Assembly: GCA_016788585.1 (NCBI GenBank)
Contig: JAEURP010000022.1
Span: forward strand, 1-64,000
Direction of reading: 5' to 3'
DNA from: Chthonomonas sp.
Lineage (GTDB): Bacteria > Armatimonadota > Fimbriimonadia > Fimbriimonadales > Fimbriimonadaceae
DNA: 64,000 nt
The notes beneath the pieces were generated by a model, which saw nothing but the letters and a program-made list of their open reading frames with translations, was not told the DNA's origin and did not search any database. The position numbers and the translations under genes were made by a program. Below are positions 1-64,000 of the stretch, one piece after another. Position 1 is the first letter of the stretch, and each line of letters opens with the position of its first letter.

Positions 1-100
1 ACTGAAAACTGCTGTAAGATGAAATCATGCGGTGTTTTGACACTGGTGTAAGGTCGAGATCAGTTGGCGCAGGAGGAAGGGTGGTTGCGACCTTTCACCA

Positions 101-568
101 GTGCCACCCAACGTAGGTGCTATGCGAAACTCACCCCGGCCACCCAGCCCCGACGTGCTCGAGAGCCTTTCGAGCATCGTGAAGCGCATCTATAGCGACC
201 CGAACGTGGACGACAAGATGCTGCGCGATGCCGGCCTCGCCGAGCGACCCGGCAAGCCCCAATACCTCACGCCGAACGTCCCGCTGGATGCCACGTCGAA
301 TGTGGTGGGTCCGCGCGCGGTCGAGATTCGATGGAAGCGCAACGGCAACGTTTCGCCGACGGTTTACATTATCGAGCAGCAAACGCCGAGCGGCTGGGTT
401 CAGATCGCTTCGGAAACCGCGACGAAGTTTGTTCATAACAACATCGACGCGGGCGTGATGCAAACCTATCGCGTGACCGCCAAGCGCGGCAATCGCTTTA
501 GCCCGGCCTCGAACGAAGCCACCATTTGGGCCACGAACGGAGGCGTGGAATTGCGCGTGGCCGCCTAA
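101..568 (+). CDS. FN3-domain protein, N-terminally shortened member of a three-copy family
   Basis: Function unknown. The C-terminal ~95 residues look like a fibronectin type III beta-sandwich, with an EIRWKRNGN strand and an ending FSPASNEATIW then VAA. Two other proteins in the window, at 39195-39833 and 61139-61777, share this layout and the same style of C-terminus. Those are 212 residues and begin with ~80 residues of alanine-rich helix; here only the last helix (IVKRIYSDPNVDDKML) remains. The frame is closed by a TGA at 38-40. The possible starts are GTG 101 or ATG 122. An AGGAGGAAGG at 71-80 is a strong ribosome-binding sequence but lies 20 nt before GTG 101, so the start is uncertain and the copy may be 5'-truncated. 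No signal peptide is visible. A strong hairpin terminator follows. Confidence 0.6.
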   Translation: MPPNVGAMRNSPRPPSPDVLESLSSIVKRIYSDPNVDDKMLRDAGLAERPGKPQYLTPNVPLDATSNVVGPRAVEIRWKRNGNVSPTVYIIEQQTPSGWVQIASETATKFVHNNIDAGVMQTYRVTAKRGNRFSPASNEATIWATNGGVELRVAA

Positions 569-610
569 GGCGCGCCACACCGCAACGCCGGCGACTCCAT
601 CCAAACCCAA

Positions 611-648
611 ACCGCCTCCTTCGGTTTCGAAGGAGGCGGTTTTGTTTT
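611..648. terminator. Strong intrinsic terminator, usable in both directions
   Basis: A perfect 13-bp stem (611-623 pairing with 628-640) closes a 4-nt loop and is followed by a T-rich tract at 641-648. It lies between the plus-strand FN3 gene and the convergent pepF gene. Confidence 0.85.
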
Positions 649-657
649 AGGAGGGGC

Positions 658-2466
658 TTAGCTGCGAGCGGCCCAGAGTTCTTCGAAGCGGCTGATGAGC
701 TTCTCGATCGCCTCGAAGCCGCCATTCCAGAACGCTTCGTTGTTCATATCCACGCCGACGGTCGCCATGAGGTCCTTCGGCGACATCGATCCGCCGAGCT
801 TGAGGAGCGCGACGTACTTGTCTTGGAAGGTCGGGCCCTCGGCTTGCGCCATCTGGTAGAGCGACATCGTGAGGAGCTCGCCGAACGAGTACGCGTAAAC
901 ATAGAACGGCGCGAAGATGAAGTGGCCGACGTAGCTCCACCACATCTTGTGCTGCTCGCCCATCTTCACCGAGTCGCCGAACATGCCTTGCAGCTCTTCT
1001 TGCCAGACTGCGCCGATCTCATCGGAATCGAGTTCGCCTTCCTCGCGGCGCTTGTTGTGGCAGCGCTGCTCGAACCGGAACATCGCGGCTTGGCGGAAGA
1101 CGCTGGCGAAGATGCCTTCGATCTTCTCGGCATAGAGCGCGAGCTGATCTTCTTCGGAAGCTTCCTTCACCAAACGGTCAAAAACAAGCTGCTCGCCGAA
1201 GATGCTCGCGAGTTCGGCGAGAGGCAGCGAGCCGTGGTAGTTGACCAAGGTCTGCTCTCGCGAGAGTGAGGCGTGGACGCCGTGGCCGAGTTCGTGCGCG
1301 AGGGTCATCACGTTGTCCATCTTGTTCAGGTAGCTGAGCATGATGACCGGGTGGAGGTCCGGCGTGATGTAGCTACAGAACGCGCCGCCGGTCTTGCCCT
1401 TTCTGGCCTCGGCGTCGATCCAATTCTTGGTAAAGAACTCTTCGGCTTTCTCGGAGAGAGTCGGGCTGAAGGCACCGAACGCATCAAGAATCATCGAGCG
1501 CGCATCGTCGTAGCTGATCTGCTCCTTGGTGTCGAAGAGCGGCGCGTAGCGATCAATGTGCGTGAGTTCGGGCAGGCCAAGAATCTGTCGCTTAACTCGG
1601 TAGTACCGGGCGACCAACTCTTCGTTCTTCTTGCAAAGCCGCATGACGAGGTCGACCGTCTCCTTGTCGAGCTCATTGGCCATGTGCCGGCTGTGCTCGG
1701 CATAGGGTCGCGAACGAAGGCGATCATCAATGCGCTTGTCGAGCAGGATGTTGTTGAAGATGTAGGTCAGAATGTGGCTGAGCTGCTTCAGCCCTTCGCT
1801 GAACGAGTCGCCCGCCGCTGCCCGTACTTCGCGGTTGGGATGGCGCAGGAGGTTGAGGAGCTCGCTCTCGTTCTTCTCTTCGGTCTTCCCGGTCTCTGGG
1901 TTCGGATATTGGAAGACGTGCTGCGCGAGGACTTCTTCGAACAAGCGAACCCAAGCGCGAACTCCCGTGTTGGCGGTCTCCTCGAGGATCACTTCTTCCT
2001 TCTCGCTGAGGGTGAAGGGCTGGCCCTCGCGGACGCGCTGGAAATGGTGAGCATAGTTGCTCATCGCCGGGTCGGCTAGGAGTTGCTTCGCCTTGTCCTC
2101 GGGGATGGCTTGAAGTTCGAGGTCGACGAAAATAAGCTTGACGCGAATCTCAGTGGACTTCTCGCTCTGCTCTTGCATGAAGGCAGTGACCTCCGCGTTG
2201 TCGGCCTCGACGGCGAATCGGAGCGAAGCGAAGATTTCGGGCTTGCTCATCTCTTGGAAGATGCCTTCGAGCGTCTTGAACGCTGCGGCTAAGTCGCCGG
2301 CGCTAAGCTCGCCAATCTTGCCACGATATTGAGCGGCAAACGCATCGGCGGCATTGTGAGCTTGGGCCCAGGTTTGGGCGACTTTGGGGTCATCGAGACC
2401 GGAGTAAAGAGCAGAAAGGTCCCAGCGGACCTTGGGTGATTCGAGTTCTGGAGCAACGGCGCTCAT
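658..2466 (-). CDS. pepF: Oligoendopeptidase F, M3 family zinc metallopeptidase
   Basis: Cytoplasmic zinc endopeptidase that degrades short peptides. The zinc-binding HELGH lies near residue 391 of 602, inside the M3 context MTLAHELGHGVHAS, and the glutamate-bearing helix follows (LAELASIFGEQL). Length and helical content match the M3B/PepF family. The frame is open further upstream into recN, but that extension is not M3-like. The start chosen is ATG at 2466 (MSAVAPELESPKVRWDLS). It has no Shine-Dalgarno sequence and is preceded six bases upstream by CATAAT, so the mRNA may be leaderless. Its 5' end is 40 bp from the end of recN on the same strand. Confidence 0.9.
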   Translation of the reverse strand: MSAVAPELESPKVRWDLSALYSGLDDPKVAQTWAQAHNAADAFAAQYRGKIGELSAGDLAAAFKTLEGIFQEMSKPEIFASLRFAVEADNAEVTAFMQEQSEKSTEIRVKLIFVDLELQAIPEDKAKQLLADPAMSNYAHHFQRVREGQPFTLSEKEEVILEETANTGVRAWVRLFEEVLAQHVFQYPNPETGKTEEKNESELLNLLRHPNREVRAAAGDSFSEGLKQLSHILTYIFNNILLDKRIDDRLRSRPYAEHSRHMANELDKETVDLVMRLCKKNEELVARYYRVKRQILGLPELTHIDRYAPLFDTKEQISYDDARSMILDAFGAFSPTLSEKAEEFFTKNWIDAEARKGKTGGAFCSYITPDLHPVIMLSYLNKMDNVMTLAHELGHGVHASLSREQTLVNYHGSLPLAELASIFGEQLVFDRLVKEASEEDQLALYAEKIEGIFASVFRQAAMFRFEQRCHNKRREEGELDSDEIGAVWQEELQGMFGDSVKMGEQHKMWWSYVGHFIFAPFYVYAYSFGELLTMSLYQMAQAEGPTFQDKYVALLKLGGSMSPKDLMATVGVDMNNEAFWNGGFEAIEKLISRFEELWAARS

Positions 2467-2472
2467 ACTTAC

Positions 2473-2478
2473 ATTATG
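2473..2478 (-). promoter_or_regulatory. -10-like hexamer CATAAT before pepF
   Basis: CATAAT on the minus strand ends 6 nt before the pepF ATG. This spacing would place the transcription start at or near the A of the start codon. No clear -35 element was seen. Confidence 0.45.
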
Positions 2479-2506
2479 GAGTAATGCGGGTTCGGGTTCC
2501 CTGGTC

Positions 2507-4168
2507 CTAGCCGCGCCCGGCGAGGAGTTCGCGTGCATTGGCCAGTGCCATGTCGCCGATTTCCTCGCCTGCGAGCATACGGGCAACTTCTTCCACCCGC
2601 TCGCTTTCATCCAAACGGTTAATTTCCGTGAAGACTCGCCCCGCTTTTTCGACCTTCTCAATCTTGAAGTGCGTATCCGCCATACCCGCGAGCTGGGGCA
2701 GATGGGAAATGCTCACCACTTGGTAAAACTTCCCGAGGTCGCGCAGCTTGCGAGCGACCACGGCGGCGGCACGACCTGACAAACCGGTGTCGATCTCGTC
2801 GAAGATCAGCGTGGGGACACCGGCTTTGCCGGCAAGGATTACCTTTAGCGCGAGCATGACTCGGCTCATCTCGCCACCGCTGGCGATTTTTGAAAGGGGC
2901 TTTAGCGATTCGCCGACGTTGGCGGAGAAGAGGAATTGAATGTCGTCGGCACCGCGGGTGTCGGGCTCTTTCGGAATGACGCTTAACGAGAAGTTCGCTT
3001 TTTCCATGGCAAGCTCGCGAATTTCAGATTGAACCAATTGGCCAAATTCCTTCGCCTTTTGAGTGCGGAGGGCAGTGAGCTTTGCACATGCTTCTACGAC
3101 CTTGGTCGCAGCTACATCAACCTGCGCCTCAAGCCCTTCCTCGGTAGCTTCGCCGTCTTCAAGGGCGGCGAGTTCCTCTCTCACCTTTTGGTGAAACTCC
3201 AGCACTTCTGCTTCCGACTCGCCGTACTTTCGGAATAGTCGCTTGAGGGCATCTTGGCGGCTCGCCGCTGCCTCAAGGGCTTCGGGGTCCATCGCCACTT
3301 GCTCGGCGTAGGCGCGTAACTCGTGAATGGACTCGCGAAGATTTTCCAGTGTTGTTTCCAATCCACTGGTCGATAGCGATTCGTCAATCCGATTTGCTTG
3401 ACTCACCATTTGGACAGCAGAGCCGAGCCGTTCCTCGGCGGCCCCATCGTCGTCAGCCACGGCCGCGAGGGCACCCATCACGAGCTCAGCCAGCCTTTCA
3501 CTGTGTCGCAACCGATTGATCTGCGCGTCTAACTCCGCCGATTCTCCAAGTTGCGGCGCGACGTCGCCAATCTCCTTGTCTTGATAACGAAGCAGATCGA
3601 GGCGCTGTTCGCGGTCTCGCATGCCTTGTCGAATGGCGTTTAGCGCGGTTCTTAGGCGAGACCATTCGCTAACCAATTGGTTGATTTCGGCGAGTAGCGT
3701 GGCCGCTGGCTCGCCAATCCAGAGGTCGAGATAATCAAGATGACGAGATGGGTCCAGAAGCGCCTGGTGGTCGTGCTGCCCGTGCAGATCGACCAGGAGC
3801 GCGCCCAGCGCCTTCACAACAGCAACGGGTTGTGCACGGCCGCCAATGCGGCTAACGTTTTTGCCTTCCGCCGTAATCTCACGCTGAATGTAGACCTGAC
3901 CATCCTCCAAGGGAATCCCGGCCTCTTCGCAATAGGCTAGGGCCTCGGCATTGCCCCGCACGTCTGCGACCAATTGCACTGGCCCTTTCTGGGCCCCTGC
4001 GCGCAGGAGGTCTTGATCGGCGCGATCGCCCAGCGCCAGCCCGATTGCGTCGACCAGTAGAGATTTGCCAGCGCCGGTCTCACCAGTGAGAACCGTAAAG
4101 CCGCGCCCCAGTTCGATCTGGGCTCGCTCAATCACGGCGATATTCTCTACGCTCAGTTCAAGAATCAT
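2507..4168 (-). CDS. recN: DNA repair protein RecN (SMC-like ATPase)
   Basis: RecN is an SMC-family ATPase that acts on DNA double-strand breaks. The N-terminus MILELSVENIAVIERAQIEL and Walker A GETGAGKS (residues ~29-36) are typical. A coiled-coil middle follows, then the ABC signature region LKPLSKIASGGEMSRVMLAL, Walker B TLIFDEIDTGLSG and the D-loop/His region VVSISHLPQLA. The length of 553 residues is normal. The gene is divergent from the CDF transporter with only 26 bp between the two starts, so the promoters must overlap. No LexA-type box was recognised there. Confidence 0.95.
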   Translation of the reverse strand: MILELSVENIAVIERAQIELGRGFTVLTGETGAGKSLLVDAIGLALGDRADQDLLRAGAQKGPVQLVADVRGNAEALAYCEEAGIPLEDGQVYIQREITAEGKNVSRIGGRAQPVAVVKALGALLVDLHGQHDHQALLDPSRHLDYLDLWIGEPAATLLAEINQLVSEWSRLRTALNAIRQGMRDREQRLDLLRYQDKEIGDVAPQLGESAELDAQINRLRHSERLAELVMGALAAVADDDGAAEERLGSAVQMVSQANRIDESLSTSGLETTLENLRESIHELRAYAEQVAMDPEALEAAASRQDALKRLFRKYGESEAEVLEFHQKVREELAALEDGEATEEGLEAQVDVAATKVVEACAKLTALRTQKAKEFGQLVQSEIRELAMEKANFSLSVIPKEPDTRGADDIQFLFSANVGESLKPLSKIASGGEMSRVMLALKVILAGKAGVPTLIFDEIDTGLSGRAAAVVARKLRDLGKFYQVVSISHLPQLAGMADTHFKIEKVEKAGRVFTEINRLDESERVEEVARMLAGEEIGDMALANARELLAGRG

Positions 4169-4194
4169 CTCAAGTATGCTTAGCTGATAGACGC

Positions 4195-5100
4195 ATGAAC
4201 CCCGTCCAGCGCGCCGCCACCATTTCGCTCATCGCGACTACAGTCGTAGTATGCGCAAAGTTGGCCGGCGGTGTTGTAACAGGCTCAATCAGCGTGTTGA
4301 GTGAGGGGCTCCAGTCTTTCGTTGACGTGCTCATCGCGTTTGGTGTTGTTCAGACGATTCGGCTGGCAAGCCTTCCACCAGATGACTCGCACCCATATGG
4401 TCATGGCAAGGCCGAGGTCTTGATGAGCGCCCTCCAAATGGTGCTCATCACCAGTACTGCGGGCTTCATCATTGCGCAGGCGATCAACCGCATTCGACAG
4501 CCTCAGGAGATTCACGTCGATTGGGGGATTGCAGCGATGGTCTTTAGCGCTGGGGTGAACCTCTTAGTATCTTCTCACCTGGCGAGCGTTGCCAGGAAGC
4601 ACCCTTCCCCGGCCTTGCAGAGTGAGATTCTCCACTTGCGGAGCGACACGGTTTCGGCTGCTGGGCTCATTGCCGGGCTCGTCGCCGTAAAATTGACCGG
4701 CTGGTCATTTCTGGATCCCATCATGGCGATCCTATTTACAATGGTTGTCGTTATCGCGGCCCTTCGCCAGCTAAGAAGCGTGATCCACCTGCTAATGGAT
4801 GGCGCTGCTCCAATCGAGGATATCCGGGCTGTGGAGCACACTTTAGAAAGCCACGCGCACGTCCGTGGATTCCACAATCTCCGAACTCGAACCGTTGGAA
4901 CCACGCATCATGTCGATATTCATGTTTTGCTGGACGACGACCTCTCCTTTGTTCAGGCTCACGACTTAGCCGAAGAGGTTGAGAAGCAGATTTCTCGTCA
5001 GCTTGGGGGCGCACGGGTCAATGTCCATTATGAGCCCTATCATGCCGAAATGGCCCATCAGAGAGCAGAACATCAAGGACAAACGGAATTAATCGACTAG
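4195..5100 (+). CDS. Cation diffusion facilitator (CDF) family metal exporter
   Basis: Inner-membrane divalent-cation/proton antiporter, probably exporting Zn, Fe, Mn or Co. Features seen: six predicted membrane helices in the first ~200 residues, the CDF motif DSHPYGHGKAE in the cytosolic loop after TM2, and a C-terminal cytosolic domain of ~85 residues (HHVDIHVLLDDDLS) with histidines for regulatory metal binding. The usual first-helix motif (aEs.hs..D) appears as SEGLQSFVDVL, so substrate cannot be assigned. The length of 301 residues is normal. A hairpin terminator follows the stop. Confidence 0.88.
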   Translation: MNPVQRAATISLIATTVVVCAKLAGGVVTGSISVLSEGLQSFVDVLIAFGVVQTIRLASLPPDDSHPYGHGKAEVLMSALQMVLITSTAGFIIAQAINRIRQPQEIHVDWGIAAMVFSAGVNLLVSSHLASVARKHPSPALQSEILHLRSDTVSAAGLIAGLVAVKLTGWSFLDPIMAILFTMVVVIAALRQLRSVIHLLMDGAAPIEDIRAVEHTLESHAHVRGFHNLRTRTVGTTHHVDIHVLLDDDLSFVQAHDLAEEVEKQISRQLGGARVNVHYEPYHAEMAHQRAEHQGQTELID

Positions 5101-5122
5101 CTTTCAGCTTCGCATAAAAATT

Positions 5123-5147
5123 AAAGAGCCGCCAACGGCAGCTCTTT
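5123..5147. terminator. Bidirectional terminator between the CDF gene and rpmF
   Basis: The hairpin has arms AAAGAGCCGCC and GGCAGCTCTTT (one mismatch) and loop AAC. The A-rich left and T-rich right flanks suit termination in both directions between these convergent genes. Confidence 0.7.
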
Positions 5148-5168
5148 CAAACTCGCTCAGGAGGGCCC

Positions 5169-5357
5169 TTAGCTCTTGTCTTTGAACCCAGGAAGGCGGC
5201 GACCCTTGTAGAAGCCTTCTGGAGTAGCGAAGTGGCGGAGCTTAAATGGCTCGGCACCCTGCCCCTTCGTGGCGTCCACTTCGGGAAGATAGGAGACGTA
5301 ATTCGTTCGGCGCTTTGCCGTGCGCTGGTGACTGTGGCGGCGTTTTGGGTTAGGCAT
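5169..5357 (-). CDS. rpmF: Large ribosomal subunit protein bL32
   Basis: The N-terminus MPNPKRRHSHQRTAKRR is the classic bL32 signature, a basic 50S protein. At 62 residues it is normal length. No CxxC zinc pair is present, so it is the zinc-independent form. It follows rpmG with a single base between the genes, so the two are co-transcribed. No other ribosomal protein or fatty-acid gene, the usual neighbours of rpmF, is present. Confidence 0.9.
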   Translation of the reverse strand: MPNPKRRHSHQRTAKRRTNYVSYLPEVDATKGQGAEPFKLRHFATPEGFYKGRRLPGFKDKS

Positions 5358-5358
5358 C

Positions 5359-5529
5359 TTACTTCTTCTCTCGGAATAGGGTTACTTTTCGGAGCCGAGG
5401 ATTAAACTTCTTGGCCTCCAGTCGGTCAGGAGTGTTTTGCTTGTTCTTACTCGTCACATAATAGGTCATCCCGTCCTCGGTACAAACGAGGCGGATGATT
5501 TCGCGCTTTTCGCCTTTCTTCTTGGCCAT
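5359..5529 (-). CDS. rpmG: Large ribosomal subunit protein bL33
   Basis: Translating the minus strand gives a 56-residue protein beginning [20 protein letters not shown] and containing YYVTSKNK and [15 protein letters not shown], which identify bL33. It keeps only one cysteine, so it is a zinc-free (C-minus) type, matching the zinc-free bL32 next to it. An AGGAG ribosome-binding site lies about 8 nt before the ATG at 5529. It is the first gene of a two-gene operon with rpmF. Confidence 0.93.
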
Positions 5530-5692
5530 CTCTTATCTCCTGAGCCACTAATTTTGGCACGACTTGAGTTCGTTTCGCAAGTCCCTAACGAAAAACTGCT
5601 CCCTTTCGTTTAGCTACTTCGTCCGCAAGATGAGTCTGTGTGTCAGAGTTCATCTTCTAAGCATCAGACTTTAGAGGAGAGAAAAACCTGTC

Positions 5693-6112
5693 ATGAGTAC
5701 AATTCCCCCTGAACAAGATCCTGTTCAAACTCCACCGGCATCACCCGCGTCCTTTGCTGGAGCGGGCGCACTCGCGGTTTCGCCTGAAGAAAAGCAGCAG
5801 GCCATGCTTTGCTGGATCCTATCCATCGTAGCAGGGTTCATCCCTGGCCTCATCTTCTTCCTAATCGCGGGCGACGCAAAGCCTTACTTGAAGCGACAGG
5901 GTGCTTTGGCACTCACGCTGTCGATTCTTGCTTTCGTCGGGTTCTTTGCTTCGGCCATCCTAATGATGGTTCTAATTGGAATCCTAACCTACATCGCGGT
6001 CGGTATCTGGGCACTCTACATTTGCATCACTGGAGCCATTGCTTGCAACAAGGGCGAGGACTTCAATCCTGCAATTGTCAGCAAGGTCTGCATGTCGATC
6101 TTTAAGGTCTGA
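5693..6112 (+). CDS. Small DUF4870-like membrane protein
   Basis: Function unknown. The first ~35 residues are Pro/Ser/Ala-rich and probably disordered. Helical hydrophobic segments follow: [20 protein letters not shown], then residues ~75-100, then [19 protein letters not shown]. The [13 protein letters not shown] start and the charged [12 protein letters not shown] loop resemble DUF4870 proteins. GGAGAG lies ~11-14 nt before the ATG. It stands alone, ended by a strong terminator. Confidence 0.65.
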
Positions 6113-6127
6113 AATCGGCTGATTTGG

Positions 6128-6160
6128 AAAGCCCTCTCCGATACGGAGGGGGCTTTCTTG
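6128..6160 (+). terminator. Intrinsic terminator after the DUF4870-like gene
   Basis: The 13-bp stem (6128-6140 with 6144-6156, one G-T pair) has loop ATA and ends in a T-rich tail. TATACT at 6161-6166, just after it, could be the -10 box of the tRNA gene. Confidence 0.85.
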
Positions 6161-6179
6161 TATACTCTCGCCTAGCCGA

Positions 6180-6265
6180 GCCCGGGTGGCGGAATGGTAG
6201 ACGCAGCGGACTTAAAATCCGTTGGCCGCAAGGCCGTGAGGGTTCGAGTCCCTCCCTGGGCACCA
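6180..6265 (+). tRNA. tRNA-Leu (anticodon UAA)
   Basis: An 86-nt class II tRNA. The acceptor stem GCCCGGG (6180-6186) pairs with CCTGGGC (6255-6261), followed by ACCA. The anticodon loop CTTAAAA (6211-6217) gives anticodon TAA. The long variable arm (TGGCCGCAAGGCCG) and T-loop GGTTCGAGTCC are present. CCA is encoded. Its last A is the first base of the pyroglutamyl-peptidase ATG. Confidence 0.95.
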
Positions 6266-6798
6266 TGAGACTCTTTGTTACCGGCTTTGGCCCCTTTGGC
6301 AAAATAGAGGTGAACCCCTCCAGTGATCTGGCTCGTGCCTGCGGGTTGCCACACGAGATTCTTGAAGTCAGCTTTCAGGCGGTTGATCGCTTTCTGATCA
6401 GTGAGTTCAAGCGGTCTCAGTTTGATGGGCTCCTGATGATTGGCGTGAATGCTCGCGCCAAGACGATGCGTTTGGAGAGTCAAGGGTTCAATGCTTGCGG
6501 ATTCCATCCCGACGTTCGTGGGATCGTGGGCAACCCGATCATTAGCGAAGGCGGGCCGAAAACGAAGCAATCCACACTTTGGCGGCAGGAGCACTTTGAG
6601 CTACCGGGGTTTGTTCGGTCGTATTCGGCAGGCAGGTACCTCTGCAACTACGCGCTTTACCGTGGGCTGACCGAGTTGAAGCAACACCGTGTCGGGTTTC
6701 TTCATGTGCCTTTGGCGGAAACGGTTTCGCTTAGCGATCAGGCTGAGCGTTTGCAGAGGCTGATAGCGGTGCTGATGGCTGACCGCTCCCCGAGATGA
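6265..6798 (+). CDS. pcp: Pyroglutamyl-peptidase I (peptidase family C15)
   Basis: Cysteine peptidase that removes N-terminal pyroglutamate. The family start TGFGPFG is at residues 6-12. The catalytic triad can be placed as Glu71 (MRLESQGFN), Cys127 ([12 protein letters not shown]) and His147 (GFLHVPL). At 177 residues it is slightly shorter than the usual ~200-215. The frame stays open upstream through the tRNA, but homology begins at this ATG. The ATG shares its A with the tRNA 3' end and has no ribosome-binding site. The last 68 bp overlap the convergent nuoN gene. Confidence 0.85.
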
Positions 6799-8248
6799 AC
6801 TTCGAGACAGGGGTCTGAAGAATCATTAGCAACACCACGATGCCGGTGCAGGCGAGGGCGGCGAACTTGGCGCCACCAGGCAACACCGATCGCGTTGAGA
6901 TTTCACCCTGCGGCTCGTCAACCCAGGTCGCGCGCACAACCTTGAGGTAGTAGCCGATCGAGATGACCGAAGTGATCGCGAGCACGACGGCGAGTGGCAG
7001 TTGCTCGGCCACGATGGCGTCTTGGAAAATCAGGAACTTGCCCAAGAAGCCAGCAAGTGGCGGCACTCCGATGAGCGAGAACGAAAGGATCGCGAGGCAC
7101 ACGGCGAGGATTGGCTCGCGGTGATAGAGCCCATTGAGGTCGGCGAAGCTGGTTTCTTCTTTGCCGTCCTTGGCGGCGAGCGTCAGGATCGCGAAGAGGC
7201 CAAGGGTAGTCGCAGCGTAGGCCACGAGGAAGAACAGAGTCGTCGTGACAGGAACCTGGTCGGGCGACTTCACATGAGCGAGGATGGCAACCAAGAGGTA
7301 GCCCGCATTGGCGATAGACGAGTAGCCCATCAGCCGCTTGACGTCGGTTTGCGCCAAGGCTGCAATGTTTCCGACGATCATGGTGAGCATCGCCACAACG
7401 GTGAGGGCCGGAATGAAGAAGTCTTTGAGCGGCAAGGCGTGATTGAGCACTCGCAGAAGGGTAACGACGGCGGCGGCCTTGCTCACGGTCGCCATAAAGG
7501 CGGTGACGTTTATCGGGGCGCCTTGGTAAACGTCGGGCGTCCATTGGTGGAAGGGCGCGAGTGCGGCCTTGAATAGCAGTCCAATGAGGAGCAACGAGAA
7601 GCCAAAAAGGAGCGGGCCGCGGACGAGGGCATTGTCGCTAACCGCAGCACCCGCGATTGCCTCGATGTTGAGCGTTCCGGTCGTGCCGAAGATGTATGCG
7701 ATGCCGAGTAGAAGCCAAGCGGATGCGAAGGAGCCAAGAAGGAAATACTTGATCGCTGATTCTTCTGAGCGATTCGACTGCTTAGCCATGCCCGCCATGA
7801 CATAGAGCGCTATGGAAAGGACCTCAAGGCCAATAAAGACCATGAGCAGGCTCTTTGTGCTAACCATCATCATCGCTCCGGCAGACGACCAAAGGGCCAA
7901 CGGATAGAACTCGCTGAACGGGATGCGTCGAGCGCGGAGGTATTGCTCGCTGAAGAGGATCACGACAGCCGTCGAAATCACGATCAGTAACTGCGCGATG
8001 AGACCGAGGCGGTCTCGGTAGACCATGTCGCCAAATGTGCTGGCTTCAGGAAGTGGCAGCTGCGCAACCAGCGCGTATCCGGCCCCAAATAAAGCTAACA
8101 AGCTCGTCCAGATCACCGCCGTATTGTCAGCCTTAGGACGGAACATGGCTAGCAGCAGCGCTAAGACGCCGCCAACTGATACAGCTAAGACTGGAGAGAC
8201 AACCATCCAGTCGATGGACGGGGGCGTATGAAGTGGATTCAAGCGCAT
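6731..8248 (-). CDS. nuoN: NADH-quinone oxidoreductase subunit N
   Basis: Proton-pumping membrane subunit of complex I, an antiporter-like protein of about 14 helices. Recognisable parts are the conserved [20 protein letters not shown] segment, the lysine/glutamate helices ([15 protein letters not shown]) and [19 protein letters not shown]. The length of 505 residues is normal. It is the last gene of the minus-strand nuo operon. Its start overlaps the URO-D-like gene by 10 nt. Confidence 0.95.
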
Positions 8249-8799
8249 GCCTCCTGGGTTGCCTTGAGGCGGATGTCGCCGAGCTCGTCAAACGAGGCAA
8301 ATGGGCCAGGACGATTGAAGCTCATCATTTCAGTGGTGTAGCCGGTCTCCTTGATCCGCCAACCCATGGCGTCGACGGGCAGATCCGAGACCGTGTCGAG
8401 ATAAACCTCTTCCGTGCCCTCGACGAAGGCAAGCGTAAACTTCAGGCCCTTGACGTGCTCCAGCAATTCCCGATCTCTTTCGAGGAAATACCCACCGTAT
8501 TGCATCGGCGTCGTAGCCGCAGGATAGGCGCCATCGATGCAATAAGCGATTCCATCAACTCCATCTGAAATCGCTTCGCTCATTTGGCCGGCAACCTCAT
8601 TAACCATTTGGTCAAGAAAGGCGTTGCCAGATTCTGGGTTGTCATCCAACGCAGCGGCAAGATCGAGGCCGCGCGACTTGGCAAGTGTGATGGGCGCAGG
8701 AACTTCTCTTAGCCAGAGCGGCGTACCTTCCCCTCGAACTTGCGACACGCAGGCATCAGCATCCCTATCCCAAGTGCCCCAAGCGATGCTCTTAATCAA
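8239..8799 (-). CDS. Short uroporphyrinogen-decarboxylase-like protein inside the nuo operon
   Basis: The 186-residue product resembles part of the URO-D/methyltransferase TIM-barrel superfamily. The matching segments are WLREVPAPITLAKSRGLD, then AISDGVDGIAYCIDGA (usual 'GADGIF' strand), then RDRELLEHVKGLKFTLAFVEG and YLDTVSDLPVDAMGWR (usual 'l.dlPvdvl.W' strand). Full family members are ~340 residues, so this covers roughly half a barrel. It starts with TTG overlapping the nuoM stop (TTGA) and overlaps nuoN by 10 nt, so it is translated with complex I. No heme gene is nearby and its role is unknown. The family assignment rests on eye comparison only. Confidence 0.5.
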   Translation of the reverse strand: MIKSIAWGTWDRDADACVSQVRGEGTPLWLREVPAPITLAKSRGLDLAAALDDNPESGNAFLDQMVNEVAGQMSEAISDGVDGIAYCIDGAYPAATTPMQYGGYFLERDRELLEHVKGLKFTLAFVEGTEEVYLDTVSDLPVDAMGWRIKETGYTTEMMSFNRPGPFASFDELGDIRLKATQEACA

Positions 8800-10445
8800 T
8801 GGTGACCCTCCGTTGCAAAATGAGTTTCGGGGATGTCAGGAAATGACGTCGCTTCGCCGACGACCAAATTGCCTTCGGCGCTAATCTCGTGGGCTTTCTC
8901 AGACCAATTTGGCCGCTCGCCCGCTGGGGTCGTGGCCATCAGCCGCGCCGCATTTAGTGAGGCGTCCATGCGCTCGAAGAAAACCGCGGGTTGCAATCCC
9001 CCCCAGAAGATGAGAATGATGAACGGCGCGATCATCGCTACTTCCCAAGGCTTGATGTCTTTTAGCCTTTGGTTTTCGGAATTGTTGTTTGGACCGTAGA
9101 ACATGTCCTTGAACATGATGAGCAAGTAGACCGCGGCGACAATCACCCCAGTTGCGGCGATCGCGGGAAGGACAACTGTGAGCCCATTCATGCCGGCGAA
9201 TCCAGCTTGAAACGCTCCCATGAGCGCGAGGAATTCGCCGATGAAGCCGTTCGTGCCAGGTAGGCCGACGCTACTCAACATGATGATGAGGAAGAGCATC
9301 GCGTAAATCGGCATTTGCGCCTTGAGGCCGCCGAAGTCCTTGAACATGCGCGTGTGGCGGCGCTCGTAGATGAGGCCAATCATCAAGAAGAGCGCGCCGG
9401 TGCTGACGCCGTGGTTAAGCTGTTGAATCGCGCCGCCCTGGATGCCGGTTTGAGTTAGCGAGAAGATACCGAGCACGACGAAGCCCATGTGGGCGACCGA
9501 TGAATACGCGACGAGCTTCTTGACGTCCGGTTGAACCGCGGCGACAATGCCTCCGTACAGGATGCCAATAACCGCCAATATCATCACGGGCAGGACGAAC
9601 TGACCGATCACGTCGGGGAACAGCGGCATGATGAACCGCAAGATTCCGTATGTACCCATCTTGAGTAGCACGCCGGCCAGAATGATCGAGCCTGCCGTAG
9701 GGGCTTCGACGTGAGCATCCGGCAGCCATGTATGGAACGGGAACATGGGCATCTTCACGAGGAACGCCAGCATGAAGAACCAGAAGACAATGGCCTGCAG
9801 ATGCAAGAAGCCCGTCCAGAACTCACCTTGCGCGATGCTGGATTGGAGCTGCACCAGATCGAAGGTCATCGAGCCGAACTGCTGCTGGTGAATCCAGGCG
9901 AGCATGACCATGCCAACTAGCATCAGGATCGAGCCGGCGGCGGTGAACAAGAAGAACTTGAGTGCGGCGTAGGCTCGACGTTCCCCTCCCCAAATATTGA
10001 TGAGGAAGTACATCGGAACGAGGGTGGCCTCGAAGAAGACGAAGAAGAGGATCAGGTCGAGCGAGAGGAACACGCCGAGCATCGCGCTCTCCAACAGAAG
10101 GAGCAGCGCCATGTACGCTTTAACCTTTTGGTTAACATAGCGACTGAACCATACGCTGATCACCATCAAAAAGGTCGTGAGCATGACCAGCCAGATGCTG
10201 ATGCCGTCTACGCCGAGGTGGTAGCTAATGCCGAACTTCTCGATCCAGGGAATCTTTTCGACGAACTGGAATTTGAATGTCTCGCCGTTAAACTTGCTGA
10301 ATAGGATGATGCTTAACCCGAAGGTTAGGATCGTGGTGACGAGGGCAGTTCCTCGGGCGAGGTCCTTGCGATCGTCGGGCAAGACGGCGAGGGCGAGGGC
10401 GCCGATGAGCGGAATGAAAATGAGCCAGGAGAGGATGGGGATCAA
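8796..10445 (-). CDS. nuoM: NADH-quinone oxidoreductase subunit M
   Basis: Antiporter-like proton-pumping subunit of complex I. Diagnostic segments are YHLGVDGISIWLVMLTTF near residue 76, EATLVPMYFLINIWGG, FPFHTWLPDAHVEAPTAGS and DVKKLVAYSSVAHMGFVVLG. At 549 residues it is normal, and its C-terminal ~50 residues form a soluble tail. It begins with TTG, sharing TTGA with the nuoL stop. Confidence 0.96.
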   Translation of the reverse strand: MIPILSWLIFIPLIGALALAVLPDDRKDLARGTALVTTILTFGLSIILFSKFNGETFKFQFVEKIPWIEKFGISYHLGVDGISIWLVMLTTFLMVISVWFSRYVNQKVKAYMALLLLLESAMLGVFLSLDLILFFVFFEATLVPMYFLINIWGGERRAYAALKFFLFTAAGSILMLVGMVMLAWIHQQQFGSMTFDLVQLQSSIAQGEFWTGFLHLQAIVFWFFMLAFLVKMPMFPFHTWLPDAHVEAPTAGSIILAGVLLKMGTYGILRFIMPLFPDVIGQFVLPVMILAVIGILYGGIVAAVQPDVKKLVAYSSVAHMGFVVLGIFSLTQTGIQGGAIQQLNHGVSTGALFLMIGLIYERRHTRMFKDFGGLKAQMPIYAMLFLIIMLSSVGLPGTNGFIGEFLALMGAFQAGFAGMNGLTVVLPAIAATGVIVAAVYLLIMFKDMFYGPNNNSENQRLKDIKPWEVAMIAPFIILIFWGGLQPAVFFERMDASLNAARLMATTPAGERPNWSEKAHEISAEGNLVVGEATSFPDIPETHFATEGHH

Positions 10446-12619
10446 CCTTTGCCTCCCATGTTGTTGATCGCGTACACAATCCAGCCGAGGAGCCCGGCGC
10501 AGCCGGCGAGCATCATGAGCGCGTAGCCGCGCGTGTAACCAGACTGGAGCCAGCCGTAGCCTTTGGAAACGCCGCTAAGTAATCCACCGATGCCGTTCAC
10601 GGCTCCATCAATCACCTTACTGTCGACGACCTTCCAGAGCCAGGTTGCGAGCGTACCGCCACCTTCGATTCCGGCGTTCATCATAGCGGCGTCGTAGCCA
10701 AATTGGTTACCAGCGGCGCGTCGAAGCGGGTTCCATCGAGCGAGATCCCAACCTTCGCTCTTGGGCAGTCCACGCATGTACCAGAGGGCGCCGAGAATAA
10801 GACCAGCCACGCCGATCCACATGCCGAGAATTGGTACGAGCTCTCCATACTTGATAGTTCCGTGGTGAGCCTCGTGAGGGTGCTCGACGAGCCAGTTTTC
10901 AAGACGATTTTTGGGAACGCTGCCAAACCACTCGTGGCCTTTAAGCCAGAGCCCAGAACCAGCCGAGAACAGTGCCAGAACGACAAGGGGGAACCACATG
11001 CTAACCGGCACCTCGTGCGGCTTGTGATTCTCGTCAAGCTCGTGGTGATGCTCGTGCTCATGGGGTTGAGCGGCCATTTCTTCGTCGGTCATGAAGAAAG
11101 CATGTTCGTCCGGCCCATGGTCCTCGTGGTGAGCGTGGGCGTGGTGCTTGTCGTGACCATGATGATCCTCGTGGTTCTTCGCTGGAATGAGACGCCAGCG
11201 CTCTTGTCCGCCCCAGAAGGTCAGCATCATCATGCGCGTCATGTAAATCGCGGTGAGCAGGGCGGCGACAAAGCCAATCCATCCGGCGGCAAGTCCGACA
11301 TTAAAGCCTCCGAGCATAGCTTGGTGGCTAAACAGCGCCTCGTGGAGGATTTCTTCCTTGCTAAACCAGCCGCTGGTCAGCGGAATACCGGCAATCGCAA
11401 TCCAACCGATGACCATCGTGGCGCAAGTGATTGGAATGTACTTTTGCAGCTTGCCGTAGTTGCGCATGTCTTGGTCGTGCGCCATGGCGTGAATGACGGC
11501 ACCGGAGCCAAGGAAGAGGAGCGCCTTGAAGAAGGCATGGGTGATGACGTGGAACATGCCGACCCAATACGCGCCGACGCCGCAGGCGATGAACATGAAG
11601 CCCAGCTGGGAGACGGTCGAGTAGGCAAGAACCTTCTTGATGTCGGTCTGGCCAAAGGCGATGAGCGCGGCGAAGATGGCGGTGAATAGGCCGACGATCA
11701 CTACGATCGCACTCGCGATGGGGGAGGCGATGAAGACGATCTGCATCCGCGTAAGCAGGACGACACCGGCAGTGACCATCGTGGCGGCATGGATCAAGGC
11801 CGAGACGGGCGTTGGGCCAGCCATCGCGTCGGGTAGCCATAGGTAGAGCGGGAACTGAGCCGACTTGCCGCACGCGCCGACAAAGAGGCAGAGGGCGATG
11901 GCGGTTGCCATCATGGGCTCGCGCTCGATGATGCCGGGCAGAGCTTTGAAGATGACGTCGTAGCTGAGATAGCGCTGGTCGGCGATGCCTTCTTTGGCAA
12001 GCAGGGCGACGATCAAAAACATGCCTAAGGCGAGACCGACGTCACCGATTCGGTTGACGATGAATGCCTTGTTGGCGGCGATGCTGTTGGCGAAATCCTT
12101 GTACCAGAACCCGATGAGCAGGTACGAGCAGAGGCCAACGCCTTCCCAGCCGATGAAGAGCAGCGCGAGGTTGTTGCCCAGCACGAGCATCAGCATGAAG
12201 GCGACGAATAGGTTGAGATAGGCGAAGAAGCGCGGATAGTCCTTCTCTTCGGCCATGTAGCCGGTTGCGTAGAGGTGAATCAGGGAGCCGATGCCCGTGA
12301 TAACCATGACCATGGTCATGCTCAGCGGATCGATTCTGAGTTCAAATGGAATGCGTATGCCAGCAATGCGAATCCAATCGAGCCCCGTCTGAATAACTCC
12401 TCGGTCGTGAGGAGGCAACTCGGCGAGCGCTTGAATGATCGCCACGCCGATGCCAAACGAACCGGCAATCGCGAGAACAGCGAGAGTTCCCATGACGCGC
12501 TTGCCTTTGGCGGGGCCGAGCGCTTCGATGACGTTCTTGCCGAAGAAGCATTGGATGAGAAAGCCGATGAGCGGCAATCCGATGATCCACCAAACTTGAT
12601 TGAAGATGGGATTCTGCAT
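10442..12619 (-). CDS. nuoL: NADH-quinone oxidoreductase subunit L with a histidine-rich insert
   Basis: Distal antiporter-like subunit of complex I carrying the long lateral helix. Conserved parts: RIDPLSMTMVMVITGIGSLI, FIGWEGVGLCSYLLIGFWY, QFPLYLWLPDAMAGPTPVSA, DIKKVLAYSTVSQLGFMFIA. Length is 725 residues. Residues ~478-536 form a charged loop extremely rich in His, Asp and Glu (for example HEDHHGHDKHHAHAHHEDHG) that is not part of the core fold. The start ATG is 3 nt from the nuoK stop. Confidence 0.96.
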   Translation of the reverse strand: MQNPIFNQVWWIIGLPLIGFLIQCFFGKNVIEALGPAKGKRVMGTLAVLAIAGSFGIGVAIIQALAELPPHDRGVIQTGLDWIRIAGIRIPFELRIDPLSMTMVMVITGIGSLIHLYATGYMAEEKDYPRFFAYLNLFVAFMLMLVLGNNLALLFIGWEGVGLCSYLLIGFWYKDFANSIAANKAFIVNRIGDVGLALGMFLIVALLAKEGIADQRYLSYDVIFKALPGIIEREPMMATAIALCLFVGACGKSAQFPLYLWLPDAMAGPTPVSALIHAATMVTAGVVLLTRMQIVFIASPIASAIVVIVGLFTAIFAALIAFGQTDIKKVLAYSTVSQLGFMFIACGVGAYWVGMFHVITHAFFKALLFLGSGAVIHAMAHDQDMRNYGKLQKYIPITCATMVIGWIAIAGIPLTSGWFSKEEILHEALFSHQAMLGGFNVGLAAGWIGFVAALLTAIYMTRMMMLTFWGGQERWRLIPAKNHEDHHGHDKHHAHAHHEDHGPDEHAFFMTDEEMAAQPHEHEHHHELDENHKPHEVPVSMWFPLVVLALFSAGSGLWLKGHEWFGSVPKNRLENWLVEHPHEAHHGTIKYGELVPILGMWIGVAGLILGALWYMRGLPKSEGWDLARWNPLRRAAGNQFGYDAAMMNAGIEGGGTLATWLWKVVDSKVIDGAVNGIGGLLSGVSKGYGWLQSGYTRGYALMMLAGCAGLLGWIVYAINNMGGKG

Positions 12620-12622
12620 CGT

Positions 12623-12961
12623 TTAGCCTCTCATGGAACTTAGCTCGTCCAAGTCCACCTTGTTCTTGAGTCGGAAGATCGCCATGATGATGCCGAGGCC
12701 CACCGCGACTTCGGCGGCCGCAACCGCCATGACGAAAATGACTGCCATTTGCCCGGCCATCCAAGTGGGTTGCTTATCGGCCACCAAAGGCGACGGGGCG
12801 TAGCGGGCAAAAGCCAGAAAAGTGAGGTTGACCGCGTTCAGCATCAGTTCGATGCACATGAACACGACTACCGGGTTTCGGCGCACGACGACACCGACCG
12901 CGCCGGTGACGAACATGAAGAGCCCGATGCCCAAGTACACCAACAAGGGGACGTCGTTCAA
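12623..12961 (-). CDS. nuoK: NADH-quinone oxidoreductase subunit K
   Basis: Small three-helix membrane subunit of complex I. The conserved GVVVRRNPVVVFMCIELMLN segment contains the essential glutamate, and a second glutamate lies in AAAEVAVGLGIIMAIFR. At 112 residues it is slightly longer than the usual ~100. It starts with TTG within a TTGA shared with the nuoJ stop. Confidence 0.96.
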   Translation of the reverse strand: MNDVPLLVYLGIGLFMFVTGAVGVVVRRNPVVVFMCIELMLNAVNLTFLAFARYAPSPLVADKQPTWMAGQMAVIFVMAVAAAEVAVGLGIIMAIFRLKNKVDLDELSSMRG

Positions 12962-13518
12962 ACTTCTACCCTCCTTCGTGCGAGCAGAATCGCGCCGACG
13001 ATGCCCACCATGAGCAGAAGGCTGATGACCTCGAAGGGCCAGACGTAGCCCGTGAAGAGCGTGCGACCGATGGCTTGCGGACTACCCCAGCCGACCGCAG
13101 TTGCAGTTGCGTCGGGCGCGCTAGTCTTGACGACGTCCTTGAACGGCATCAGAATCTGGCTGAGGATTAGGGCAAAAACACCAAGTCCTACAGGCAGCGC
13201 CAGCAAGGGTTTAATGTCGAACTTCTTCGTCGCAACTAGGCTGTCCGTGCTCAGGTTGAGGAGCATGATGACGAAGAGGAAGAGCACCATAATCGCGCCC
13301 GTGTAGACGACGATTTGCGTGATGCCCATCATGTCGGCGCCCATGCTGAAATAGATAAAGGCGAGCGTGAAGAAGTTGGCGACCAGCGACAGCATCGAGC
13401 GGATCGGGTTGTTGAACGCGACGACGCCGATTGCGGTGACCACTGCGATCATGCCTAGCAGGCCGATGATCACCATGTTGGGTGTGATCGCGGGCAACTG
13501 AAGCTGGTTGAGATCCAT
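12958..13518 (-). CDS. nuoJ: NADH-quinone oxidoreductase subunit J
   Basis: Membrane subunit of complex I with five helices. The signature AFIYFSMGADMMGITQIVVY followed by TGAIMVLFLFVIMLLN contains the conserved pi-bulge helix region. Its ATG overlaps the nuoH stop by one base (TAATG). In most operons nuoI lies between nuoH and nuoJ; here it is missing. Confidence 0.94.
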   Translation of the reverse strand: MDLNQLQLPAITPNMVIIGLLGMIAVVTAIGVVAFNNPIRSMLSLVANFFTLAFIYFSMGADMMGITQIVVYTGAIMVLFLFVIMLLNLSTDSLVATKKFDIKPLLALPVGLGVFALILSQILMPFKDVVKTSAPDATATAVGWGSPQAIGRTLFTGYVWPFEVISLLLMVGIVGAILLARRRVEV

Positions 13519-14849
13519 TAGACGAGCTCCACCGCCCTGATCGAAGGAATGGTTTCGGTGCCTTCCGATAGCTCTACTGAGCGCTTCTCCATGGCAGTCG
13601 TGCCCTTATTCATGGCCTTGCGAATCGCCGAGTAGAGACCGATGGCAATCAGCACCGCGCCAATCGATGCGCCGACCGCACCTTGCCAGCCCCAGAGCTT
13701 CTGAGCCATGATCCACGACGCTGATACGATGAAATTCGCCACCGCTGCTGGAAGCAAGAACTTCCAGCCAAGCGCCATAAGCTGATCGTAGCGGAGCCTT
13801 GGAAGGGTCGCGCGGAGCCAGATGTAGAACGTCATTCCGGCGGCGCACTTGCCCAGGAAGGTGAGCGGCGCCATCCAGTAATTAAGGTCGCGCATGAAAT
13901 GCAGGAAGCTGTAGCCGGGAGCATTCGCCGCCAACTCAGCCCATTGGATCGGCAACATGTTGTAGCCACCGAGAAACACGACGCCGAAGATGCCGCCGAA
14001 GATGAACATCATGGCGTACTCGCCCATGAAGAACACGGCGAACTTCATGCTGCTGAACTCGGTGTGGTAGCCTGCGATGATCTCGTTTTCTGCTTCAGGA
14101 AGATCGAAGGGCGCGCGGTTGGTTTCCGCGACCATGCAGATGAGGAAAATGACCGCGCTAAGGAAGCCGAATGGCGTGAAGATGAACCAATTTTGGATGC
14201 CTGGAACGACACCCCATAGTTGGCCCTCTTGAGCCTTGACGACCTCAGTTAGCTTCAGCGATCCGCTCACCAGAATGATCGAAGCGAGCGACATCGCCAT
14301 GGCAAGCTCGTAACTGATGAGCTGAGCTGCGCCGCGCAGGCCGCCCATGAGTGAATACTTGTTGTTGCTGGCGTACCCGCTGAGAACGACGCCATAGACG
14401 CCGAGCGAGCTGATCGCGAGCATGTACAGAACACCGATCTCGGAACCCCAAACCGGAGTCAAGTGCCCGTAGGTGCCGTAACCAGGGCCCCATGGGAGAG
14501 TGCCCGCGACGGCAAATGCGGGAAAGAGCGCGATGGCCGGGGAGATAAAGTAGAGAACGCGGTCGACGGTTGCCGGAGTAATGTCTTCCTTAAAGAAGAG
14601 CTTGACGCCGTCGGCGATCGGCTGAAGTAGACCGAATGTGCGGATTTTCTTGCCGTTCTTGAGGGTGATGGTGCCCGTTCGGTTCGGGCCGACTCGATCC
14701 TGCATCCAGCTCAAGAGGCGGCGCTCGTACCAGATGAGGCCCGGCACGATGACCAAGATCGGCAAGACCATAAGCAGGACGCGGATCGCCGCGAGAGTCA
14801 TCGGTTGGTTAACCGATAGCCACTCGATGCCTTGTCCGATATCCTTCAC
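13518..14849 (-). CDS. nuoH: NADH-quinone oxidoreductase subunit H
   Basis: Membrane subunit that joins the peripheral arm and forms part of the quinone chamber. Diagnostic segments are YERRLLSWMQDRVGPNRTG, LQPIADGVKLFFKEDITP, ETNRAPFDLPEAENEIIAGY and RATLPRLRYDQLMALGWK. At 443 residues it is longer than typical (~330-400), with a C-terminal extension of about 40 residues after the last helix. It starts with GTG overlapping the nuoG stop (GTGA). Confidence 0.96.
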   Translation of the reverse strand: MKDIGQGIEWLSVNQPMTLAAIRVLLMVLPILVIVPGLIWYERRLLSWMQDRVGPNRTGTITLKNGKKIRTFGLLQPIADGVKLFFKEDITPATVDRVLYFISPAIALFPAFAVAGTLPWGPGYGTYGHLTPVWGSEIGVLYMLAISSLGVYGVVLSGYASNNKYSLMGGLRGAAQLISYELAMAMSLASIILVSGSLKLTEVVKAQEGQLWGVVPGIQNWFIFTPFGFLSAVIFLICMVAETNRAPFDLPEAENEIIAGYHTEFSSMKFAVFFMGEYAMMFIFGGIFGVVFLGGYNMLPIQWAELAANAPGYSFLHFMRDLNYWMAPLTFLGKCAAGMTFYIWLRATLPRLRYDQLMALGWKFLLPAAVANFIVSASWIMAQKLWGWQGAVGASIGAVLIAIGLYSAIRKAMNKGTTAMEKRSVELSEGTETIPSIRAVELV

Positions 14850-16903
14850 GCGGTCACCCCTCCGGCGACGGCGGATTTCAGCAATTCACCATCGCCCACT
14901 CCTGCAAAAGACGGCACTTCCTGCCCAATCGCTTGCAGAATCTCGCTCGGATTGAAGTAAGGCGTTCCGCCGGCGGTTCTCAGGAGGAGTTCGCTAAAGA
15001 TTCGCCAGCTTGGCTTGGCATCGCCTGGAGCTTGGAGCATGCCTTTTCCTCGCTGTAGGCGGCCCTCCATATTCACATAAGAGCCGTCTTGCTCGGCAGG
15101 CGCGGCACTCGGCAATACAACGGAGGCGTAAGGAGTCAAGCTGCTGGAATTGGAACCTTGCACGACCAAGAAGGCCACGCTTTCGAGCGCATCGTTAACC
15201 AAATGGTGATCTGGATAAAGGTCGAAAGGATTGCAGTCGAACAGCCACAGCGCCTTGACTCGGTAGTTCACGCAGGCTTCAAGAATTTCGCGCGTATTGA
15301 GGGAACCCTGCCCGCCGATTAGACCAAGAGCTTCGGCCCCGGCGTCATTGCCGTTGACTGCGTAGCAGTTGAAAGTGCAGCCAGTCTTTCGAGCGATGGC
15401 TTGGAGCCCATCGAGGACGTCGCCGGCATCGCCGACGTTGAAAATGCTTCGCGACGTGATAATAGCGGTGTCTGGGCCAAGCTCTTTGGCAATGGCTCGG
15501 AAATCGGCCGCCGAGACTTGCGCACGGCGCGCGACCAATGCAAAGGCATCGTCAGCGGCACCTTCCAGAGCGAGCCGGATGCCAGCAACCACGTCGGCCT
15601 CATGGTCTTCGTCGTAGCGGAGCGACTGTGTCGCGAAGGCGTCAGCTTCATTTGCTTTCGCCGTGACGTTTAGCACCTGGGTGCCATTCTTGAACCATGC
15701 TTTTCGAGCTCGGAGGAAGACCATCGGAAGCTCGTCTGCAAGGCTCGTCCCCAGGATCAGGATTGTCTTCTTGTGTTCTAGCGACGCAATCGTGTCGGGA
15801 GCAAGCTTCAATGCATCGTCGGTCAAGTGCCGAGTCCAGCGACTATCCAAATGGTTAGATTTGAAACCGTCTCGGAACAGCTTGCCAAGTAAGAAGAGGC
15901 TCTCGTTCGACTGCTTTCCGCCGATGAGCGCGGCACAATGACCACCGCTGAATGCAGCGATTATTTGGTCGTAAGCCTCGCTCCAAGTGCTCTCGGCAAA
16001 CGCGTCGCCTTTGCGCACCATGACTTTAACCGAACGGTTAGAATCGTTGATCCAATCTTGGCCGAATTTGCCCTTGTCGCAAGTCCATTCTTCGTTGACC
16101 GCCTCGTTGGTTCGGCCGTTCATTCGCACGAACTTGCCGGCACGGTGGTCGAACCAGACGCTGCAATGGTTGGAGCACTCTAGGCAGTTAAAGGGTGACG
16201 TCTCGAGGTCCCACGGTCGTGCGCGGAAGCGATACTTTGCCGAAGTCAATGCACCAACCGGGCAGATTTCGATGACGTTGCCGCTGAACTTGCTGTCGAA
16301 GTCCAACAGCTGGAACGTGCTCGGTTGCATGTTCGATCCCCGGAATCGAAACGCGAGTTGGGCATCGCCGCTAATTTCTTCAGTGAACCGGACGCAACGT
16401 CCGCATTGGATACACCGCTCGAGATCGAGCGTAACGTACTGCGAAAGCGGATACGCCTTGGGCAGGTGGCGCTTGAGTTCGGTAAAGCGAGTGGTCGACG
16501 GACCGTAAAAAATCGTGTTGTTCTGGAGCGGGCACTCACCGCCACGGTCGCAGATCGGGCAATCGAGTGGGTGGTTGACCAGCAGGAACTCAAGGACGCC
16601 TTTGCGGTCACGGTGCACCATTTCAGTGTCCGTGTAAATGACCATGTTGTTATCAGCAGGCAGGGTGCAACCCGCCTGCGGTTTCGGCATCTTTCGAACG
16701 CTGCCGTCTGGCTGCTTAAAACCAACTTCAACCAAGCACATGCGACACATGCCGACAGGCTTCATGCGCGCGTGATAACAAAAAATGGGAATTTCTAGGC
16801 CAAGCCGTTTCACCGATTCGACAATCAACTCACCTTTGGGAACCTGAAGTTCCACATCGTTGATCGTGATCGTGACCAATCGGGTCTCTGCAACCGCCGC
16901 CAT
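14846..16903 (-). CDS. nuoG: NADH-quinone oxidoreductase subunit G
   Basis: Iron-sulfur subunit of the peripheral arm, 685 residues from ATG 16903. The cysteine sets are visible: 2Fe-2S (CYHARMKPVGMCRMC then AGC), the His/Cys cluster N5 (HPLDCPICDRGGECPLQ), the N4-type set (CIQCGRCVRF then ICPVGAL) and the N7-type set (CLECSNHC then EEWTCDKGKF). A molybdopterin-oxidoreductase-like domain follows. The frame stays open 49 codons upstream, but homology starts at MAAVAETRLVTITINDVEL. A GGAG lies just before this ATG. It is the first gene of the operon here; nuoE/F are not adjacent. Confidence 0.93.
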   Translation of the reverse strand: MAAVAETRLVTITINDVELQVPKGELIVESVKRLGLEIPIFCYHARMKPVGMCRMCLVEVGFKQPDGSVRKMPKPQAGCTLPADNNMVIYTDTEMVHRDRKGVLEFLLVNHPLDCPICDRGGECPLQNNTIFYGPSTTRFTELKRHLPKAYPLSQYVTLDLERCIQCGRCVRFTEEISGDAQLAFRFRGSNMQPSTFQLLDFDSKFSGNVIEICPVGALTSAKYRFRARPWDLETSPFNCLECSNHCSVWFDHRAGKFVRMNGRTNEAVNEEWTCDKGKFGQDWINDSNRSVKVMVRKGDAFAESTWSEAYDQIIAAFSGGHCAALIGGKQSNESLFLLGKLFRDGFKSNHLDSRWTRHLTDDALKLAPDTIASLEHKKTILILGTSLADELPMVFLRARKAWFKNGTQVLNVTAKANEADAFATQSLRYDEDHEADVVAGIRLALEGAADDAFALVARRAQVSAADFRAIAKELGPDTAIITSRSIFNVGDAGDVLDGLQAIARKTGCTFNCYAVNGNDAGAEALGLIGGQGSLNTREILEACVNYRVKALWLFDCNPFDLYPDHHLVNDALESVAFLVVQGSNSSSLTPYASVVLPSAAPAEQDGSYVNMEGRLQRGKGMLQAPGDAKPSWRIFSELLLRTAGGTPYFNPSEILQAIGQEVPSFAGVGDGELLKSAVAGGVTA

Positions 16904-17085
16904 AGACTCCAGAGGTTGTACCAGAATCCTTGGCCGCTCGGTGAGCGCCCTGGGAAGGGCCGACGAATCAAAGGTCTTGTGACCGTGCATGGTGCGAGCA
17001 GTGTGCGAGAAGGGTGCGTGCAGTGTCCTCGCATTTTTTCCCTCGAACACAACTCGAGTCTCGCTCGAACCGCATGCAAACAGAT

Positions 17086-18507
17086 CTACTCGTCTGCGGC
17101 GCCGAAATTGGCAATCACCGTATCGATATCGGCCGCATCCACCTCTCCCGACCCGTCGGCATCCTCATTAATTCCTATCGTGGTCGACCCAAAGGCCGCG
17201 ATTACCGCATCGATGTCGGCGGCATCGACTTCTCCACTATCGTCGACATCTCCGTTGGCTAAGGCGAAAAGCAAACCAGCAGCTCCGTTGGCACTGATCG
17301 CCACGGAACCCAGTTTGCGCTTCAAAAAGAGCGTGGAATTGCAGTACACATCATAGTTGCCGGCGACAAATCCACTCGGGAGGGCGATAGAAAATGCTCC
17401 GCCTGCCCCTAGGTTGGTAAAGCCTGAATGAACCACCGAACTGGAACCGGCCGGACAGACCGTGACTTGGACTTGGCGACCAGAGACTTGCCCCAACCAA
17501 TCCAATAGCTGGACTGTTCCCGAAAGTTCGTTCGTAGAGGAGGCCACTCCGAGACCTAGGAAATTCGTGTTTGGAGGAGCGATGACCGTCCAATCTGGCA
17601 ATGTCGATGGCAGAGCGGACTGAGCATTCAAGAAGCCGTAAGCCCAACTGGTAGTGCCAGATTTGTAGGTAGCAAAGACCTGGTGGACTCCGGCGGTTTC
17701 ATAGAGCGTAACGAATCGCAACGCAGAATCATAGATTCGCACTCCTGGCACCGAGAACTGCATAGTCGTGTCGGGCCGAGTGAACCGATAAAGCCCACCC
17801 GCGCTCGTCGAGTCGCTGGCAAGATAAATGGTAAGGCCGTCTTTGCTCATCGCATGGCCGGCGACAATGATATTCTCTGAGGTGACATCGAGCAAAATGT
17901 TGGAACTTCCAATCTCTTTAACCCTCTGATTACCTCCGGTTGAAATCGAGTATGCGTGGCGACCGTGGTTGGCGCCAACGTAACGGACATTGGTGTCGGA
18001 GCCGCTCACGTTGACTGTGTTGGAATCACCAAAGACCCCCGTGCGGACGCCTTGGGTCGTGGCTAAAGCAAAATTATCGCCACCATAAGAACTTGAAGCA
18101 CGGATGGTCGCAGTAAAGATAGCTGCATACAACTCGGATTGTCCCGTGATCGCACCAGTCAGCAAGTTCATGCGAAAGACCCTTCGGTCAGAGCCAGATG
18201 TGCTGTTCCAGGGCAGATTCTGGTACCCGCCAAGGTATGCATCGACTCCATTCACGTGCATTCCACCATCTGTACTCGTCGTCCCGGTGAGCACAATGCC
18301 GGTCGCGCCGCTGTAAGTGACGTCGTATTGCGCTCCGGTCGCGGCACCATCGACTCGGCTCAACTCGATCAATCGCACGGGGGCGCTCTGGGAAGTCAGA
18401 GCCGTGATGCCGTCTCCAACTTGAACGATGGCTAAACTTCCCGGCTGCCACGCGGCATTCGCGGCCACCGTCGACAGAGCAAACAAACTGATTCCAACAA
18501 GCTTCAC
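17086..18507 (-). CDS. Secreted protein with a beta-sandwich and paired dockerin-like C-terminus
   Basis: Role unknown. Residues 1-18 are a signal peptide (cleavage after AANA). A ~300-residue region follows with repeated short beta-rich segments and motifs such as GLYRFTRPDTTMQFSV, probably a propeller. A ~90-residue beta-sandwich (VSGRQVQVTVCPAGSSS to LFLKRKLGSVAIS) comes next. Two EF-hand-like repeats end the protein: NGDVDDSGEVDAADIDAV and a second DGSGEVDAADIDTVI near the last residue. The same C-terminal module occurs in four other proteins of the window. It is upstream of nuoG on the same strand with ~180 bp between. Confidence 0.75.
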   Translation of the reverse strand: MKLVGISLFALSTVAANAAWQPGSLAIVQVGDGITALTSQSAPVRLIELSRVDGAATGAQYDVTYSGATGIVLTGTTSTDGGMHVNGVDAYLGGYQNLPWNSTSGSDRRVFRMNLLTGAITGQSELYAAIFTATIRASSSYGGDNFALATTQGVRTGVFGDSNTVNVSGSDTNVRYVGANHGRHAYSISTGGNQRVKEIGSSNILLDVTSENIIVAGHAMSKDGLTIYLASDSTSAGGLYRFTRPDTTMQFSVPGVRIYDSALRFVTLYETAGVHQVFATYKSGTTSWAYGFLNAQSALPSTLPDWTVIAPPNTNFLGLGVASSTNELSGTVQLLDWLGQVSGRQVQVTVCPAGSSSVVHSGFTNLGAGGAFSIALPSGFVAGNYDVYCNSTLFLKRKLGSVAISANGAAGLLFALANGDVDDSGEVDAADIDAVIAAFGSTTIGINEDADGSGEVDAADIDTVIANFGAADE

Positions 18508-18580
18508 ACTCTCATTCTGCGGTACTTCGTCATAGAGTGACTAGAGAATTTCGCTTATTATCTGTACTCTTTGATGTAGA

Positions 18581-19654
18581 TTAGGAAATCGCTTGTGCAA
18601 GAAGCTCCGGAAAGGCGTCAGGAGTACACGCAAACGCGGGGATCCCTAGGTTTGCAAACTCCTGAGCCATGGCGTGATCGTATGCCGGCTCCCCCTCATC
18701 GCTAAGGGACAGGAGGCAAACAACCTTGACTCCCCTCTTCACCAACTGGTTAGTTCGCTCGATCATGCGTCCTTCCGAACCCCCTTCGAAGAGATCGGTC
18801 AGCAATACGAACAATGTGTCGTTGGGTTGATCGATGATTTGATTTGTATACTCGATCGCCTGGGCAATATCTGTTCCTCCGCCGAGCCGAGTAGCAAACA
18901 GGAGCTCAACAGGGTCATCTAAGTAGTCTGTGAGGTCTACCACGTCGGTGCTAAATGCAAAGGCGCGAAGATCTAGTGCCGGTAGAGACGCCAAGACCGA
19001 AGCATAAACTCCTCCATAGATCAGGCTCGTCGCCATGGATCCGCTTTGGTCCATTCCCAACACGACATTCCTGAGGGATCTCGCTCCGCGCGGCCAACGG
19101 TAGATCGACTCCACGATTAACTGGCGCTCCGGCTGAATGTGGCGTAGATTTAACCGAATGGTTCGATCAAAGTCAATCTTGCCAACTCCCGATTTCATGC
19201 GTTCAGAGCTCACCCTCCGGTGCCCAAGTCGCTGTTGAGTTGGAAACTGGATTCGATTAGCAATCTCAGAAACAACCAAACGCACAATTTCGCGGGCCGC
19301 CTCCCGAGCTTTTGGCGGCAACACACTACTTAGCGAAAGCAATGTCGCGGCAAGGTGGGGGTCGGGCTGAATCGCTCTCAGCGTCTCTGGCTCCAAAAGT
19401 AGCTGGCGAATTCCTAGCCTGTCGATAGCATCGCGTTGCATAACGCTGACCACCGAACTTGGAAAGTACGATCGGATGACTCCGAGCCATCTTGATACAT
19501 TGGGGTGGCTCGGGCCGAGCCCGCCCTTTCGCGGCGAATCGTACAAGGCCGCCAGGGTTCTTTCAACCATTTGGTCCACTCCTTTGGGCTCACCGAGCTC
19601 CGCCGCTTCCGGCCCAAGAAGGAGTCGCCAGCGCCTTAGCCTCTCTTGATTCAT
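18581..19654 (-). CDS. vWA-domain protein of a MoxR/DUF5682 five-gene system
   Basis: The first ~180 residues are the helical region typical of this group (NVSRWLGVIRSYFPSSVVSV, then QRDAIDRLGIRQLLLEPETL). A von Willebrand A domain follows, with the metal-binding DQSGSM near residue 200 and the conserved LGGGTDIAQAI and TLFVLLTDLFEGG strands. It ends IPAFACTPDAFPELLAQAI, as in its homologues. It is the last gene of the operon and its ATG overlaps the DUF5682 stop (ATGA). Known systems of this kind are proposed to assemble regulatory or conflict complexes around a MoxR ATPase; the exact function here is unknown. Confidence 0.88.
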   Translation of the reverse strand: MNQERLRRWRLLLGPEAAELGEPKGVDQMVERTLAALYDSPRKGGLGPSHPNVSRWLGVIRSYFPSSVVSVMQRDAIDRLGIRQLLLEPETLRAIQPDPHLAATLLSLSSVLPPKAREAAREIVRLVVSEIANRIQFPTQQRLGHRRVSSERMKSGVGKIDFDRTIRLNLRHIQPERQLIVESIYRWPRGARSLRNVVLGMDQSGSMATSLIYGGVYASVLASLPALDLRAFAFSTDVVDLTDYLDDPVELLFATRLGGGTDIAQAIEYTNQIIDQPNDTLFVLLTDLFEGGSEGRMIERTNQLVKRGVKVVCLLSLSDEGEPAYDHAMAQEFANLGIPAFACTPDAFPELLAQAIS

Positions 19655-21807
19655 CCGAGACCACCAAACAGCTCGTCGAGCGCGGAGTTCACCTTGTCGA
19701 GTCTTTCCTTGTCCATCTCGGTTTCCGCTTTTGCGGTCGCACCGTGGGCGACCCTCTGAGCGAGTTGGCGGCGTTCGGCCTTTGGAAATGCACTAAACGA
19801 TCGTCGCAGAAGCGGCAGTGATTCGTCAAAGACACGGTCATCGAGGCCAGTGACCCAATTGTCCAAAAGGTCAAAAAATGCTTGATTGTAAAGCAGAGCG
19901 GTTGCCGAATCCCCAAGGAAACCGTGGATCCAGGATGAAGACCACTCGTGGGAATTTCCAGGACTGAGTGCACGCGTAAAGGCCAAAGCTTGGTCTTCAA
20001 ATGAAGTCAATTGCAGGTCAGCGAGATGCCGCTCAAGTCGACCTGCGAGATGACCAGACAGCCCAGACAACTTGATTGTTTCTAATAGTGCTTTGCGCCA
20101 GCTTTCACTGGTAGTAGGTGGCAATAGGCCATCGATGGCCCCAGCAACTGGCGTAATTAGGGCTCCTAACCTCTCTCCCTCCTCTTCGTTCGTACCCACC
20201 GAAGCCCCTGGCAACCCAACTGTGGACCGCAACACGAATCGATCAAGAAGCCCAACCAATGGGCTTGCGTTAACTTCTCGCGCAGAGCCAATTCGAAGCA
20301 CCCAGGCAATGACTGCGATGCTCTCCAACATGCCCGGAACATCACTCGAGGCAGCACCAACTTGCTCCAACCTCTCAACGGCAGCAAGGGCAGCATTGGG
20401 AAGGTCCGCCAGCATTGAAACCTCGACTTTCTTGCTCAGTTCCGAGAGGCTACGCAACTCGTCTAATTCTTCAATTAGACGAGACTCGGTCGCTTCACGA
20501 ACAGTATTTCCGTACCGGCTTGCGTCGACCAGTCGCAAAGCTAGTTCTGGCGCCGGATCAAGCAACCATCGCTCACGAAATGTCCCCAATTGTCTTGGAT
20601 CTTCTAGTCGGGTGGCTAGAGGCACATCGATCGCGCTTAGCCTCATCAAGAAACGACTCCTCTCGAGATCTAGTGGCTTTCGGATGTCGAACTCGACTTC
20701 GCCCGACTTAATGAGTTTGAGCCGGCGAGTCTCGTGCTCATAGTCACGAACTAGAGGCACTGAGGGGAGATTCGGTGGGATGCTACCAATACGAGACCCC
20801 ACGACAAGTTCCTTGTGAATCAGTCGCAGAATCTCACCTCGTCCGTCTGCCATCACGGATTGTATGGCTTCCATTAGCTCGCCCAAGCCGGGTTCCCTTC
20901 TCTTTCGAATTGCGGACAGTAATTCGGCAAGTCGCGCGGCCTCAATGATGGATGCCGGGCTGGTGTCCATCTGTTCACTTCGTAGGACCTCCGCGGCCCT
21001 GGCAAGCCAACGCGTCGTCCGCTCAGCCGGTGGCGTCCGCCAGCGGTGCTCGTAATACGAAGGTGACAGAACGCCCGCCCCGTAGCCGCTTGCCCGAGTC
21101 AGGCGATCATAACTCCACGGGACCCAGCTCGCTTGAACTTCAACCCTTGGTAACCGCGCAACCAATTCCTCATCTACCGAGGCGGAGATGTCTTGCCAGC
21201 GTTCGACCGCGGGCAAGTGCCATGCGCCAACCACCACCGCGATACGTGACTTCCCCGCCTTAATCGCTTGGCGAATTCCAAGTCTCATGAACGCTTCCCG
21301 AAGCGCGTCAAACTCACCAATTGCTTCATCCCCACGCAACTCGCGGATTAGCTCGGAGACGGATTCAAAAAGCTCGCTGGAACCTTCGTGCGCCTCGATC
21401 TGATCATCCCACCAGAGCTCACCATCGAATGAGTCGAGCGCTTCTCCAATTAGTGCAAACGGATCAAAGGGGGGGCGATCTTCTGGCCAAGTTCGCGCAA
21501 AGAGATGCGCCGCTGGCATGTCGATGAAACGAACGACAGCTTGCCTTTTCAGAGCCCAGTTCAAGCCCACCCATTCCGGCGAGAATTCGGCAAACGGCGC
21601 AAACACAGACTTGGAAGGATCATCGCTTTTGTAAGCCACGGCAGCCACCGGAAGTTGCATCTGCTCATCCGACGCGCTCTCAATGGGCGTTTCGGGCAGG
21701 CCCTCTAGCAAGACGCAATTTGGCTCCCAAGCATCCAACACGCTCTGGAGGGCTCTGGCAGAGCCGGGCCCATGATGACGAATACCAAAGATCCGAACTT
21801 CGCTCAA
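19651..21807 (-). CDS. DUF5682 family protein
   Basis: The N-terminus RIFGIRHHGPGSARALQSVL and NCVLLEGLPE mark DUF5682, a ChaN/TraB-like putative hydrolase fold with a long helical C-terminal part. ALLREAF-type helices and AVVVGAWHLPAVERW, containing the conserved His, are present. At 718 residues it is normal. It starts with TTG sharing TTGA with the upstream MoxR stop. Its order between MoxR and the vWA gene is the standard one for this system. Confidence 0.85.
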   Translation of the reverse strand: MSEVRIFGIRHHGPGSARALQSVLDAWEPNCVLLEGLPETPIESASDEQMQLPVAAVAYKSDDPSKSVFAPFAEFSPEWVGLNWALKRQAVVRFIDMPAAHLFARTWPEDRPPFDPFALIGEALDSFDGELWWDDQIEAHEGSSELFESVSELIRELRGDEAIGEFDALREAFMRLGIRQAIKAGKSRIAVVVGAWHLPAVERWQDISASVDEELVARLPRVEVQASWVPWSYDRLTRASGYGAGVLSPSYYEHRWRTPPAERTTRWLARAAEVLRSEQMDTSPASIIEAARLAELLSAIRKRREPGLGELMEAIQSVMADGRGEILRLIHKELVVGSRIGSIPPNLPSVPLVRDYEHETRRLKLIKSGEVEFDIRKPLDLERSRFLMRLSAIDVPLATRLEDPRQLGTFRERWLLDPAPELALRLVDASRYGNTVREATESRLIEELDELRSLSELSKKVEVSMLADLPNAALAAVERLEQVGAASSDVPGMLESIAVIAWVLRIGSAREVNASPLVGLLDRFVLRSTVGLPGASVGTNEEEGERLGALITPVAGAIDGLLPPTTSESWRKALLETIKLSGLSGHLAGRLERHLADLQLTSFEDQALAFTRALSPGNSHEWSSSWIHGFLGDSATALLYNQAFFDLLDNWVTGLDDRVFDESLPLLRRSFSAFPKAERRQLAQRVAHGATAKAETEMDKERLDKVNSALDELFGGLG

Positions 21808-22871
21808 ACGAGTTCCCGGCAGCTCAGGTACAGGTCTTGCCAGCCTTCCCGCTTTTTGGCGACGGTCTCCAAATACTCGCGAAAAGCTTCAGTATCGGGT
21901 TGCGGATCCCGAACAATGGCGCCAACGAGGCCCGGGGCGACTTCTTTGGCCGACAGGGTGCCACTACCAAAGTGGGCCGCCAACGCCATCCCTTGGTTCA
22001 CGGCGGCAATCGCTTCTGCCGTACTTAAGGTCGCACTCGGAGACTTTAGCGAGACCTTGCCATCGTCCGTTTGACCTTGTCGGAGTTCACGGAAAACTGT
22101 CACGAGACGCCGGATCTCGCTCAGGTCGGATGCCAACTCTGGAAGTTCGAGCGAATGGCCAATTTCATTGGCCCGCTTTTGAACGATGGCGACCTCTTCT
22201 TCCAGAGTTGTTGGGAGCGGAAGGATGACCGTGTTGAATCGACGCCGTAATGCGCTTGAAAGCTCATTTACACCCTTGTCACGAGTGTTCGAGGTAGCAA
22301 TAACATTAAAGCCCTTGATGGCTTGTACCTCTTGATTCAGTTCAGGAATTGGAATTGCCTTCTCGCTAAGGACGGTAATCAGAGCATCTTGAACATCGCT
22401 CGGCATTCGGGTTAGCTCTTCTATTCGCACGATCTTCCCATCGCGCATGCCTCGGATCACAGGTGAAGGCACCAAAGCCATTTCGCTCGGCCCTTCATTT
22501 ATGAGCCGAGCATAGTTCCAACCATATCGAATCGCGGATTCCTCAGTTCCAGCCGTCCCCTGAATAAGGAGAGTTGAGTCACCAGAGATCGCAGCGGCAA
22601 GATGTTCCGAGAGCCATGTTTTCGCCGTTCCCGGTAAACCCAGTAGTAGAAGCGCCCGATCCGTCGCGAGGGTCGCTACGGCAACTTCGACCAGACGACG
22701 ATCACCAATGTACTTTGCCGTGACGCCTTCGGCGCCCAAGATGTAGTCGGCCACCGCCCATGGACTCAGGCGCCAGTTAGGCGGACGAGGTCGCCGGTCA
22801 GTCTCGGCGAGAGCGGCGAGCTCTTTGTGAAACTGCTCCTCTGCGTGGAGCCGAAGGTGTTGCTTGTTCAA
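21804..22871 (-). CDS. MoxR-type AAA+ ATPase
   Basis: AAA+ chaperone-like ATPase. Walker A GLPGTAKTW is near residue 80, with Walker B/sensor segments IVRIEELTRMPSDVQDALIT and FNVIATSNTRDKGVNELSSA, and the arginine-finger region ALRRRFNTVILPLP. Homologues start near LRLHAEEQFHKELAAL. I therefore choose TTG 22871, which forms the same TTGA stop/start overlap with the DUF5691 gene that occurs elsewhere in the window, over a GTG at 22931 that would overlap the upstream gene by 64 bp. The product is 355 residues. Confidence 0.87.
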   Translation of the reverse strand: MNKQHLRLHAEEQFHKELAALAETDRRPRPPNWRLSPWAVADYILGAEGVTAKYIGDRRLVEVAVATLATDRALLLLGLPGTAKTWLSEHLAAAISGDSTLLIQGTAGTEESAIRYGWNYARLINEGPSEMALVPSPVIRGMRDGKIVRIEELTRMPSDVQDALITVLSEKAIPIPELNQEVQAIKGFNVIATSNTRDKGVNELSSALRRRFNTVILPLPTTLEEEVAIVQKRANEIGHSLELPELASDLSEIRRLVTVFRELRQGQTDDGKVSLKSPSATLSTAEAIAAVNQGMALAAHFGSGTLSAKEVAPGLVGAIVRDPQPDTEAFREYLETVAKKREGWQDLYLSCRELV

Positions 22872-23647
22872 GTGTCCAATGAATCCAGAAATCGGTGCAA
22901 TCGTCGCCGCACGGCGAGGATTGGGAACCACGCCTTTATTATAGGGTGGCTGGCGGCGGCTTGGGATTCGTGCAAGATGATTTCAGCTTCGTCGAGAGTG
23001 CCGGGGTGAATCGATGCGGCAACCTTTGCGGCACTTGCGCGCCAAAACTGCGCAGGCGGCCCCGCCCGGTGAAACTGAAACGAGACTTCACCGAGGACCC
23101 ACCGTGAAAACTCCACCGACCAATCGAAATGCTCCGAAAGCAGGCGCGGTAATTGACCCTCTTCATAACTGGTTGGTAGCTTCAAGCGTTTCAGTAGCTC
23201 TTCCTCTCGCGCCCCCACCGACAGGTTGTCAGCTAAGGGATCGGCCTTTTTTTGCGCCCGCGACAGGTTCTGCATCCAATCTGAATTTTGGCTAGCGAGC
23301 CACATGCCTTTTTCGCCCAGAAGTGGCAAAATTTGGGCCGGACTCTTTCCAACAATTGTCAGCATCTCAGGCAACGACCCATAAGGAAGAGGAAGGCTCC
23401 GGCGACCCAATTCCGCAAAGAGCTCATCCAGAGTAGCGGGAAAATCGCGAATCATCAGGCGGATGAGCGGGGCGATGGCCTCGGAATTGGGCGCGGGTGA
23501 GCTTGGAGCATGCTTTAGCACCTCTGCACCTTTCGTGTGCTTGGCGGCGGCTCGCCGCCGAAGGCCCAATCGACCGGCATGCCGAAGCAGAACTGCCGGG
23601 TCAGCCGAACCGCGGGCTGCCTCAACCATGACTTCATTCCAAGTCAT
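22868..23647 (-). CDS. DUF5691 family protein, compact form
   Basis: The N-terminus DPAVLLRHAGRLGLRRRAA and the helical repeats PLIRLMIRDFPATLDELF, LPEMLTIVGKSPAQILPLLG and MWLASQNSDWM match DUF5691, a HEAT-like helical protein found only beside MoxR/DUF5682 genes. It has 259 residues whereas members I recall are about 400-500, so much of the middle helical region appears to be missing. ATGA overlaps the upstream gene. It is probably a scaffold subunit; this is inferred from context. Confidence 0.7.
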   Translation of the reverse strand: MTWNEVMVEAARGSADPAVLLRHAGRLGLRRRAAAKHTKGAEVLKHAPSSPAPNSEAIAPLIRLMIRDFPATLDELFAELGRRSLPLPYGSLPEMLTIVGKSPAQILPLLGEKGMWLASQNSDWMQNLSRAQKKADPLADNLSVGAREEELLKRLKLPTSYEEGQLPRLLSEHFDWSVEFSRWVLGEVSFQFHRAGPPAQFWRASAAKVAASIHPGTLDEAEIILHESQAAASHPIIKAWFPILAVRRRLHRFLDSLDT

Positions 23648-24561
23648 AAGGGGAAGAACCCTCCATCTGTCGAGACCGCGGTGGGCATGAACCTATCGCC
23701 GTTCCATTCACCAAATAGGACCATTTCGGGTGAACCTAGGTAGGCCGCAACCCGCCAACCCATCGACGCATCGATCGGAAACCAATTGCCTTCATCATCT
23801 TGGGCAAGCCAACGATTATCGTCTCGAGACAGTGATTGAATTGCCACACCTCCCCCCAATCCCTCAGCCCATGGAAATCGTGCCAGTAGTTCCGCCCACC
23901 TCGTCGCCAAGTCGCCAAACGTGGCCGCCGGAGGAGTGGCAAATGCCGTGTACTCCTGAGATAGGAACGTCGCCCGAGTTTGGGCCGAACCAGGATAGAG
24001 AGCCACCGTTCCAGTGTAGGCCGCACCCAAAGCGTAGTTGGTGTCGAACTCCTGAGTGGCGATTCGATACTGCTGCAGACATATCCACTGACGCGCCTCC
24101 CTTCCCCACAGCCAAGACTGCCGAACGAAGAATCGTTGCTCTCTGAAGTTTCGCTGAACAGCTAGGTCCCACGTGTCCGTAATGCCGTGCAATTGCCCGA
24201 GTTGGCGACGATCAACCGTGATCCCGGCCGTCCGCAGAACTTCCTCACGAAGGAGCTCCGGCAAGCTATCTCGCCTCTCAAAGCTCTCTAAGAGTAGGTA
24301 GAGCAGTCCTGCCTCGGCCACAAATCGGTCTTGCCAATGGTCGCTTGAGTCGATGGTTTCTGCAAGAAGCCAGAATCTTCGCGCAAAGCCTGCGGCTTGG
24401 GAATCGACCATGCGTTGCTCGATCTCTTTGAATCCAGATAGGGCCTTCTTGGCCCCGATTCCCGATCGAAACAGCGTTTCCAGCCACGCCTTACCCGCGG
24501 CGGCGCCAGCGTCGATATTGCGTAGCCGCTTCAAACGGGATGGGGACTCTGCTGAAGCCAT
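23644..24561 (-). CDS. SWIM-protein C-terminal region without a SWIM zinc finger
   Basis: First gene of the MoxR operon, 305 residues. Its body (IEQRMVDSQAAGFARRFWLL, WQDRFVAEAGLLYLLLESFE, then SWLWGREARQWICLQQY and GTVALYPGSAQTRATF) matches the region that follows the SWIM zinc finger in the first protein of these systems. The CxC...CxH finger itself is absent: the start is about 40 residues before the homologous body and contains no cysteine. Only 26 bp separate it from the divergent amidase gene, so no finger is encoded upstream. Confidence 0.65.
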   Translation of the reverse strand: MASAESPSRLKRLRNIDAGAAAGKAWLETLFRSGIGAKKALSGFKEIEQRMVDSQAAGFARRFWLLAETIDSSDHWQDRFVAEAGLLYLLLESFERRDSLPELLREEVLRTAGITVDRRQLGQLHGITDTWDLAVQRNFREQRFFVRQSWLWGREARQWICLQQYRIATQEFDTNYALGAAYTGTVALYPGSAQTRATFLSQEYTAFATPPAATFGDLATRWAELLARFPWAEGLGGGVAIQSLSRDDNRWLAQDDEGNWFPIDASMGWRVAAYLGSPEMVLFGEWNGDRFMPTAVSTDGGFFPL

Positions 24562-24576
24562 CTTTGCTAGTTTGGC

Positions 24577-24582
24577 TAAACT
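24577..24582 (+). promoter_or_regulatory. -10-like hexamer TAAACT before the amidase gene
   Basis: TAAACT ends 5 nt before ATG 24588 and there is no ribosome-binding site, suggesting a leaderless transcript. It lies in the 26-bp gap shared with the divergent MoxR operon. Confidence 0.45.
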
Positions 24583-24587
24583 AGGCT

Positions 24588-25442
24588 ATGCGATACCAGG
24601 TGGCCGTAGCCCAATTCGCTCCTAAGAAGGCGGAACTCGAGGCCAACCTTGCCCGCATTGCTGAGATTGTTCTTCAGGCGGAAAAAGAAGGCGCTGAGCT
24701 CGTGGTCTTTGCGGAGGCCGCGACAAGCGGATATTTTCTTGAAGGCGGTGTGCTCGAATGCTCACTTTCTTCGCAAGACCTCGCGAGCCGACTCCATCAA
24801 CACTTAGGGCCCCTGATGCGGCCCATGGACATCGTGGTGGGCTTCTACGAAAATGACCAAGGGACGCTCTACAATTCCGCAGCCTATTTGGAAGCAAGTC
24901 CGAATGGCGTTAAGGTAATTCAGATTTATCACAAGTTCTTCTTGCCAACTTACGGCGTTTTTGACGAGGAGCGATTTGTGAGTTCGGGAACCGATCTCGC
25001 AGTTTTTGATACGCGGCTCGGTCGGGTTGCGCTGTTGATCTGCGAGGATATCTGGCACTCAGTCCTTCCAACAATTTGCGCCATTCGCGGTGCCCAAGTG
25101 TTAATCGTTCCCAGCGCGACGCCGTCCCGCGGATTCGCATCTGAAACACCCGGGAACATCGAGCGGTACGAGCGACTGCTCAAGGGTATTGCCGAGGAGC
25201 ACAGCTTGTATTGTGTACACGCTGCGCTCAACGGGTTCGAAGGCGGCAAGGGCTTTGTTGGCATGGGGTCGGTTGTAAACAGCCAGGGAGAAATGATCGC
25301 GAGGTCCCCCATGATGGAGGATCACTTACTCTTGGCCACGATCGATCTTAACACCGTCGCGGTTTCTCGCTCCAATTCACCTCTTCTCACTGACTTACAA
25401 CAGCGGTGGAAATCTATTGTTCATCTGGCCGATCAGAGTTGA
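24588..25442 (+). CDS. Carbon-nitrogen hydrolase (nitrilase superfamily amidase)
   Basis: Cytoplasmic amidase of the nitrilase fold. The Glu-Lys-Cys triad is Glu43 (VVFAEAATSGY), Lys116 (YHKFFLPTYGVFDE) and Cys152 (VALLICEDIWHS). The 'PTYGVFDE' segment and overall layout are like the glutaminase half of glutamine-dependent NAD synthetases and related amidases, but no synthetase domain follows. The length of 284 residues is normal for a stand-alone enzyme; the substrate is unknown. Its 3' end overlaps the convergent helicase gene by 10 bp. Confidence 0.85.
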   Translation: MRYQVAVAQFAPKKAELEANLARIAEIVLQAEKEGAELVVFAEAATSGYFLEGGVLECSLSSQDLASRLHQHLGPLMRPMDIVVGFYENDQGTLYNSAAYLEASPNGVKVIQIYHKFFLPTYGVFDEERFVSSGTDLAVFDTRLGRVALLICEDIWHSVLPTICAIRGAQVLIVPSATPSRGFASETPGNIERYERLLKGIAEEHSLYCVHAALNGFEGGKGFVGMGSVVNSQGEMIARSPMMEDHLLLATIDLNTVAVSRSNSPLLTDLQQRWKSIVHLADQS

Positions 25443-27631
25443 CCAGGGTGAGCGGCACCGCCGATGTGGATTTTCCACTTGCTTTTAGGGTTGCCTAAGC
25501 GCATGGTGTTGGCGATGCGTGATCCAAGCCCTTCGCCCGGGTCAGTGCAAAGCATGAGGAAATCGGCCGCTCTGGTAAAGGCCACGTAAAGCACCCTTTG
25601 TTCTTCATCGGCTTCGCTTTGTTGCCTCTGCTTCTTTGCGTACTGATAGGCTTCTGAGGCAACCTTTCCGTAGTTTGTGTACACCAACCCGGATTCTTGG
25701 TCAACGAGCACGCCGGTCACCATCTTTGGCTTATAGGACAAGGTCGGTACGATGACCACCGGGAATTCAAGTCCCTTTGCCTTGTGCATTGTCATGATCT
25801 TGACCGTGTCTTCGTTGTCATCCACCGCGGGCGCATCGCCTTCTCGGTTTGACATGCGCTGGATCATCCTAATTTTCTCGGCGAACTGAGCCGGGCCAAG
25901 TTCACGGTCTTCAACGGCGAGTTCCAAGAGCTTTCTTGTGTTGGCAATAGACTGTCGCGCATTTGGTTGCCTGGCAATGCGTTCAAGGTAGGTCGAGCTA
26001 CGGAAGACTTCGCTTAGCACTTCCCACGCAGTCAGCCGGTCGGCGTACTTGCGCAAGGGGTCGAACCATTCAAGGAACTGGTTCAGTTTGATTTGGTCTT
26101 CGGGGTTGGAGAGCTCTACCTTGCTCAGTTCCCACACCAGGATCTTGCGACCCTTTTGGGCTGGCTTCGCTAACTCGACTATGGAGTCGAGGGAGAGCCC
26201 AACGATTGGTGAATGCAGAAGCGAGAGGACAGTGAGATTGGATTCGGGATTGGCGAGTGCGTCAAGTAGATTAGCCAAGTCGCGAACGTGCATACGACTG
26301 TAATAACCAACGGCTCCACCCAGAACTCGACTCTGAATGCCGACCTTGGCCAGTCGCTCGGGAAGCTGCCGCGCATGAAAATCTGTACGGACGAGAATCG
26401 CAATCTCTCCCGGCTTGAATCCGGCCTCAAGAGCGCTCTGAACCATTTCGACGCCAACGCTCTTGTCGTACTTGTTGGCTTGCCAAATTTGAACCTCGCC
26501 AGGCTGATTCCTCTTGGGTTCCATTGCCGAATAGCGATTTTTCCACCAATTGGTGAATAGTTCATCAACGAAATCCAGCACAGCACCGGAGGAGCGATAA
26601 TTGCCACTAAGACGCATGGTTTCCGTCTCTTCGGCTCGCGCGACGAACCGCTTGTAGTCGGCCTGACGAAATCCATAAATGCTCTGTTGAGGGTCACCAA
26701 CGAGCATCTCAATGCCTATTTGAAGAGAAGTCAGAAGCCGATATTGCAGCGGGTTCAGGTCTTGCGCTTCGTCAACAAGGACTACCTTGTACTGCCTTCG
26801 CGCTCGCGCTGCGACTTCGGCGTTGGTCTCGACGAGGTTGACAGCGCGGCGCTCAAGTTCGGCAAAGTCAAACGCTTGGCGCGCAGCCATCTCGTCTTCA
26901 AATCGCCGCCAAACGCCTAACGAAAGCTGCATGAGGGCGCAAGTGTGGTCAAGGTCCTCGGCGCTCGCGTCTAACCCATCTACAATTTGCTGCTTCTTTC
27001 GGTCGTCGTCGGGGATGCTCTTTTCAATCGCGGCACGAAGCGAACTCGGATCTTGATAGATTTCTGCTAGTTCACCTCGCGTGATGTTTGAGCCACGGAG
27101 CTTGTTCAGGACGTCATGAACGTCCTCGGCTATCTGCTCCTCAAGTGCGCCCTCTCCACGCCACTTTATCAGCGCAGATCGCAAGTGAATTAGGTTCGAG
27201 ACGAGCAGATTATCGGAGGATTCGACGAGTTCGTACAGCAAGCCACGGTGCATCAGGCTACCGACCATGCTCCCTTCCATGACCTCAAACTTGGGATCAA
27301 TACCGGCCGCCACCGCATTCTCGCGCAAGAGCCGCTCACAGAAACTGTGAATAGTCTGAATCGGGCCCGTCTCAGCGATCTGCGCCTCGTCGGCCATGTG
27401 GCTGGAGAGGAGTTCCTTCACGATGCGACGCTTCATCTGCGTTGCCGCTTTACGTGTAAAGGTGATTGTAAGAATCTGGTCCGGGCGCATCCCGTCCTGG
27501 GTGACATGCCGAAGATAGCGCGCCACGAGAGTTCGCGTCTTACCGGAGCCCGCAGCCGCTAGGACGGTTAGCTGAGCCGAGTCGGAGTCTACGACCGCTT
27601 GCTGCTCAGGGGTTAGGTTCGTGTTCTCCAT
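25433..27631 (-). CDS. UvrD/AddA-like superfamily 1 DNA helicase lacking a nuclease domain
   Basis: ATP-dependent 3'-5' helicase of 732 residues. Motifs seen: Q-motif LTPEQQAVVDSD; Walker A LAAAGSGKTRTL (~residue 28); Ia TITFTRKAA; II VVLVDEAQDLNPLQ; III EMLVGDPQQSIYGFRQAD; V MTMHKAKGLEFPVV; VI RVLYVAFTRAADFLML. The protein stops shortly after motif VI, without the RecB-type nuclease domain of AddA. The chosen ATG (MENTNLTPEQ) overlaps the upstream AddB-like gene by 26 bp; the ORF extends further upstream, but that part has no family similarity. Together the pair resembles AddAB, which processes broken DNA ends. Confidence 0.88.
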   Translation of the reverse strand: MENTNLTPEQQAVVDSDSAQLTVLAAAGSGKTRTLVARYLRHVTQDGMRPDQILTITFTRKAATQMKRRIVKELLSSHMADEAQIAETGPIQTIHSFCERLLRENAVAAGIDPKFEVMEGSMVGSLMHRGLLYELVESSDNLLVSNLIHLRSALIKWRGEGALEEQIAEDVHDVLNKLRGSNITRGELAEIYQDPSSLRAAIEKSIPDDDRKKQQIVDGLDASAEDLDHTCALMQLSLGVWRRFEDEMAARQAFDFAELERRAVNLVETNAEVAARARRQYKVVLVDEAQDLNPLQYRLLTSLQIGIEMLVGDPQQSIYGFRQADYKRFVARAEETETMRLSGNYRSSGAVLDFVDELFTNWWKNRYSAMEPKRNQPGEVQIWQANKYDKSVGVEMVQSALEAGFKPGEIAILVRTDFHARQLPERLAKVGIQSRVLGGAVGYYSRMHVRDLANLLDALANPESNLTVLSLLHSPIVGLSLDSIVELAKPAQKGRKILVWELSKVELSNPEDQIKLNQFLEWFDPLRKYADRLTAWEVLSEVFRSSTYLERIARQPNARQSIANTRKLLELAVEDRELGPAQFAEKIRMIQRMSNREGDAPAVDDNEDTVKIMTMHKAKGLEFPVVIVPTLSYKPKMVTGVLVDQESGLVYTNYGKVASEAYQYAKKQRQQSEADEEQRVLYVAFTRAADFLMLCTDPGEGLGSRIANTMRLGNPKSKWKIHIGGAAHPGQL

Positions 27632-30470
27632 CAGCAGCTTCCGCAAGGTAGTCGTCAATATCCACGTAAACCGAAGAGACTCGGCAGAGTTCACCCAGGT
27701 CGCAACTTCGGCAGTGATCTCCGGGGACTGGACGCATGTCGCCGGTTTGCAAGTCGGCTAGCACGCGCCGTAGCACACGCTTTGTGACTTCGCCTAGAGC
27801 CCTCTTATCCAAGCTCAATGGAACGACCTTTACGTTGAGGGCTGGGTTGTTCGGAGCATGCCCTGGGCGCTCATCAAAGTAGAGGAACTGCCGAGCGTCG
27901 GGGATGCTGTAGTCGAAACCAGCAAACTGTAGAGACGCGCGGGTCGCGCTCCAAAAGTAAAGCCCGAGCTCAAGCCAATCCGACTCAAGATCGGAATCAT
28001 TCGGGAATGCGCTGGGCCGTACGAAGTGCAGGACACGACCATTGGGATGATCGGAAACGCCGTCAACGCGGCCACTAAACCGAATCGTCGTTCCATCTAG
28101 CTTAAACTCGGCGCTCAGCTCGGGTTCGCCCAAACTCACGATGGTTTTTACCGGCCCCAAATCCCATCTCGTGCGCGCATCAAACTCTCGCTCGAGCCAC
28201 CCTTGGATCAGACGTTGGCTCCCGGCTTCGGCAAGCGTCAGCTCCCAACTCTCGCGGTGAATAAACTCATCGGCGATGAGTTTGTCTACTTCACTTTGAA
28301 AGGCGGCTCGGGCGGCAATAGCTGAGGGTTGCGCGAGCAGATTCGCCCTCACCGGTAGCCTCCTTAGCCTGCTCCCCAGTTCAAATCGTCTTGCCGACAG
28401 GCCGAGGCGGTACCGTGCCACCGACTGAAATGGGCATTTCGCCGCCGATACAACCTCGGCAATCTCGAGACCTTCCTCCAATTCCGGGCGCACGAGTTCT
28501 CTGGCCTCCTCCGTAGCAAGGGTCGTGGTCAGCGGCTCGCGGATGGGGTCTTCGAACGCCTCGCGAAGGTACAGATCGGCGGGCAATCGGCAGTCGTCTA
28601 GCTCAGGAACGAAGAGCCGATGAGGATAGTCTTCCTCCTTCACGTTCGGTAGTACTCTCTTGATCTCTTCGAGGTAGGAAGTAGGCACATTATCGCGATC
28701 TTCGGAGGTCTGCGGATAGCCAAGTATCAGCTTCTTCTTCGCGGCGATACAGATGCGAACGAGCTTATCGCGCTCCTCTCTCGCGTGATAGAAGGAGTCA
28801 AGAAGAGCCGGATACTCCGGTAGCAGCTCATGCAAATGGGCCCGGTGCTCGTCGCTCAGAACGGGGTCTTCGGTTCGTCGTTTTGGCAACGAGCCTTCAA
28901 GCATTCCAAGGGCCACCACCACGTCGGCTTCGCCGATCATGGTAGCGTCGGAGATGACTCTGAAGCCATCGCGAGAACTGGGGAGAACTATCTGTTCGCG
29001 ATCCCAGAGCGATCGTGCTAACCCGACAAACTCGGCAAGGTTTAGCGTCCGACCTTGGCGCGAGTCGTAGCTTGGGGCGTAGTCCACCACGGCTCGCATA
29101 ATGCCACCTTGGGCTCGAAAGTCCTGCTCGCGCTTGCCGCTCTTGTTATCCTGAGCCGCCCGTTCTAGCAAGTCTAGACGCAGCATGTCATCGAGCATCC
29201 CATGCCATTCGGTGAGTGTGCGCTGGGCAGAAAGAGCTCGCTTACGCCAGGCAAGCACCGGCCATAGCCAAGGCAAGTCTGAGCGATTCTCGTCGGCGTA
29301 CTCCTCAAGCATGGCCCAAGGCTCTAGCCCCCGCGACCGCCAATCTGATACTTGGTCGAGCAATCGCGTTTTGGCGTCATTGTCGCTCCATAGGTAGGTA
29401 CTCGATACCGTTTTTGCAAGGCCGCGCAGGTCAGTTTCGGCAAGCAATTCCAAAACATTGAGAATGAGAGAAGCAAAACCATTGCTCAATAGTGGAACGC
29501 GGATCGGTGCGTTGAGTTTGATGTCAAACCGTTTGGCACTCGCAATAAGAAGGGGAATGTAGTTCTCGGGGTCGCTAACCCAAATGACGATCCTATGCTC
29601 CTGCGATCCGTTGCTGTACTCCTTTTGGCATTTGCGTAAGGCCCATTCGCATTCCGAAAGCACATCCGCCGCGCTGAAAATCACGGCATCTGGCCCGGTT
29701 CGAGCCACCGACTCTTTGAACAAGTGATCCGTCCATCGCTCGCCCTTAATGGGTTTGATTTCTAATCCAAGAAAGTCAGCCGTGAGTTTGGCGCCCTCAA
29801 AGCCGCTGGTCGAGTACTCAACCACAAGGGTGATATCCATCCCAAGCTCGCTCAGTCTCTGCAAACATCGAAGTTCGATTGGGCAGAAGTCAGTGCCAGA
29901 AAGAACGAGAAGTCGATCGAAGTTTGGCTCTTCAATTGCCTCAACATCGAGGATTGCTTCTGCACGACGGCTGCTTGAGACCTTTCCGAGAGTTTCGAGT
30001 GTTTGCGATGAAACCCGTTCGACTTCGAGAAGCGCTTGGAGCCTGGCCCTGAAAGGCGGCTTGGCCAATTGTATGGCTCGGTCAAGTGCCTCAATCGAAA
30101 TGCCCCAGTGCCGCAGCTCTTTGAGGCAATCCACTACAACTTCGTGAAATCCGGGAAAGCTTTTGCAAGGAAAGAACTCGGACTCATCCCCCAAGCCTTC
30201 GCACGCCAGCTGAACTGCGCCTCGAGACTGTCCCTGCGTCGGTAAGTCCAGGGTGCGGATCCCGACTCGATTAAGGGACCCACCCATTACTTTGCCAAAC
30301 GGCAGGAGTTCGACCTGCGTATCATCGTAGCCAAGGTCGCGGACCAAAGCGATCCGCATGTCGTCAAAAGCCGTGACAATGCCTCCACCCTTGCTGAACT
30401 TCGCGATAATTTTCGTAAGCTCAGTGGGATCGGGAGGCAGTGCAATCAAGCTGATGGAAGCGGAGCCCAT
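27606..30470 (-). CDS. AddB-like protein with Fe-S cysteines and a degenerate nuclease motif
   Basis: 954 residues with a large helical helicase-like N-terminal half; no Walker A is seen, as expected of a degenerate helicase subunit. The middle has MIGEADVVVALGMLEGSLPK, an inactive-helicase-type segment. The C-terminal domain holds the iron-sulfur cysteines of AddB nucleases: CPF near residue 678 and CRSCDLGELC near 917-926. The PD-(D/E)XK core keeps GRVDGVSD, but the strand normally reading 'xxDYK' reads RVLHFVR, so the second acid and the lysine appear lost. It is the first gene of the helicase/nuclease operon. Confidence 0.75.
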   Translation of the reverse strand: MGSASISLIALPPDPTELTKIIAKFSKGGGIVTAFDDMRIALVRDLGYDDTQVELLPFGKVMGGSLNRVGIRTLDLPTQGQSRGAVQLACEGLGDESEFFPCKSFPGFHEVVVDCLKELRHWGISIEALDRAIQLAKPPFRARLQALLEVERVSSQTLETLGKVSSSRRAEAILDVEAIEEPNFDRLLVLSGTDFCPIELRCLQRLSELGMDITLVVEYSTSGFEGAKLTADFLGLEIKPIKGERWTDHLFKESVARTGPDAVIFSAADVLSECEWALRKCQKEYSNGSQEHRIVIWVSDPENYIPLLIASAKRFDIKLNAPIRVPLLSNGFASLILNVLELLAETDLRGLAKTVSSTYLWSDNDAKTRLLDQVSDWRSRGLEPWAMLEEYADENRSDLPWLWPVLAWRKRALSAQRTLTEWHGMLDDMLRLDLLERAAQDNKSGKREQDFRAQGGIMRAVVDYAPSYDSRQGRTLNLAEFVGLARSLWDREQIVLPSSRDGFRVISDATMIGEADVVVALGMLEGSLPKRRTEDPVLSDEHRAHLHELLPEYPALLDSFYHAREERDKLVRICIAAKKKLILGYPQTSEDRDNVPTSYLEEIKRVLPNVKEEDYPHRLFVPELDDCRLPADLYLREAFEDPIREPLTTTLATEEARELVRPELEEGLEIAEVVSAAKCPFQSVARYRLGLSARRFELGSRLRRLPVRANLLAQPSAIAARAAFQSEVDKLIADEFIHRESWELTLAEAGSQRLIQGWLEREFDARTRWDLGPVKTIVSLGEPELSAEFKLDGTTIRFSGRVDGVSDHPNGRVLHFVRPSAFPNDSDLESDWLELGLYFWSATRASLQFAGFDYSIPDARQFLYFDERPGHAPNNPALNVKVVPLSLDKRALGEVTKRVLRRVLADLQTGDMRPVPGDHCRSCDLGELCRVSSVYVDIDDYLAEAADGEHEPNP

Positions 30471-30485
30471 GCGAACTTTAGTATT

Positions 30486-31088
30486 ATGCCGGTCGTGAGC
30501 CAGAACATATGGTCGAGCGGCCGAAAGTTCATGGGGAACCTTGTCCCAGGCTTGCTGAGCTTCCCTTTTGCGGCCACAGGACTGCTGTTGTGGCGTCCTG
30601 AGGACCCGTTCCGCCCCCTCCCTCTTGGGCTCCTAGTCGCCTTTCCGGTCTTTGGCTGGGTTTCTCTGGCCTTATTCGGTCTTTGGGGCAATTCCTCTAT
30701 GCGTTCAGAGTTGGGCCAAAGATTTGGGCGTGAGCGGGGCCAAGCGACCGGGCCCATGTTCTTCGTCGGACTTTCAAACCCAGGCTATCGGAGCCTAATC
30801 GACCCTCATGAAGACATTGCGTTACTCATTTTTGGAAAAGATGAACTTGAAATTTATGGGGAGAAAGAGCGTTTCTTCGTTCCAAGAGAATCCGATTTGG
30901 TCTTCAGATTAAAGGCTAACACGCATTCGTGGATTGGTCTAGGCGGTTGGGTTCAAATCGAGTCCCCCAAAAGGTCATTCTTCGTTGAATCGCGCCAGAA
31001 TGATATTCTTTTTCTCAATCGCCTCCAGAGAAAGCGCTTGTTAGCCGCTTTGGAGCAGTGGCGCACCACCGGTGCCATCTCGGGGTAA
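30486..31088 (+). CDS. Membrane protein with two N-terminal helices and a cytosolic PH-like domain
   Basis: Unrecognised. Two hydrophobic segments (about residues 18-35 and 46-66: LGLLVAFPVFGWVSLALFGLW) precede a ~110-residue domain of alternating strands (EDIALLIFGKDELEIYGEKE, LVFRLKANTHSWIGLGGW, SFFVESRQND) and a last basic helix (LQRKRLLAALEQW). This pattern resembles a bacterial PH/GRAM-like domain, but I cannot name a family. The start could be ATG 30486 or GTG 30495; a TAGTAT hexamer lies immediately upstream. Divergent from the AddB-like gene with 15 bp between. Confidence 0.55.
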   Translation: MPVVSQNIWSSGRKFMGNLVPGLLSFPFAATGLLLWRPEDPFRPLPLGLLVAFPVFGWVSLALFGLWGNSSMRSELGQRFGRERGQATGPMFFVGLSNPGYRSLIDPHEDIALLIFGKDELEIYGEKERFFVPRESDLVFRLKANTHSWIGLGGWVQIESPKRSFFVESRQNDILFLNRLQRKRLLAALEQWRTTGAISG

Positions 31089-31201
31089 GCGCCGAAACTT
31101 GGGTTTTCCAAAAAACTCCTAAAGAAGACTAAAAGGCGTACCGACAATCCTAACAGGGCCACTTTGACTAGGGCTCCAAAACCTAAAGCGGATTGTTAGA
31201 G

Positions 31202-31858
31202 ATGCAAACACGGAACTTAGAGTGCCAACTCGCGATGGCCCAACTCAAGCGTTACTTGAACGGGTCAAAGCTGAGTGACGATGCGCTTGAAGCTCTTGAA
31301 TCGCATTTGGTAGAGTGCCCGGTTTGCCGACTCGCCGTCCAAGCCCAAAAGGTAAATACAGAGCCCGTTCTCCCGACCCAAGCTGTGGTTCAAACCCCCG
31401 CCCCCACAGTTGAAAAGAAGTCGCTGCTGAATGGCCACCTCAAGACTCTCGGGCTCGCTATTGGCTTGGCAACGGTGCTCGTAGCGATGAGCATGATCGC
31501 AAATGATCCGACAAAGTTGTTTGGCGATCGATTGCAAGACTCGAAGAGCACCTCAAAGGTGAATCCCAACACACCAACTGCGAAAAGAGTTGAATCCAAG
31601 CCCAGCCAGCCGGTCAAAACCGAACCCGTCGTTGGGTCAGCTGAAGCATCTAGACCTGAACCGGTGAAGAAGCCCGAGCCTGAAAGCACAACACCTCCCG
31701 TGAAGCCCGAACCAAAGAGTCCCGAGCCAACTCAGCAAGCGAAGCCTGCGGCGAAATCAAAGCCAAGGACTAGGCCGACACCCCGCAAACCTGCGCCACA
31801 GCCCACCTCCAATGCCTCCGGCATCCGAGTTTACGATCAAAACGGAAATCCCATCTAA
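31202..31858 (+). CDS. Zinc-finger anti-sigma-like membrane protein
   Basis: Residues ~6-45 hold a putative zinc finger (Cys7, then HLVECPVC, i.e. HxxxCxxC) as in anti-sigma zinc-finger proteins. One membrane helix follows (LKTLGLAIGLATVLVAMSMI, ~residue 85), then ~115 residues rich in Pro, Lys, Glu and Ser that look disordered and periplasmic. No ECF sigma factor gene is adjacent, so the anti-sigma role is uncertain. ATG 31202 is preferred to TTG 31193. It is followed 22 bp later by a secretin-N-domain protein, probably in the same operon. Confidence 0.6.
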   Translation: MQTRNLECQLAMAQLKRYLNGSKLSDDALEALESHLVECPVCRLAVQAQKVNTEPVLPTQAVVQTPAPTVEKKSLLNGHLKTLGLAIGLATVLVAMSMIANDPTKLFGDRLQDSKSTSKVNPNTPTAKRVESKPSQPVKTEPVVGSAEASRPEPVKKPEPESTTPPVKPEPKSPEPTQQAKPAAKSKPRTRPTPRKPAPQPTSNASGIRVYDQNGNPI

Positions 31859-31880
31859 AGACCCAAAACGGAACAAACCC

Positions 31881-32558
31881 ATGAAAAAAGCTGTTCTCCT
31901 ATTATCACTGCTGGCTATGCCCCTATTCGGGCTCGCCCAAGACCAAGAGACGGTCAAGACCCAAGGAACCCAGATTACGATTAGTTCCAAAGGCGCCGAT
32001 GTCCGATCAGTTCTTCACGATCTCTTTACACAAGCAAAGAAGAATTTCGTACTAGAGAACTTGTCGCGCTCAGAGTTGTATCTGTCGCTAAACACGATGG
32101 ACTTCGATGAGACCCTGGAAATCGTATGCCGACTCGCCAATTTAACCTATGAGATTCAGAACGATATTTACTACTTCACGAAGGTTCGGCCCATTCAGGC
32201 GCCTTCAACCCGCCCTGCCAACAGCGCGACTCCGCCCAATCCAGCTGCCGAGGCCGCCAAAATCGGAAAGCTCTCCGAAGCAGTCCTCAAGCGATCGGTA
32301 AGCGGAACATACACCAAGCAAGATTTGCGAGCGGTCATTAAGAACTTAGCTGACCAAGCAAAAGTTGTCGTCGAAATCGATGACCGAATTCCGCTCTACA
32401 AACTCGACTTCAAGCTAAATCCGACCTCGCTTGGATATGCCCTCAAGACGATCGCTGATCGTTTGAAGCTTGAAGTCGTTTTCTCCGATCGGCAGACGCT
32501 TCTCCTTCAACCGAAGGGCGCGAAGCCAATCGTCGAGAAATTCGAAATTTCTGACTAG
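31881..32558 (+). CDS. Periplasmic protein with two secretin/STN-like domains
   Basis: 225 residues with a clear signal peptide (MKKAVLLLSLLAMPLFGLAQ). Two similar alpha/beta modules follow: residues ~30-100 (GADVRSVLHDLFTQAKKNFV, then FDETLEIVCRLANLTYEI) and ~145-220 (QDLRAVIKNLADQAKVVVEI, then LGYALKTIADRLKLEVVF). They match the STN/secretin N-domain pattern. No secretin barrel is present, so it may be a sensor or accessory protein working with the zinc-finger membrane protein upstream. The longer frame starting at 31812 overlaps that gene and is rejected. A strong terminator follows. Confidence 0.7.
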   Translation: MKKAVLLLSLLAMPLFGLAQDQETVKTQGTQITISSKGADVRSVLHDLFTQAKKNFVLENLSRSELYLSLNTMDFDETLEIVCRLANLTYEIQNDIYYFTKVRPIQAPSTRPANSATPPNPAAEAAKIGKLSEAVLKRSVSGTYTKQDLRAVIKNLADQAKVVVEIDDRIPLYKLDFKLNPTSLGYALKTIADRLKLEVVFSDRQTLLLQPKGAKPIVEKFEISD

Positions 32559-32576
32559 TCTTCCTATATCCAAAGG

Positions 32577-32604
32577 GCGGCGTCCTTCGTGACGCCGCTT
32601 TTTT
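32577..32604 (+). terminator. Intrinsic terminator after the STN-domain gene
   Basis: Stem GCGGCGTC (32577-32584) pairs with GACGCCGC (32591-32598), with a 6-nt loop and a run of T at 32599-32604. Confidence 0.88.
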
Positions 32605-32626
32605 CTTGGTCGCCAAGCCTTTCTGC

Positions 32627-32632
32627 CATACT
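32627..32632 (+). promoter_or_regulatory. -10-like hexamer CATACT before lpxK
   Basis: CATACT ends 6 nt before the proposed GTG start at 32639. It lies just after the preceding terminator and supports both the start choice and a leaderless lpxK mRNA. Confidence 0.4.
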
Positions 32633-32638
32633 TCCAGC

Positions 32639-33613
32639 GTGGCCCGCGACCTCGATCCCCAGAAGCTCGATGTTGTCAATGTCCTATGCGCGCCACTTTC
32701 TACCCTCTACTTTCTTGGGTGGAGTGCCTATGAATCGCTTTACCGTATTGGCGCAAAAAAGCCGATGGATCCGGCGATTCCCGTCATCGTCGTTGGCAAT
32801 CTCACCGTTGGCGGCATGGGCAAGACCCCGACGACATTAGCTGTTTGCCGCCTGCTGAAAGACATCGGATACCAAGCGGTCATTAGCGCCAGCGGTTACG
32901 GTTCACCGAGGGCTGAAGCCGCCACCATCGCACCAGATGGCCCACTACTGGCTTCAGAGTGGGGCGACGAACCAACCCTGTTGCGTTGGCTTGCTCCCGA
33001 GTTTCCCATCATAGTCGGCCGACGCCGGACTTTGGCCGCTAAACTCTGCGCCGAGCACTTCCCCAACGCGGTCATGGTTATGGATGATGGCTACCAACAT
33101 AAGCCGCTACGCCACCACATTAGCATCATCCTCGATCTCGAAGAAGTCTCAAACCCGCTCGTTCTTCCGGCAGGGCCGTACCGGGAGCCTAGAAGTCACC
33201 GAACCCGAGCAGACTTCCTGCTTCCAAGCTACTTTAAGCTTATGCACCATGGAACGCGATTTCTGAATACAGAGGGTCAGGAAATAGAATTCCCTCCGCA
33301 AGATATTCAGGTGCTTACCGCGATCGCCAAGCCCTCGAGACTCGTGAGAACACTCGATTCATTAGGCTTCCGGACTATTAGAGCCCGGCACTATCCCGAC
33401 CATGACAAGCTCACAAGGGATGATTTATTCTCGCAATTTGAAAGGACCCTTCCAATTGTTGTGACCAGCAAGGACTGGGTTAAGATTCGCGAGCGTCATG
33501 ACCTTGATGGATGGGACTTTGAGATTGCCCACTATCAAGTTACAGTCGAGCCATATGAGGAGTTCAAGCGCGCACTTGCCGACAAAGTAGCAGGCGTCAT
33601 TTTGAAGAAATGA
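32639..33613 (+). CDS. lpxK: Tetraacyldisaccharide 4'-kinase (lipid A biosynthesis)
   Basis: Membrane-associated kinase that phosphorylates the lipid A precursor. Seen: the N-terminal hydrophobic helix region (LCAPLSTLYFLGWSAYESLY), the P-loop IPVIVVGNLTVGGMGKTPTT, the catalytic segment VMVMDDGYQHKPLRHHISII and LPAGPYREP. The 324-residue length is normal. GTG 32639 gives the family-like N-terminus ARDLDPQKLDVVNV; an earlier TTG at 32606 lies in the preceding terminator's T-run. ATGA overlap with the acyltransferase makes a two-gene lipid A operon. Confidence 0.9.
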   Translation: MARDLDPQKLDVVNVLCAPLSTLYFLGWSAYESLYRIGAKKPMDPAIPVIVVGNLTVGGMGKTPTTLAVCRLLKDIGYQAVISASGYGSPRAEAATIAPDGPLLASEWGDEPTLLRWLAPEFPIIVGRRRTLAAKLCAEHFPNAVMVMDDGYQHKPLRHHISIILDLEEVSNPLVLPAGPYREPRSHRTRADFLLPSYFKLMHHGTRFLNTEGQEIEFPPQDIQVLTAIAKPSRLVRTLDSLGFRTIRARHYPDHDKLTRDDLFSQFERTLPIVVTSKDWVKIRERHDLDGWDFEIAHYQVTVEPYEEFKRALADKVAGVILKK

Positions 33614-34509
33614 AGAAGCCAACCTGGCAAAAAAAACTTGAGGGTCGAGCCGGAGAATGGCTCATGCGCAGGCTTCAGCGTCGGCTCCTCAAGCTCTCAC
33701 CCGAAAAAGCAGAAGCTCTGGGGCAAAGGCTAGGGCGGCGGCTCTTTCGAGTCGCCAAGAGCAGACGCAATCGTGCTCTTTCAAACCTCGCTCTGGCTTT
33801 CCCTGAACTAACCGAACGCGAGCGTTTCACCCTAGCCCAAAGGTGCCTGGAGCACTTCGGCATTGTCACCGCCGACTTTTTGCAGATTCCAAAGAGAACG
33901 GCAGAATATCTCGAAGCATCCACTGAAATCGTGGGACTAGAGCACGTGGAGAAAGCCCTGGCGCTTGGCAAGGGTGTCATTGCGATCACCGGGCATTTTG
34001 GCAACTGGGAGCGAATGGGGACCCTCTTGGCCGGGCGCGGGCACAAGACCAGTGTCGTCGCACGCGATGCCGACGATCAAGGCGTGCAGGGAATCATCAA
34101 AGACCTGCGTACCCATACAGGGGCCAAAGTTCTTTCCCGCGGGAACGCGGCGCGAGAGATCATGCGCGCGCTCAAGGGTGGGGAAATTGTGGGAATCCTG
34201 CCTGACCAGAATGCCGATGAGGTGTTCATTCCTTTCTTCGGGCACCTTGCAGGCACCGTCTTGGGTCCTGGCGTAATGCACAAGAGAACGGGCGCACCGG
34301 TAATTCCTGTTGTCTGCGTAAGGGTTGGACCGTGTCGCTATCGGGTAGAGGTCTCCCCACCCCTAGAGCCAGAGCCAGGCTACTCAATCGAAGAGGGGAT
34401 CATGCGAGCAATCAACAACTTCTTGGAGAGGGAGATTCGCAAGGCACCTGAGCAGTATCTTTGGTTCCACGATCGGTGGCGCAACGCGCGAAAGCGCGGG
34501 CTCCTGTAA
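33610..34509 (+). CDS. LpxL/HtrB-type lipid A biosynthesis acyltransferase
   Basis: Inner-membrane acyltransferase predicted to add a secondary acyl chain to lipid A or a related lipid. The catalytic HxxxxD/E motif is GHFGNWE near residue 127, followed by VVARDADDQGVQGIIKDLR, IVGILPDQNADEVFIPFFG and APVIPVVCVR; it ends YLWFHDRWRNARKRGLL, typical of the family. The start overlaps lpxK by 4 nt. The exact acyl position cannot be told from sequence. Confidence 0.88.
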   Translation: MKKPTWQKKLEGRAGEWLMRRLQRRLLKLSPEKAEALGQRLGRRLFRVAKSRRNRALSNLALAFPELTERERFTLAQRCLEHFGIVTADFLQIPKRTAEYLEASTEIVGLEHVEKALALGKGVIAITGHFGNWERMGTLLAGRGHKTSVVARDADDQGVQGIIKDLRTHTGAKVLSRGNAAREIMRALKGGEIVGILPDQNADEVFIPFFGHLAGTVLGPGVMHKRTGAPVIPVVCVRVGPCRYRVEVSPPLEPEPGYSIEEGIMRAINNFLEREIRKAPEQYLWFHDRWRNARKRGLL

Positions 34510-34516
34510 ACAAAGG

Positions 34517-34565
34517 ATGGCCGATCGTGAGATCGGCCATACAAAGCGGCATCGGGAGATGCCGC
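34517..34565. terminator. Two adjacent hairpins between convergent genes
   Basis: Two perfect stems: ATGGCCGATC/GATCGGCCAT (10 bp, loop GTGA) and GCGGCATC/GATGCCGC (8 bp, loop GGGA). Both loops fit the GNRA pattern. There is no T-run, so they may act as a termination or RNA-end-protection pair between the acyltransferase and the convergent protease gene. Confidence 0.5.
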
Positions 34566-34576
34566 ACTCCAAACGA

Positions 34577-37500
34577 TTACTGACCAGGCTTTGCCGTTGG
34601 GAACGGAGGAACCTTGAGCGGCTTGCGGGCCTTCTTCAGTTCATCTGCCAAGTAGGCCAATGCCCTATCGAGCTGAGGATCGAGACCCTTCGCTAGTTCA
34701 TCTGGTTGGTTGTCAATGATAATGTCGGGTGTGATACCGGTGTTCTCGGCAACCCACTCACCCTTGAACGGGTCGTAGATGCCGAAGCCGGGGGCCGTGA
34801 CCTGACCGCCATCCACCAGCGGAACGCCGCCTTGGATACCGACCAAACCGCCCCAAGTTCGGGTTCCGATGAGCGGACCGATCTTGTGTTGCTTGAATAG
34901 CCAGGGAAGCATGTCTCCACCTGAACCCGCGTACTCATTGACGAGCATCGTCTTCGGCCCACTGAGCTTTCCGGTTGGGAAGAAGATTGGATCGGTGTCG
35001 CGAGCCTTCATACCCGCCACGACTTCTCGCTGCAGGAACTCGATGAAGAACGTTGGGATCATGCCGCCGCCGTTGAAGCGCTCGTCGATGACCCAGGCAT
35101 CCTTGTCGGTCTGGCTATAGAAGCCCTTGATGAACTCGATGACGCCGTCGGTCGAGGTGTCTGGCACGTGCAGGTAGCCGATGCGGCCGCCCGACTGCTT
35201 GTTCACATAGGCTCGGTTCATCTCGACCCAGCTGATGTATCGGAGTTCCGATTCATCGCCAATCGGGCGAACGCGGACCTTTCGTGCGCCAGCGCTGGCG
35301 GCGGACGAGTTGACCGTGAGAACGACCGTTCGGCCGACCTTGGCTTGGAGCAAGCTGCTTGGATCGGTATCGCGATCAACCTTCACGCCGTCGATCTCAA
35401 GTAGGTAGTCGCCGTCCTTGACGTTCACGCCAAGCTCGCCGAGCGGACCACGGCGGCCCTCTTCGAAGCTGAGACCCTTGTAGATCTTCTTGAAGCGGAC
35501 ATTGTTGCCGACGACTTCGTAGTCGGCACCGAGGTGTCCGACCGCAACGCCAGCTGCGCCAGGGCCCATTTCTCCGCCGGAGACATAGGCGTGGCCGGTG
35601 CCGAGCTCGCCAACCATCATGCTGAGGATGTAGTTCAGGTCAGCGCGATGGCGGACGTATGGCAACATACCTTCGTACTGCTTGCCAATGGCGTTCCAGT
35701 CCAGACCGAGTAGCTTGGGATCATAAAATACGTCCCGCTCCCATCGCCAGACCTCGCCAAACATCTGCTTCCATTCGGCCTTGGGATCCCAGACGTACTC
35801 GACTCCGCTCATGTTTACGCGACCACTAGCCGGGTCTTGACCGGGGCCAACGTTCATCAACGTGACGAATGCGCCCGTATTGATCGCAACCTTGTTGCGC
35901 TTGGCATTGAGGTTGAGGTTCGTGAGACCGCCTTGGTAAATCGGCAAGAATTGGCGCGCGGGCCAGCTCCACATGCCGAGGACGCCATCGGTGTAGACCA
36001 TTACCGAATTGTTGAGACCGACAATGACCGGATATTGTCCAGCGGGAAGGGGAAGAGGAATGATGCGCTCAGCGATGCCATCGAGATCAACGCGAGTTCC
36101 CTTCGGAGCGTCGCCACTTGGTGCACCGCCACCAGCGGCTGGCTCACCTGTTGGCTCTTCGTCACCGGGCTGAAGCATGGGATTCGTGGTGTCCTTGCTA
36201 AGCGCGATCGCATAAACGCGGTCGCCATCCGCCATGTTCATCATGAACTCGAACGCGCCGCCACTTGGGTTGAAGGTTCGTGTCGAGGTGAAGTAGACGT
36301 ACTTGCCGGTCTGGTCAAACGTGACTTGGTTGTCGCTGTAATAGCCTTCCGAGATTTGGGTGCTCTTGTTGCCGGCGACGTTATACATGAAGATCGCGCC
36401 CTGGAGGTTAGGAAGCGCCTTGTTGTAAACGATCCAGTCGGAGTTTGGTGCCCAATCCCAACTGAAGCCGCCTTGCAAGTCGTTCCTTGCAATCAAAGTC
36501 TCTTTGCCGGTCGCGACCTCGTGCAAGAACAACTTGTAGTCCTGAGTCGTGTAGCCAATGTACTTACCATCAGGCGACCAGCTGTAACCACTAATCTGAT
36601 TGTTTACGCGATGTAACTTCGCCTCGCCGCCCATTTGAGGCCGCGTGTAAAGCTGCTTCTCGCCTGATGCGTCGCTGATATAGCTGATCAGCTTGCCATC
36701 TGGAGACCACTCTGGCATGCGCTCGCGGCTTGCCGGAGCGTTCACAAGGTTACGGGTCTCGCCAGTCTTGGCGGGAACGCTAAAGATCTCGCCGCGGGCT
36801 TCAACCGCGAGGCGGGCGCCGGTTGGGCTGATGCCGAAGTTCGCCACCGCGTTGCCGAAGTTTCGAAGCTGGGGCCTGGAGACCACGAAGTCGCTACCGA
36901 TAAACGCTTTGACCTTATCGACCTTGCCGCTGGCGAGGTCAAGCGTTTCGAGGTAACCATTGCGCTCCCAGATCATCGTCTTGCCGTCGCCCGAAGGGTT
37001 TTTGATGTCGGCGTCCTTGAAGTTGGTGATTCGCGTCTCGCGCTTGGAGGCGATGTCGTACTTCCAGATGTTGCGCGTTCCGAAGTCCTTGTCGCCGATG
37101 TAATAGACCGAGCCGCCGACCCATAGGGGCTGCCAGCGATTCTCGAGCTTGCTTGGGATTTCTTCGTAGGTGTTCTTGGCGAAGTTGTAAAACGCGATCT
37201 TGCCCTGGGTCCCGCCTCGGTAGCGTCGCCAGTTGAACTGGTGGCTATTGTTGCGATTGAAGGCGATCGTGCCACCGTCCGGGCTATAGCTCAGGTCGGC
37301 GACTTCATCGAGGACTGTCTTCGTGGCTTGGCCGCCGTTTGGGCTGACCGTCCACAGCGTGGTTGTACGCTGGGTTGGGCTACCATGGGGCGTCCGGAAG
37401 GCGATCTTGCCGTCTGGTGTCCAGTCGAGAACGAGGTCGGGCGATCCGCTAAAAGTGAGTCGCTTCGGCTCGCCGCCGTCGATGCCGACCACGAAAACGT

Positions 37501-37741
37501 CGGCATTGCCGTCGTAGCTCGCGCTAAAGGCGATCCACTTGCCATCCGGGCTAAAGCGCGGATAGTTCTCGTTGGCGAGGTGACTGGTCAGTCGGCGGGC
37601 TTGACCGTCGTTGCGGTCCATGACCCAAAGATCAGAGGCGTAGTTGAAGACAATGGTGTCGCCATGAATGTCGGCATTCCGAAGAAGCCGCATTTCGGTT
37701 GGTGTGCCGGCGACGAGGGCAGCGAGAGCTAAAGTGAGCAT
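34577..37741 (-). CDS. Tricorn-type protease (TolB-like propellers, PDZ, S41 serine peptidase)
   Basis: 1054 residues with an N-terminal signal peptide (MLTLALAALVAGTPTEM), so probably periplasmic. Two beta-propellers built of TolB-like WD repeats (FSPDGKWIAFSASYDGNADV, WSPDGKLISYISDASG, WSPDGKYIGYTTQ) fill residues ~20-530. A tricorn core follows with GELGTGHAYVSGG (catalytic His ~714), a PDZ domain (LGELGVNVKDGDYLLEIDGV) and the S41 nucleophile NEYAGSGGDMLPW (Ser ~940). Homologues degrade peptides; in bacteria the substrates are mostly unknown. It stands alone, and its upstream region is filled with GGGAC repeats. Confidence 0.92.
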   Translation of the reverse strand: MLTLALAALVAGTPTEMRLLRNADIHGDTIVFNYASDLWVMDRNDGQARRLTSHLANENYPRFSPDGKWIAFSASYDGNADVFVVGIDGGEPKRLTFSGSPDLVLDWTPDGKIAFRTPHGSPTQRTTTLWTVSPNGGQATKTVLDEVADLSYSPDGGTIAFNRNNSHQFNWRRYRGGTQGKIAFYNFAKNTYEEIPSKLENRWQPLWVGGSVYYIGDKDFGTRNIWKYDIASKRETRITNFKDADIKNPSGDGKTMIWERNGYLETLDLASGKVDKVKAFIGSDFVVSRPQLRNFGNAVANFGISPTGARLAVEARGEIFSVPAKTGETRNLVNAPASRERMPEWSPDGKLISYISDASGEKQLYTRPQMGGEAKLHRVNNQISGYSWSPDGKYIGYTTQDYKLFLHEVATGKETLIARNDLQGGFSWDWAPNSDWIVYNKALPNLQGAIFMYNVAGNKSTQISEGYYSDNQVTFDQTGKYVYFTSTRTFNPSGGAFEFMMNMADGDRVYAIALSKDTTNPMLQPGDEEPTGEPAAGGGAPSGDAPKGTRVDLDGIAERIIPLPLPAGQYPVIVGLNNSVMVYTDGVLGMWSWPARQFLPIYQGGLTNLNLNAKRNKVAINTGAFVTLMNVGPGQDPASGRVNMSGVEYVWDPKAEWKQMFGEVWRWERDVFYDPKLLGLDWNAIGKQYEGMLPYVRHRADLNYILSMMVGELGTGHAYVSGGEMGPGAAGVAVGHLGADYEVVGNNVRFKKIYKGLSFEEGRRGPLGELGVNVKDGDYLLEIDGVKVDRDTDPSSLLQAKVGRTVVLTVNSSAASAGARKVRVRPIGDESELRYISWVEMNRAYVNKQSGGRIGYLHVPDTSTDGVIEFIKGFYSQTDKDAWVIDERFNGGGMIPTFFIEFLQREVVAGMKARDTDPIFFPTGKLSGPKTMLVNEYAGSGGDMLPWLFKQHKIGPLIGTRTWGGLVGIQGGVPLVDGGQVTAPGFGIYDPFKGEWVAENTGITPDIIIDNQPDELAKGLDPQLDRALAYLADELKKARKPLKVPPFPTAKPGQ

Positions 37742-37776
37742 AGGGCCTTGGTCGTAAGATTACCTGGGTGCATTGA

Positions 37777-37954
37777 GGGACATGGCTAGACTTGGCGGGA
37801 CGTTGAGGGACATTGTCTCCCCAAATTCCCTACAATCCACCTTCCCCTCAGGCTTCCCGGTTAGTGTACGAGGACGGGTACGCGATTAGTTGCGTGATTG
37901 GGACTTTGTTACGTGGAGGGACAATGACGGGACGTTGCTGGGCGTGGCTAGAAT
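37777..37954. repeat. GGGAC-core repeat array upstream of four-helix-bundle gene 1
   Basis: GGGAC cores at 37777, 37797, 37807, 37900, 37918 and 37929, plus the variant GGGCG at 37939, are mostly separated by 10, 11 or 20 bp with linkers of the type rTTGn (for example GGGACGTTGAGGGACATTG). The array covers much of the space between the tricorn-protease start and the next gene. The inner end GGGCGTGGCTA is mirrored by TAGCCACGTCCC downstream of the gene, forming imperfect inverted arms around it. Confidence 0.8.
37949..37954 (+). promoter_or_regulatory. -10-like hexamer TAGAAT before four-helix-bundle gene 1
   Basis: TAGAAT ends 5 nt before ATG 37960; the second copy of this gene has the same hexamer at the same distance (43581-43586). 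Confidence 0.5.
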
Positions 37955-37959
37955 GAGGC

Positions 37960-38571
37960 ATGGAGTACCAGCCGAAAGGTAAGTGGCACCACTTTCGTGA
38001 CCTTGAGGTTTGGCAACTAAGCAGGGCGCTTGTGCCCGACATTTACGCCTTCGCATCGAAGCTACCGACGAAAGATGGCTTTGCGTACCCTGAACAGCTT
38101 CGCCGCGCCGTCCTGTCAATCTCTCTAAACATCGCTGAGGGGCATGGTCGTCGCACGGAAGAGAATTTCGCGCAATTTCTTAGGATTTCGCTTGGTTCAC
38201 TCAATGAAGTCGAAGCCCTGCTTATTCTTGGAGCCGAGTTGGGTTACCTCACTGAATCCGAATTGAAAGCCTATGAAGACCGGATCCGCACCCTAGCTGT
38301 GAAGCTGAGCAACTTCATTTCAGTCCTGAATTCAAATGTCGTAAGGGAGCCTGAGGCTGACTACGAATCCGATAGCCACGTCCCGCCAAGTCCCTCAACG
38401 TCCAGCAACTGTCCCGCTACGTCCAGCTACTTCGCCTCTTTCTTCACAAAATTCAACGCATTCCCGTTGATGCAGAACCGCAGTCCGCTAGGCGCAGGCC
38501 CATCAGGGAAAACGTGCCCCAGGTGGCCGTCGCACTTCGCGCAAAGGACCTCGACACGGGTCATGCCGTAG
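37960..38571 (+). CDS. Four-helix-bundle protein (S23/TIGR02436-like), copy 1, stop codon lost
   Basis: Residues 1-138 match the 'four helix bundle' family related to 23S rRNA intervening-sequence proteins (FRDLEVWQLSRALVPDIYAF, then AVLSISLNIAEGHGRRT, then SLGSLNEVEALLILGAELGY). I count about 22 differences from copy 2 over 138 residues. Copy 2 ends GAC-codon-like GAT then TAG; here one T is missing (GATAGC), so the frame runs on for 65 extra residues, the last 145 bp being antisense to msrB. The ancestral end was about 38373. Family members bind nucleic acid or act as accessory proteins; the function here is unknown. Inverted GGGAC repeats flank it. Confidence 0.8.
   Translation: MEYQPKGKWHHFRDLEVWQLSRALVPDIYAFASKLPTKDGFAYPEQLRRAVLSISLNIAEGHGRRTEENFAQFLRISLGSLNEVEALLILGAELGYLTESELKAYEDRIRTLAVKLSNFISVLNSNVVREPEADYESDSHVPPSPSTSSNCPATSSYFASFFTKFNAFPLMQNRSPLGAGPSGKTCPRWPSHFAQRTSTRVMP
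38373..38430. repeat. GTCCC (reverse GGGAC) repeat array downstream of four-helix-bundle gene 1
   Basis: Cores run in the opposite orientation to the upstream array, about 10-11 bp apart: CGTCCCGCCA, AGTCCCTCAA, CGTCCAGCAA, TGTCCCGCTA, CGTCCAGCTA. The array begins at the ancestral stop of the gene and ends within the msrB stop codon, so it fits exactly between the two coding regions. Confidence 0.8.
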
Positions 38572-38984
38572 CTCCGATCCGTGCGAAACCAGACGTTCTT
38601 GCGGTCGACCGGGAGCAGGAATGACGGCCAGCCGGTGCCGCTGTTGAACTTATCGTCGCTCTTGAAGAGCGGCAGTTTGCAGCCTGCGCAATGGTAGGCG
38701 CCATCCAGTTTGTTGTCCTCGAGGATGCCGCAAAAGGCTGGATCGGTGCCGTGGCTTCGCAGGATTTTGTATTGATCGGGCGTCAGGCGCTTGCGCCATT
38801 CGGCGTCGGTCAGCACCACTTTGTCGTCGCGCTTCGGGCTCTTCTCTTCGGGCTTCAGGGTGTCCCAGGTCAATGTCTTCTCCTTGGAATTGTTGTTGTT
38901 GGCGGGCGGGTCGCCGCTGTTCATTGCAAACGTCGCGACCAGCGCCGCGATCCCCGCGATGGCGATTGCTCCAATAGTGTGCAT
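38427..38984 (-). CDS. msrB: Peptide-methionine (R)-S-oxide reductase, membrane-anchored or exported
   Basis: Repairs oxidised methionine (R form). The MsrB domain shows the zinc cysteine pairs CAGC and CAKC, the SGTGWPSF motif, GHLGHVFPDGP and the catalytic RFCINGNAL (Cys171 of 185). An N-terminal hydrophobic stretch (MHTIGAIAIAGIAALVATFA) is a signal peptide or anchor, so it works outside the cytoplasm. The ATG at 38984 is chosen since the longer frame adds non-family sequence. The stop codon is formed at the edge of the neighbouring repeat array. Confidence 0.93.
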   Translation of the reverse strand: MHTIGAIAIAGIAALVATFAMNSGDPPANNNNSKEKTLTWDTLKPEEKSPKRDDKVVLTDAEWRKRLTPDQYKILRSHGTDPAFCGILEDNKLDGAYHCAGCKLPLFKSDDKFNSGTGWPSFLLPVDRKNVWFRTDRSYGMTRVEVLCAKCDGHLGHVFPDGPAPSGLRFCINGNALNFVKKEAK

Positions 38985-39041
38985 CCTAATAATTACAATA
39001 CGCGTTTCGCACGTGAAGTGCCCGTGTTCATGCAACATTCA

Positions 39042-39068
39042 TGCTGGACGTTGCGGGACATTGTCTCT
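39042..39068. repeat. Partial GGGAC repeat
   Basis: CTGGACGTTGCGGGACATTGTC carries two cores ten bases apart with no opposite arm; it abuts the hairpin repeat that follows. Confidence 0.55.
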
Positions 39069-39159
39069 CCCCTCCCAAGATTGGGAGGGGTTGGGGGAGG
39101 GTTGATGGCATACCGCACGCTTTCAACCCTCTCCCGGCCTCTCCCATGCTTGGGAGAGG
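39069..39159 (-). repeat. Three-hairpin GGGAGG repeat, copy A
   Basis: On the minus strand this ~90-bp segment aligns by eye along its whole length with 60749-60837. It contains CCTCTCCC...GGGAGAGG, GGGTTGA...TCAACCC and CCCCTCCC...GGGAGGGG inverted repeats in the same order. It lies 35 bp past the stop of the FN3 gene (minus strand). Confidence 0.8.
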
Positions 39160-39194
39160 AGTTCGAACGCCTTACCAGGTCTTTGTACTACTAC

Positions 39195-39833
39195 TCACGC
39201 CGCTACCGAAGGGCCCTTCGCCTCCCACCCACCATAAATTGACGCATAAGTGCTGGCTAGACTAGTTTGGTTATTGACCGTCGCTGTCACATAGAAGACC
39301 TTAGAAACTCCCGGCGTGAAGTTCTCGAGCGTAATCTTGAGCTTTGTCGTTGCGCCGACGTTGACCCACGGCCCAGCTAAACCCTTCGCCCAAACCTTAA
39401 ACAACGCCGACCGTGAGTTGCCGCTCCGGTTCCATTTCAGCGTCACGCTACCATTACTATGCGCTTCGGCAACCAAGTCCGTCACTTCCTTCGGAGACGT
39501 ACGCCTTCCAAACTCGGGCCGAGGTGAGAAGCCTGCCTTGTTCAACAGCGCATTGTCGACATCCGGATCGGCATAGACATAACGGGAGACTTGGCGAAGG
39601 GTCTCCAACACTTCATCGCGCAATGCGTTCTTGGCCGCTGCCATGGCCCGGCTATTTGCCTCCGCCGCGACCGCAACCATGATGCTTTCGGAGTAGGCCT
39701 CATTGAGCGAAACCAGCAAGTCCACGATCGCTTCCGGCACGCCATATTGAGCGTGGTCGTCGATCAGCGTCTCCGTAATCTCACTCACCTTCGCACGAAG
39801 ACCAAGGTTGTTCAAGTTCGCAAAGTCGTTCAT
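39195..39833 (-). CDS. Helical-N-terminus plus FN3-domain protein, family member 2
   Basis: 212 residues, no signal peptide or membrane helix. Residues ~20-105 are helical (IDDHAQYGVPEAIVDLLVSL, then SRAMAAAKNALRDEVLETLR) and end in SRYVYADPDVDNALLNKAGF, which matches the start of the shortened copy at 101-568. Residues ~110-205 are FN3-like (SVTLKWNRSGN, FYVTATVNNQTS). It ends in VAA as do the relatives. Function unknown. It is isolated, with repeats on its 3' side and a 314-bp spacer on its 5' side. Confidence 0.7.
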   Translation of the reverse strand: MNDFANLNNLGLRAKVSEITETLIDDHAQYGVPEAIVDLLVSLNEAYSESIMVAVAAEANSRAMAAAKNALRDEVLETLRQVSRYVYADPDVDNALLNKAGFSPRPEFGRRTSPKEVTDLVAEAHSNGSVTLKWNRSGNSRSALFKVWAKGLAGPWVNVGATTKLKITLENFTPGVSKVFYVTATVNNQTSLASTYASIYGGWEAKGPSVAA

Positions 39834-40147
39834 TTATGCTCTTCTTATCGGCATTGCCGGGCGAATTCTGCAGGATGTAGAGTCATCCTTGCACCGCGGA
39901 ACGGCGCAATTGTTACGTGGCAACCGGGCAATGCAGCGTGGAGGGCTGTCATTGCAGCAGTCGGTGACCTCATTGCTGCTCGGAAAGCGGCGCGATGCAC
40001 TATGCAAGCCCCTCAGGGTTGAATGTGTGGAGCCGCGTGCCATTAAGCCGCCCGTTCAAGGCCCTAAAGTTTTGGGGAACCTGGCTAAACTCGCCCGCTT
40101 CTAAGTACCAGCAACATTTGTTGCTAATGCATTTATACGAGAAAACT
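39834..40147. other. 314-bp spacer between divergent genes
   Basis: No convincing gene. The 69-codon minus-strand frame at 39834-40043 has an unusual basic, cysteine-containing composition and no family look. A palindrome AGCAACATTTGTTGCT (40110-40125) sits just before a TTATAC hexamer (40132-40137), which may be an operator and -10 box for the WD40 gene starting at 40148. Confidence 0.4.
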
Positions 40148-42451
40148 ATGTTCATTCAAGCTCAATTCCTAAGGGCCCTGGCCATGGTCAGCTTGGCGAT
40201 GGGTGCCATTGGCATCGTGAAAGCGGTCTCACTGCCGTGGGACTGGCAGGTTCCAACCAATCAGCAGCCTTTGGCCGTCGCCTTCTCGGCTGACAGTCAG
40301 GTACTGGCCGTCTCATCGGCTGGCAACGCGGTCCGCTTCCTCGACCCCGTGACCCTCGGCCAGATCAAGTCAATCCCGACCTCGGGTTACAGTGAACGTA
40401 TCGCAATGAGTCCGAACGGAGCAACCCTTGCCACGATGCAGGGGAACAACGTCATTCTCCATGACGTAGCCTCGTGCTTGCCAATTCGCACTCTAACGGG
40501 CCACACAGGTGCTGTGAAAGACGTCAAGATTTCCGCTGATGGTATTCACGTCGTTACCGCAGCCGCCGATAACTCAGTCCGAGTTTGGGATTTGGATTCG
40601 GGCGTCCTGTTGCGAACCATAGCCTTTGCGGGCACAGGGACGACGGTAAGGCGCGTCGAAATTTCGCCCGATGGGCAAACGATTATGGCCTCGTCGACAA
40701 CCCACCAGGTCAAGACTTTTGCCCTTGCGACCGGTGATCCTGGAGTGCTGGCGACGACCTTCACGAGCCCACTCAATGAGTTTGCCTTTTCGCCAAATGG
40801 GCAGTTGGTAGCATTTGCCGTGGCCGCCACGTCGAACAAGGTTCACATTTACAATGCTTCGACTGGAGTCCTAGTCAGGTCTCATGATGCACCCGGACCA
40901 ACTTTGGTCGAGTTCTCGCCCGACTCTCAAAATGTCTCCGCGATCACGGGGGGCGGCATACTCTTGCGGTGGCTCACTTCCGATGGTAGTGAGTTGCCAA
41001 GCCTCTTCCCTGTGGGACCAGCAACGCCCTACGATTTCGCTTACGCTCCAAACGGACAGAGCTTTGTCGTAGTCCACCTCGATCAGGGGTCAGTCAGCCG
41101 CTTTGACGCCAACGCGCTAACTCAACAAAGCGTGACCTCCGGGCATACGATGAACCCGGCGGACATTGACGTATCATCAACGGGATTGGCGGCCACGGTG
41201 GAAACAAAATTCCAACTCAGCTTCTTAAACATCTGGAACGCAGCGACGGGCGCGCATGTTCGAACAATGCAACCGCTCGGCTCAAACTTGGTGGGCACCG
41301 TGTTCTCACCCGACGGCACCCGAGTCTTGAGCCTGGCAAACTCCGGCGGGATGGATTCGTTCCGTGTCAGCGATGGAGTAAGAGAATGGAGCTCTAGCTC
41401 AACTGGAAGTTTCGGTTCTCTGTCCGCTGCATGGCAGGCCGATGGGCAGTTCATTTTCAGAGGTTCTGCGGATGGATACGTGGTCAGACATAGCGCTGCT
41501 ACCGGATCCGCGGGTGGAGCGGTGGGTGGCATCGGCGGTGCAACAACCGACGTTGTCATATTGCCGAGCGGCCAGGGCCTTTTGGCTTCGAGGGACGACG
41601 GCAAGACTTGGCTTTTGCCCATCCCTTTGGCGGTCCCGACAGTGATTCACACAGGGCCCAACCAAGCGATTCACGACATCTCCATTTCGCCTTCTGGAAC
41701 TCAGTTCGCGGCAGGTGCGGCTGACGGAGCGATCAGGATGTGGAATGTCGGCACCGCGGCCGTCTTCAAGACCATCACGGGGCATACCGACGACGTGACA
41801 GCAGTTAACTATGCTCCAAGCGGCTATCTGATCAGCGCTTCGTATGATGGGACGATTCGCTATTGGAATCCGAAGTCAGGGCAACAGATTGCGATCATCG
41901 ATGGAGTTGTGGGGTCTCCGACCTCTATGAAATTAGCGGCAGACGCGCGACACTTCTACATCGCGGGCAACATCGCTGGCCGGGCCAGCAACCCGATTCA
42001 GATGGTTTCCAGCGAATTGACACTGAGTCAAACGAGCCCGACCTTTGCGACTTCTCGGATGATTAACTACACAGTTAAGCAGGGAGCAACGACGCTGGCA
42101 TCTGGCTCGGTATCCACGAGTGCACCGACACTTTCTGTGTACATTCCGCTGGACGCTGGCCTGAGCGGAAGCGTCTCGGTTCAGTTCGAGGGCGCACACT
42201 TCCTCAGAAAATCGGTGCCGTTGACGCTCTCTGGGACCGACATGAGTCTGGGTAGCGTGGCCCTCGCAAATGGCGACGCCGATGACTCCGGCGAAGTGGA
42301 TGCAGCCGACATCGATCAGATCATTAGCGACTTTGGCGATGTATGGCCCGGCGGCATTGGCAATCCTTGGAGCGATCTCGATTGCAACGGTGAAGTCGAC
42401 GCGGGAGACATCGATCTTGCGATTGCCAACTTCGGACAGTCCGATCAGTAA
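40148..42451 (+). CDS. Secreted WD40-repeat protein with paired dockerin-like C-terminus
   Basis: 767 residues; signal peptide MFIQAQFLRALAMVSLAMGA. At least a dozen WD40-like blades follow (FSADSQVLAVSSAGNAVRFL, ISADGIHVVTAAADNSVRVW, ISPSGTQFAAGAADGAIRMW, YAPSGYLISASYDGTIRYW), enough for two propellers. After ~residue 620 comes the shared beta-sandwich (MINYTVKQGATTLASGSVST to HFLRKSVPLTLSG), then two EF-hand-like repeats (NGDADDSGEVDAADIDQI and DCNGEVDAGDIDLAIANFG). The longer frame from 39995 has no signal-like start. The C-terminus equals that of four other proteins in the window. Confidence 0.82.
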   Translation: MFIQAQFLRALAMVSLAMGAIGIVKAVSLPWDWQVPTNQQPLAVAFSADSQVLAVSSAGNAVRFLDPVTLGQIKSIPTSGYSERIAMSPNGATLATMQGNNVILHDVASCLPIRTLTGHTGAVKDVKISADGIHVVTAAADNSVRVWDLDSGVLLRTIAFAGTGTTVRRVEISPDGQTIMASSTTHQVKTFALATGDPGVLATTFTSPLNEFAFSPNGQLVAFAVAATSNKVHIYNASTGVLVRSHDAPGPTLVEFSPDSQNVSAITGGGILLRWLTSDGSELPSLFPVGPATPYDFAYAPNGQSFVVVHLDQGSVSRFDANALTQQSVTSGHTMNPADIDVSSTGLAATVETKFQLSFLNIWNAATGAHVRTMQPLGSNLVGTVFSPDGTRVLSLANSGGMDSFRVSDGVREWSSSSTGSFGSLSAAWQADGQFIFRGSADGYVVRHSAATGSAGGAVGGIGGATTDVVILPSGQGLLASRDDGKTWLLPIPLAVPTVIHTGPNQAIHDISISPSGTQFAAGAADGAIRMWNVGTAAVFKTITGHTDDVTAVNYAPSGYLISASYDGTIRYWNPKSGQQIAIIDGVVGSPTSMKLAADARHFYIAGNIAGRASNPIQMVSSELTLSQTSPTFATSRMINYTVKQGATTLASGSVSTSAPTLSVYIPLDAGLSGSVSVQFEGAHFLRKSVPLTLSGTDMSLGSVALANGDADDSGEVDAADIDQIISDFGDVWPGGIGNPWSDLDCNGEVDAGDIDLAIANFGQSDQ

Positions 42452-42480
42452 AGCCATCGCTTGAGCAAGTAAGCGACACG

Positions 42481-42531
42481 GCCCCTCCTAAACTGGGAGG
42501 GGCTGGTCCCGCCAAGTCCCGCTCCTGCGGG
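42481..42531. repeat. Hairpin plus partial GTCCC repeat
   Basis: A GCCCCTCC/GGAGGGGC hairpin (42481-42503), followed by GGTCCCGCCAAGTCCCGC with two reverse cores ten bases apart and a CCCGC/GCGGG hairpin. It lies directly downstream of the WD40 gene and could also end its transcript. Confidence 0.55.
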
Positions 42532-42542
42532 GCGGCAACCGC

Positions 42543-42548
42543 TAAACT
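42543..42548 (+). promoter_or_regulatory. -10-like hexamer TAAACT before the GNAT gene
   Basis: TAAACT ends 7 nt before ATG 42556 and no ribosome-binding site is present, consistent with a leaderless mRNA. Confidence 0.45.
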
Positions 42549-42555
42549 AACCCCC

Positions 42556-43515
42556 ATGGTTGCCGAACTCCAATATCAAGAACTCAGCGAACTCGCTCAC
42601 TTTGAGCGGGCGGCGGCGTTGCGCAACCAGTATGTGTGGATGGCGCCCGTGACCGGCGAGCAGTTGCAGGACTATGCCGCGCGGTTCCCGGAGGGCGTGG
42701 ACAAGAGGGCCGGGCTCTTTGCCGACACTGCAGATCGCGGTTATGTGCGCGTTGTGCAAGCGTTTTGGACCCACGACGAGGGGCTTTACACGAACAGCAT
42801 TTCGTATGACGAGGCGTCATACAGCGACGCGCTCGGTGACTTCCTCATCAAGAAGTCAGAAGAATTCGCGCGTGAATTCGGCGCGACGACGATGACTGCG
42901 TGGTTGCACAGCGATCGGCCCGAGTTGATTCAGGCCTATATGCGCGCTGGCTACGAGCCGGGGCAGATCAATCCGATGTCAGCGCTGAAACTAAGCGACT
43001 TCGACCCAACGCCGTACCTTGAGAACATCGAGGAAGTGAAAGCAAATGGCTATGAGCTGACCACGGTGGCCGTGCTGAAGGATCGCGAGCCAGAGCGCTG
43101 GGAGCACATGTACTGGCGGCACGACATGGACATCATGGCCGACGTTCCGCTGCCGGAGCCGTTTGTGGACATTCCGTTCGAGACCTTCAAGCAGGACCTC
43201 GCGGCGAAGGACACGGACCTGTCGCTTCTCTTCATAGCGATGAAGGACGGCGAGATCGCCGGTGGATCCGGCCTGATGCAAAACCTCGTGGACCGCACGA
43301 TTGGTAACACAGGTTTGACGGGCACTCATCGCGCACACCGCCGCCAAAAGCTAGCGACTGCGATGAAGGTGACGGCGCTGATGGAAGCCAAATCACGCGG
43401 CATGGAGATGATCTTCACCGACAACGAGGAGAAGAATCCGATGCTGCGTTTGAACGAAGCGCTGGGGTTCAAGCCGGTCCTTTACATGCAGGAGTATCGG
43501 CGCCAGCTAACGTAG
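42556..43515 (+). CDS. GNAT family N-acetyltransferase, two-domain form
   Basis: 319 residues, with an N-terminal acetyltransferase-like half (LRNQYVWMAPVTGEQ, FAREFGATTMTAWLHSDRPE, LIQAYMRAGYEPGQ) and a C-terminal GNAT half (LLFIAMKDGEIAGGSGLM, NTGLTGTHRAHRRQKLATAM, IFTDNEEKNPMLRLNEALGF). The second half has the acetyl-CoA loop as a modified RxxGxA (HRAHRRQKLA). Acceptor unknown. The stop codon abuts a GGGAC repeat arm. Confidence 0.82.
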   Translation: MVAELQYQELSELAHFERAAALRNQYVWMAPVTGEQLQDYAARFPEGVDKRAGLFADTADRGYVRVVQAFWTHDEGLYTNSISYDEASYSDALGDFLIKKSEEFAREFGATTMTAWLHSDRPELIQAYMRAGYEPGQINPMSALKLSDFDPTPYLENIEEVKANGYELTTVAVLKDREPERWEHMYWRHDMDIMADVPLPEPFVDIPFETFKQDLAAKDTDLSLLFIAMKDGEIAGGSGLMQNLVDRTIGNTGLTGTHRAHRRQKLATAMKVTALMEAKSRGMEMIFTDNEEKNPMLRLNEALGFKPVLYMQEYRRQLT

Positions 43516-43562
43516 CGGGACAGTGGCGGGACGATCGCTGGACATTGAGGGACGGTTGCTCG
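43512..43562. repeat. GGGAC repeat, left inverted arm of the four-helix-bundle element 2
   Basis: Cores GCGGGACAGTG, GCGGGACGATC, CTGGACATTG and AGGGACGGTTG lie 10-11 bp apart, beginning at the GNAT stop codon. The inner 16 bp TTGAGGGACGGTTGCT (43545-43560) are the exact reverse complement of 44007-44022 on the far side of the gene. Confidence 0.88.
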
Positions 43563-43580
43563 TGCCCACTAAACTTTGGT

Positions 43581-43586
43581 TAGAAT
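43581..43586 (+). promoter_or_regulatory. -10-like hexamer TAGAAT before four-helix-bundle gene 2
   Basis: TAGAAT ends 5 nt before ATG 43592, the same spacing as at copy 1 although the surrounding sequence differs. Confidence 0.5.
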
Positions 43587-43591
43587 GAGCC

Positions 43592-44008
43592 ATGGAGTAC
43601 CAGCCTAAGGGAAAGTGGCATCACTTCCGCGACCTTGAGGTCTGGAAGTTGAGCCGCGCACTGGTTCCTGACATTTACATATTCACTGCCCAACTTCCCG
43701 CGAAGGACGGCTTCGCTTATCCTGAGCAGCTTCGTCGCGCCGTTCTCTCCATCTCACTCAACATTGCCGAGGGCCATGGGCGGCGCACTGAAAAGTACTT
43801 CGCCCAATTCCTGCGAACCTCTCTCGGCTCATTGAATGAAGTCGAGGCACTATTGATCCTGGGAGTCGAGTTGGGTTACCTGAGCGGGGATGAGATGGGA
43901 GCTTATGAAGCTCGTATTCGTAACCTCGCGGTGAAGCTCAGTAACTTTATTTCTGCGCTGAACTCAAACGTTGTTAGAGAGACTGCAGCTGAGTACGAAC
44001 CCGATTAG
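43592..44008 (+). CDS. Four-helix-bundle protein (S23/TIGR02436-like), copy 2, intact
   Basis: 138 residues, all helical, with the family landmarks FRDLEVWKLSRALVPDIYIF, AVLSISLNIAEGHGRRTEKY, SLGSLNEVEALLILGVELGY and a last helix NLAVKLSNFISALNSN. Most differences from copy 1 at DNA level are synonymous, so the protein has been kept under selection. The family includes proteins in 23S rRNA intervening sequences and is structurally like the Avd accessory protein of diversity-generating retroelements; no reverse transcriptase is near. The stop codon overlaps the right inverted repeat arm. Confidence 0.85.
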   Translation: MEYQPKGKWHHFRDLEVWKLSRALVPDIYIFTAQLPAKDGFAYPEQLRRAVLSISLNIAEGHGRRTEKYFAQFLRTSLGSLNEVEALLILGVELGYLSGDEMGAYEARIRNLAVKLSNFISALNSNVVRETAAEYEPD

Positions 44009-44055
44009 CAACCGTCCCTCAATTGTCCCTCCACGTCCCGCCATGTCACGCCATC
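44007..44055. repeat. GTCCC repeat, right inverted arm of the four-helix-bundle element 2
   Basis: AGCAACCGTCCCTCAA then TTGTCCCTCC, ACGTCCCGCC and ATGTCACGCC: the reverse-orientation partner of 43512-43562. It runs from the four-helix-bundle stop codon to 2 bp before the stop of the convergent beta-lactamase-like gene. Confidence 0.88.
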
Positions 44056-44057
44056 GT

Positions 44058-45428
44058 TCACTCAGGCGTCGCGCTGACGCTGTAAACCTTTCCTTCCTTC
44101 GAGACCACGAAGGTAAAGATTTGCGCTCGGTCGGCAATCTTGCCTCTGTACTTCAGGACTGAGTCCGGACCATCTACGCTTGACTCCAGGAAAGCTAGCT
44201 CAGCGACATCCTTGAATCGGGCAAGGCCAGGAAGGCCCATCTTGCCGCGTGCGGTGCTCAGGCGGACGATCATCTCTGGGTCGAGCTGCGCCGGGTCGAG
44301 GGTGCCGGTTGAAAGGGTCTTGAGAGTACCGATGAGCATAGCCGTGCGCTCGGGGTTCGGGTCGGTCTTGGCGGCGGGCGCCTTGTACTTCATCGCCGGG
44401 ATGAACGCTTCGGCGATCTTGAGGGCGATGCCGTCGCCGGGCACGTCGTGAACATTGCCCATGAGGACGATGGTGAGTTGCTCGCTCGGAATGCGCATCA
44501 TGCTCGCGCAGAAACCGGCGGTGTTGCCGCCGTGACTCACGGCCTTGATGCCATTGACATTGCGGACGAACCAACCGAAACCGTAGCCGGTTGTGCGACC
44601 GCCGGGGGTCTTTGCGCTGGCTTGGGCGGCTTCGACCTCCGCGGATTTCAGGAACATGCCTTCGCGAAAGGCCTTCTCGAAAGCGACGAGGTCCTCAGGG
44701 TGGTTGATGAACGTGCCATCTCCGTAGCCGGGCTCGATGAAGAGGCCGTTCATGTGGCCCTGCGGCGTATTAAGATAGCCATGCGCGCGGTGCGGAATGA
44801 TGAGCATCTGGTCAGAGATGTAGCTCTTCTTCATGCCGGCCTTGTCGAAGATTCTGGTCTGGACCGCCTGAGTGATCGGCACTTTGAGGATGTCTTCGGC
44901 GATCTTGCCAAGGATGAGGTAGTTCGTGTTGGAGTAGGCGAAGAGCTGGCCGGTCTTGAAGTCGAAAGGCTGCGCGGGCATCTTTGTGAGCCACTCCTCA
45001 TAGGTCCACTGGTCGACGAGGCCGAGCGTGGGGATGGTCGCGTAGTCGGCGAGGCCGCTCATGTGGGTGAGGAGTTGACGGATGGTGAGCGGCTTCCACA
45101 ATTCGGGGCAATTGGGATAGCGCACGCCAAGCGTGTCGTCGAGTTTGAGCTTGCCTTCTTCGACGAGTTGGAGAATGACTGTGGCGGTGAAGGTTTTGCC
45201 GATGGAGCCGCTCTCAAAGACGTGGTTCTCGTTAATCGGCGTGTTTTGCTCGAGGTCATTCATGCCGTAAACCGAGCGCTTGATGACTTTGTCGCCTTTG
45301 GTGATGACGAGGCTGAGGCCAGGGATCTTTCGGGCCTTCATCTCGGCATTGACGACGGCGTCGATGTCTTGGGCGTAGGATGCGGAGGCGAGCAGAAGAC
45401 CAACAATCGCGACAGGAGTGCGAATCAT
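44058..45428 (-). CDS. Beta-lactamase-family serine hydrolase (class C-like fold)
   Basis: 456 residues with a signal peptide (VAIVGLLLASASYAQ). The penicillin-binding fold motifs are SxxK as SIGK (Ser75, Lys78) in FESGSIGKTF, and YxN as YSN in AYSNTNYLILGKIAED. A HGGN motif (AVSHGGNTAGFC) replaces the KTG box, as in esterase/peptidase members. A ~100-residue C-terminal domain follows. Substrate unknown: antibiotic hydrolysis cannot be inferred. It stands alone between repeat arrays. Confidence 0.88.
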   Translation of the reverse strand: MIRTPVAIVGLLLASASYAQDIDAVVNAEMKARKIPGLSLVITKGDKVIKRSVYGMNDLEQNTPINENHVFESGSIGKTFTATVILQLVEEGKLKLDDTLGVRYPNCPELWKPLTIRQLLTHMSGLADYATIPTLGLVDQWTYEEWLTKMPAQPFDFKTGQLFAYSNTNYLILGKIAEDILKVPITQAVQTRIFDKAGMKKSYISDQMLIIPHRAHGYLNTPQGHMNGLFIEPGYGDGTFINHPEDLVAFEKAFREGMFLKSAEVEAAQASAKTPGGRTTGYGFGWFVRNVNGIKAVSHGGNTAGFCASMMRIPSEQLTIVLMGNVHDVPGDGIALKIAEAFIPAMKYKAPAAKTDPNPERTAMLIGTLKTLSTGTLDPAQLDPEMIVRLSTARGKMGLPGLARFKDVAELAFLESSVDGPDSVLKYRGKIADRAQIFTFVVSKEGKVYSVSATPE

Positions 45429-45486
45429 ATCGAATGGAATACGGGGACTTAGGCTGGCGAAGTTTCGTAGCTTGCGAGGGCTCGAC

Positions 45487-45574
45487 GGTAGCGGGACATT
45501 GCTGGAAATAGAGGGACTTTGCTTTGTTTAGCTATGCCCAGCCACACCCAGCCATGTCCAGCCATGTCCCGCTT
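45487..45574. repeat. Gene-less GGGAC inverted repeat
   Basis: The left arm (TAGCGGGACATTGCTGG, AGAGGGACTTTGC) and right arm (CATGTCCAGCCATGTCCCGC) are imperfect reverse complements separated by TTTGTTTAG, forming a long hairpin with no coding sequence inside. The arms use the same decamer units as those around the four-helix-bundle genes. Confidence 0.78.
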
Positions 45575-45588
45575 CATAATTGAAGGAA

Positions 45589-46767
45589 ATGCCTGCATTG
45601 ATCGCCATCTTCCTGACCGTGCTCATCGACATGTTGAGCTTTGGGATGGCGATTCCGGATTTGCAACTTCGCGGCGAATCGCTGGGGGCGCATGGGCCAT
45701 TGCTTGGCCTAATGCTCGCCTCGTTTAGCATCGCCCAACTCCTAACCGCACCCTTCTTGGGGCACTGGAGCGATCTCGTTGGGCGCCGAAAGGTCCTTTT
45801 GGTCACATGCGCAATGACCGCTTTGTGCTTTCTGCTTTATAGCCAAGCACACTCACTGCCAGTCATGTTTGCGTCGCGCATCCTGGCGGGAATCAGCGGG
45901 GCCAATCTGGGGGTCGCTTTTGCGTACATCGCCGACGTGACCAAACCCGAGGACCGAGGAAAGGGGATGGGGCTCGTTGGTGCCGCTTTTGGTATTGGGT
46001 TTATCATGGGCCCCCCGGTGGGCGCGGCGTTGGTCGAAATGGGCAAGGGTGGACCGTTTGTTCTGGGGATGACCGCGATGGCGCTTGCCCTCGTCAACCT
46101 GTTTTTCATTTGGCGGTTCATTCCGAATACGAAACCAGCAGATCCTCCAAAAGCTAAAGGTAATCCTCTCTTGGCGAACTGGCGCAACGTAATGACCGCG
46201 TTGCAGGTGCCAAGCCTCAGCGTCTTGGTTTATCTCTTCTTTGGCTCTACCTTTGCCTTTTCCAATTTAGAAAGTACTTACTTCCTATTGCTTTCGCATC
46301 AATGGAACATGCCGATGCGCGAAGGGGCTTGGGTGTTGGCTTGGGTGGGCATTGTCTCTGCGTTCATGCAGGGCTACTTCATCGCGAAGTTGATTCCGAA
46401 ATTTGGGGAGCCCACTCTCATGCGCGTTGGCTACCTCGCCCAAGTGCCTATTCTTCTTCTGGTTCCGTTCACACCGCCCTGGGTGCCGATGCTGTTTGGG
46501 TGTTTGTTGCTGGGTATTGCGACGGGAATATGCAGCCCTAGTACGTCTTCGATGATCTCTCGAACGGCGCCGCCTAACATGCAAGGGAGCATTTTTGGCG
46601 TGACGCAATCAGTCGGTGCCTTGGGGCGAGTGTTGGGGCCGCTGTGCGGAAGCACCTTGTTTGCGAAGGGACCAGCCTATCCTTACTACTTGGCAGCCTT
46701 GGTGATGCTCATACCTGCAACGCTGTCCTGGCGAGTGAAAATGCCGGGCGAGGAAGGCATGGCATAA
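45589..46767 (+). CDS. Major facilitator superfamily transporter (TetA-like drug exporter family)
   Basis: 392 residues and 12 predicted membrane helices. The MFS motif GHWSDLVGRRKVLL after TM2 and the antiporter motif GAAFGIGFIMGPPVGAAL in TM5 place it in the proton-driven exporter group. ATG 45589 is preferred to TTG 45580. Substrate unknown. The upstream space is a GGGAC inverted repeat; a small membrane-protein gene follows closely. Confidence 0.85.
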   Translation: MPALIAIFLTVLIDMLSFGMAIPDLQLRGESLGAHGPLLGLMLASFSIAQLLTAPFLGHWSDLVGRRKVLLVTCAMTALCFLLYSQAHSLPVMFASRILAGISGANLGVAFAYIADVTKPEDRGKGMGLVGAAFGIGFIMGPPVGAALVEMGKGGPFVLGMTAMALALVNLFFIWRFIPNTKPADPPKAKGNPLLANWRNVMTALQVPSLSVLVYLFFGSTFAFSNLESTYFLLLSHQWNMPMREGAWVLAWVGIVSAFMQGYFIAKLIPKFGEPTLMRVGYLAQVPILLLVPFTPPWVPMLFGCLLLGIATGICSPSTSSMISRTAPPNMQGSIFGVTQSVGALGRVLGPLCGSTLFAKGPAYPYYLAALVMLIPATLSWRVKMPGEEGMA

Positions 46768-46775
46768 TCCCTGCA

Positions 46776-47111
46776 TTGCAGTCGCGGAATATCACGGGCC
46801 AAGTCATAGGAATCACCATCTTTTTGGGTGGGGTTGCGCTGTTGTTGCTGACTTTTCGCATTGCTTACGACTTGTTTCAGCGACCAGCCGCTGATGTCTT
46901 AGGAATAAAGGCCGAGCAAACGATCGACGTCAACTTCGCTGGGCGCTCGGCGATGGAGTTGGTCTTTCGCATCGCGCTTTTGCTCCTCATGTGCATCGTC
47001 GGATCGGTGATCGCCAATCGAGGCATTCGAATGTATCAGGCAGCGATCGGTGAAGTTCGGCATTCGAAGCACCAAAGTACCAAACTAGAGCAACCAACCG
47101 AAGAGCCATGA
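46776..47111 (+). CDS. Small two-helix membrane protein
   Basis: About 111 residues if it starts at TTG 46776. Two hydrophobic helices (VIGITIFLGGVALLLLTF and LVFRIALLLLMCIVGSVIAN) flank a short loop, and a polar C-terminal tail follows. No family recognised. The frame runs upstream into the MFS gene, so the start is uncertain. Its stop overlaps the comM ATG (ATGA), so it is co-translated with comM. Confidence 0.55.
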   Translation: MQSRNITGQVIGITIFLGGVALLLLTFRIAYDLFQRPAADVLGIKAEQTIDVNFAGRSAMELVFRIALLLLMCIVGSVIANRGIRMYQAAIGEVRHSKHQSTKLEQPTEEP

Positions 47112-48631
47112 GCTACGGAACGATCATCGGTCGCTCGCACACCGCCACGTTACATGGCATCGACGCGGTCGGGGTCGAAGTCGAAGTCGATCTGCAGGGC
47201 GGCCAACCAGGAACCACGATTGTTGGCCTGCCTGATAAGGCCGTGGACGAAGCCCGCGAGCGGGTTCGATCGGCGATCCGAAGTACCGAGCTTCGCTACT
47301 ATGGCCACCGCGTCATTATCAACCTTGCCCCCAGCGATATCCGCAAGGAAGGCTCGGGCATGGACTTGCCCATCGCGGCGGCCATTCTTGCAGCGCAAGG
47401 CGACCTTAGCCCAGACGCTTTGGCGGACACGGTGATGATTGGCGAGTTGGCCCTCGATGGCCGCGTGCGTCGGGTGGATGGCGCCTTGAATGTTGCCCTC
47501 TACTGCGCGCAGAACAAGATCCCGAATCTAATCGTCCCGGAGGAAAATGCCGCCGAGGCCGCGATTGCGCCCGGCGTGAATGTCTATGGAGTCCGTAGCC
47601 TCGGCGATGTCATGAGGCACTTTAACGACACGCCTCTTACGGCATTTCAACACGAAACTGACGGTCTTAAGCAGGAGCCGGTTTATCACGTTGACTTCAG
47701 CGATGTAAAGGGGCAGAAACATGCGATCCGCGCGCTCGAAATCGTGGCTGCAGGCGGGCACAACGTCATCATGACGGGGCCACCGGGCAGTGGCAAAACC
47801 ATGCTGGCGAGGCGCGTGGTCACCATTCTTCCACCGTTGAGTCTTGAGGAAAGCATCGAGGTCACCCGCATCTATTCGGCGTCGGGGCAAAAGGGCGAAG
47901 TGCAGGGTCTGATTTGGGAAAGACCTTTTCGAACGCCGCACCATACGACAAGCTACGCCGCGGTCGTCGGAGGTGGAAAATTCCCCAAGCCGGGCGAAGT
48001 GAGCCTCGCGCACCACGGCGTTTTGTTTCTGGATGAGTGTCCGGAGTTTGGCCGTGATGTTCTAGAGGCCTTGCGGCAGCCGCTCGAAGATTCAGTCATT
48101 ACCGTGAGCCGAGTACAGGCCACGCTCACTTTCCCGGCTGCTTGCATGTTGGTTGCGGCGATGAATCCTTGCCCGTGCGGATTCAAGGGTTATCCGGAAG
48201 CAAATTGCGTTGGCTCGCCCGCCAGTTGCGGCAAGTACGCTCAACGCCTTAGCGGGCCGCTGATGGATCGCATTGACCTTCACATCACGGTTCCTCGTTT
48301 GAAGCCCGACGAACTCATGAACATCTCGCCGGGTGAGCCTTCTTCTGAAATTCGGAAACGCGTGCTCGCGGCCCGAGAACAGCAATCGAAGCGGCTTGGT
48401 GGGTCACGCACCAACGCGCGAATGACGCCAGCTGAGATTCGCGATCTGATTCAATTGGACGCCGAAGCAAAAGAGTTCATCAAGCAAGTTTCGGCCAAGA
48501 TGAACCTATCGGCACGCGTTTTCGATCGCATTCTCAAGGTCTCAAGGACGATCGCCGACCTCGCAGGTTCGGATGACGTCACGAAAGCCCATATCAGTGA
48601 AGCGGTTCAGTATCGGGAGCGGGAAGCGTAG
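47108..48631 (+). CDS. comM: YifB/ComM family Mg-chelatase-like AAA+ ATPase
   Basis: 507 residues. An S5-like N-terminal domain (IVGLPDKAVDEARERVRSAI) is followed by an AAA+ core with Walker A MTGPPGSGKTML and Walker B GVLFLDECPEFGRDVLEAL. A cysteine cluster (NPCPCGF to NCVGSPASCGKYA) and the C-terminal Mg-chelatase region follow. In naturally competent bacteria ComM is a helicase promoting branch migration during transformation; here no competence genes are adjacent. The stop codon is followed immediately by a GGGAC inverted repeat. Confidence 0.93.
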   Translation: MSYGTIIGRSHTATLHGIDAVGVEVEVDLQGGQPGTTIVGLPDKAVDEARERVRSAIRSTELRYYGHRVIINLAPSDIRKEGSGMDLPIAAAILAAQGDLSPDALADTVMIGELALDGRVRRVDGALNVALYCAQNKIPNLIVPEENAAEAAIAPGVNVYGVRSLGDVMRHFNDTPLTAFQHETDGLKQEPVYHVDFSDVKGQKHAIRALEIVAAGGHNVIMTGPPGSGKTMLARRVVTILPPLSLEESIEVTRIYSASGQKGEVQGLIWERPFRTPHHTTSYAAVVGGGKFPKPGEVSLAHHGVLFLDECPEFGRDVLEALRQPLEDSVITVSRVQATLTFPAACMLVAAMNPCPCGFKGYPEANCVGSPASCGKYAQRLSGPLMDRIDLHITVPRLKPDELMNISPGEPSSEIRKRVLAAREQQSKRLGGSRTNARMTPAEIRDLIQLDAEAKEFIKQVSAKMNLSARVFDRILKVSRTIADLAGSDDVTKAHISEAVQYREREA

Positions 48632-48725
48632 AGGGACGGTAGCGGGATATGGCTGGATGTTGAGAGACATTGTCTTTTGTTAGCAATGTCCCTCAATTAT
48701 CCCTCCATGCCCAGCACTTTCCCTC
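48631..48725. repeat. Gene-less GGGAC inverted repeat with 42-nt arms
   Basis: The left arm 48631-48672 and right arm 48684-48725 are imperfect reverse complements (ends GAGGGA/TCCCTC and inner TTGAGAGACATTG/CAATGTCCCTCAA) around an 11-nt loop. It exactly fills the space between the comM stop and the VOC gene promoter. Confidence 0.88.
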
Positions 48726-48731
48726 TAAACT
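48726..48731 (+). promoter_or_regulatory. -10-like hexamer TAAACT before the VOC gene
   Basis: TAAACT directly follows the repeat arm and ends 6 nt before ATG 48738; there is no ribosome-binding site. Confidence 0.45.
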
Positions 48732-48737
48732 AGTGAC

Positions 48738-49064
48738 ATGCAGACCAGCTTCACTCCCAACATTGCTTTTGGCGTTGCCAACATGAACGAGGCGGCGATG
48801 TTTTACGAAAATGTCATGGGCTTCAGGGTTACGAAGCGGCACGATAACTACGTCGAGTTGGATATGGGAGGAGCAAAGCTCTACCTTGTGGAAGACAGCC
48901 TCCGAGTTCCGTGCCTCGAGCTAGTTGCCAACGATGTCGACGCGGCGGGCGACTATTTGGAGCATCACGGTTGCAGCGTCGATGAGAAGCACAGCGAAGA
49001 AGCTGGCGAGACGATCGTCCGCGATCCTTTCGGCTATTACTGGTGTGTGAGCAAAGCTAATTAG
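48738..49064 (+). CDS. VOC/glyoxalase-bleomycin-resistance fold protein
   Basis: 108 residues forming one vicinal-oxygen-chelate unit: FTPNIAFGVANMNEAAMFYE, then GFRVTKRHDNYVELDMGG, then CLELVANDVDAAGDYLEHHG and TIVRDPFGYYWCVSKAN. Such proteins work as dimers and often bind a metal. Enzyme activity cannot be assigned; the usual metal residues are only partly evident. Monocistronic. Confidence 0.8.
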   Translation: MQTSFTPNIAFGVANMNEAAMFYENVMGFRVTKRHDNYVELDMGGAKLYLVEDSLRVPCLELVANDVDAAGDYLEHHGCSVDEKHSEEAGETIVRDPFGYYWCVSKAN

Positions 49065-49164
49065 GAATTGGGAATTGGGAAACAAGGATTAAGAGGCTGC
49101 GCGAGACTCGAGCTCTGCATTTACATCATCGCCATTCCTAATTCCTAATTCGAAATTCCCATTT
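49060..49164. repeat. GGAATT-type inverted repeat
   Basis: Tandem TTAGGAATTGGGAATTGGGA (49060-49080) faces its reverse complement-like ATTCCTAATTCCTAATTC then AAATTCCC (49134-49160). The right arm lies inside the 3' end of the DUF454 gene. Confidence 0.7.
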
Positions 49165-49544
49165 AACTTTGTCTTCCTCGACCACAAATACCAAAGTAGC
49201 CAAACACCGGTGAGGCCAACAACGACTTGGGCCCAAGGTCGCGAAATGGCGAGGACACTCAGGACAAACGTGGGGATGATGACCGCCGTTGCGAGCCATT
49301 TCGTACGTAGGCGAATGCTCTTAGTTTCCTTCCAATCGCGCAACGTCGGGCCGAATCGCGGATGATTCAAAAGTTTGGCTTCAAGGCGCGGGTCGGATTT
49401 GCCGAAGGCGCCGACAGCGAGAATGAGGAAAATCGTCCCCGGCATGACTGGGACAAAGTAGCCGATGATGCCCAGCGCAACGCACAAGAACCCTAACGCC
49501 AAGTAAGTCGTCCGGCTGAGGCGATTAAGCATCCTAAGGTCCAT
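49089..49544 (-). CDS. DUF454 (YbaN-like) inner-membrane protein
   Basis: Small membrane protein of unknown role. Family features: FLCVALGIIGYFVPVMPGTI in the first hairpin, the cytosolic segment RLEAKLLNHPRFGPTLRDWK, then two more helices ending in VWLLWYLW. The last ~28 residues (after SRKTKLNGNFELGIRNG) are not part of the family and are encoded by the GGAATT repeat. The start may be Met1 (49544) or Met5 (49532). Confidence 0.8.
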   Translation of the reverse strand: MDLRMLNRLSRTTYLALGFLCVALGIIGYFVPVMPGTIFLILAVGAFGKSDPRLEAKLLNHPRFGPTLRDWKETKSIRLRTKWLATAVIIPTFVLSVLAISRPWAQVVVGLTGVWLLWYLWSRKTKLNGNFELGIRNGDDVNAELESRAAS

Positions 49545-49635
49545 TGTAGGTGAGAACCCAAAGCAATGACTTGCGAAGTGATGACGGATTTGATGATTTG
49601 GTCATTGGTGTTCGGTTTTAGACGCGACAGCCGTT

Positions 49636-49653
49636 TGTGAATACGCATTCACA
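49636..49653. promoter_or_regulatory. Operator-like palindrome before the sugar ABC importer
   Basis: TGTGAAT-ACGC-ATTCACA has two 7-bp inverted arms. TATAGT (49666-49671), a likely -10, follows 12 bp later, so a bound regulator would block the promoter. The regulator family cannot be told, and no regulator gene is adjacent. Confidence 0.45.
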
Positions 49654-49683
49654 GTCAGGATTGTGTATAGTCGCAAGACGGCT

Positions 49684-52107
49684 ATGCCTCGCTGGGCTTT
49701 AACTTGGTTGCTCACAGTCGCGCTCCTGATGGCGGCGCTGGTGGGACGTGCCGCGCCGAGCGAAGTCATCTTTTGGGGGCAGAGCTTTGGGCCGGACAGC
49801 AAAGGCTTCGAAGCGACCATCCGCGAGTTTGAACGGCGCTGGCCGCAGTACAAGGTTCGCGTGCTCAGCATGGGCGCGGGACGAATGAATCCGCAGAAGT
49901 TGATGACCGCTATCGTCGGCAAGGTGCCGCCCGATGTCATCTTCCAAGACCGATTCACGCTTTCCGACTGGGCGAATCGCGGCGCATTCATGCCGCTCGA
50001 CGACCTTATCGCCCGCGACATAGGCAGCGATCCGTTCACGCCTGACCTGAGCAAATACGTCCCCGCGACGGTTGACGAGGCGACGTTCAACGGCAAGCTC
50101 TATGGGATTCCATTTGGCTGCGATACGCGCGTTCTCTATTGGAATCGCAGAGTTTTCAAGCAAGAGGCCGCGGCGTTACGCAAGGCTGGGCTCGACCCCG
50201 ACCGCGCACCAAGAACCTGGAGCGAGGTGCTGGCCTACAGCAAGGCGCTTACGAAGTTCGATAAGAATGGTCGCTTGATTCGAGCTGGCTTCCTTCCCAA
50301 TTACGGCAATTCTTGGCTCTATCTTTTCGCCTTTCAGAACAATGCCCAGTTCATGAGCCCCGACGGGCGGACCTGTACCCTCGCAAGCCCCGAGGCGATT
50401 GAGGCCCTGGAGTACATGGTCAAGGGCTATGACATCGTTGGCGGCTACGAGAATGCGCAGAAGTTTCAGGCCGGTTTCCGAGGCAACGAGTTTGATCCTT
50501 TCTACACCGATCAGGTGCTGATGAAGGTTGACGGCGACTGGATTCTGCCGGGATTCTTGAAGTTTGTGCCTGGAATGGACTTTGGCGTCACCGAACCGCC
50601 GGTGCCTGATGACCGCTATTATCAGCGAGGTAAGTTCGCCAACGAGAAGGATCGGTACATCACATGGGCGGGCGGCTTTAGCTGGGCGATACCCGACGGC
50701 GCACGAAACAAAGACGGCGCGTGGCAGTTGGTCAAGTGGCTGCAGAGCACCGAAGCCCGCGTGCTCGAGAATGTGGCGCAGGCCGAATGGGAAAAGCGAC
50801 GCGGGCGCGAGTTTGTGCCCCGGATTATCGCTAATATGCCGGCCAACGAAGAGTCCTTCCGGCTCCTCGCGCCGAAAGACGAGAATGTTGCGGCGGCCCT
50901 ACGCCTCCATATTGATGTTTCGAAAGTGGCTCGCATTCGCCCAGCGACCTTTGTTGGCCAAGTCTTGTGGAACGAGCACGTTCGCGCCGTCGACCAAGCC
51001 GGAATCAAAGTGCTCTCTCCGAAAGCCGCGCTTCTTGAGGGCCAGAAGCGTGTTCAGAAGGACCTCGACGCTGAATTCGAAAAGGAGAAGTTCCCCGTCG
51101 TGGATATGCGACTGCCGGGATACCTTGGGGCGGGTGCGGCTCTCCTTGCTCTTGCCGGCGGAATCTTTGCATTCTCGCGCCGTAAGATGGGGCGCCTCGA
51201 ACGCAACGAAGCGCTCTGGGGCTATGCGTTCATCTCGCCATGGCTGATTGGGTTTTTGGTCTTTACGATCGGCCCGATGGTGGCCTCGCTGTTCTTCAGT
51301 TTCACGCAATACAATGTCCTCACCGACGCGCGCTGGGTTGGCATCAAGAACTACAGCGACATGTTCGCGATTGATCAGGAGCGGCTATTCAAGTCGTTTA
51401 GCAACATCCTTTACTTGGGAGGCATCGGCGTTCCGCTGGGGCTCATCACGGGGCTTGGCGTGGCGATGCTGCTCAATACAGGAGTTAAGGGCATGCGGGT
51501 TTACCGCACGGTCTACTATCTGCCGGCGATTGTGCCCGCGATGGCCTCGACGATCCTGTGGATCTATATCCTTTCGCCCGATCCTTCACGTGGCATCGTG
51601 AACGGGCTCTGGTTGCAGACCTTGACCCCGGCTTTTGGGGTTCAACCACCGGGTTGGACGAGCGTTGAAAGTTGGGCGAAGCCAGCCTTGATCTTCATGG
51701 GCTTGTGGGGCGCTGGAAGCGGAATGCTGCTTTGGCTCGCGGCCCTCAAAGGCATTTCGCCCACGCTTTATGAAGCGGCAAGCATTGATGGCGCATCGCC
51801 CCGCCAACAGTTCATGAACATCACCTTGCCGATGCTGAGCCCAGTGATTCTGTTCAGCACGATCATGGGCTTTATCGGCGCGATGAACGAATTCGATCGC
51901 GTTTATGTGATCAGCGCCGGGGAGGGCTACGGGCCCAATGACACGATGCTCGTCCCTGTGTACTACCTCTTCCAAAACGCGTTTTCGTTCTTCAAGATGG
52001 GCTATGCGAGCGCGCTGGCCTGGGTCATTTTCATCATCATTTTGATCGTCACGCTATTCCAACTTTGGCTCGGGAAACGCATGGTCTATTCGGAGGTTGA
52101 GCGATGA
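49684..52107 (+). CDS. Sugar-type ABC importer: solute-binding protein fused to MalF-like permease
   Basis: 807 residues. Residues ~1-25 are a signal segment. Residues ~26-470 form an extracellular solute-binding domain (SEVIFWGQSFGPDSKGFEAT, MTAIVGKVPPDVIFQDRF, DGDWILPGF, FSWAIPDGARNKDGAWQLVK). A membrane helix (~480-500, GAGAALLALAGGIFAF) then RRK leads into a six-helix MalF-like permease (LWGYAFISPWLIGFLVFTIG) with the coupling EAA loop YEAASIDGASPRQQFMNITLP. The extra helix returns the chain to the cytoplasm so both halves are correctly oriented. ATG 49684 is chosen over GTG 49663. ATGA overlaps the partner permease. Confidence 0.88.
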   Translation: MPRWALTWLLTVALLMAALVGRAAPSEVIFWGQSFGPDSKGFEATIREFERRWPQYKVRVLSMGAGRMNPQKLMTAIVGKVPPDVIFQDRFTLSDWANRGAFMPLDDLIARDIGSDPFTPDLSKYVPATVDEATFNGKLYGIPFGCDTRVLYWNRRVFKQEAAALRKAGLDPDRAPRTWSEVLAYSKALTKFDKNGRLIRAGFLPNYGNSWLYLFAFQNNAQFMSPDGRTCTLASPEAIEALEYMVKGYDIVGGYENAQKFQAGFRGNEFDPFYTDQVLMKVDGDWILPGFLKFVPGMDFGVTEPPVPDDRYYQRGKFANEKDRYITWAGGFSWAIPDGARNKDGAWQLVKWLQSTEARVLENVAQAEWEKRRGREFVPRIIANMPANEESFRLLAPKDENVAAALRLHIDVSKVARIRPATFVGQVLWNEHVRAVDQAGIKVLSPKAALLEGQKRVQKDLDAEFEKEKFPVVDMRLPGYLGAGAALLALAGGIFAFSRRKMGRLERNEALWGYAFISPWLIGFLVFTIGPMVASLFFSFTQYNVLTDARWVGIKNYSDMFAIDQERLFKSFSNILYLGGIGVPLGLITGLGVAMLLNTGVKGMRVYRTVYYLPAIVPAMASTILWIYILSPDPSRGIVNGLWLQTLTPAFGVQPPGWTSVESWAKPALIFMGLWGAGSGMLLWLAALKGISPTLYEAASIDGASPRQQFMNITLPMLSPVILFSTIMGFIGAMNEFDRVYVISAGEGYGPNDTMLVPVYYLFQNAFSFFKMGYASALAWVIFIIILIVTLFQLWLGKRMVYSEVER

Positions 52108-53840
52108 GCGCCGAAATGCTCTTTGCGCTATCGACGCTTGCCGGATGGGCGGCTTGGTTCTTCGTGGTTATGGCGGTTCTCGCTGGATTGCGGCTCGCGG
52201 CAAATGCGCCGGGAATCGACCGCGATAGTGCCAAGAGGAGCCTCGTTGTTTGCTCGGTTGGCGCGCTCCTTGGCTTCTTGGTTTGCTTCTTCACACCGGC
52301 TGATCTTGGCCGGCAGATCGAGGGCGAGGGCGTCCGCATTCCGGCGGTCTGGTTCTACATGCACTTCTGGGGCTGGGCCGCCCTTTCAGGTGCGGTTATG
52401 GGACTTACATCGCTCATTCAGGGCTACCTGGCGGTGTCGCAGGAGGAACGCACCAACAAGCTGAAATGGATGGGCGGCTGGCTCATTTTCGCCGGAGCTT
52501 CGTTCTGGCTGTTCAAGTGGATCGCGCCTCAGGTCACGATCTTTCGAGGCGCGTTCTTCTTGTCTCCTGCGACGATCGGGATCGCGGCGTTGCTACTGTT
52601 TGGAAGCCTCGCCTTTCTGGCATTTTCGACTCGCCGGGCAACAACCCGGAGCGCGGGAAAGACCATGTGGACCCACCTTGCGTTGCTCGCGGGGTGCGCA
52701 ATTTTCGGTCTGCCTTTTGCTTGGCTTTTGAGCAGTTCATTCAAAGAAGACCGCGACCTGACCGGCGGCGTCATGTGGATACCCAAGGTTACGGAAACGA
52801 CAGCCTACTTTGATCCGAACAAGCCTCAATTTTCCGGTCAAGCGTACGGCATGGAAGTCACCGCCGAGCCGACCAAAGATCTCGGCAATGGCAAGTTTCA
52901 ATTCGATATCGTTGCGCCATTCAACATGCGAGGGCGGACGTTCGAAGCAGCAAAGTCTGAACTGAAAGTCGTGCCGAAACAAGTGCCGATTGTGAACGGC
53001 GACTGGGATGGCACCAAGTTCCGGGGTCGGGTCATCGAAGAACTCGGCAATGGCGACCGGCGCATCGAGGCCATGGAACCAGCCAATCTCGCTGGCCAAG
53101 TTCGAGATTTCAAGCGCGACCAAGCGCCAGATTCTCGACCGGACGGTTTGCGCTGGAAGAACTATCCCGAAGCCCTCCAGTATCTGCCGCCCGAGACCAA
53201 TTTTGGTCTCGTTTACCTTAAGAACACGCTCATTTTGGTCGTGCTCAGCGTGATTGGCACGATATTGAGTTGTGCGATTGTCGCCTATGCCTTTAGTCGA
53301 ATGCGATTCCCGGGCCGCGAATTTTTGTTCAAGGTTCTGCTCGCGACGATGATGCTGCCTGGGGCGGTGACGCTCATGCCACAATTCTTGATCTTCAAGA
53401 ACCTTGGCTGGATCGACACGTTGCAGCCGCTGTGGGTGCCCGCGTTCTTTGCCGGTGCCTTCAATGTCTTCATGCTCCGGCAGTTCTTCAATCAGATTCC
53501 GATGGAATTGGAAGACGCGGCCAAGATCGACGGCTGTAGTTTTCTGCGCTCGTTCTGGACCGTGATGCTGCCTCAAGTTAAGCCCGCTTTGGCGGTCATC
53601 GCGATTTGGACCTTCATGGGAACTTGGAACAACTTCATGGGGCCGCTGATTTACATCAACTCGCCCGAGAACATGCCCATCGCCTATGCGTTGCAGCTGT
53701 TTAGCGGTGAGAGAAGTGGGGAGCCTGGTCTTCTCATGGCTTTCGCCACAATGACCATGCTCCCCGTTCTTGCGTTGTTCTTCTTTGCTCAGAAGTACTT
53801 CATTGAAGGAGTAACCTTGAGCGGACTGGGCGGACGTTAA
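52104..53840 (+). CDS. MalG-like sugar ABC permease with extra N-terminal helices and a periplasmic insert
   Basis: 578 residues, about twice the normal ~280. Five additional hydrophobic helices occupy residues ~5-185. The usual MalG helix 1 follows (LALLAGCAIFGLPFAWLLSS), but the next loop has about 140 extra residues (between SFKEDRDLTGG and NYPEAL) predicted periplasmic. The normal core then continues, with the EAA-type loop MELEDAAKIDGCSFLRSFW and ending YFIEGVTLSGLGGR. It pairs with the fused upstream protein. No ATP-binding subunit gene is adjacent, so a shared ATPase elsewhere is inferred. Confidence 0.88.
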   Translation: MSAEMLFALSTLAGWAAWFFVVMAVLAGLRLAANAPGIDRDSAKRSLVVCSVGALLGFLVCFFTPADLGRQIEGEGVRIPAVWFYMHFWGWAALSGAVMGLTSLIQGYLAVSQEERTNKLKWMGGWLIFAGASFWLFKWIAPQVTIFRGAFFLSPATIGIAALLLFGSLAFLAFSTRRATTRSAGKTMWTHLALLAGCAIFGLPFAWLLSSSFKEDRDLTGGVMWIPKVTETTAYFDPNKPQFSGQAYGMEVTAEPTKDLGNGKFQFDIVAPFNMRGRTFEAAKSELKVVPKQVPIVNGDWDGTKFRGRVIEELGNGDRRIEAMEPANLAGQVRDFKRDQAPDSRPDGLRWKNYPEALQYLPPETNFGLVYLKNTLILVVLSVIGTILSCAIVAYAFSRMRFPGREFLFKVLLATMMLPGAVTLMPQFLIFKNLGWIDTLQPLWVPAFFAGAFNVFMLRQFFNQIPMELEDAAKIDGCSFLRSFWTVMLPQVKPALAVIAIWTFMGTWNNFMGPLIYINSPENMPIAYALQLFSGERSGEPGLLMAFATMTMLPVLALFFFAQKYFIEGVTLSGLGGR

Positions 53841-55075
53841 TCGTTTACGCCGCCGAAGTTAGCAATCACGATATCAATGTCGGCCGCGTCCACCTCGCCA
53901 GACACGTCGGCATCTGTTGCTGCAACTGCGACAGACCCAAAGTCCGCGATCACAAGATCGATGTCAACCGCGTCCACTTCTCCACTGTTGTCTGCATCCC
54001 CATTCTGCAAGGTGATTGTGCCGACTGATTGATTCGATCCCGTGAGGTTTACATTACTGATCCGACGCAGGAAGGAACTACCGTCGAGTTCGATGGTGGA
54101 AGCCCCCGTCGCGGATGCCGGCAGATTGATCGAGAAGGTCGTGCTCGCAGTAGAACATGTTATCGAACCGCTGCCTATTGTTGTAGCGCCCTGTTTGACC
54201 ACGTACGAAATCGACCGGTTTGCAGCAAAGGTGCCGACTGTGTCGCCCAACGTGAGCGTCCCTGAAACGGCTTGATTGCTCATCAAAGTCGGAGCAAAAG
54301 CCGCAGCTGAGAACGTTCCCGCACCCGTGAAGACAGATGGGATTGTGCCCGTATATGACGCCGTGGCAATGTCGTAAATGTAAAACACCGGTTGCGAAGT
54401 GATGTTTCCATCGGTAACTAAGTAGATTTTGCCATTGCCAGCAGCCATGCCATCGATATCGGTCTCAGGCAGATTGGTTGATGGGTTGTTCGGGTATGCG
54501 CTTAGAAACGTCTGGGTTAGCCCAGTAACGTCGATCGAATAGATCCCGGCTGGCCCGGTATCTGACAATCCGTAGAGTACGCCCGACGAGTCATCAACAT
54601 CCAATCCGCCGAAATCGAAGGTGGAGGAATAGGTGTAGATCGGAGCCGAGAATCCTGTGGTGGTATTGATTTCGTGAACGGCCTCAATGGCAATGTTACG
54701 GGTCCCCAGCAGGCGATTGGAGACTTGATCGTACGCCAATGCAACGAAGTTCACCGAAGTGGTGGTGCCGTTTTGCTGAGTCATTGTCAGCGATGTAATG
54801 CCACCGAGGTTCCCGTTTCGAAGGTCCGCAAAACTGCATCGGAATAGGGTCCCACCGTTGTTCCAATATAGGATTTCGTTCTCATTATCCGCGGCCATTC
54901 CCCAAGGCTTCATATTCGAAGCATTGGCAGGAGTAAAAAGGGCTGTCGACCCTCCAGTAGTCAAGTCGATGTAATAGAGTGTTTGGGCTCCTGACTGATC
55001 ATTTCCAACAATTAGTTGCGCGTTAGCCGCACCCGCTGCAACGACAAGTCCTGCAAGTACAAAATTCTTCATCAT
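53837..55075 (-). CDS. Secreted propeller-like protein with paired dockerin-like C-terminus
   Basis: 412 residues; signal peptide MMKNFVLAGLVVAAGAANAQ. Residues ~22-270 contain repeated strands like LYYIDLTTGGSTALFTPANA and VFYIYDIATASYTGTIPSVF, a likely beta-propeller. The shared beta-sandwich (ISYVVKQGATTIGSGSITC to GSSFLRRISNVNLTG) and two EF-hand-like repeats (NGDADNSGEVDAVDIDLVI and DVSGEVDAADIDIVIANFG) end the protein. It overlaps the convergent permease gene by 4 bp and is divergent from the 55200 gene. Confidence 0.8.
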   Translation of the reverse strand: MMKNFVLAGLVVAAGAANAQLIVGNDQSGAQTLYYIDLTTGGSTALFTPANASNMKPWGMAADNENEILYWNNGGTLFRCSFADLRNGNLGGITSLTMTQQNGTTTSVNFVALAYDQVSNRLLGTRNIAIEAVHEINTTTGFSAPIYTYSSTFDFGGLDVDDSSGVLYGLSDTGPAGIYSIDVTGLTQTFLSAYPNNPSTNLPETDIDGMAAGNGKIYLVTDGNITSQPVFYIYDIATASYTGTIPSVFTGAGTFSAAAFAPTLMSNQAVSGTLTLGDTVGTFAANRSISYVVKQGATTIGSGSITCSTASTTFSINLPASATGASTIELDGSSFLRRISNVNLTGSNQSVGTITLQNGDADNSGEVDAVDIDLVIADFGSVAVAATDADVSGEVDAADIDIVIANFGGVND

Positions 55076-55199
55076 TTATCTTCTCCGTAGAAACGGACTC
55101 CCCTTATATTAAGCCCTTTTTCTGACAAATAGTACAGTAAGTTTATCAGGAAAGACGTCCAATAATTCCTTTGGTGCAACCTGTGCATCAGTGTAGTTC

Positions 55200-56315
55200 A
55201 TGGCTCCCATCAAAGGCTTTTTCCTGCTTCATGTGTTGGCCTTAGCCGCAGTCCTGCGAGCGGCAGATACGACGGTGGTCCCCAGTGCATTCGAGACCAC
55301 GGTAGGGACTGGGGGGTTTAATGGTCCTACCGACGGGTTGGCGCGAACCTACCAGTGGCTCATACACGCGGATCAGCTAACTCCATTCGTGGGGCGCACT
55401 CTAAACGGAATCTCTTTCCGGCAAGCTGGGACCTCGACAACTGCTTATCCGTCTGCTGAAGTCACCGTACCAAGCTTCGATCTGAGAATCGGCCCTGGCG
55501 TAGCGCCGAGTGCCCGCAGCATTACAAACTTCACTTTGAACCACGGATCTCTGACGCTGGTCCGATCGGGCCAGCTCATCATTCCTGCGAATAGCTATCC
55601 GGCCGGTGGCATCGCTTTTGGGCCAATAGTTCCCTTCTCGACCACATATCTGTACCTTGGCGGACACCTTCTCATCGAAATGCGAAAGTCTGCCCATACC
55701 GGAACAAGTGCCTCGTCCGGGGCTATTGTCGCATCTGGAGGCGCAACCCTTGGCTACGGATCACAATTTAGCGCTTGCTGGGGGACTAGCTCCACTTCGA
55801 CCGCCGGGAGTCAAGGAAATTTTATCATTACCCGTCTCCATGCTGAGCCACTGCCGACCATCCCCGTAACCGGGACAATTGCCTTTTCCGATTACATAGC
55901 GACCTTGGCAGGCAAGTCAGTGCAAATGGTGATGAAGCCGGTTGGATCGACAACCACAATACAATCAAGCTCGGTTACCCTAAATGCTGCTGGCGAATTC
56001 ACATTCTCGGTTCTTCAAAGCACACCAGCCGGCACCTATGAGCTCTATGCCGATACATCGCCTTTTATTCGGCGAAAGCAAACCCTGACACTAACAGCAG
56101 TTGGCGCGGCAAACATCAATTTCAATTTGCCGAACGGCGACTGCGATAATTCTGGCGAGGTCGACGCTGCAGATGTGGACGCCATTGTCGTGGCTTTCGG
56201 TGCTGTCGTGGGGAATCCAAACTACTCCGTCAGTGTCGACGCTGATGGGTCTTCCGAAGTCGATGCGGCCGATATCGATATCGTCATTCAAGGCTTTGGA
56301 TTGGTCGACGATTAG
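55200..56315 (+). CDS. Secreted protein with paired dockerin-like C-terminus, tandem copy 1
   Basis: 371 residues; signal peptide through LAAVLRAA. The N-terminal ~210 residues form a beta-rich domain (RTYQWLIHADQLTPFVGRTL, NGISFRQAGT, YLYLGGHLLIEMRKSAHTGT). The same domain occurs in the next gene (RTYQLVIHENQLTAVVGKTL), so the two are tandem duplicates. The shared beta-sandwich (GKSVQMVMKPVGSTTTI to PFIRRKQTLTL) and paired repeats NGDCDNSGEVDAADVDAI and DGSSEVDAADIDIVIQGFG follow. Role unknown; extracellular by the signal peptide. Confidence 0.8.
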   Translation: MAPIKGFFLLHVLALAAVLRAADTTVVPSAFETTVGTGGFNGPTDGLARTYQWLIHADQLTPFVGRTLNGISFRQAGTSTTAYPSAEVTVPSFDLRIGPGVAPSARSITNFTLNHGSLTLVRSGQLIIPANSYPAGGIAFGPIVPFSTTYLYLGGHLLIEMRKSAHTGTSASSGAIVASGGATLGYGSQFSACWGTSSTSTAGSQGNFIITRLHAEPLPTIPVTGTIAFSDYIATLAGKSVQMVMKPVGSTTTIQSSSVTLNAAGEFTFSVLQSTPAGTYELYADTSPFIRRKQTLTLTAVGAANINFNLPNGDCDNSGEVDAADVDAIVVAFGAVVGNPNYSVSVDADGSSEVDAADIDIVIQGFGLVDD

Positions 56316-56374
56316 GTCCATTCTTGACCAGTTTGTTTGGAATTTTCTGTCACTTTTGATAGAGTAATGGTGTA

Positions 56375-57484
56375 ATGCGACTCCAACTCTTCAATGCAGC
56401 CCTCTTGGTCGCGCTAGCCAGCCCTGCTCAAGCAGGTACCCACGTAGTCCCGCCCGCGCATGAGTTTGCCACAGGCGGAGCGACATTTCTCGGGCCATTG
56501 TCCAACGCACCAAGGACCTACCAACTCGTGATTCACGAAAATCAGCTGACCGCGGTTGTCGGCAAGACCTTAAACGGAATCACGTTTCGGCTGCTGACTT
56601 CAGCAACGGCCGCCTACCCAGTATCCGACATCATCTTCGATGATTACACGATTTCCATTGGTCCAAGCGTCGATCCAGCAAGCCGAACGAGCGTTTTTGC
56701 CGCGAACTTCACCGGAACCCCAGTTCAAGTGCGAACCGGTCCTCTCACCATCCCCGCGAATACTTTTCCTGCCGAAGACAATGAGTTTGGCTACGTCATT
56801 GATTTTGGAGATTATCAGTACGCTGGCGGACACCTCGCGATCGAAATTCGCAAGTCTGGTTTTTCTGGTACCAGTTCCTCCGTAGATGCCATCTCAGCGA
56901 TCTCCGGCGGGCCTCTGGGCTACGGCACCGACTTTTCCGCCGCTTGGAACAGTAGTGCCTCTGCCACGACCGGGACAACCCTTTCGAGCTTTTCCATTCT
57001 AAAGCTTAGCTTCGCAGAGCCGGCAACACTTCCAATCTCAGGGACCATTGCCTTCTCGAACTTTATTGCGCCACTGAACGGCAAGTCGGTGCAGATGACC
57101 CTTACGAACGCTGGCTCGACCACGAGCGTCCACTCAGACACCGTCACCGTCGATGCGGACGGCGACTATATCCTATCCGTACCTTTGGGCATGCCAGCCG
57201 GGAACTATGACCTGTATTCCAATACTTCGCCATTCGTCCGTAGAAAAACATCGCTGGTCCTTACCGGTGGCGGTGCCGCAGAAGTCAATTTCGTACTTCC
57301 AAATGGCGATTGCGATGACAGCGGCGAGGTTGATGCCGCCGACATAGATGCCGTAATTGCCGGATTCGGACTAACTTTGGGAAGCCCCGGCTACTCACTC
57401 AGTATTGACTGCGATGGCTCCACGGAAGTGGATGCCGCTGATATCGACGTGGTCATCAGCAGCTTCGGCTCAGTGGACGACTAG
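56375..57484 (+). CDS. Secreted protein with paired dockerin-like C-terminus, tandem copy 2
   Basis: 369 residues; signal peptide LFNAALLVALASPAQA. Same architecture as the preceding gene: a ~205-residue beta domain (VVGKTLNGITFRLLTSAT, YAGGHLAIEIRKSGFSGTSS), a beta-sandwich (GKSVQMTLTNAGSTTSV to SPFVRRKTSLVLTG), then NGDCDDSGEVDAADIDAVI and DGSTEVDAADIDVVISSFG. Paralogue of the gene 59 bp upstream and probably co-transcribed with it. It overlaps the convergent DUF1800 gene by 4 bp. Confidence 0.8.
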   Translation: MRLQLFNAALLVALASPAQAGTHVVPPAHEFATGGATFLGPLSNAPRTYQLVIHENQLTAVVGKTLNGITFRLLTSATAAYPVSDIIFDDYTISIGPSVDPASRTSVFAANFTGTPVQVRTGPLTIPANTFPAEDNEFGYVIDFGDYQYAGGHLAIEIRKSGFSGTSSSVDAISAISGGPLGYGTDFSAAWNSSASATTGTTLSSFSILKLSFAEPATLPISGTIAFSNFIAPLNGKSVQMTLTNAGSTTSVHSDTVTVDADGDYILSVPLGMPAGNYDLYSNTSPFVRRKTSLVLTGGGAAEVNFVLPNGDCDDSGEVDAADIDAVIAGFGLTLGSPGYSLSIDCDGSTEVDAADIDVVISSFGSVDD

Positions 57485-58935
57485 CAGACTTGGAAGCTCG
57501 GCATGGCAAACAGTGCCGTTCCGAGCTCCACAAACAGTGCCGACGCCCGGTCCTTGTCACCCAAGGCTCGGGCGCCCTCATGTTTGCTCGCGATGGTTAC
57601 CATCGCATTGCGTTGCTCCGCCGATGGCTCTGCATCGAATATCTGCAAAAAGCCCTCGACCACGTCGCTTGGGCTTGCCGCGTTAAATTCGTTCTTAATG
57701 CGCTGGCCAATCCACGCCGCGATGGGCCGGTTCGGATCATCGCCCTGAAAGATCAGCTTGGCGTGGCCCCATCGCGCGGTCATGTTCGTCGAAGTGATCC
57801 ATGCCTGCCCCCATTCCCAACCTCCAACATTCGGCGGATAGAGCAATAGCAGCCCCTGCTGATTCATGAGGTAGCCGAGGCCGAGGCTGATGTCTTTAAG
57901 CTCCTTGCGCAAGGGTTCCCCGGGCTTACCGCGAAGCTGAAGCAAGATGTCGTTCACGCCGAACTGACGGAACAGCGCGATCGTGAAGTCCACAGGACTC
58001 TTGGAGTTCTTACGGATCGTGTTCTGCGACCAGAATTCGGGGGATTCCGCAATGAGTCGTAGCGCCGGCTTTAGGGCAAAGTCACCGGATCGCAGTTGGG
58101 CCGCGACCTTTTCGATCAATGCCGGCGTCGCGCCTTCGCCAACCAGCCACCCAACCAGCTTGCGCGCCACGAACTTCGGCGTCGCGTCGTGCGCCAAGGT
58201 CAGATTCAGAACATCCTGCCCGCCAAACTTGCCGCGCTTCCCAAGGATAGCCTTCTCGCCGTCGTCATGCAGGTCCGGCACCTCGCAATAGCTGAAGATC
58301 GAGTGCTTTTCCTTGGCCGCGTTTTGGCGCAAATCTTCAAAGGCTGTTTCCAAGCCAATGCCGCCGTAGTGGATGGACCAGCCCGTAAGCGCACGCGCCG
58401 CTTCTTGAATGTCTTTCTCCGTGTAATTGCCCTGACCAAGAGTAAACAATTCCAAAAGCTCCCGTGCGAAGTTCTCGTTAGGTTTGAATTTCGTGCTCAG
58501 GTGCGTGTCGAGATAATAGAGCAGCGCAGGCGTACGGCTAACCTCGTTGAGCAGATTAGCAAAGCTACCGGAAGCGTTCTTTCGCAACACCTCGAGGTAC
58601 TGCAGCATCATCGGCGCATCAAAAACCTTCTCGCCGCTCACGGAAAAGTGGTCGTGCCAAAGCAACGTCAAGCGCTGTTCGAGGGGCCGTTGGCTCATCA
58701 TCATGCGCATCGCCCACCAGCCCGTGATCTGCGTCGGCTCAAGTTGGAATTTTCCGTCCTCATAGGCCATGAATTCCCATGCCGTCACCGGAAACTTCTC
58801 GTCAATCGCGTCGTAATTGATTAGCCGGCTAATCGCGCCATCAACGCCAAGAGGCGCAAAAAGATCCACTTCCGTCTTGCCTGCCCCAAGGCCAAAACGA
58901 CGCAACAAGTGGGCAATGCGCGCGCGATCATCCAT
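57481..58935 (-). CDS. DUF1800 family protein
   Basis: 484 residues with the family landmarks HLLRRFGLGAGKTEVD at the start, LEQRLTLLWHDHFSVSGEKV, KFKPNENFARELLELFTLGQ, AARALTGWSIHYGG, LTLAHDATPKFVARKLVGWL and LLYPPNVGGWEWGQAWIT. Function unknown; in many bacteria a DUF1501 gene sits next to it, but here it stands alone. No signal peptide seen. The start is divergent from the DUF6765-like gene, 51 bp away. Confidence 0.88.
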   Translation of the reverse strand: MDDRARIAHLLRRFGLGAGKTEVDLFAPLGVDGAISRLINYDAIDEKFPVTAWEFMAYEDGKFQLEPTQITGWWAMRMMMSQRPLEQRLTLLWHDHFSVSGEKVFDAPMMLQYLEVLRKNASGSFANLLNEVSRTPALLYYLDTHLSTKFKPNENFARELLELFTLGQGNYTEKDIQEAARALTGWSIHYGGIGLETAFEDLRQNAAKEKHSIFSYCEVPDLHDDGEKAILGKRGKFGGQDVLNLTLAHDATPKFVARKLVGWLVGEGATPALIEKVAAQLRSGDFALKPALRLIAESPEFWSQNTIRKNSKSPVDFTIALFRQFGVNDILLQLRGKPGEPLRKELKDISLGLGYLMNQQGLLLLYPPNVGGWEWGQAWITSTNMTARWGHAKLIFQGDDPNRPIAAWIGQRIKNEFNAASPSDVVEGFLQIFDAEPSAEQRNAMVTIASKHEGARALGDKDRASALFVELGTALFAMPSFQVC

Positions 58936-58941
58936 ATCTCT

Positions 58942-58947
58942 ACAATA
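58942..58947 (-). promoter_or_regulatory. -10-like hexamer TATTGT before DUF1800
   Basis: TATTGT on the minus strand ends 6 nt before the ATG at 58935, compatible with a leaderless transcript. Confidence 0.35.
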
Positions 58948-58972
58948 CGCGATCTTGCGGTGAACAAACCTT

Positions 58973-58978
58973 TATACT
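58973..58978 (+). promoter_or_regulatory. -10-like hexamer TATACT before the DUF6765-like gene
   Basis: TATACT ends 8 nt before the GTG start at 58987, with no ribosome-binding site between. Confidence 0.45.
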
Positions 58979-58986
58979 GACCATTA

Positions 58987-60723
58987 GTGACGAACATTTC
59001 TCGCGCCATATTTGCTCTCTTCGCCTGTCTCTGCGCGTGTGTTAGCTGGGGTTACTACGACGACGTCCACTATTCGCTGTCCTATTACATCGCGCGGCAA
59101 GCCGGGTACACGCCTCAGCAATCGCACCGCATCGCGAGCGCGGCGTCCATGGTGGATTGGGATCCCGAGACCGAACCTGTGCAATCTGGCGGACAGGCGC
59201 GGACAATGATCGATGCGGACCGCGGCGTCATCGACGCGATTCAGCGTGCCATCGAATCCAAGGGGCGATTGTGGGAGTTGCAACTCAAGCCATATCCCGC
59301 GGCTTCGACGCCGCGCTTCCGCTTTCATGCTTTCCGCAATGAAATGGAGCACGACCACGCGGTCGGTGGCGGCGAGAACGGAATCATCGCCCAGGGCGAA
59401 GTGAACGATCAGCTCAAGGCGCTCTTCGAAACGTCGATCTCCACCACGAAAAACCCCGGCGTCTTTCTTCATGCCTGGCAGGACCAAGTTCCGCATGGCG
59501 GATACGGCACGCAGTGGGGACACAACCCCTTCACGCCAGATTCTTTTCGCTTGCATCTGCAGCACAAATTGCCCGTTGGAAGCACGACCGATTGGATCGG
59601 TTTCCGCCCCAACGATGTTCTTAACCTCTGCCGCACCACGCATGGCAAGCTCACCGAGTTCGTCACCAGAAATATGCCGCATCAGCTCCAGCGCGGCTAC
59701 AACCACAACGAATTCGAGTCGCTCGTCGTGCAACTCGGCAATGTCAACCCGCCGCCCTCGCCCATCAAATCCGATCTCCAGCGGCAGCTGTTCATCCGCT
59801 ACTATGCGCGCTCATTGGGTGTCAATCTCGACCCCGTCACTTTCACGCTAACCAATTCTTCCCAGCTCATCACCGTGGCGGATGAGCTCGGCGTCGGGCT
59901 CAAAAAGGGCGATTTGGAGAAGCACAAGAGCGGACCGAATCTCGAAAAGGCCCGCGCCCTTGTGAATGCTCGGCTCAAAAGTGCAGGCATGGCCGATACC
60001 GTGCCGCCGCATCACATCAAGTACGACCTCGACGAAGAGGGCAAGCTCGCCAATCCTGCGCAGCTTGATCAATGGGTGCTGAGCGGTTCCCTCGGCGTCA
60101 CGGTTCGCGGCCCCACGGCTCCGGTCAGCGCCAATCTCAAGTTCAAAATTCGCGATGCCAATGGCAAGGTGCGCGAGGTCGCGGTTCCGGGCTATTCCAC
60201 GGTCGGTCTCGTGCCAGGTCGCCAGCATGTTTGGTCGAACCTGCCCATCGGCGACATCATTCTCGAAATCAAGCGGCCCGATGGCTCCCTCCAGCGCGGC
60301 ATCTGCACGCTCACCAAGCGGCTCAACAGCTTTGCCGTTCATGTGCCCGCCACTGACCCGAGCAAGCCCGTCAAACCGCCCGTGAAGCCCACCACGCCCC
60401 CCAGCACCGTCCCCAAAATGGGCGATTTCACCGGCACGTGGGCAACCAGCCAGGGCCGCTACGGCTATCCTGTCGAGGTCACCCTCTCGCAGTCCGGCGC
60501 GAAGGTAACCGGCACCTGGAAGCACGCCAGCGGCAGCGGCACCATCAGTGGCACCGTCAAAGGATTCGAGCTCACCTTCATCTATCGCCACACGGGCAAC
60601 GACGGCAGCTCGGAAGAAGGCACCGGAAGATGGGTGCTCCGGCAGGATGGCACCGCCTTCGAGGGAACCTACACGCCCAAAGGCGGCGCCCCCAACCGCT
60701 GGGGAGGGCCGAAGAAGAAGTAG
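58987..60723 (+). CDS. Secreted DUF6765-like protein with a C-terminal beta-barrel-like domain
   Basis: 578 residues; signal peptide IFALFACLCACVSWG. Residues ~22-230 resemble DUF6765/zinc-phospholipase-C-like proteins, with histidines and aspartates in DDVHYSLSYYIARQAGY, IASAASMVDWD, FHAFRNEMEHDHA and FLHAWQDQVPHGGYG. After a middle domain (LGVTVRGPTAPVSANLKFKI) and a Pro/Lys/Thr linker (~465-480), the last ~95 residues (GDFTGTWATSQGRYGYPVEV, SGTISGTVKGFELTFIY) look like a small antiparallel barrel found at the end of many secreted proteins. Starts with GTG. Substrate unknown. Confidence 0.65.
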   Translation: MTNISRAIFALFACLCACVSWGYYDDVHYSLSYYIARQAGYTPQQSHRIASAASMVDWDPETEPVQSGGQARTMIDADRGVIDAIQRAIESKGRLWELQLKPYPAASTPRFRFHAFRNEMEHDHAVGGGENGIIAQGEVNDQLKALFETSISTTKNPGVFLHAWQDQVPHGGYGTQWGHNPFTPDSFRLHLQHKLPVGSTTDWIGFRPNDVLNLCRTTHGKLTEFVTRNMPHQLQRGYNHNEFESLVVQLGNVNPPPSPIKSDLQRQLFIRYYARSLGVNLDPVTFTLTNSSQLITVADELGVGLKKGDLEKHKSGPNLEKARALVNARLKSAGMADTVPPHHIKYDLDEEGKLANPAQLDQWVLSGSLGVTVRGPTAPVSANLKFKIRDANGKVREVAVPGYSTVGLVPGRQHVWSNLPIGDIILEIKRPDGSLQRGICTLTKRLNSFAVHVPATDPSKPVKPPVKPTTPPSTVPKMGDFTGTWATSQGRYGYPVEVTLSQSGAKVTGTWKHASGSGTISGTVKGFELTFIYRHTGNDGSSEEGTGRWVLRQDGTAFEGTYTPKGGAPNRWGGPKKK

Positions 60724-60748
60724 GTTGGGGCTTGGGGTTCGCGCTACT

Positions 60749-60919
60749 CCTCTCCCGAGACCGGGAGAGGGTGGGAGAGGGTTGAAAAGTGTGGCATGCG
60801 ATCAACCCTCCCCGACCCCTCCCAAGCTTGGGAGGGGAGAGACAAACCCCTCTCCTGTTCGAGCTTCCCTTGCACTCGCGCGGGACTCCTCGAACTTCCT
60901 CTCCCGCAAGGGGAGAGGA
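60749..60919 (+). repeat. Three-hairpin GGGAGG repeat, copy B, plus further hairpins
   Basis: 60749-60837 aligns with the reverse of 39069-39159: CCTCTCCC...GGGAGAGG, GGGTTGA...TCAACCC with TGGCATGCGA in its loop, then CCCCTCCCAAGCTTGGGAGGGG-like palindrome arms. Two more inverted repeats follow: GTTCGAG/CTCGAAC (60857-60895) and TCCTCTCCC/GGGAGAGGA (60897-60919). Confidence 0.82.
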
Positions 60920-61138
60920 GGGCGGAAGCGCCAACTTATTCAATAGCCCCTCCGATCACATCGAACGAAAAACAAACCTATCAATCCGAACGCCCGACCA
61001 ATTCATCCGGATTTCAAAAACACAAAAATGAACCTCTGATTAACTCATCAAAAATGTTTTTTAACAAAAACTCTCTATAAATCACAAAAAAATGCCGATA
61101 AATCAGTGAACGCGGCGGCGCCGCTAGGAAGCTGAAAA
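60920..61138. other. AT-rich spacer before the third FN3 gene
   Basis: No gene. From about 60960 the base composition turns strongly AT-rich relative to the rest of the window, with A-runs and T-runs. TATAAA at 61076-61081 is a possible -10. AGGAA at 61126-61130 is the ribosome-binding site for the gene starting at 61139. Confidence 0.5.
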
Positions 61139-61777
61139 ATGGCAAGTTACAATATTAGTGGTTCAGACGACCACGTTCAGAATCAACTTGAACTGCTCAA
61201 GTCCGGTGTTGCGACCTATAGTGGCGCGCTCGGTTTGTTGCCCGCCCAGGTGACGCAAATCAACGATGCCTGCGACGATTTCGTCGCCGCCCTCACCGCT
61301 TCGGAAGAAGCCAAGGCCGTCGCATCGGGTGCGGTCGCCGCAAAGAACGAGCAGCGCGCGCTGAGCGTCGAAGTTGCACGATTTTTTGCCGCATTTATCA
61401 AGGCGAGCCCTGCCGCGACACCCGCGATTTTGGCCGCGTGTGGCATTAACCCCAGCGTGACGCCGGGCGGCGAAGTCGGCCCCGTCAATAAGCTCACCGC
61501 GACCGCCTATACCAATGGCACCGCCGAGCTTTCATGGGACCGAACTGGCAACCCACAGGGCACAACTTTCATCATCGAAGCCCAGATCAACGAGTCGCCG
61601 AATTGGACCGCCGTGGGCGTTACCACGAAGGTGAAGTTCATGGATGAGGCCGCCGTCGTGGGCACTCCGAGGCTCTACCGAGTGCGCTCGATGAAGGGCG
61701 ATATCACCAGTGCGCCAAGCAACGAAGCCTCCATCTATATGGAAGCGATGCCGGACGCTGGCTTGATGGCCGCCTAA
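61139..61777 (+). CDS. Helical-N-terminus plus FN3-domain protein, family member 3
   Basis: 212 residues without signal peptide. Residues ~10-105 are alanine-rich helices (QINDACDDFVAALTASEEAK, SVEVARFFAAFIKASPAATP), followed by an FN3-like domain (TAELSWDRTGN, TTFIIEAQINESPNWTAVGV, SAPSNEASIYME) and the terminal MAA. Same family as 39195-39833 and the shortened 101-568. The AT-rich upstream region and good ribosome-binding site suggest strong expression. Function unknown; the layout recalls abundant FN3 proteins seen in Planctomycetes/Verrucomicrobia-type genomes. Confidence 0.72.
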   Translation: MASYNISGSDDHVQNQLELLKSGVATYSGALGLLPAQVTQINDACDDFVAALTASEEAKAVASGAVAAKNEQRALSVEVARFFAAFIKASPAATPAILAACGINPSVTPGGEVGPVNKLTATAYTNGTAELSWDRTGNPQGTTFIIEAQINESPNWTAVGVTTKVKFMDEAAVVGTPRLYRVRSMKGDITSAPSNEASIYMEAMPDAGLMAA

Positions 61778-61813
61778 ATTCTCGAATTAAATCCCTCCTA
61801 CCCTCCCCCCAAA

Positions 61814-61850
61814 AGCGGAGATCGGCTTTGCCGGTCTCCCGCTTGCTTTA
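61814..61850 (+). terminator. Probable terminator after FN3 gene 3
   Basis: The 13-bp stem (61814-61826 with 61830-61843, one bulged C, one T-G pair) has loop TTT and is followed by a weak T-rich tail. Confidence 0.6.
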
Positions 61851-61873
61851 TGCCCCCCTGCATTGGGGATCGG

Positions 61874-61879
61874 TAAACT
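61874..61879 (+). promoter_or_regulatory. -10-like hexamer TAAACT before yajQ
   Basis: TAAACT ends 7 nt before ATG 61887 and no ribosome-binding site is seen. Confidence 0.45.
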
Positions 61880-61886
61880 AGGCGCG

Positions 61887-62381
61887 ATGGCGCAATCGTC
61901 TTTTTCGTTCGATATCGTGAGCAAGGTGGACCAGCAGGAGGTTCGCAACGCGGTGGACCAGGCCCAAAAGGAACTGATGAACCGCTGGGACCTGAAGGGG
62001 ACGAATTCGGAAATCGAGTTCGAAAAAGACCAAATCACGCTGACCGGCGGCGACGAAATGAAGCTGCAAATGGTGCGCGATATCCTCTTTAGCAAGCTCA
62101 TTAAGCGCGGCATCGACGCGCGGCAGATTGATTACGGCAAGGAAGAACACGCAACCGGAATGAGCCTGCGCCAAAAGGTGGAATTTAAGCAAGGCATCGA
62201 GCAAGAGACCGGCAAACAGATCAGCAAAGCGATTCGCGATAGCGGCATCAAGGTGACCGCGCAGATTCAGGGCGACGAGCTCCGCGTGAGCGGCAAAAGC
62301 AAGGACGACCTGCAGAAAGCCATGGCCTTGGTGAAGGGCATGGACCTGCCGGTGCCGGTGAATTTTACGAATTATCGCTAA
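61887..62381 (+). CDS. yajQ: YajQ family nucleotide-binding protein
   Basis: 164 residues, two ferredoxin-like halves. Diagnostic segments: SSFSFDIVSKVDQQEVRNAV, AQKELMNRWDLKGTNSEIEF, LFSKLIKRGIDARQIDYGK, GKQISKAIRDSGIKVTAQIQ, GDELRVSGKSKDDLQKAM. Homologues bind cyclic di-GMP or other nucleotides and RNA. The upstream ATG/GTG extension is not family-like. It is followed with no gap by plsY, so the two are probably co-transcribed. Confidence 0.93.
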   Translation: MAQSSFSFDIVSKVDQQEVRNAVDQAQKELMNRWDLKGTNSEIEFEKDQITLTGGDEMKLQMVRDILFSKLIKRGIDARQIDYGKEEHATGMSLRQKVEFKQGIEQETGKQISKAIRDSGIKVTAQIQGDELRVSGKSKDDLQKAMALVKGMDLPVPVNFTNYR

Positions 62382-63032
62382 ATGCAGTACGCGCTGCTCG
62401 CCTTCGCTTTCTTACTCGGCGCGATTCCCTTTGGGTTGCTGATCGCGCGGACGAAGGGCGTGGATATTCTCTCGGTCGGGAGCGGGAATATCGGCGCGAC
62501 CAACGTTTGGCGCGCGCTGGGGCCGGGGCCGGGCTCGATTGTTCTGCTCCTCGATGTGCTGAAAGGCGCGATTCCAGCGTTCCTGGGCAAGGTTTTGCTG
62601 AACGACGACTCTTGGTCTTTCGGTTTAGGGCTCACGGCGGTGCTGGGGCACTCGCTTTCTCCATTTCTCAAGTTCAAAGGCGGCAAAGGCATCGCCACCG
62701 GTTGCGGGGCGCTACTTGGTTCTAATCCATTGGTCGGTGGAATCTGCCTAGCCGTCTTCGGAATCGTTCTCGGCCTCACTCGCTATGTCAGCCTCGGCAG
62801 CATCTGCGCCGTGATCGCCTTGGCCGCGCTCGGTTTCATCCTGAGACTGCCCACGTTCGTCACCGTGGCGTATGTCGTCATGGCGGCGTTTATCATCTTC
62901 AAGCACAAAGACAACGTGAAGCGCCTATTGAACGGCACCGAGCGGAAGTTCAACGCGAAGGGCGGCGACGAAAAGCCGGATGAGGAAGAAGAAACTGAAG
63001 AGACCGAAGTGACGAAAGAGCCGGAAGACTAA
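62382..63032 (+). CDS. plsY: Glycerol-3-phosphate acyltransferase PlsY
   Basis: Integral membrane enzyme that transfers acyl from acyl-phosphate to glycerol-3-phosphate, the first step of phospholipid synthesis. The three PlsY motifs are present: SVGSGNIGATNVWRALG, GHSLSPFLKFKGGKGIAT and, less exactly, the third loop near RYVSLGSICAVIA. Four to five membrane helices. The C-terminal ~30 residues are an unusual acidic tail (EEEETEETEVTKEPED). It begins at the base after the yajQ stop. Confidence 0.95.
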   Translation: MQYALLAFAFLLGAIPFGLLIARTKGVDILSVGSGNIGATNVWRALGPGPGSIVLLLDVLKGAIPAFLGKVLLNDDSWSFGLGLTAVLGHSLSPFLKFKGGKGIATGCGALLGSNPLVGGICLAVFGIVLGLTRYVSLGSICAVIALAALGFILRLPTFVTVAYVVMAAFIIFKHKDNVKRLLNGTERKFNAKGGDEKPDEEEETEETEVTKEPED

Positions 63033-63095
63033 GCACCCGTCCTTCGTACCCACCCCTGAATCGTTCACACGGGCTCACCCGTACCTCTGCATAGA

Positions 63096-63995
63096 ATGGG
63101 TGGAGTCTTTTTTGGCATTCTTTTGATCATCGCGTCATTTGTAATGGCGGGTGTCAATCAGCAAACCAGCGACAAAGTGAATTTGAAGCCGCTCGCTTGG
63201 GCTTCGCGGGTTTTGGGGGTTGTCTTGGTGGTCATTGGGGCGCTGTGGAGCGGCGTGGTGCAAGTTCCCGCCGGCTACCAAGGCGTCTTGCTTCGCTTTG
63301 GTGCGTTGCAAGGCTCGCTCAACCCAGGAATTCACATGATCGTGCCGGGCATGAATCAGGTTGTGCTCATGGAGACTCGAACTCAAAAGGAAGAATCGCA
63401 GGCCACTGCTGCGAGTAAGGACTTGCAGGTTGTCACGACCATCATTGCCCTCAACTATCGGCTCGACCCGGCCAACGTGCCAAAAGTCTATGCCGGCGTT
63501 GGCCCTGGCTACAAGGAGCGCATTATTCATCCCGCCATTCAAGAGTCACTCAAGGTGGTAACGAGCCAATACACCGCCGAAGAACTGATTCGCTTCCGCC
63601 AAAAGGTGAAGAACGAGGTCGAGGCTGATGTGACCAAGCGGCTATTGGCTTATAACATCATCGTCGATCCATCGGGCCTCAGCATCGTGAACTTCGACTT
63701 TAGCGAAGAATTCAACCGCGCCATTGAAGCCAAGCAGGTTGCGCAACAGGAAGCTGAGAAGCAACGCTTTGTTCTTCAGCAAGCCGAACTGCAGAAGCAG
63801 ACCGAAATCGCACGCGCCCAAGGTTCGGCAGAATCTTCTCGGTTGAAGGCAGCCGCATTGCAGGTGCAAGGTGGTTCGCTCGTCATCGCGCGCGACTGGA
63901 TCGAGAAGTGGGACGGCAAGCTGCCTTCGGTCTCAGCGGGTGGTGGCGGCAACTTTATTATCGATCTTCAGAGTTTGATGCGTCAACCGAGGTAG
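63096..63995 (+). CDS. SPFH/prohibitin family membrane protein
   Basis: 299 residues. Two hydrophobic segments (~2-22 and ~38-58), then the SPFH domain (VPAGYQGVLLRFGALQGSLN, NPGIHMIVPGMNQVVLMETR, VTTIIALNYRLDPANVPKVY) and a coiled coil (~200-260, EAKQVAQQEAEKQRFVLQQ). Prohibitins form ring assemblies in the membrane that influence membrane proteases and lipids. Complete: the stop TAG lies 5 bp before the window end. Possible partners lie outside the window. Confidence 0.9.
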   Translation: MGGVFFGILLIIASFVMAGVNQQTSDKVNLKPLAWASRVLGVVLVVIGALWSGVVQVPAGYQGVLLRFGALQGSLNPGIHMIVPGMNQVVLMETRTQKEESQATAASKDLQVVTTIIALNYRLDPANVPKVYAGVGPGYKERIIHPAIQESLKVVTSQYTAEELIRFRQKVKNEVEADVTKRLLAYNIIVDPSGLSIVNFDFSEEFNRAIEAKQVAQQEAEKQRFVLQQAELQKQTEIARAQGSAESSRLKAAALQVQGGSLVIARDWIEKWDGKLPSVSAGGGGNFIIDLQSLMRQPR

Positions 63996-64000
63996 GTTTC

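Follow-up and report, generated by a model that had tools for sequence, protein, structure and literature searches.

PF05635 (S23) genes across prokaryotes and the inverted short-repeat arrays that enclose them

In a 64,000-nucleotide stretch of Chthonomonas sp. DNA (contig JAEURP010000022.1, positions 1–64,000; hereafter the window), two genes for four-helix-bundle proteins lie among intergenic arrays of a GGGAC core, raising the question of whether the protein and the repeats belong together. The arrays that the initial annotation had listed between 37777 and 48725 are all present in the window sequence, and their period of about 10 bp is borne out by the spacing of the cores. Thirteen same-strand GGGAC/GTCCC pairs occur at spacings of 9–12 or 19–22 bp, as compared with a random expectation of 0.4 on average and 5 at most (200 second-order Markov sequences), and only 3 pairs occur at the off-period spacings of 13–18 or 23–30 bp. 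GGGAC as such is not over-represented in the window (90 copies versus about 127 expected); it is the clustering alone, not the abundance of the core, that is unusual. One of the listed arrays is weaker than described, since the sequence at 39042–39068 (plus strand) is a short GGAC/GGGAC remnant with a single exact GGGAC. The window also contains an extra GGGAC array with no partner array at 37773–37815 (plus strand), upstream of the first of the two genes, and a short GTCCC array at 42502–42523 (minus strand) that is evident in the sequence and in the spacing count. In addition, two complete gene-less GGGAC/GTCCC hairpins, neither assigned to a strand, are found at 45487–45574 (inverted arms; RNA fold z −3.7) and 48631–48725 (RNA fold z −7.4). 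A third gene-less hairpin at 49059–49164 (likewise unstranded; RNA fold z −2.5) is built from another, 7-bp unit, TAGGAAT, which is the unit of PF05635 elements in the congeneric genomes G001 and G004.

Both four-helix genes are TIGR02436-like, as had been proposed, and belong to PF05635, the family of S23 or 23S rRNA intervening-sequence proteins. Gene A (37960–38571, plus strand; domain at 37996–38310; Pfam 4e-29) and gene B (43592–44008, plus strand; 138 aa; Pfam 2e-27) score 101 and 96 bits, respectively, against PF05635 (curated cut-off 33.8), and 97 and 90 against TIGR02436 (cut-off 24). Each has a GGGAC array upstream and a GTCCC array downstream, and the arms are inverted and complementary, in agreement with the initial annotation. 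Element A, which comprises arm, PF05635 gene and inverted arm, occupies 37911–38426 on the plus strand and is inserted relative to the congeners G001 and G004. Its upstream arm of GGGAC units (37915–37951, plus strand) is complementary to the downstream arm of GTCCC units (38375–38424, minus strand), which ends at the SelR stop codon. The reading frame of gene A continues through its own downstream array, because GATTAG of gene B reads GATAGC in gene A. In element B, the upstream arm of GGGAC units at 10–11 bp lies at 43512–43560 (plus strand) and the downstream arm at 44007–44055 (minus strand); the perfect match reported between them is real, and extends over 17 bp (43544–43560/44007–44023) rather than 16. 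Complementarity and RNA folding indicate that the arms form complementary ends and a long stem around the open reading frame, and element B is predicted to fold into a long stem that loops out the gene (z −4.5). The PF05635 gene is the sole gene between the window arms, with no Y1/HuH transposase there, and a profile search found no reverse transcriptase (RT) adjoining the window PF05635 genes. An Rfam search of the window returned one tRNA and no rRNA, the element sites being intergenic, and PADLOC gave no match when a defence role was sought.

The same arrangement recurs well beyond the window. The Chthonomonas genome has eight PF05635 matches, seven of them above the curated cut-off, and the copies outside the window lie, by eye, within inverted short tandem arrays with the units GGTCTAT, GGGGTGT, GGGTCTC and GGTTTCA (array counts in this genome are based on a pattern search and sampled stretches). 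These units are mostly 7 bp long and unrelated to the GGGAC decamer, so the idea of a GGGAC-core, 10-bp family had to be given up; the decamers of the window are a local variant of a wider pattern. To quantify the pattern, a flank score was defined as the best local complementarity between the 250 nt on each side of a gene. In a sample of the order, the median score of 57 PF05635 genes is 17, as compared with 8.5 for the window control genes. In the phylum sample, 24 of 29 PF05635 genes exceed the pass threshold of 13.5. A GTDB-wide scan, queried with a close six-sequence protein alignment, gave 57 of 79 PF05635 genes passing versus 6 of 95 control genes from the same loci, with carriers in Bacteroidota, Proteobacteria, Planctomycetota, Acidobacteria, Chloroflexi, one CPR member and Methanophagales archaea. 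When the own-genome, order, phylum and GTDB sets are merged, 122 of 164 PF05635 genes (74%) lie in inverted arms versus 7 of 140 controls (5%; p 1.7e-38), the remaining 26% of the 164 having no detectable arms. The proposition that four-helix genes are flanked by inverted arrays more often than other genes, set as a test beforehand, is thus upheld. In Xanthomonadaceae, 30 of 31 PF05635 genes have inverted arms, and direct-repeat scores at PF05635 flanks are far below the inverted scores. PF05635 (S23) genes across prokaryotes therefore form a compact unit of inverted array, gene and complementary array.

The arms pair closely within a locus and differ widely between loci. The commonest array period in the sampled PF05635 loci is 7 bp, most arms contain 3 to 5 units, and the unit changes from locus to locus: the 84 period-7 arms fall into 76 heptamer classes. 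The two arms of a locus match each other at threshold in 74% of loci, as compared with 1.7% for arms from different loci, and the upstream arm is richer in G than in C in 101 of 107 loci. Alignment of the heptamers by rotation reveals a weak common pattern, GNRRTYR, of 3.38 bits, where 60 shuffles gave at most 3.02. The Coxiella unit GACAGAT is a poor fit, and the pattern is therefore a tendency, not a rule.

A genome with the gene can also carry scattered gene-less arrays of the gene's own unit. Besides the hairpins of the window, such copies are enriched together with PF05635 in a sample of 119 Xanthomonadaceae genomes (54 with PF05635 and 65 without; overlapping matches counted). At least 20 GGGAATC-triplet matches were found in 27 of 54 genomes with the gene versus 6 of 65 without it (p 1e-6), and at least 5 GGGACYC matches in 17 of 54 versus 1 of 65 (p 3e-6), the statistics throughout this sample ignoring phylogeny. 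Furthermore, the dispersed unit tends to match the genome's own arm. Where an arm was sampled, many GGGAATC arrays occur in all nine genomes of the GAAT type versus 6 of 21 others (p 7e-4), in a test that was not blind, as the arms were sorted into types by eye with the GGGAATC counts already in hand. The four GGGACYC-arm genomes, which were named before the GGGACYC search, all have at least 57 matches, as compared with 4 of 26 others with at least 50 (p 0.003). A backward control pattern is silent almost everywhere; its 131 matches in genome G249 are accompanied by a PF05635 arm of the same unit, AGGGCTC. Some Xanthomonadaceae genomes possess a PF05635 gene and none of the tested arrays. In random 20-kb samples of the window's order, gene-less hairpins numbered 2 in 400 kb of PF05635-positive and 0 in 400 kb of PF05635-negative genomes, too few for a test of dispersal.

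To our knowledge, S23 proteins are widespread, have had solved structures since 2006 and have no known role, and intergenic heptamer repeats have been on record for decades with no protein partner; the link described here joins these two puzzles. The AlphaFold2 model of the gene B protein is a four-helix bundle (pLDDT 92), and the nearest solved structure is XCC0516 (2gsc; Z 17.6, rmsd 1.7 over 115 residues), followed by BT_0352 (2rld; Z 15.7), Avd (4dwl; Z 13.9) and a diversity-generating retroelement (DGR) ribonucleoprotein (8ub7; Z 13.4), the last two being the closest folds that are not S23 proteins themselves. In the gap between accB and accC, enclosed by GGGAATC arms, sits a close homologue of XCC0516. 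The 2gsc and 2rld entries contain five chains each, and literature quoted in PMC4990558 describes XCC0516 as a pentamer.

By analogy with the RAYT–REPIN system, we give about even credence to the reading that an S23 gene and its arrays constitute one self-perpetuating element, working like a RAYT with its REPINs and having no transposase. We infer that S23 recognises the unit and that the unit spreads in trans. The S23 pentamer would bind RNA or single-stranded DNA copies of the repeat, each subunit perhaps taking one unit (3–5 are present in most arms), and S23 together with host enzymes would spread or maintain the hairpins in trans. RNA is the likelier ligand, since the intervening sequence (IVS) relative acts at the RNA level, being excised by RNase III (PMC4990558), and the Avd fold functions within an RNA complex. 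Once transcribed, the arms may pair to give a stem of the RNase III type, like that of the 23S rRNA IVS, so that insertion into an operon would be tolerated. The GGGAC decamers of the window would be one family of such elements, and a testable candidate ligand for each S23 protein is its own arm.

Comparison with congeners reveals filled and empty sites. At site A, the alignment to G001 and G004 ends at 37910 and restarts at 38427, and the empty alleles have neither gene nor arms, with a tricorn–SelR spacer of 163 or 134 nt. At groES–groEL, G004 has an element of about 550 bp, and in G000 one or two bases separate stop and start. Empty sites in relatives, which the initial annotation had anticipated, are therefore found at both 37911–38426 and groES–groEL. 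The aspS site has three states: TAGGAAT arms enclose a gene in G001 and G004, an inverted array of another unit stands there with no gene in G000, and G002 has neither. In the two filled sites for which it was measured, the whole of arms and gene spans about 0.5 kb. As to the marks of a conventional IS or MITE, neither of the two filled/empty pairs shows an apparent target duplication, at an identity of ~80–87% that is too low for base-exact junctions, and element ends differ from copy to copy in the sampled loci.

Many copies occupy gaps in housekeeping operons, such as groES–groEL, accB–accC and nuoC–nuoD, although both neighbours are codirectional with the gene in only 62 of 107 loci, and strict operon embedding was dropped as a general rule. 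Such positions favour a regulatory explanation, in which the arrays would be RNA or DNA sites through which S23 regulates itself and controls neighbouring transcripts, with rare movement by host recombination only. Strong purifying selection on the protein, with dN well below dS in 10 of 10 gene pairs tested, is in line with this explanation, as is MacGregor's proposal (PMC4679880) of a repeat-binding protein for TAACTGA heptamers. We nevertheless regard it as unlikely: the orientation bias is only moderate, and presence or absence between congeners together with in-frame stops in some gene copies suggests dispensability.

Array sequence tends to go with the protein, not with the site. Between elements at different sites, the arms become more alike as the proteins do, with a similarity of about 0.16 for proteins less than 60% identical, 0.30 at 60–70% and 0.46 beyond 70% (the last from four pairs only); by comparison, arms at the same site are unrelated (0.19) when the proteins are 40–50% identical. 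The window genes A and B have similar units at a pS of 0.83 and a dN of 0.10, and in several close pairs the synonymous sites are saturated and the arrays still similar. This argues for constraint on the unit, and concerted slippage is also compatible. A passive origin, in which slippage and quasi-palindrome template switching act on intergenic DNA prone to hairpins, with S23 genes hitch-hiking through repeat recombination, would account for the homogeneity of arms and the turnover of units by slippage and hairpin correction. It also agrees with the result of the Pfam profile search, which found no catalytic domain in the window proteins, and with arrays in genomes without a PF05635 gene (at least 5 GGGAATC arrays in 9 of 65, and 126 GGGACYC matches in G220). 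It seems slightly less likely than regulation, given that a single protein family is flanked at 74% versus 5% of other genes, that arrays go with the protein and outlast synonymous saturation, and that their genome-wide abundance tracks both the presence of the gene and its unit. Retro-mobilisation, in which S23 would partner an RT as Avd does in DGRs and hairpin RNA would be copied back into DNA, is improbable despite the fold similarity noted above and the treatment of PF05635 and Avd as homologous (PMC10053308), as several multi-copy genomes have no RT match (G008 with five PF05635 genes and G035 with three lack any PF00078 match at 96–99% completeness), RT occurs in 6 of 25 PF05635-positive versus 4 of 36 PF05635-negative genomes of the order, and an RT requirement is thus unsupported.

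The preferred reading, a self-perpetuating S23 gene-and-repeat element, can be set beside known systems. Intergenic arrays of the same short-unit sort are described in PMC4692102 (Xanthomonas and Nostoc heptamers, in Xanthomonas often as inverted pairs), PMC4476775 (Nostoc trnL P6b heptamers) and PMC4679880 (Beggiatoaceae TAACTGA heptamers); unlike here, searches of these papers revealed no link to S23. No publication tying S23 to repeat arrays was found in the literature searched, with preprints and most subscription journals outside it, and the partnership looks not to have been described before, although priority is not proven. The DGR accessory protein Avd has the same four-helix fold and works in an RNA–protein complex with an RT, whereas neither a cognate RT nor a template/variable repeat is seen here and some genomes have no RT match.

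RAYT–REPIN, in which a protein gene framed by inverted repeats is likewise accompanied in trans by many cognate inverted repeats that lack a gene (PMC3116915), is the best functional analogue; the dispersed copies here were identified by matching the unit. It differs in that the S23 element has no Y1/HuH transposase, and that its arms are tandem 7–11 bp units of extreme diversity instead of one REP. The 23S rRNA IVS of Coxiella and Leptospira encode the same protein family, in an open reading frame between complementary ends that make a stem. The Coxiella IVS further resembles the present elements in the heptameric repeats beside its S23p open reading frame, and is excised by RNase III (PMC4990558). 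By contrast, the elements here reside in intergenic DNA and operon gaps and not in rRNA genes, both arms are tandem arrays with a unit that varies per copy, and gene-less unit-matched arrays are dispersed in the genome. More tentatively, and with somewhat less than even credence, S23/PF05635 may be the founder of a group of selfish elements in prokaryotes that depend on a small ring protein, with no known catalytic domain, to recognise and propagate near-freely evolving short-repeat arrays; this would explain the Xanthomonas, Nostoc and Beggiatoaceae heptamers as well as the 23S rRNA IVS. The comparison suggests that the intervening sequences of 23S rRNA are a special case of a much broader element.

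At site A, where element A (window 37911-38426) carries a gene of the PF05635 four-helix-bundle family between GGGAC arms, the empty alleles of two congeners (L183, L184) already contain a single unit-like GGGACTTTG adjoining the insertion point (window 37900-37910). The presence of this unit in the empty alleles may hint that element A was inserted via homology to one unit. At the aspS site (L185), an inverted array of a heptamer other than TAGGAAT, lacking a gene, is located in G000 (G000:C26:13122-13534), at exactly the position that a PF05635 gene flanked by TAGGAAT arms occupies in congeners, suggesting either that one site was used independently or that the unit was replaced.

An intergenic palindromic repeat of ~95 bp, distinct from the GGGAC arrays, occurs at window 39066-39162, adjoining the GGGAC remnant at 39042, and at 60746-60845, and has many copies in the source genome (75-98% identity).

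The reversed pattern used as a control gave 131 matches in the Xanthomonadaceae genome G249, because it is the arm unit of that genome's own PF05635 gene. In some PF05635 copies (matches in G207, G209, G210 and G215) the reading frame is interrupted by one stop codon, which is what elements undergoing decay would be expected to show. Distant PF05635-like proteins of about 190-300 aa are encoded at L008, L039, L040, L042 and L050 (second match); arms are mostly absent around these longer genes, which possibly constitute a separate subfamily.
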